14,649 nucleotides of DNA, taken from the NCBI GenBank assembly GCA_006227965.1, contig SBFL01000314.1, positions 1 to 14,649 of the forward strand, in the 5' to 3' direction. Positions 1 through 14,649 of the stretch are shown here, piece by piece. Below the pieces are notes generated by a model, which made no database searches, was not told the DNA's origin, and worked only from the letters and a program-made list of their open reading frames with translations. Numbering within the stretch: position 1 is the stretch's first letter; each line of letters begins with the position of its first letter. The DNA comes from Bacteroidota bacterium (GTDB lineage: Bacteria; Bacteroidota; Bacteroidia; Flavobacteriales; Flavobacteriaceae). The translations under genes were made by a program, and so were the position numbers.

Positions 1-249
1 GAAATGGTCTCCCAAAAGATCGATTATGACCGGATCCATTTTGAAGTGGTCAAATCCGACAACATCATCCATTCCCTTCGTGATTATTCCGTGAGCCAGC
101 ACGCGGGCATGATCGCCATGCTGGAACGCATACAGAAGGGTGCCGCTAAAAAACTCTTCCACAGGGACCTGGTGAAGCAAATGGCCTCCAACAGCCGGCT
201 GCCCCTGTTGAGTTTCAACGAACGAAATCTTCAAACGCTGTTTTTCTGA
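1..249 (+). CDS. Universal stress protein, C-terminal part (cut by window start)
   Basis: The reading frame is open from the first base and ends at TGA 247-249, so only about the last 82 residues are present. The visible stretch resembles the C-terminal half of flavobacterial UspA-fold proteins: a segment around AMLERIQKG, then KKLFHRDLVKQMA, then the usual C-terminal strand RLPLLSF. The nucleotide-binding glycine motif is not in this part, as is common for the degenerate second domain of tandem-domain USPs. It converges on another USP gene with only 7 bases between the stops. USPs of this kind are cytoplasmic, stress-induced and often nucleotide-binding. The exact role here is unknown. The true start lies outside the window; the first ATG (position 4) is unlikely to be the start. 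Confidence 0.75.
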   Translation, partial: EMVSQKIDYDRIHFEVVKSDNIIHSLRDYSVSQHAGMIAMLERIQKGAAKKLFHRDLVKQMASNSRLPLLSFNERNLQTLFF

Positions 250-256
250 TCGGATT

Positions 257-1105
257 TTAAAGGAATTGGGGAAGTATTAAAAGTGGTAATTTCGATTCAA
301 ATGCGATTCGTTTTACCACTTTTTCCCTTGTCAGGTTTTCCAAAAAACTGTGCTTGTGCCGCATAAGCGCAATCATGTCTGCCCTTAATGTTTCGCTGAA
401 ATCGGAAATAGCCTCCGGTAGGTTGTCTTCCAGTGGTATTTCTTCAAAACGCACCTTAAATCCCTTCAATCGGGTCTCCAGCAATTTCTTATTGGATTCC
501 TGTGCAGGTTTTAATTTGAACTCCCTGGCGGCATAGGCCACGTGCAGGGTGGACTTCCAGACCTTCAGAAGGTCCATCAGGGTCTGAAGTTCATAGGGCT
601 CGTAATAGTGGGTATAATCGGTGGGGAAAACCACATGGTTAAGTTTCTGAAAATCAAATGTTTTAGGCACAACCAGGACAGGCCTGTTTTTAACGGTCTT
701 CAACATTCGCACCGTATTACTGCCCAGGAACACGCGTTCTGCACCGGAAGCCCCCTGGGTACCCATGACTATCAGGTCAACAGGGTGTTTCTTTATGCGC
801 TCCCGAACCTCGCCGATCAGGTCTCCGGGTCTGAGGAGGGTTTTGAATTCGTGCCTGGGGTTCCTGTGGTGCTCCTTGAGGTACGCCAGGATTTCATCCA
901 TTTTCTTTTTGGAATCTTCTTCCATTGACTGGTAGATGGCACCAAGGCGTTTCTCACCGTGGTCCCCCAGCACATTGGTCAGTTCGGGTTCATAGGTATG
1001 CACCAGGAGGAACCTGCACTGGAGGTCGTAAAAAAGTTTCAGGGCCGTAAAAATGGCGTTCCATGCATTTTTGGAGAAATCCGTGGGCAGCAGGATAGTT
1101 TTCAT
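257..1105 (-). CDS. Tandem-domain universal stress protein (second gene of USP pair)
   Basis: A 282-residue cytoplasmic protein with two UspA domains. Domain 1 (about 1-150) starts MKTILLPTDFS and carries the ATP-binding pattern G-x2-G-x9-G-S at G115, G118, G128 and S129 (MGTQGASG...LGSNT). Domain 2 (about 155-282) repeats the fold, starting VVFPTDY and ending LPLLILP, but lacks the glycine motif, so it is probably structural. I chose the ATG at 1103-1105 because USPs normally begin MK-IL-PTDFS. An in-frame ATG at 1115-1117 would add four residues (MTNV). The gene lies 14 bases (2 with the longer start) downstream of the stop of a paralogous USP gene, so the two are almost certainly co-transcribed from the promoter near 1990-2030. 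USPs bind ATP and help survival under starvation or low oxygen; the specific partner is unknown. Confidence 0.88.
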   Translation of the reverse strand: MKTILLPTDFSKNAWNAIFTALKLFYDLQCRFLLVHTYEPELTNVLGDHGEKRLGAIYQSMEEDSKKKMDEILAYLKEHHRNPRHEFKTLLRPGDLIGEVRERIKKHPVDLIVMGTQGASGAERVFLGSNTVRMLKTVKNRPVLVVPKTFDFQKLNHVVFPTDYTHYYEPYELQTLMDLLKVWKSTLHVAYAAREFKLKPAQESNKKLLETRLKGFKVRFEEIPLEDNLPEAISDFSETLRADMIALMRHKHSFLENLTREKVVKRIAFESKLPLLILPQFL

Positions 1106-1119
1106 AACATTCGTCATTC

Positions 1120-1968
1120 TTAATTTTCTGAGGTGTCTGGCACTACTACAAAGGGTATCTGGACGTGAAAGCCAATCTGATCTATATTCTGACGCACCAG
1201 CAATCTCTCAAAAAAAGAATGCCTGCGGTTCATCATCACCAGCAGGTCTACCGGGTGTTCCTCCACATACCTCAAAACGGCATCGGGCATAAGCTGTCCA
1301 TCCAATTCCACTGTTTCGTAATCGAGTTCTTCGAGATGCCTTTCAAGGTGGGCCTTGTTGTCTTTCTGACCGGCGGAGAGCCCTCCTTCCTCATTTACGT
1401 GCAGCAGGGTGAACCTCGCCCGGTGCATACGGGCCATCTGAAGGATTGGCTGTAGTTCCCCCGGTTTGTATGTGGTGAGGTAATCGCTCGGGAACAGGAT
1501 ATTGCGTACCGGGTGGTATTTAACCCGCTCCGGGATGGCCATAACCGGGGCCTTCGCCTTGCGGATGACAAAAACAGTGTTGGAGCCGAGAAACACCTCT
1601 TTGGCACCGCTGGCCCCCTGTGTTCCCATTACCACCATATCCACACCCTTGTCGGCGATCAGTTCTTCGATCTCGTCCGTCAGGGTATTGAAGGAGGAGA
1701 CAACCTCATAGCTGTGTTTGGGGTTGGCATAGGTCTTCCTGACATCTTCCACGGTCTTTTCGAGCCCCATCAGGGAAATGTCCACCCCAACATCCGGAAT
1801 GGCGCTGAAACTCGGGCCTCCCAGCACATAGTCCATCCGATAGAAAGCCGGGGAATAGGTATGCAGGAAATAAAAGGTACAGGTCTCATCCTTGAAAAAG
1901 TTCATGGCATAGGAAATCGCATGCCAGGCATTCTCGGAAAAATCGGTGGGAATAAGGATCGTTTTCAT
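1120..1968 (-). CDS. Tandem-domain universal stress protein (first gene of USP pair)
   Basis: A 282-residue two-domain UspA protein, a paralogue of its downstream neighbour with the same length and motif spacing. Domain 1 begins MKTILIPTDFS and has G115-x2-G118-x9-G128-S129 (MGTQGASG...LGSNT), the ATP-binding signature. Domain 2 begins ILFPSDY, contains a HSFFERLL segment in place of the glycine motif, and ends PFVVVPD. The frame stays open upstream to an ATG at 2053-2055, but those 29 extra residues are not USP-like and would run through the putative promoter, so the start at 1966-1968 is preferred. Just upstream lies an ACCTTTA box and a TGAC-N4-GTCA dyad, described separately, suggesting activation by a CRP/FNR-family regulator. 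Confident as a USP; the physiological signal is inferred. Confidence 0.9.
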   Translation of the reverse strand: MKTILIPTDFSENAWHAISYAMNFFKDETCTFYFLHTYSPAFYRMDYVLGGPSFSAIPDVGVDISLMGLEKTVEDVRKTYANPKHSYEVVSSFNTLTDEIEELIADKGVDMVVMGTQGASGAKEVFLGSNTVFVIRKAKAPVMAIPERVKYHPVRNILFPSDYLTTYKPGELQPILQMARMHRARFTLLHVNEEGGLSAGQKDNKAHLERHLEELDYETVELDGQLMPDAVLRYVEEHPVDLLVMMNRRHSFFERLLVRQNIDQIGFHVQIPFVVVPDTSEN

Positions 1969-1986
1969 CGCAGCGGTTGTTTCGTT

Positions 1987-2029
1987 TAAAGGTATGCCCG
2001 CCTCACCGGATCTTCTATGACTTCCGTCA
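1987..2029 (-). promoter_or_regulatory. Putative activator dyad plus -7 box for the USP operon
   Basis: On the minus strand the order is TGACGGAAGTCAT (2029 to 2017), 23 bases, then ACCTTTA (1993 to 1987), preceded by T to give TACCTTTA, close to the Bacteroidetes -7 consensus TAnnTTTG. The first element contains the dyad TGAC-N4-GTCA at 2018-2029. There is no TTG -33 box at the expected place, which fits an activator-dependent promoter. The same module with identical spacing precedes the DUF2267 gene at 3507-3549. The dyad centre is about 33 bases from the centre of the 8-base box, near -41 of the likely transcript start. Assignment to an FNR/CRP-type regulator is inference. Confidence 0.5.
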
Positions 2030-2075
2030 GTTCCGGATGCCACGGAAATCCGCACCTCAATCCTTTAAATATTTT

Positions 2076-2083
2076 TACCTTTA
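2076..2083 (+). promoter_or_regulatory. Possible -7 box for deoC-deoD
   Basis: TACCTTTA matches TAnnTTTG at five of the six fixed positions and is identical to the box of the divergent USP operon promoter. It sits 21 bases before the deoC ATG. No TTG -33 element is visible 19-21 bases upstream. The TGAC-N4-GTCA dyad at 2018-2029 lies 56 bases upstream of the box centre, so one bound regulator could act on both divergent promoters. Weak evidence. Confidence 0.3.
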
Positions 2084-2104
2084 AGCTGAATCATCAGCCA
2101 TTCC

Positions 2105-2770
2105 ATGACCCGGTCCGTCGCGAACTTAATCGACCATACCCTGCTCAGTCCCACTGCCACGGATTCTGACATACAACGCCTTTGTCGGGAAGCCCGTGAA
2201 TACGGCTTCAAAGCTGTATGTGTGGCCGGGTCCCGACTCGAATTCGCCTCGGAGCTCCTGTCCGGGAGCGGTGTCCTGCTGGCGGCAGTGGTCGGATTTC
2301 CTCACGGCAATGCCTCCACGGAGGCCAAAGTCTGTGAGGCGATGGCCTATATGAAATTGGGCGCAGATGAACTGGATGTGGTCCTCAATACCGGATGGGC
2401 CAGGTCTGGAGAGGAGGACCGGGTAGCCCGGGAACTGGAGCTGCTGAGGGAATCCACTGCAGGCAGGACCCTGAAACTGATCCTGGAAACCTGTTACCTG
2501 AAAGATGATGAAAAGCGGAAAATCTGTCGGATGGCCATGGAGGCTGGCTGGGATTTTGTCAAGACCTCCACAGGGTTCGGCCCGGCAGGGGCCACCCTGT
2601 CCGATGTCCTGCTGATGAAAGATACCGTGGGCGATGCCATGGGAATAAAGGCTTCAGGGGGGATACGGGATTATGAAACGGCCCGGAAATATATGGAGGC
2701 CGGTGCTACCCGCATAGGTACCTCCTCGGGGCCTGCAATCCTGTTGGGTGAAAAAAATTCAAAATCATGA
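2105..2770 (+). CDS. deoC: Deoxyribose-phosphate aldolase (EC 4.1.2.4)
   Basis: Cleaves 2-deoxy-D-ribose 5-phosphate to acetaldehyde and glyceraldehyde 3-phosphate in the cytoplasm, the last step of deoxynucleoside catabolism. The 221-residue length suits the short class I DeoC family, a TIM barrel. Visible motifs are IDHTLL (9-14), VVGFPHG (62-68), ELDVVLN (89-95), KTSTGF (153-158) and IKASGGI (181-187). By comparison with E. coli DeoC, K153 is the Schiff-base lysine, with D91 and K182 the other catalytic residues; all are present. The gene overlaps deoD by four bases (ATGA), so the two products are translationally coupled and act consecutively apart from the phosphopentomutase step. No deoB is seen in the window. 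The start is supported by the motif IDHTLL falling soon after it. Confidence 0.95.
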   Translation: MTRSVANLIDHTLLSPTATDSDIQRLCREAREYGFKAVCVAGSRLEFASELLSGSGVLLAAVVGFPHGNASTEAKVCEAMAYMKLGADELDVVLNTGWARSGEEDRVARELELLRESTAGRTLKLILETCYLKDDEKRKICRMAMEAGWDFVKTSTGFGPAGATLSDVLLMKDTVGDAMGIKASGGIRDYETARKYMEAGATRIGTSSGPAILLGEKNSKS

Positions 2771-3465
2771 GCTTACATATCAGTGCCAAACCCGGGGAAA
2801 TTGCAGATTTTGTACTGATGCCCGGAGACCCGCTCCGGGCCGAATGGATTGCCAATACCTATCTCGAGGAAGTCACCTGCTATAATAAGGTCCGTGGGAT
2901 GCTGGGGTTTACCGGCAAATTCCGGGGCAAGAAGGTCTCGGTTCAGGGCAGCGGGATGGGTATTCCCTCCGCCCTGATTTACTACACCGAACTGATACGG
3001 GAATACGGGGTTAAGACCATTATCCGCGTGGGCACTGCCGGGGCCCTACAGGGGCACCTGAAACTTCGCGACCTGGTCATGGCCCTTTCCGCCTCCACGA
3101 CTTCAGGCATCAACCGCGAGAGCTTCCCATACGGGGATTATGCCCCCACCGCCGACTTTTCCCTGTTACGAAGGGCCATGGGCCAGGCCAAAGCACTGGA
3201 TATGGAATTTGAGGCCGGCAATATACTTTCCGCAGATGTCTTCTATCCGTCCTCCGGTGATGTTTACACACCATGGAAAGAACACGGAGTGCTGTGTGTT
3301 GAGATGGAAACCGCCGCACTTTATACCGTGGCAGCCCGATATGGCGTCCGGGCACTCAGCCTGCTGACCATTTCTGATTCCCTGGTCAGGGGAGAACACA
3401 GTTCAGCGGCAGACCGGGAACGGTCCTTTGAAGACATGGCAACCCTCGCCCTGCATTGCCGGTAG
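2767..3465 (+). CDS. deoD: DeoD-type purine-nucleoside phosphorylase (EC 2.4.2.1)
   Basis: Phosphorolysis of purine (deoxy)nucleosides to free base and (deoxy)ribose 1-phosphate, a cytoplasmic hexameric enzyme in E. coli. The 232 residues keep E. coli DeoD numbering closely: phosphate-site G20, R24, R43 and R87, nucleoside-site M180 and E181 (VEMETAALY), and the base-protonating D204 (TISDS). Other family signatures are MPGDPLRA (18-25), VSVQGSGMG (57-65) and RVGTAGAL (87-94). The residue after the phosphate-binding loop is T90 where E. coli has S90, a conservative change. The ATG overlaps the deoC stop by four bases, giving a two-gene salvage/catabolic operon. Uridine phosphorylase is the main alternative within the superfamily, but the DeoD-specific signatures favour PNP. 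Confidence 0.93.
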   Translation: MSLHISAKPGEIADFVLMPGDPLRAEWIANTYLEEVTCYNKVRGMLGFTGKFRGKKVSVQGSGMGIPSALIYYTELIREYGVKTIIRVGTAGALQGHLKLRDLVMALSASTTSGINRESFPYGDYAPTADFSLLRRAMGQAKALDMEFEAGNILSADVFYPSSGDVYTPWKEHGVLCVEMETAALYTVAARYGVRALSLLTISDSLVRGEHSSAADRERSFEDMATLALHCR

Positions 3466-3506
3466 ATATGCACTTTGGGGATACTTCCTAAAAAAACGCC
3501 CCGATT

Positions 3507-3549
3507 GACATAAGTCATTTCCCCTTCAACCTGAAAGTGCCACCTTTAG
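3507..3549 (+). promoter_or_regulatory. Putative activator dyad plus -7 box for the DUF2267 gene
   Basis: TGACATAAGTCAT (3507-3519; TTGAC-ATAA-GTCAT counting the preceding T) is followed by 23 bases and then ACCTTTA (3543-3549). The arrangement and spacing match the USP operon promoter exactly, while the 23-base spacers are unrelated. The 8-base box CACCTTTA is a weaker version of TAnnTTTG, and there is no TTG -33 element. The dyad resembles half-sites of the FNR/CRP family and would sit near -41. It lies in the 108-base gap between deoD and the DUF2267 gene. Confidence 0.5.
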
Positions 3550-3573
3550 GGGTGAATCCTAAAAAATAGCACT

Positions 3574-4026
3574 ATGGCACTTAATTTTAATCAATACGCA
3601 CAGGAAGGTCATACTTTTATAAAGGACTACGCAGAGCACATGGGATTCGGCAATGACTACGACAGAGCAGGCCGGGTTCTTACATCTACCCTGCATGCCC
3701 TGAGGGATATCATCCCTTTTGCAGAATCCCTGCAATTGATGGCCCAGTTCCCCATGTTCCTTAAAGCAGTCTACGTGAACGGATGGACCACCCGAAGGAG
3801 ACCCGAAAGGATGAAACATATGGAGGAATTCATCGAACTGGTCCGCAAACACGACGGCGTAGCTGCCGTAAACGATTTCGGATATGATGAAGAACTGGCA
3901 GAAAAGTACATACAACTTACCTTTATGTTCCTCAGGAAAAATGTTTCCCTCGGGGAACTGGAAGATGTACGCGATTCGCTTCCCAAGGACCTCAAGTACA
4001 TGATCTATTCCAACCTGATGTTCTGA
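3574..4026 (+). CDS. DUF2267 domain protein
   Basis: A 150-residue soluble protein with no signal peptide or membrane segment. It matches my recollection of DUF2267 proteins: an N-terminal helix pair with an AGRVLTSTLHALRDIIP block (about 32-48), followed by an amphipathic region and a C-terminal helix ending SLPKDLKYMI. The molecular function of DUF2267 is not established; such genes often sit with universal stress proteins and other stress genes in bacteria. Here the nearest USP operon is about 1.6 kb away and shares the same upstream dyad and box, which supports a common regulator. A strong hairpin follows the stop codon, so this is probably a single-gene transcript. A 157-residue frame on the opposite strand is an antisense shadow. 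Confidence 0.8.
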   Translation: MALNFNQYAQEGHTFIKDYAEHMGFGNDYDRAGRVLTSTLHALRDIIPFAESLQLMAQFPMFLKAVYVNGWTTRRRPERMKHMEEFIELVRKHDGVAAVNDFGYDEELAEKYIQLTFMFLRKNVSLGELEDVRDSLPKDLKYMIYSNLMF

Positions 4027-4042
4027 GAACACCCTATCCTAA

Positions 4043-4092
4043 GCCCCCTGGCCGGAATGCACCCCACATTACCCGGCCAGCGGGGCATTTTA
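4043..4092 (+). terminator. Strong hairpin after the DUF2267 gene
   Basis: GCCCC (4043-4047), CTGGCCGG (4048-4055) and AATG (4056-4059) pair with CATT (4067-4070), CCGGCCAG (4073-4080) and GGGGC (4082-4086). Only the bases at 4071-4072 and 4081 bulge, and the loop is seven bases. A short T-rich run (ATTTTA) follows. This is consistent with an intrinsic terminator, though the T-run is weak. Confidence 0.6.
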
Positions 4093-4113
4093 TAAACCTG
4101 AAAAACAGATATC

Positions 4114-4791
4114 ATGAAAAGTGCGCTACTGATTCTTACAGTATTGCTGGTCATGCCCCTAACCGGCAATGCGCAATCCATTAAAACACTCAACAAGCCC
4201 CTCATGGAAGGACTGGATGAAGTAACCCCGTACCACGAGGGGCTGGCTGGCGTCCGAATAGGTTCCCAATGGGGGTTCATCGATCAAGATGGGAACCTGG
4301 TCATCGATTTTCGAAACGACCTGGTCTGGAAGCAGGATGCAGGCCCCGGGGACTCCGGGGTGGACGCCATCCCCTATCCGCGGTTCCGCAATGGGCGGTG
4401 CATGTTCGAGGCCAAAGGTGATGATGACATCCCGGTATACGGTTTCATCGACCGGACTGGAAAAACCGTCATCGCCCCCGAGTACCTCAACCTGACTGAA
4501 TTTAAAGACGGGTATGCAGTGGGTGTCTTCGTGAAGAAAACCTTCCGGGGCAAGAACAAATTCCAATTGAACATCTTCGATTATTCCTTTATGGAAGGGG
4601 TACTGAACCCTGCCGGGGAAATGGTATGGCCCATTGGGGAGAGGCAAAACATCCTCATGCAGAAAAGGCGCTATGAAATGCCCGGACTGAAGGCCAGAAT
4701 TACGGGAAACGGGCTTCTGTTAGTCGAATCTCATCCTGGCAAATGGGAACTCCGAAAGATGAAACTACAGCCTGAAACCTCAGATCTATAA
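4114..4791 (+). CDS. Secreted WG-repeat protein
   Basis: A 225-residue protein with a signal peptide (hydrophobic stretch about 4-17, likely cleavage after NAQ around 20-21), so it is exported to the periplasm or cell surface. The mature part contains WG-type repeats: SQWGFIDQDGNLVIDF (about 51-66) and VYGFIDRTGKTVIAPEY (about 108-124), with a more degenerate unit NPAGEMVWP near 165-173. WG repeats form beta-rich structures and are common in secreted Bacteroidetes proteins; no enzymatic function is known. The stop codon lies inside the last codons of the convergent nrdJ gene (six-base overlap). It follows a probable terminator by 21 bases, so its promoter must lie in that short gap or it depends on read-through. 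The function is unknown. Confidence 0.8.
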   Translation: MKSALLILTVLLVMPLTGNAQSIKTLNKPLMEGLDEVTPYHEGLAGVRIGSQWGFIDQDGNLVIDFRNDLVWKQDAGPGDSGVDAIPYPRFRNGRCMFEAKGDDDIPVYGFIDRTGKTVIAPEYLNLTEFKDGYAVGVFVKKTFRGKNKFQLNIFDYSFMEGVLNPAGEMVWPIGERQNILMQKRRYEMPGLKARITGNGLLLVESHPGKWELRKMKLQPETSDL

Positions 4792-6501
4792 TTCACAGGC
4801 AGCAGCGCTGGTACAGTGCTGCAAAACCTGGTCTGACCGGGAACTATCCCGGTACACGGTAATGCCCTTCAGGCCCATTTCCCAGGCCTTCCGGTAAATG
4901 GAAGCTACCTCCCCCTCAGGGATATCCCGGGGGAGGTTGACCGTTTTGGCCACGGCGTTATCCGTAAACTCCTGGAATGCCTGCTGATGGGCAAGGTGGT
5001 ATTCCCAGGGGATCTCGTGGGCCGTGGCCAGGACCCTGCGAAGGGCTGCAGGAATTTCAGCAACACCTGAAACCCCTCCCTCCTCAAGGATATGGGCCCG
5101 GATTTCGGGTGTCCACAAACCATGGTCTTCCAATACCCCCTGCACGATTGCATTGATTTCACGCTGCTGTGTTCCACCCAGAATCCCGACCCTTTTGAAT
5201 GCCAGGCCATAGAGAGGTTCTATGGAATACGAGGTGCCGGCGATAACCGAAATGATGCCCGTGGGGGCTATACTGTTGCAACTGGCATTCCGCATCTGTC
5301 GGCCGGGGTAATAGATGCTCTTGCGCCAATTGGGAAAGACCTCCCGCTCACGGCAAAGGGCTTCTGAGGCCTCAAAACTCCTCTCCTGTATGAATTGCAT
5401 CAATTTCCTTCCCAGTGCCACGGCCTCTTCAGACGCATAGGGGACCCCCAGCCCTATCAGTAATTCCGCCCAGCCCATTACCCCGAGCCCGACCTTCCTG
5501 TTTGCCTGGGTAATGGTGCGGATCTCCGGGAGCATGAACCTGTTTACGGAAATCACGTCATCTAGGAAACGAAGTGCCTGCGGCACCACCTCCCCCAATC
5601 GGTCCCAGTCCGGTGTGGCTTTTCCGTCTGACCGGATTTTGATCATTCCTGACAGATTAACAGACCCCAGGTTACAGCTCTCGTAAGGGAACAGCGGGAG
5701 TTCCCCACAGGGGTTCGTCGCCTGAAGGGTACCCAGGTCCGGCAGGGTATTCCCCTTATTGATGGTGTCGAGAAACAGCAGGCCCGGATCACCTGTTTTC
5801 CAGGCCTGATGGCAGAGGGCCTCCCAAAGTTCACGGGCAGGCACTTCACTCCATTTGCGGCCGTCCCTTGGGTTAATGAGCGACCAGGGGGTATCTGCAT
5901 CCACTGCCTCCATAAAGATGTCTGTAATGCCTACGGAAATATTGAAATTCCGCAGGGCAGCAGGGTTGGATTTGCATTCTATGAAGTATCGGATATCCGG
6001 ATGGGTAATGTTGAGGATCCCCATATTGGCACCCCGCCGGCGTCCTCCCTGTTTTATTTGTTCGGTGGCCTCATCGTAGACCTTCATAAAGGCCACAGGG
6101 CCTGAAGCCGACCCCGGACCAGCCCCCGTCCGATCCCCCCGGGGCCTCAGGGGCGTAAAATTAAACCCTGTCCCTCCCCCGCTCTGGTGGATCAGCGCAG
6201 TGTGGGTAAGCGTTTCAAAAATGGATTGCATGGTATCCTCAACGGGCAAGACAAAACAGGCGCTCAGTTGGCCTTCGGCCAGTCCGGCATTCATCAGGGT
6301 GGGGGAATTCGGAAGGAACACGCCCTGCTGCATTAACCGGTAAAAGCGCTCCTCCCATACGGCGGCATCCTTATCCTCGGCACGGGACACAGCCCTGGAC
6401 ACCCTTCGGAAGAGCTCATCCGGTGTTTCCGAAACTTCTCCTGCCTTATTCCGCTTCAAATATCGCGCCTTGAGGATCTCTACGGCGTTCGAACTCAACA
6501 T
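4786..6501 (-). CDS. nrdJ: Adenosylcobalamin-dependent (class II) ribonucleotide reductase
   Basis: Reduces ribonucleotides to deoxyribonucleotides using a vitamin B12 radical, independent of oxygen. The 571 residues hold the barrel core: NSPTLMNAG (65-73), redox cysteine C82 (LSACFVLP), SGGGTGFNFT (107-116), active-site NPCGE (263-267, thiyl-radical C265), partner cysteine C276 (SCNLGSVNL), and the phosphate-binding loop APTGIIS (412-418). There is no room for an N-terminal ATP-cone. The C-terminal shuttle cysteines are probably C563 and C569, a CX5C pair. The start at 6499-6501 keeps the typical LKARYLK N-terminus and overlaps the upstream DUF1611-like gene by 56 bases, suggesting translational coupling. 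It is the last gene of the four-gene minus-strand operon and converges with the WG-repeat gene. No other nrd gene or B12 riboswitch is visible. Confidence 0.93.
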   Translation of the reverse strand: MLSSNAVEILKARYLKRNKAGEVSETPDELFRRVSRAVSRAEDKDAAVWEERFYRLMQQGVFLPNSPTLMNAGLAEGQLSACFVLPVEDTMQSIFETLTHTALIHQSGGGTGFNFTPLRPRGDRTGAGPGSASGPVAFMKVYDEATEQIKQGGRRRGANMGILNITHPDIRYFIECKSNPAALRNFNISVGITDIFMEAVDADTPWSLINPRDGRKWSEVPARELWEALCHQAWKTGDPGLLFLDTINKGNTLPDLGTLQATNPCGELPLFPYESCNLGSVNLSGMIKIRSDGKATPDWDRLGEVVPQALRFLDDVISVNRFMLPEIRTITQANRKVGLGVMGWAELLIGLGVPYASEEAVALGRKLMQFIQERSFEASEALCREREVFPNWRKSIYYPGRQMRNASCNSIAPTGIISVIAGTSYSIEPLYGLAFKRVGILGGTQQREINAIVQGVLEDHGLWTPEIRAHILEEGGVSGVAEIPAALRRVLATAHEIPWEYHLAHQQAFQEFTDNAVAKTVNLPRDIPEGEVASIYRKAWEMGLKGITVYRDSSRSDQVLQHCTSAAACEL

Positions 6502-7534
6502 GCCTGTTCTTTTTTAGGTTCATCCCCGTGGCCTGACACAGAAGCTTCCGAATCAATTTCCCGTTTTTCGGGTTCAGGAAATTAACCGCCTGAACCCCGC
6601 TCAGTTTCTTAACCAGATCAATCCCCGCCAGGGTATTGGAGGCCACTCCGGTGACCAGGTCCGGCTTCATACCGAAAGCATTGATCAGGCCGTGCACTGC
6701 ATAGGGATCAGAGGCGCTCATGATCGAAAATTTCAGGTTGGGCCTTAGCGCCTGGATAGCGATGGAACCGTTATAGGGCTCCATGGGAGATGCCCCCACC
6801 TCGACCACGGCCACATCTGCCTCCACGGTTGCCATGCGAGCAAGCAACTGCCGGAGCTTTTTTCGGTAGAGTCCTTCGGGGCAGATGGAAGAAGGGAGTC
6901 CCACATCCACGAAATCAAAAATGGCATCGGCCCCTACGTCTTTGACGGCCAGAATATCCTTATAGCGCCCGGCACCCGCCAGCTTGGCGCCCAGCACGGA
7001 GTATCCGGCGGTTTTGAAAATATGGGTGACGATGCGGGCCGAAGTCGTTTTGCCTGCAGACATGGACGTTCCGTAAAAGAGGATCACCGGGGTCTCAAAG
7101 GGTACCTCTTCCACTGGAGTGACGAAATCCTCCATCCGCATTTTGCACCTGTCCCTGAACACATGGCCCAGATAGCGGAGTTCCATCATGGGCGGGAGGT
7201 AAACGGACCTGGAGGTCATCTTGCCAAACAAGCCGGCCCCGGTGAGCACGTGCATTTTAAGGTCATCCCCTATTGCTTCCCAGCTCCCGGTGGCCTCAAG
7301 GGTCGCAAAGCGGTCCCCCAGGACCCCCATAATGGTTTCTCCTCCAATGACCCCTCTCATGCGCCCATTTGGCAGTTCCAGCAACAGGGAAGGGCCTCCG
7401 GGTTCCGTTATCTTACAAACCACATAATCCCCCATTTCCCAGAGCCCTCTGTGTATGGCCCGGATATCAAACGGGTTTACCGCCAGATCCGAGATCCGCG
7501 TCAGTGACGTAAATATTTCCACCTGCTTTTTCAT
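6446..7534 (-). CDS. DUF1611-like P-loop protein
   Basis: A 362-residue soluble protein. The N-terminal domain (about 1-145) is mostly beta/alpha with no recognised motif. The second domain carries a P-loop GTSMSAGKTT (155-164), then a strand ending VVEVGASP (243-250) that could serve as Walker B, then a nucleotide-binding-like C-terminal half. This two-domain plan resembles DUF1611 proteins; the match is from memory and divergent. A marine member of that family (DgcN) has been reported as a D-glutamate N-acetyltransferase, but its partner epimerase is absent here, so that activity should not be assumed. The ATG overlaps the M20 peptidase stop by four bases, and the 3' end overlaps nrdJ by 56 bases. 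Alternative: a MobB/dethiobiotin-synthetase-like NTPase of other function. Confidence 0.6.
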   Translation of the reverse strand: MKKQVEIFTSLTRISDLAVNPFDIRAIHRGLWEMGDYVVCKITEPGGPSLLLELPNGRMRGVIGGETIMGVLGDRFATLEATGSWEAIGDDLKMHVLTGAGLFGKMTSRSVYLPPMMELRYLGHVFRDRCKMRMEDFVTPVEEVPFETPVILFYGTSMSAGKTTSARIVTHIFKTAGYSVLGAKLAGAGRYKDILAVKDVGADAIFDFVDVGLPSSICPEGLYRKKLRQLLARMATVEADVAVVEVGASPMEPYNGSIAIQALRPNLKFSIMSASDPYAVHGLINAFGMKPDLVTGVASNTLAGIDLVKKLSGVQAVNFLNPKNGKLIRKLLCQATGMNLKKNRHVEFERRRDPQGAIFEAE

Positions 7535-8706
7535 GACATCTTTTTTAAGGGGTCCATCATGAGCAATAGGGCCAATAGGGAGGTGCGCTCTGCCAGCCGG
7601 TCCGTCAGGATGTGTTCGTGGCGGGCATGGGCCCCGTCACCCGGGGTTCCCAGGCCATCCAGGGTGGCAGTGTACTGGCTTGTTGTATTGGCATCAGAGC
7701 CTCCCCCTGCCGCGGCCTGCTCCAGTTCAATACCCAGGGCCCTGCCTGTCATGGCCGCCAGCGACCAGAGGAACTGGTTCCTGGGTGTAGGTTCCATAGG
7801 GGGCCTGCCGAACCCCCCTTCAATTTCAAGATGCACACCTTCGGCCTCCGTCCGGAGGGATCTGAATATGCCTTCTACCCTCAAACCCTCTTCCTTTGTG
7901 GGTACGCGCACATCGAGAACCACCCTGCTTAAGGGGGCAATCGTATTGGGGGAAATGCCTCCCTCGATCAGGCCGACGTTTACGGTGGTGCCGGTCTCAA
8001 AATCATTCAGGGCGTACACCTGTTGTACCAGCCGGGCCATTTCAACTATGGCATTGGCGCCCTTTTCCGGGTCCAGGCCGGCATGGGCAGCTTTTCCATA
8101 GACGGTCAGGGTAAAGCGCCCCAACCCCTTGCGGGCTGTCTTAAGTTTTCCTTCCATCCCCAGCGGAGGCTCCAGCACAAAAGCCCGGTTGGCAATGCGT
8201 GCCAAACGCCTGATGGCCGGAGTGGATTCCCGGCTGCCCACCTCTTCATCCGAATTGATGAGGATCACCGGGAGTACACCGGGTCTGAGGCCAAGGCCTG
8301 AAAGGCACCGGAGCGCAAAGAGGATTTGCACGATCCCGGCTTTCATATCGTACACACCCGGGCCCGCCAGTTGTTCCTCCGTTTCCCTTAAGGGCATTTC
8401 CCTCAGGGTATGGATTGGCCAGACCGTGTCACAATGCCCCAGCAGGAGTTGCACCGGCTGGCCTGGAAAGCGTCGTTCAGGCCGGGCGTAGAGGTAGCCC
8501 CCTGTTTCTCTTCCGGGGACCCGTATGGTATACATCCCAAGGTCGGCAAATTTCCGCTCCAGCCACGTCAGGACCTCCGAAAGGGCCCACAGGTCCGAAG
8601 ACGGGGATTCCATCCGGGCCAGTTCCCTTATGAACCCTTTCATCTCATCCTGTCGTGAACTGAGCCAGGCCTGTATGTCTTTCGATATATGGGTGGTTGG
8701 AGTCAT
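7531..8706 (-). CDS. M20 family zinc metallopeptidase (carboxypeptidase G2/glutamate carboxypeptidase-like)
   Basis: A 391-residue cytoplasmic enzyme (no signal peptide) with the M20 plan: a catalytic domain split by a dimerisation domain (about 190-305). Zinc ligands and catalytic residues line up with carboxypeptidase G2: H91 and D93 (GHCDTVWP), D120 (GPGVYDMKAG), catalytic E154 with ligand E155 (NSDEEVGS), E179 (LEPP) and H360 (GAHARHEH). All are present, so it should be active on an N-acyl amino acid, dipeptide or similar amide. The substrate cannot be read from the sequence. It overlaps the flavin reductase-like gene upstream and the DUF1611-like gene downstream by four bases each (ATGA), so it is made as part of the same coupled operon. 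The partner genes suggest amino-acid or peptide-derivative catabolism. Confidence 0.88.
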   Translation of the reverse strand: MTPTTHISKDIQAWLSSRQDEMKGFIRELARMESPSSDLWALSEVLTWLERKFADLGMYTIRVPGRETGGYLYARPERRFPGQPVQLLLGHCDTVWPIHTLREMPLRETEEQLAGPGVYDMKAGIVQILFALRCLSGLGLRPGVLPVILINSDEEVGSRESTPAIRRLARIANRAFVLEPPLGMEGKLKTARKGLGRFTLTVYGKAAHAGLDPEKGANAIVEMARLVQQVYALNDFETGTTVNVGLIEGGISPNTIAPLSRVVLDVRVPTKEEGLRVEGIFRSLRTEAEGVHLEIEGGFGRPPMEPTPRNQFLWSLAAMTGRALGIELEQAAAGGGSDANTTSQYTATLDGLGTPGDGAHARHEHILTDRLAERTSLLALLLMMDPLKKMS

Positions 8707-9314
8707 CTCTTGAAACCTTTAGGGAAGGGAAAGTGATAGGTCTCTGCCACCCTTGCAAAACGCCCTTCGGCCACATAGGCCAAAAGGGGGTTCTTGTACA
8801 GCATCTGCTGCTCATCCTGTTCGGATACCCTGAGGTAATCCGGCTCAACAAAGGCGTGCAGGATGCTTCCGGTGATCAGGCTGTTTCGCCCAAACCCGTC
8901 TATCGTTTTAAAATGCCTGCATTCAAACATCAGGTAGGACTGTTCCAGGAACAGGGCATCCACCTCAGTTGCCCTGCATGTAGGCAGGGAATTGATGACC
9001 TGGTCTGCCTTGGAGATGCCCGGGTGGCGCGGGGAAGCCGAAAGGGAGGTGATCAGGGTCTGATCCGGCCTGGGAAAGCTCACTGTGAACTCCCCATATT
9101 CCTCAATATTCCGGTAAGTCCCGTGGGAAGGGGTACAGACAAAACCGAAATAATTGTCAAAACCCATGGGGGTTATCATGTGCTTCGGGGCCAGGTCATA
9201 GCCTCCGGCCTCCCGGGTTCCAATCACCGCCAGGGGGGCAACCATGAAAAACCGCTTCCAGACAGGCTGAGCCGTATCCAGCGATACCCAATTTTTTGAC
9301 AACGATTGGACCAT
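8703..9314 (-). CDS. Flavin reductase-like (FMN-binding split-barrel) protein
   Basis: A 203-residue soluble protein of the flavin reductase-like family. The characteristic N-terminal half is seen: PLAVIGTREAGGYDLAPKHM (about 27-46), then MGFDNYFGFVCTPSHGTYRNI (about 50-70), then a strand EFTVSFP (75-81). These match the flavin-binding strand-loop pattern in which the substrate loop carries S/T-H-T-Y-R-N. Members use FMN and NAD(P)H as flavin reductases or act as small flavoprotein oxidoreductases; the specific substrate is unknown. It is the first gene of the minus-strand operon and overlaps the M20 peptidase start by four bases. It faces the divergent PepSY-like gene across a 192-base gap. 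The start at 9312-9314 precedes the domain by a sensible leader. Confidence 0.82.
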   Translation of the reverse strand: MVQSLSKNWVSLDTAQPVWKRFFMVAPLAVIGTREAGGYDLAPKHMITPMGFDNYFGFVCTPSHGTYRNIEEYGEFTVSFPRPDQTLITSLSASPRHPGISKADQVINSLPTCRATEVDALFLEQSYLMFECRHFKTIDGFGRNSLITGSILHAFVEPDYLRVSEQDEQQMLYKNPLLAYVAEGRFARVAETYHFPFPKGFKR

Positions 9315-9506
9315 GGCAGGGTTATTTGGGTGTGCCTATAAACTACAAAACCCGGGGCTCCCTGCCAATGATCTACATCAGGGGGCTACAGGACCAGGAT
9401 TTGGGCGCGCAGACTGATGCAGATCATTGTTGCCGGATTGAAATCCAAGTATTTTTATACAACCGGCGTGAAATTCGCCTGCATTTAAAACCTAAAAATC
9501 CTGGCC
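9315..9506. promoter_or_regulatory. Divergent intergenic region with a possible + promoter
   Basis: This 192-base gap separates the flavin reductase-like gene (-) from the PepSY-like gene (+). On + there is TTG at 9427-9429, 20 bases, then TATTTTTA at 9450-9457, close to the Bacteroidetes TTG/TAnnTTTG pattern and 49 bases before the ATG. A short inverted repeat GGCG-N7-CGCC lies around 9465-9480. I see no convincing promoter for the minus operon and no copy of the TGAC-N4-GTCA dyad. Confidence 0.35.
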
Positions 9507-10016
9507 ATGAAAAAGCTTTTATTAGGTCTGTTGTGCATCGGGTTGACCAGCCCGGTACTGGCACAGATCATCAAGACCGAAGAATTATCCGAAGTGGTCG
9601 TGTATGCCACGAACTACAAGTACCTGAATAGTCTGGCATCTCAAGAGCCCGCAGCCATTCCCGTCCAAATGCTGGAAAGGAAAGTGGCTGCCTTTAACCT
9701 GGAAGATTCGGAATACTATCAGGATGACTACGATTACTACCAAATCCGGTTTTATATCCCGGATGGCAAGATCCTGGCCGCCTATGACAAGGACGGCAAA
9801 ATCCTGAGGACGATTGAAAAATTCGAAAACGTCAAGCTTCCCGAAAGCGTGAGCAACGCTATTTTGGATCGCTTCCCGGGCTGGACCGTCAGTGAGGACG
9901 TTTACCTGGTTCGGTACCACAGGGACAAAGGGGTGACCAAAACCTATAAGGTTACCCTGGTCAATGGGGAGAAAACCTTAAAGATCAAGCTGGATGACAA
10001 GGGCAACTTCCTGTAA
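9507..10016 (+). CDS. Secreted PepSY-like protein
   Basis: A 169-residue protein with a clear signal peptide (MKKLLLGLLCIG..., likely cleavage after VLAQ around residue 20), so it is exported. The first mature segment reads SEVVVYATNYKYLNSL (28-43). An acidic, tyrosine-rich stretch follows (EDSEYYQDDYDYYQ, about 66-79). The C-terminal half (about 80-169) has the repeating strand-helix look of PepSY-like/beta-lactamase-inhibitor-like domains, with LPESVSNAILDRFPGW and a closing GEKTLKIKLDDKGNF. Proteins of this type are frequent in flavobacteria and have no established role. Similar ones are sometimes labelled nicotinate-nucleotide adenylyltransferase in databases, which the sequence does not support. 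It has its own putative promoter and an intrinsic terminator downstream, so it is likely monocistronic. Confidence 0.75.
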   Translation: MKKLLLGLLCIGLTSPVLAQIIKTEELSEVVVYATNYKYLNSLASQEPAAIPVQMLERKVAAFNLEDSEYYQDDYDYYQIRFYIPDGKILAAYDKDGKILRTIEKFENVKLPESVSNAILDRFPGWTVSEDVYLVRYHRDKGVTKTYKVTLVNGEKTLKIKLDDKGNFL

Positions 10017-10086
10017 TCAACGGATGTCATAAGGGGTATTTGCATGTCAGTGTTTTTTACATCCGATTGCCTTGTAATCCGGTAAG

Positions 10087-10103
10087 CAGCCCGAAACGGG
10101 CTG
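10087..10103 (+). repeat. Short perfect hairpin before the terminator
   Basis: CAGCCCG (10087-10093) pairs with CGGGCTG (10097-10103) around an AAA loop. It is not followed by a T-run. It lies six bases upstream of the terminator hairpin after the PepSY-like gene and may stabilise the transcript end or stack with the terminator. Confidence 0.5.
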
Positions 10104-10109
10104 AACGAG

Positions 10110-10140
10110 CCGCCCTGAAGTTTCTTCAGGGCGGTTTTTT
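10110..10140 (+). terminator. Intrinsic terminator after the PepSY-like gene
   Basis: CCGCCCTGAAG (10110-10120) pairs perfectly over 11 bases with CTTCAGGGCGG (10124-10134), with a TTT loop and a run of six T at 10135-10140. It is clear in the + direction. In the minus direction no T-run follows the stem, so the convergent MCE gene, whose stop begins at 10140, is not obviously terminated by it. Confidence 0.92.
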
Positions 10141-11141
10141 CAGTCTTTTTTGTTTTTCTTATCCTTTTTCTCCTGTTTTTCCTGTTCCCGCTCGAGTTTT
10201 TTGAAATACCCCCGGGTGAGCCAGTTGTGCTGCAGGGCTTCCATGTTCTCGTCGAATTTAACGAGGCCGGAATCCAGGTGCTTCAGTCCGTGGCGGATCT
10301 CCTCGGCCATGATGCTGTCCTTCAGCAATAGGCCAAGCGTCCCCTCGCCTGCCTGCAGGTCTCCTACCAGTTCGTTCAACCGCCCGGTCATTTCCCGGAT
10401 CTCCCGCCCGGAGCTGTCCAGATTGGAAGCCACGCCTCGGATCTGATCACTGAATTCGGGATCGTTCATCAGCAGGTTCAGGGTACTTTGTTCGAGCTGC
10501 CACTGCTGTATCATTTCATTGAGCCGGTTCACCGCCTGCCGGGACTGTACCGTGCTTATCCGGAGGTTATGGAAACTCTGCTGAAGGTCTTTGGCCATGG
10601 TACTGTCGTAGAGGAGCTGGCTCAGGATCCCGGACCCGTTGCGCAGGGCCTGGGTAACCTCCAGAAGGTCTGCAGTCAGCAGGGCGGCGTTCTCATTGGT
10701 GACGTTAAGGGTGGTGAGCATGTCCTGGGTGTTGATGCGACTGAAGGTAGGAATCTCGTCCCCGTCTGTGATGGGATTTCCCTCTCCTTTTCCCGGCAGG
10801 ATATTGATCAGCATGCTGCCCACAAGCCCGTCAGACCCCACCATGGCCACGGCATCGTCCTTGATGTGGTCCAGCATGCTTTCTTCAATCCGCATGTAGA
10901 CGCGGATACTGGTATCGTTTTCCATCACGATGTCCTTGACCACTCCTACACTGATGCCCGAATACCGGACGTTGTTACCCTTCTGAAGGCCATTGACATT
11001 GCTGAAGACCGCGGTGATCCGGAAGGTAGACCGGAAAATATTCTGTTCATTCCCGATCATGTAGGCCATAACCAGGATCAGCAGGCTTCCCAGGATGACG
11101 AACACCCCCAGTTTTACGTATTGCGAAGTTGATTTTCCCAT
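10140..11141 (-). CDS. mlaD: MCE/MlaD family substrate-binding protein of a lipid ABC transporter
   Basis: A 333-residue inner-membrane-anchored periplasmic protein. A single N-terminal membrane segment (about 8-30) is followed by one MCE domain (about 36-115) with NVNGLQKGNNVRYSGISVGVVKDI and the GSDGLVGSMLINILPG end. A long helical, partly coiled-coil region (about 150-300) follows, and then a very basic tail (EKQEKKDKKNKKD). MCE proteins form hexameric rings that pass phospholipids between membranes. The gene starts three bases after the ATPase gene stop and closes the permease-ATPase-MCE operon. It is longer than E. coli MlaD (about 183 residues), the extra length being the helical C-terminus, as is usual in Bacteroidetes. 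The gene name is by analogy. Confidence 0.88.
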   Translation of the reverse strand: MGKSTSQYVKLGVFVILGSLLILVMAYMIGNEQNIFRSTFRITAVFSNVNGLQKGNNVRYSGISVGVVKDIVMENDTSIRVYMRIEESMLDHIKDDAVAMVGSDGLVGSMLINILPGKGEGNPITDGDEIPTFSRINTQDMLTTLNVTNENAALLTADLLEVTQALRNGSGILSQLLYDSTMAKDLQQSFHNLRISTVQSRQAVNRLNEMIQQWQLEQSTLNLLMNDPEFSDQIRGVASNLDSSGREIREMTGRLNELVGDLQAGEGTLGLLLKDSIMAEEIRHGLKHLDSGLVKFDENMEALQHNWLTRGYFKKLEREQEKQEKKDKKNKKD

Positions 11142-11144
11142 GGC

Positions 11145-11927
11145 TTACTTTTTAAAGAATGCTTCCACTTTAGGGTCTGTGCTCGAGGAGAGTTCCCCGT
11201 AGGTGCCCTCCGCGTAATTGGTCCCCTCCACCAGGAGCAGGATCCGCTCCGATATAACCCGGGCGCAATCCACATCGTGGGTGATGATCAGGGAGGCGGT
11301 GCCGTATTTTCGCTGGATATTCCGCATCAGCCCGATGATCTCCTTGGAGGTGATCGGGTCCAGGCCGCTGGTAGGCTCGTCGTACAGGATCAGTTTTGGC
11401 TTCAGGATCAGTGCCCGGGCCAGGGCGATCCGGCGCTTCATGCCCCCGGAGAGCTCTGCCGGCATCAGGTCTATGGCATGGGCCAGCCCCACATTTTCCA
11501 GGGCTTCCATCACCAGGGGCAGGGTATCGGTAATGCGGCCGAGTTTTTCCTTGTGGCGCCGCATCGGAAATTCCAGGTTCTCCCGGACCGTCATGGAATC
11601 ATACAGGGCGCTTCCCTGGAAGAGGAAGCCGATGTCTGAGCGGAGGTGGTCCAGTTCCTGCTGTTCCAGGGTGGAAATGTCCTGCCCGAGTACCTCTACC
11701 ACCCCTTCGTCGGGTTCCATAAGGCCCACAAGGCATTTGATCATCACGGATTTGCCGGAACCGGATTTGCCCATGACCACCAGGTTTTCGTTCTCGTACA
11801 GGGTCAGGTTAAACCCCCTGAGGACCTGGTTCTCCCCAAAGCTCTTGCGAAGGTCCCTGATGCGGATTACCTCTTTTTTACCGGCAGTGGCCTTTTTGGA
11901 TTCGGTATGTTGTGTCCTGGTTTCCAC
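11145..11927 (-). CDS. mlaF: Mla-type ABC transporter ATP-binding protein
   Basis: Cytoplasmic ATPase powering the MCE lipid transporter. With a GTG start at 11925-11927 it has 260 residues: Walker A GKSGSGKS (53-60), Q-loop Q104, signature LSGGM (159-163), Walker B LILYDEP (179-185, catalytic E184) and switch histidine H217 (ITHD). All are intact. The frame continues upstream to an ATG at 12000-12002, but that would add 25 residues read inside the permease gene (65-base overlap) with a sequence unlike ABC proteins. The GTG lies ten bases after the permease stop and is the better start. The gene sits between mlaE and mlaD with tight spacing, so all three are one transcript. Confidence 0.9.
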   Translation of the reverse strand: METRTQHTESKKATAGKKEVIRIRDLRKSFGENQVLRGFNLTLYENENLVVMGKSGSGKSVMIKCLVGLMEPDEGVVEVLGQDISTLEQQELDHLRSDIGFLFQGSALYDSMTVRENLEFPMRRHKEKLGRITDTLPLVMEALENVGLAHAIDLMPAELSGGMKRRIALARALILKPKLILYDEPTSGLDPITSKEIIGLMRNIQRKYGTASLIITHDVDCARVISERILLLVEGTNYAEGTYGELSSSTDPKVEAFFKK

Positions 11928-11937
11928 GGTATCAGAG

Positions 11938-12714
11938 TTAGTAAAAGATATCGGAGATAAAGACGGCCATAAAATCCACAAAAAATACCAGCAGGGAAGC
12001 ATTTACCACGGCCGTGTTGGCTGCCTTCCCCACCCCGGCGGTTCCTTTCTGGCAGTAATACCCCTTATAGCATCCCACCAGGCCGATCATAAAACCGAAG
12101 AAAAAGGACTTGATGGTGGCAGGGATAAAGTCCGCGTAGGCAAGGGCGTCAGAGACCTTATTGAAATACAGCTGGAAGCTCATGCCCCCCTTGAAATATT
12201 CCACCAGGGCGGAGCCATAGAGGGCAATCATATCCCCGAAGATCACCAGGAGCGGGATCATTAAGGTGGTGGCCAGCACCCGGGTCACCACCAGGTAATT
12301 GAAGGGATTCGTTCCGGATACTTCCATCGCATCAATCTGTTCGGTTACCCTCATGGACCCTAGCTCAGCCCCAATGCCGGAGGCGATCCGCCCGGCACAA
12401 ATCAGAGCTATAATTACCGGCCCAATTTCACGCACAATGGATATCCCCACCATGTTGGGCATCCAGGATTCGGCCCCGAATTCAATGAGGGTGGGCCTGG
12501 ACTGGAGCGTGAGTACCAGGCCAATGATAAACCCGGTTACCAGGACCAGGACCAGGGAGCGGTTCCCCATCTGGTAGCACTGCCTCAGGAATTCCCGGAA
12601 CTCATAGGGCGGACGGACGACCTCACGGAAAAACCGGCCGGCAAAATAGGCCAGCTGCCCGGTCTCGCTCAGAAAATCCCTGATCAGTTCCCCTATGGAT
12701 CGGTTTTGGTTCAT
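11938..12714 (-). CDS. mlaE: Mla-type ABC transporter permease
   Basis: Inner-membrane permease of 258 residues, the normal MlaE length. A leading amphipathic helix is followed by about five to six hydrophobic segments: around 52-70 (SLVLVLVTGFIIGLVLTLQ), 85-108, 140-165, 200-215 and 235-257. The family block GAELGSMRVTEQIDAMEVSG (114-133), which couples to the ATPase, is fully preserved, as is PVIIALICAGRIASGIG (98-114). It heads the mlaE-mlaF-mlaD operon. No mlaB (STAS) or mlaC (periplasmic carrier) gene lies nearby, as is usual for Bacteroidetes. The 79-base gap upstream follows the broken GH32 gene; a TATCTTTA box at 12723-12730 may be a promoter. Confidence 0.9.
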   Translation of the reverse strand: MNQNRSIGELIRDFLSETGQLAYFAGRFFREVVRPPYEFREFLRQCYQMGNRSLVLVLVTGFIIGLVLTLQSRPTLIEFGAESWMPNMVGISIVREIGPVIIALICAGRIASGIGAELGSMRVTEQIDAMEVSGTNPFNYLVVTRVLATTLMIPLLVIFGDMIALYGSALVEYFKGGMSFQLYFNKVSDALAYADFIPATIKSFFFGFMIGLVGCYKGYYCQKGTAGVGKAANTAVVNASLLVFFVDFMAVFISDIFY

Positions 12715-12722
12715 GCCAATAG

Positions 12723-12730
12723 TAAAGATA
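12723..12730 (-). promoter_or_regulatory. Possible -7 box for the mla operon
   Basis: On the minus strand TATCTTTA matches TAnnTTTG at five of the six fixed positions and lies eight bases before the mlaE ATG. No TTG -33 element is obvious, and the leader would be almost absent, so this is tentative. Confidence 0.2.
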
Positions 12731-12793
12731 CTCCAGCCGTGGGTTCCGAAGTATGACGAATATCAGCCCGGGAATCGGCCAGGGGATAGAAAA

Positions 12794-14376
12794 TCAGGGA
12801 GATTCCCAGATGCCCTCCAGGGCGAAGACCACCCCGGAAGCCAGCACCCACTCCCCTTCGTCGGCCCAGAAAGTAAGGGTGTCAAAAGGGGCGGATGGAA
12901 AAAAGACCTCCGTGAAATTCAGCGCCCCCTGCCCGGCAAAGACCTCCAGGGAGGCCACATCCAGGTAGATCCGCAGGTCTTGCAGGTCCTGCATTGTAAT
13001 AGGTGCCGTATGCGGCCCTTTGAAGAAGTCCTCCGAAAAACCCCTGGGCCCGGATTGGCGACGGTCTACCCAGAGCTGCTCGTTCTCCCGGTCAAAACCA
13101 AGGATCAGCCGGTCTCCTTTGCCGTTGGACAGGGTCATCCCGAACAGGGTGGCCGTGGTTTGCTCCGAATCGGTATGCAGGAGGAGTTCACACCCGGCCG
13201 GCGAAAAGGCCCCGGAAACCTCCTGCTCTTTGGCAATAGCCCGCCTTCCCAGGTCCGTACGATCCCCCCTGAGGGCCTTAAGGGCTTCCATAGGACTGGA
13301 ATTCAGGGAATAGCCCCCTTCCACTGCCCGGAGCGTCAAAACCCGGGGCAGGGTCATAGCAGACCTCCAGGTGGCGGTGGGAACCTGCTGAGCGTACTGC
13401 CAGTTGGACATCCATCCGATCCCGATCCGCTCCCCGGGGCCCACGGGGGCATGGTCCCAGGTCACAAAGGCGTAGTTGTCCGTACCATAGTCAAGCCACT
13501 GCTGCTGTGCAGGGTTGGCAATAAAGCGGGTCCCGTCAAAGTCCCCGATAAAATAGGAGGTAGCCGTCCCCCCGTTTGGCGCCTCCTGTTGGATGCTAAC
13601 AAGAAGCACCCATTTGGTCTGCCCTGTTTCGGGGTCCTGCAGGGGAAAGAGGTCCGGGCATTCCCACAGGCGGGTGTCCCCGGGGATGCCAAAGTCGGAG
13701 AGGTAGGTCCAGGCCTTCAGGTCGGGGGACCCATAGAACTGAACACACGGTCATAGACGGCCAGGGCCATCACCCATTTCCCGCTCTCCGGGTGCCAGAC
13801 GATCTTGGGGTCCCGGAAGTCACGCGTGCCAGTTTCGTTTCTCAGTACCGGGTTGCCCGCGTATTTTGTCCAGGAGCGCCCCTTATCCAGGCTCCAGGCA
13901 ATGCTCTGGTTCTGGAAATCGTCCCGCCCTGCTTTTTCCCCTTCCGGGTCGTGGTGGGTAAAGGCGGCCACCACGGGCGGGTTCTCCCGGGAGCCGAAAC
14001 CTGAAGTATTGGCCGTGTCCACCACGGAGCCCCCGGAAAAGATATACCCCAGTGAGTCTGGGGCCAGGGCCACAGGCAGGTGTTCCCAACTGACCAGATC
14101 CCGTGAGACTGCATGCCCCCAGTGCATGGGCCCCCAGACAGTGCTGTCCGGGTAGTACTGGTAGCTCAGGTGGTACTCCCCTTCCAGGTAGAACATGCCG
14201 TTGGGGTCGTTCATCCATTTGGCCGGGGGGGTGAAATGGAACCGGGGCCGGTGGGGTTCCGTGTAGGAAAGTTCCGTTTCAACAGCTGCAGTTTTCTGTT
14301 CGGAGGGTTGCTCCTGCCTACAAGACAAAAATCCGAGTAGGAACAGGGGCATAATCCAAAGGAACTGGATTTTCAT
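12794..14376 (-). pseudogene. GH32 fructan/levan hydrolase lipoprotein, frameshifted
   Basis: Two overlapping frames together make a full GH32 protein of 526 residues (levanase/fructan beta-fructosidase type), which hydrolyses fructose polymers. The first frame (13717-14376) has a lipoprotein-like signal peptide (FLSC, Cys19), the nucleophile motif WMNDPNG (D57) and FRDPK (D189), up to AVYDRV (211). The second continues FYGSPDLKAW, then WECPDLF with the acid/base E238, and a C-terminal beta-sandwich domain (LEVFAGQGALNFTEVFFP), ending at 12794. The family pattern D-R-V-x-F-Y means two extra bases, at 13742-13743, break the frame. The shifted frame stops at 13717. With no slippery heptamer, it is either a natural pseudogene or a sequence error. 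If the frame is intact in reality, the enzyme looks fully active. Confidence 0.85.
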
Positions 14377-14408
14377 AACAGTTAGGGTAGATGCATCAAG
14401 ATAGCAAA

Positions 14409-14430
14409 TTCCATAAGACTGCTTATGGGA
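14409..14430. repeat. Inverted repeat upstream of the GH32 gene
   Basis: CCATAAG (14411-14417) and CTTATGG (14422-14428) form a perfect 7-base inverted repeat with a 4-base centre, extendable by a T-G and a T-A pair. It lies 35-52 bases before the GH32 ATG and after the upstream gene's terminator, so it is placed where an operator would be. A hairpin in the leader is the alternative. Confidence 0.4.
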
Positions 14431-14441
14431 AGAACAGACAT

Positions 14442-14469
14442 AAAAAAGGGCCGGAATTGCTTCCGGCCC
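14442..14469 (-). terminator. Intrinsic terminator of the right-edge minus-strand gene
   Basis: On the minus strand GGGCCGGAA (14469-14461) pairs perfectly with TTCCGGCCC (14456-14448) around GCAA, followed by six T (14447-14442). It lies 23 bases after the partial gene's stop and separates it from the GH32 gene. Confidence 0.92.
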
Positions 14470-14492
14470 CCTGGTAAAGCTGGTTAGTTATT

Positions 14493-14649
14493 CTATTGTT
14501 TAATAATCCGGAAGGCATCGCGGCCGCCCTGGCTTTCCGTAACGATGGTCAGGATACCCTCCTTCAGGGCACTGATGTCCATATAGACCTCAGCCTGCCC
14601 TTCGCTAATCGGGTACTCGCGGGCCATAAGCTGGCGGCCCACCTCGTCA
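14493..14649 (-). CDS. C-terminal end of a probable T9SS-exported protein (cut by window end)
   Basis: An open minus-strand frame enters from beyond the window and ends at TAG 14493-14495, giving the last 51 residues. They read GRQLMAREYPISEGQ, then a strand-rich stretch with MDISALKEGILTIVTES, and end DAFRIIKQ. This pattern (G-R-Q-V, a polar turn, an L-D-L-S-x-L-x-x-G-I-Y-like strand, a short basic end) fits type A C-terminal sorting domains of the type IX secretion system, which send proteins through the outer membrane in Bacteroidetes. The match is by eye over a short piece, so the family is tentative. It has its own terminator. Its codon use looks like that of the neighbours. The catalytic part lies outside the window. 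Confidence 0.5.
   Translation of the reverse strand, partial: DEVGRQLMAREYPISEGQAEVYMDISALKEGILTIVTESQGGRDAFRIIKQ

Follow-up and report, generated by a model that had tools for sequence, protein, structure and literature searches.

Several described systems resemble the one that we propose here. The FNR, FixK and ANR regulons of proteobacteria join a TGA-N6-TCA dyad to ccoN-like, hemN and USP targets. In the FixLJ-FixK cascade a sensor kinase, a response regulator and a CRP/FNR activator act in one pathway, and DosR and OsdR are LuxR-type regulators. The DosR/DevR and OsdKR regulons of actinobacteria include USP, nitroreductase, PPDK and PNPOx-type genes alongside a two-component system (PMC5069765, PMC11876180), and LovK-LovR links a LOV histidine kinase to stress (PMC4844311).

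The flavobacterial locus analysed here, a window (the whole stretch of DNA analysed) of 14,649 nucleotides, shows both similarities to these systems and differences from them: (i) As in the FNR, FixK and ANR regulons, the sites have a TGA-N6-TCA dyad with a computed centre at -41.5 and ccoN-like, hemN and USP targets, and the E and R of the recognition helix of a candidate FNR-like protein align with those of FNR. However, the promoters here lack a -33 hexamer and carry the sigma-A box of Bacteroidota, TAnnTTT; TGAC is permitted in the half site; and the FNR-like protein (genome G009), which keeps the CxxC pair and a cysteine near position 109, lacks a cysteine where the remaining ligand of the FNR cluster would align. 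(ii) Kinase, response regulator and CRP/FNR activator would share one pathway as in FixLJ-FixK, but here a single protein combines receiver and activator, a LOV motif is found in the sensor and the kinase operon carries a type-2 site (defined below). (iii) In gene content, the only level of comparison, the locus is like the DosR and OsdKR regulons, with USPs clustered around a two-component system; its regulator, however, has receiver, cNMP_binding and HTH_Crp domains instead of being of LuxR type, and its site is another one. (iv) A LOV domain on a histidine kinase and a link to stress are shared with LovK-LovR, whereas here the kinase has as its partner a CRP/FNR activator with a fused receiver. 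We consider it likely that these are class II CRP/FNR sites and belong to a cascade headed by FNR, where a stress (DosR-like) regulon is under the control of a probable blue-light/redox two-component system; from the computed sites, spacing, conservation, targets, co-occurrence and LOV motif we infer binding, direction of control, the assignment of site flavours to regulators, and the signal.

The USP operon lies on the minus strand and consists of the genes for universal stress protein A (1120-1968; two Usp stretches, PF00582) and universal stress protein B (257-1117; PF00582), in that order. Its predicted class II CRP/FNR-type site (1988-2029, minus) comprises the dyad TGACGGAAGTCA (2029-2018), a 23-base spacer and the -7 box TACCTTT (1994-1988), and the predicted transcript start is near 1982, with the dyad centre at -41.5. 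The gene for the DUF2267 protein (3574-4026, plus; PF10025) is preceded by a predicted class II site (3506-3547, plus) made up of the dyad TGACATAAGTCA (3506-3517), a 23-base spacer and a weak -7 box, CACCTTT (3541-3547), with a predicted start near 3553. The computed value of -41.5, which refines an earlier estimate of about -41, follows from the published position of the sigma-A box, -12 to -5, the usual flavobacterial -7 box being TAnnTTTG (PMC9723704). Direct reading agreed with the earlier statement that neither promoter has a TTG at -33.

Further sites lie upstream of the gene for a flavin reductase-like protein (8703-9314, minus; PF01613), at 9339-9380 on the minus strand, with one mismatch, in the box; upstream of a gene for a 169-aa protein (9507-10016, plus), at 9415-9456 on the plus strand; and upstream of the mlaE-mlaF-mlaD genes, at 12724-12765 on the minus strand, with the start codon 9 bases past the TTT of the box. 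The 169-aa protein has a signal peptide-like start, judged by eye; it matched no NCBIfam family, and its G006 orthologue no Pfam family. Its site was found in 6 of the 10 genus genomes and is of type 1 in all six, as in the window. The MlaE permease gene (11938-12714, minus; PF02405 matched in the G006 orthologue) is followed by genes for an ABC ATPase (11145-12002; ABC_tran match) and MlaD (10140-11141; MlaD match), and its site, likewise present in 6 of 10 genus genomes, is mostly type 2 (called in 4/6). G006 also has a site ahead of a probable flavin reductase orthologue, the orthology being judged by eye. These three sites, the generic nature of the box, the two site flavours and the second regulator (LOV kinase and receiver-CRP fusion) all go beyond the sequence-only reading.

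The general form TGAYNNNNRTCA-N23-TANNTTT has five matches in the window at up to one mismatch (0.03 expected; 0 of 200 shuffles). The sequence-only reading had seen the same dyad, exactly 23 bases and ACCTTTA at both promoters, and so it is: minus 2029-1987 reads TGACGGAAGTCAT, 23 bases and ACCTTTA, and plus 3506-3548 reads TGACATAAGTCAT, 23 bases and ACCTTTA, the first interval having been given correctly and the second one base off, as 3507-3549. With up to two mismatches, this arrangement matches the window only at these two places, and none of 200 dinucleotide shuffles contained any match; the pattern TGACNNNNGTCAN{22,26}ACCTTT likewise finds only the two window matches in the 2.28 Mb available from the own genome (completeness 74.8%), where the reversed pattern finds none. 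The dyad also accepts TGAT/ATCA, giving TGAY-N4-RTCA, and its half sites have the TGA-N6-TCA geometry, in support of the proposed likeness to FNR/CRP-family sites. ACCTTTA is indeed part of both promoters, but we rejected it as an element specific to the module: it fits the general flavobacterial -7 box and also occurs at deoC (2077-2083). That the dyad also serves the divergent deoC gene is not supported: in 7 of 8 promoters examined (L004 lies outside the count) the box is 36 to 53 bases away from the dyad, and in five of these 45 to 47.

The sequence-only reading had proposed a genome search and a comparison of orthologous promoters, and both came out in its favour. Among homologues in sampled loci that reach 40% identity, a limit that excluded the best G003 USP-A homologue (39%), the dyad stands at the exact 23-base spacing upstream of 10 of 11 USP homologues. 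It also precedes 7 of 10 DUF2267 homologues (six from the genus and Zeaxanthinibacter), with a weak box, in a count that left out the whole genomes G002-G005 and the G076 DUF2267 upstream region. Three distant DUF2267 homologues among the 10 lack the dyad, and the USP homologue without the motif is distant as well. In ten genus genomes the site pattern had 225 matches, as against 12 for the reversed pattern, and a spacer of 23 bases accounted for 57 of 120 matches across the 31 spacings tried (two genomes). Outside ORFs of at least 150 aa, which were called crudely, lay 61 of 70 on-spacing and 8 of 26 off-spacing matches (p = 2e-7; two genomes), a contrast weakened because several of the controls kept are on-spacing dyads on the other strand or with another box. 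The 26 come from a set of 31 matches, from which we took out an overlapping duplicate, a match without a locus, another at the fnr-like promoter, and two whose start is an on-spacing dyad (hemN, ccoN-like).

The genes downstream support the stress or low-oxygen regulon with USPs that had been predicted. USP genes follow 36 of the 225 sites (clusters of 31 and 5), hemN follows a site in 10/10 genus genomes and a ccoN-like oxidase gene in 8/10, and the kinase operon, thioredoxin and cytochrome c are found in seven each, the names being those of a single scanned member of each cluster (50 sites stand before singletons, few of them scanned) and the downstream gene being assigned crudely, as the longest ORF with a start at most 250 bases away (5 of 225 sites have no such ORF of 50 aa). 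PFOR and hydrogenase genes are also preceded by sites and, with hemN and ccoN-like, make up the low-oxygen respiration genes under the same site. A CRP/FNR-type gene adjoining a USP gene carries its own dyad, and in other genera sites stand ahead of Hsp20, PfkB and P-type ATPase genes.

There are two candidate regulators. One is an FNR-like protein that stands alone; the other is a receiver-CRP/FNR fusion whose gene shares an operon with that of a LOV-domain histidine kinase. Their recognition helices are nearly the same (GTATES/T-x-x-IR), and each is therefore likely to be able to bind both site flavours; in an alignment with solved FNR, VETISR corresponds to the helix of the FNR-like protein. 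The FNR-like protein scores 100.6 bits against the NCBIfam Fnr model, under the cut-off of 228, and hence we call it FNR-like and not Fnr. In an alignment of 39 rows, of which 18 are fusions, the first cysteine of CxxC is present in 19, the second in 20 and Cys 109 in 25. We did not find the stand-alone protein in the own genome, of which 25% is missing. A 210-aa CRP-like protein of that genome (L039) was also considered and is a less likely regulator, because its recognition helix (SSRVVISR) has no glutamate.

The fusion has receiver, cNMP_binding and HTH_Crp domains, and its receiver keeps the response-regulator residues (acidic residue, phospho-Asp, Thr/Ser and Lys), with E, D and K in 22/22 rows, T in 14 and S in 8. 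The same 8 of 10 genus genomes have both the LOV kinase and the fusion, the latter partial in G001, and the other two have neither; the kinase operon itself has a type-2 site in 7 of the 8. The LOV segments all contain the adduct cysteine (17/17) and 12 of 17 the full GxNCRFLQ motif. The glutamine that contacts the flavin is conserved in LOV domains; here it is kept in 10 of the 17 segments, that of the own genome included, and replaced in 7. Among solved relatives of the LOV segment the best reaches E 1.4e-38, and the 60 listed include entries named as a blue-light photoreceptor, an aureochrome and a phototropin; against the YtvA-family model the score is 137.7, under the whole-protein cut-off of 250. 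In other genera, LOV was not found in 2 of the 11 genomes with a close fusion orthologue (G164, G078).

The sites fall into two flavours (two-component fit, BIC gain 41), in a model that takes in 8 bases downstream of the dyad, so that the split may partly reflect promoter sequence and not the choice of regulator. Type 2 resembles TGATAATTATCATATTTT and is found at hemN (10/10), ccoN-like (8/8) and the kinase operon (7/7); type 1 resembles TGAYNCARRTCATT and, besides the 169-aa gene, is found at YtxH (4/4). Both window promoters scored as type 1 (USP 0.997, DUF2267 0.995), and sites of USP-A orthologues range from type 1 to intermediate (G005, 0.26). It might be argued that the stand-alone FNR-like protein alone serves all these sites, that the fusion has other targets, and that the flavours come from base composition and -33 elements. 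The core and spacing are the same in both flavours, the core is present at the hemN, ccoN-like and kinase promoters, and the TTG or TTT after the type-1 dyad sits at the place of a -33 TTG. We nevertheless regard this explanation as rather unlikely, for several reasons: (i) TT directly after the dyad is found at 65 of 199 sites in genomes with the fusion vs 0 of 26 in those without it (p = 1e-4), and is coupled to a CA centre (p = 8e-9). (ii) In G002, which lacks the fusion, the same USP promoter has a type-2-like site (0.005). (iii) Outside the genus, type-1 matches occur in 6 of 11 genomes with a close fusion orthologue, compared with 12 of the 137 other genomes (p = 4e-4). The 9 matches of those six genomes all lie 1.7-39 kb from the fusion gene, where the island limit of 40 kb and the close-orthologue limit of E below 1e-100 were both set after inspection of the data.

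Within the genus, the type-1 share is 27/39 near the fusion gene or on the window contig, 63/160 elsewhere and 4/26 in the two fusion-less genomes, the only two that the genus sample holds. A strict type-1 match is absent from 5 of the 11 other-genus genomes with a close fusion orthologue, and at family level 14 of 26 type-1 matches are in genomes outside the close-orthologue group, nine of them with a distant paralogue only (1/9 within 40 kb of it) and five without a fusion at E 1e-40.

CRP/FNR binding to the dyad is itself a prediction from sequence, and an unrelated repressor or activator, of GntR or MarR type for example, might occupy it, the geometry being fortuitous; the TGA-N6-TCA arrangement, the -41.5 position, the ccoN-like, hemN, PFOR and hydrogenase targets and the CRP/FNR-type gene with its own dyad beside a USP gene make this very improbable. 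That the two promoters, 1.5 kb apart in one window, match through duplication or chance deserves practically no credence, given their unrelated spacers and separate conservation in orthologues, which rule out a recent duplication as the sequence-only reading had held, and given the genus-wide enrichment and the empty shuffles.

In the cascade that we favour, a dimer of the CRP/FNR superfamily would bind TGAY-N4-RTCA, centred at -41.5, at sigma-A promoters without a good -33 box, and would drive genes for universal stress proteins, DUF2267, lipid transport, flavin reductase and others. Two proteins of near-identical recognition helix would have one core site in common: the stand-alone FNR-like protein would best fit the type-2 sites (ccoN-like, hemN, PFOR, hydrogenase and kinase operon), and the receiver-CRP/FNR fusion the type-1 sites, as at the USP and DUF2267 promoters of the window. 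The most likely wiring would run from low oxygen through FNR and the LOV-kinase/fusion operon to the stress regulon, and the LOV kinase would add a blue-light or flavin-redox input. More tentatively, and with somewhat less than even confidence, we propose a light- and oxygen-gated dormancy-type regulon in marine flavobacteria: FNR would raise the LOV kinase and its partner at low oxygen, blue light or flavin redox state would set the phosphorylation of the partner, and the partner would activate USP, DUF2267, YtxH, lipid-transport, Hsp20 and similar genes at class II sites of a distinct flavour. Carbon sensing, predicted for the CRP/FNR homologues of one Flavobacteriales MAG (PMC8510549), counts against the cascade that we favour.

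Among the matches listed in open-access PubMed Central, the scope of our search, no title or beginning of an abstract described such an FNR site in flavobacteria, or a response regulator of CRP/FNR type that partners a LOV kinase. To our knowledge, the control of transcription in Flavobacteriia, which are common marine bacteria, is little mapped. One source calls the flavobacterial family understudied (PMC9723704). The findings provide a testable regulon for which the site is defined, the spacing fixed, the targets listed and two regulators put forward as candidates. They suggest that a CRP/FNR activator has naturally become fused to a two-component receiver and takes its input from a kinase bearing a light-sensor motif. 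They also assign DUF2267 and YtxH to a stress/low-oxygen programme whose gene content is like that of the actinobacterial dormancy regulons.

The sequence-only reading had proposed that one identical module, consisting of a dyad, a 23-base spacer and a -7 box, precedes both the universal stress protein (USP) operon and the DUF2267 gene. The sequence confirms this at both promoters, with one amendment: the DUF2267-side copy is present as claimed, at 3506-3548, one base earlier than reported. No module copies arose in shuffled versions of the window (0/200), and the two-copy module exceeds chance. In the available sequence of the window's own genome (427 contigs, 74.8% complete, the window being contig C70), TGACNNNNGTCAN{22,26}ACCTTT matches just twice, and both matches are the window copies. 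The general form taken from related promoters (dyad TGAY-N4-RTCA, box TANNTTT), with a spacer of 23 and at most one mismatch, finds five sites in the window against 0.03 expected, a number reached in 0/200 shuffles: before the USP operon and the DUF2267, flavin reductase, 169-aa protein and mlaE genes. Elsewhere in the window, the gene of a 362-aa protein (6449-7534, minus strand), flanked by the genes for ribonucleotide reductase and an M20 peptidase, had no Pfam match; we take the protein to resemble DUF1611.

Orthologous promoters were expected to keep both motif and spacing. For USP-A, the first gene of the USP operon, 11 homologues at least 40% identical were compared in the loci examined, and 10 keep the dyad at exactly 23 bases from the box (the window, eight more of the genus and Zeaxanthinibacter L004); in the most distant, L017 (41%), the dyad with 23-base spacing is not kept. 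For DUF2267, the dyad occurs in 7/10 homologues (six of the genus, window included, and L004), and none lies upstream of the three distant ones (L005, L006 and L007). A box-like heptamer stands at the same offset, its first T missing in the six genus promoters. The closest named record found, Robiginitalea aurantiaca M39 (L003), has a DUF2267 protein 81% identical to that of the window. Between USP-A and the divergent deoC, the dyad and the deoC box are 36 to 53 bases apart (7 promoters measured), so that the spacing is fixed only in the USP direction.

The search of related genomes that had been suggested bore the pattern out: across ten genomes of the genus, among them the window's own, TGAYNNNNRTCAN{22,24}TANNTTT gave 225 matches versus 12 for the reversed pattern. 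The narrower TGACNNNNGTCAN{26,28}TTT gave 102 versus 34 controls, G002 falling below its controls (1 versus 2). The spacer is exactly 23 in 197/225 matches; because this search was limited to spacers of 22-24, we scanned spacers of 6 to 36 in G006 and G009, where 23 accounted for 57/120 matches, 24 for 8, 25 for 6 and every other spacing for at most 4. In these two genomes the sites lie mostly outside long ORFs: 61/70 on-spacing matches have no ORF of 150 aa or more around them, versus 8/26 off-spacing controls with spacers of 4 to 20 (p 2e-7, Fisher). In all genus genomes, 182/225 sites are outside ORFs versus 499/2000 positions drawn at random from the same loci. From the box to the called start codon the distance is 15-29 bases in 93/220 sites, and no more than 60 in 154/220.

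For CRP/FNR, class II sites are centred at -41.5. From the sigma-A box (TAnnTTTG) that a published flavobacterium map places at -12 to -5 (PMC9723704), both window dyad centres compute to -41.5, the class II position. The mlaE start codon follows the TTT of its -7 box by 9 bases (12714-12730, minus strand), and by 8-9 in five orthologues; mlaE transcripts are predicted to be nearly leaderless. On the same strand the GH32 gene is split over two reading frames (12797-13609 and 13720-14376), with the start of GH32N in one and the rest plus GH32C in the other, which is a frameshift, an assembly error or a pseudogene.

A crude call assigned a following gene to each of the 225 sites; these genes were clustered, and a single representative per larger cluster was searched against Pfam or NCBIfam. 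USP clusters (31 and 5 members) follow 36/225 sites, and hemN (NCBIfam, above cut-off) stands behind a site in 10/10 genomes. Sites also precede a COX1-family, ccoN-like gene (8), a LOV-domain histidine kinase, thioredoxin and cytochrome c (7 each), NiFe hydrogenase small subunit, MlaE, the 169-aa protein and a PNPOx-like protein (6 each), PFOR subunits (5 and 4), YtxH, ferredoxin and DoxX (4 each), PPDK (3), DnaJ (2) and nitroreductase (1); singletons follow 50/225 sites, and 5/225 have no called ORF. This target set reads as an FNR-like regulon, and it agrees with the rise of a cbb3 oxidase and haem synthesis at low oxygen described for the mapped flavobacterium (PMC9723704).

Two candidate regulators were found. 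One, present in the genus, is a stand-alone FNR-like protein (G009: 231 aa, L191 1796-2491) encoded beside a USP gene; its score with the Fnr model is 100.6 bits, under the 228 cut-off, and it was not found in the 74.8% complete own genome. Its own upstream dyad has a spacer of 25, not 23 (G009:C46:49471-49514; G006:C11:587616-587659). The adjoining 792-aa gene looks, by eye, like a metal P-type ATPase. In the own genome, PF13545 finds two proteins, L039 and a 356-aa fusion (L038 1483-2553; receiver, cNMP_binding and HTH_Crp domains) whose gene shares 23 bases with the end of the kinase gene. FNR-like protein and fusion have nearly identical recognition helices (GTATESCIRILSEF and GTATETAIRTLSEL), a likeness that would account for two proteins having a single core site; in an alignment with solved FNR, the FNR-like helix matches it at E and R. 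A kinase with a LOV segment occurs in 8/10 genus genomes, the same eight that carry the fusion gene; neither was found in G002 and G003. Kinase and fusion are on separate contigs in G000 and G001, the G001 fusion gene being present only as its final 143 residues, where a contig ends.

An unlabelled two-component fit to 14 positions of the 225 sites yields type 1 (TGAYNCARRTCATT-like, n=94) and type 2 (TGATAATTATCATATTTT-like, n=131), with a BIC gain of 41. Promoters of hemN, the ccoN-like gene, the kinase, cytochrome c, hydrogenase and PFOR are wholly type 2 (the kinase promoter has a strict site in 7 of the eight genus genomes with the kinase), and those of the 169-aa protein and YtxH wholly type 1; USP promoters are mixed (main cluster 20 type 1 and 11 type 2, the other 5/5 type 2), as are those of mlaE (2 and 4). 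Scored after the fit, DUF2267 is type 1 in 6/6 genus orthologues (0.995-1.0; L004 0.43), whereas the USP-A scores run from 0.997 (window) down to 0.005 (G002). The type-1 share is 27/39 for sites that are on the window contig or at most 40 kb away from the fusion gene, 63/160 elsewhere in fusion-bearing genomes and 4/26 in G002 and G003. TT after the dyad, which associates with a CA centre (p 8e-9), occurs at 65/199 sites with the fusion in the genome versus 0/26 without (p 1e-4).

In a family set of 149 genomes, one per genus, the strict type-1 pattern gave 26 matches versus 2 controls. The fusion is found at E 1e-40 in 74/149, in a close group (E below 1e-100; 12 genomes, own included) and a distant one; the latter, a second set of receiver-CRP fusions about 40% identical, is the sole kind found in 62/149. 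With the own genome excluded, a type-1 match occurs in 6/11 close-group genomes versus 12/137 others (p 4e-4), and in 14/73 genomes with any fusion versus 4/75 without (p 0.01). All nine matches in those six close-group genomes are 1.7 to 39 kb away from the fusion gene. The other 17 fall in the own genome (3), in the distant group (9, of which one, in G101, is no more than 40 kb from that gene) and in genomes without a fusion gene (5). Around close-group fusion genes, each of the 7 YtxH genes found, in 7 of 11 genera, has a site, the kinase is preceded by one at 20 to 165 bases in 6/11, and Hsp20, PfkB, PTA, PPDK-type and P-type ATPase genes also stand behind sites.

LOV was found in 9/11 close-group genera, and the 17 segments compared comprise eight from the genus itself and nine from other genera. 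The adduct cysteine is present in 17/17 and the full GxNCRFLQ in 12/17. The best solved-structure match is a histidine kinase entry with the same motif (9vf7, E 1.4e-38), and further entries bear the names blue-light photoreceptor, aureochrome or phototropin. In the G008 kinase, PAS, HisKA and HATPase domains were recognised, along with GAF at a score under cut-off. The glutamine of FIGVQ, which we take to be a flavin-contacting residue, is replaced in 7/17 (G004, G005, G007, G008, G010, G115 and G125; by I, V, L, L, H, S and H in L135, L136, L138, L139, L292, L296 and L297), so the photocycle may differ in these kinases. A light input to the regulon would have the LOV motif as its sole basis, and LOV-type proteins can have light-independent roles too (PMC4844311).

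In gene content (USP, nitroreductase, PPDK, PNPOx) the regulon is like the DosR and OsdR dormancy regulons (PMC5069765 and PMC11876180), although the regulator family differs. The parsimonious model is an FNR cascade, in which the FNR-like protein would act at type-2 sites, the LOV-kinase/fusion operon among them, and the fusion would act at the type-1 sites of a stress island.
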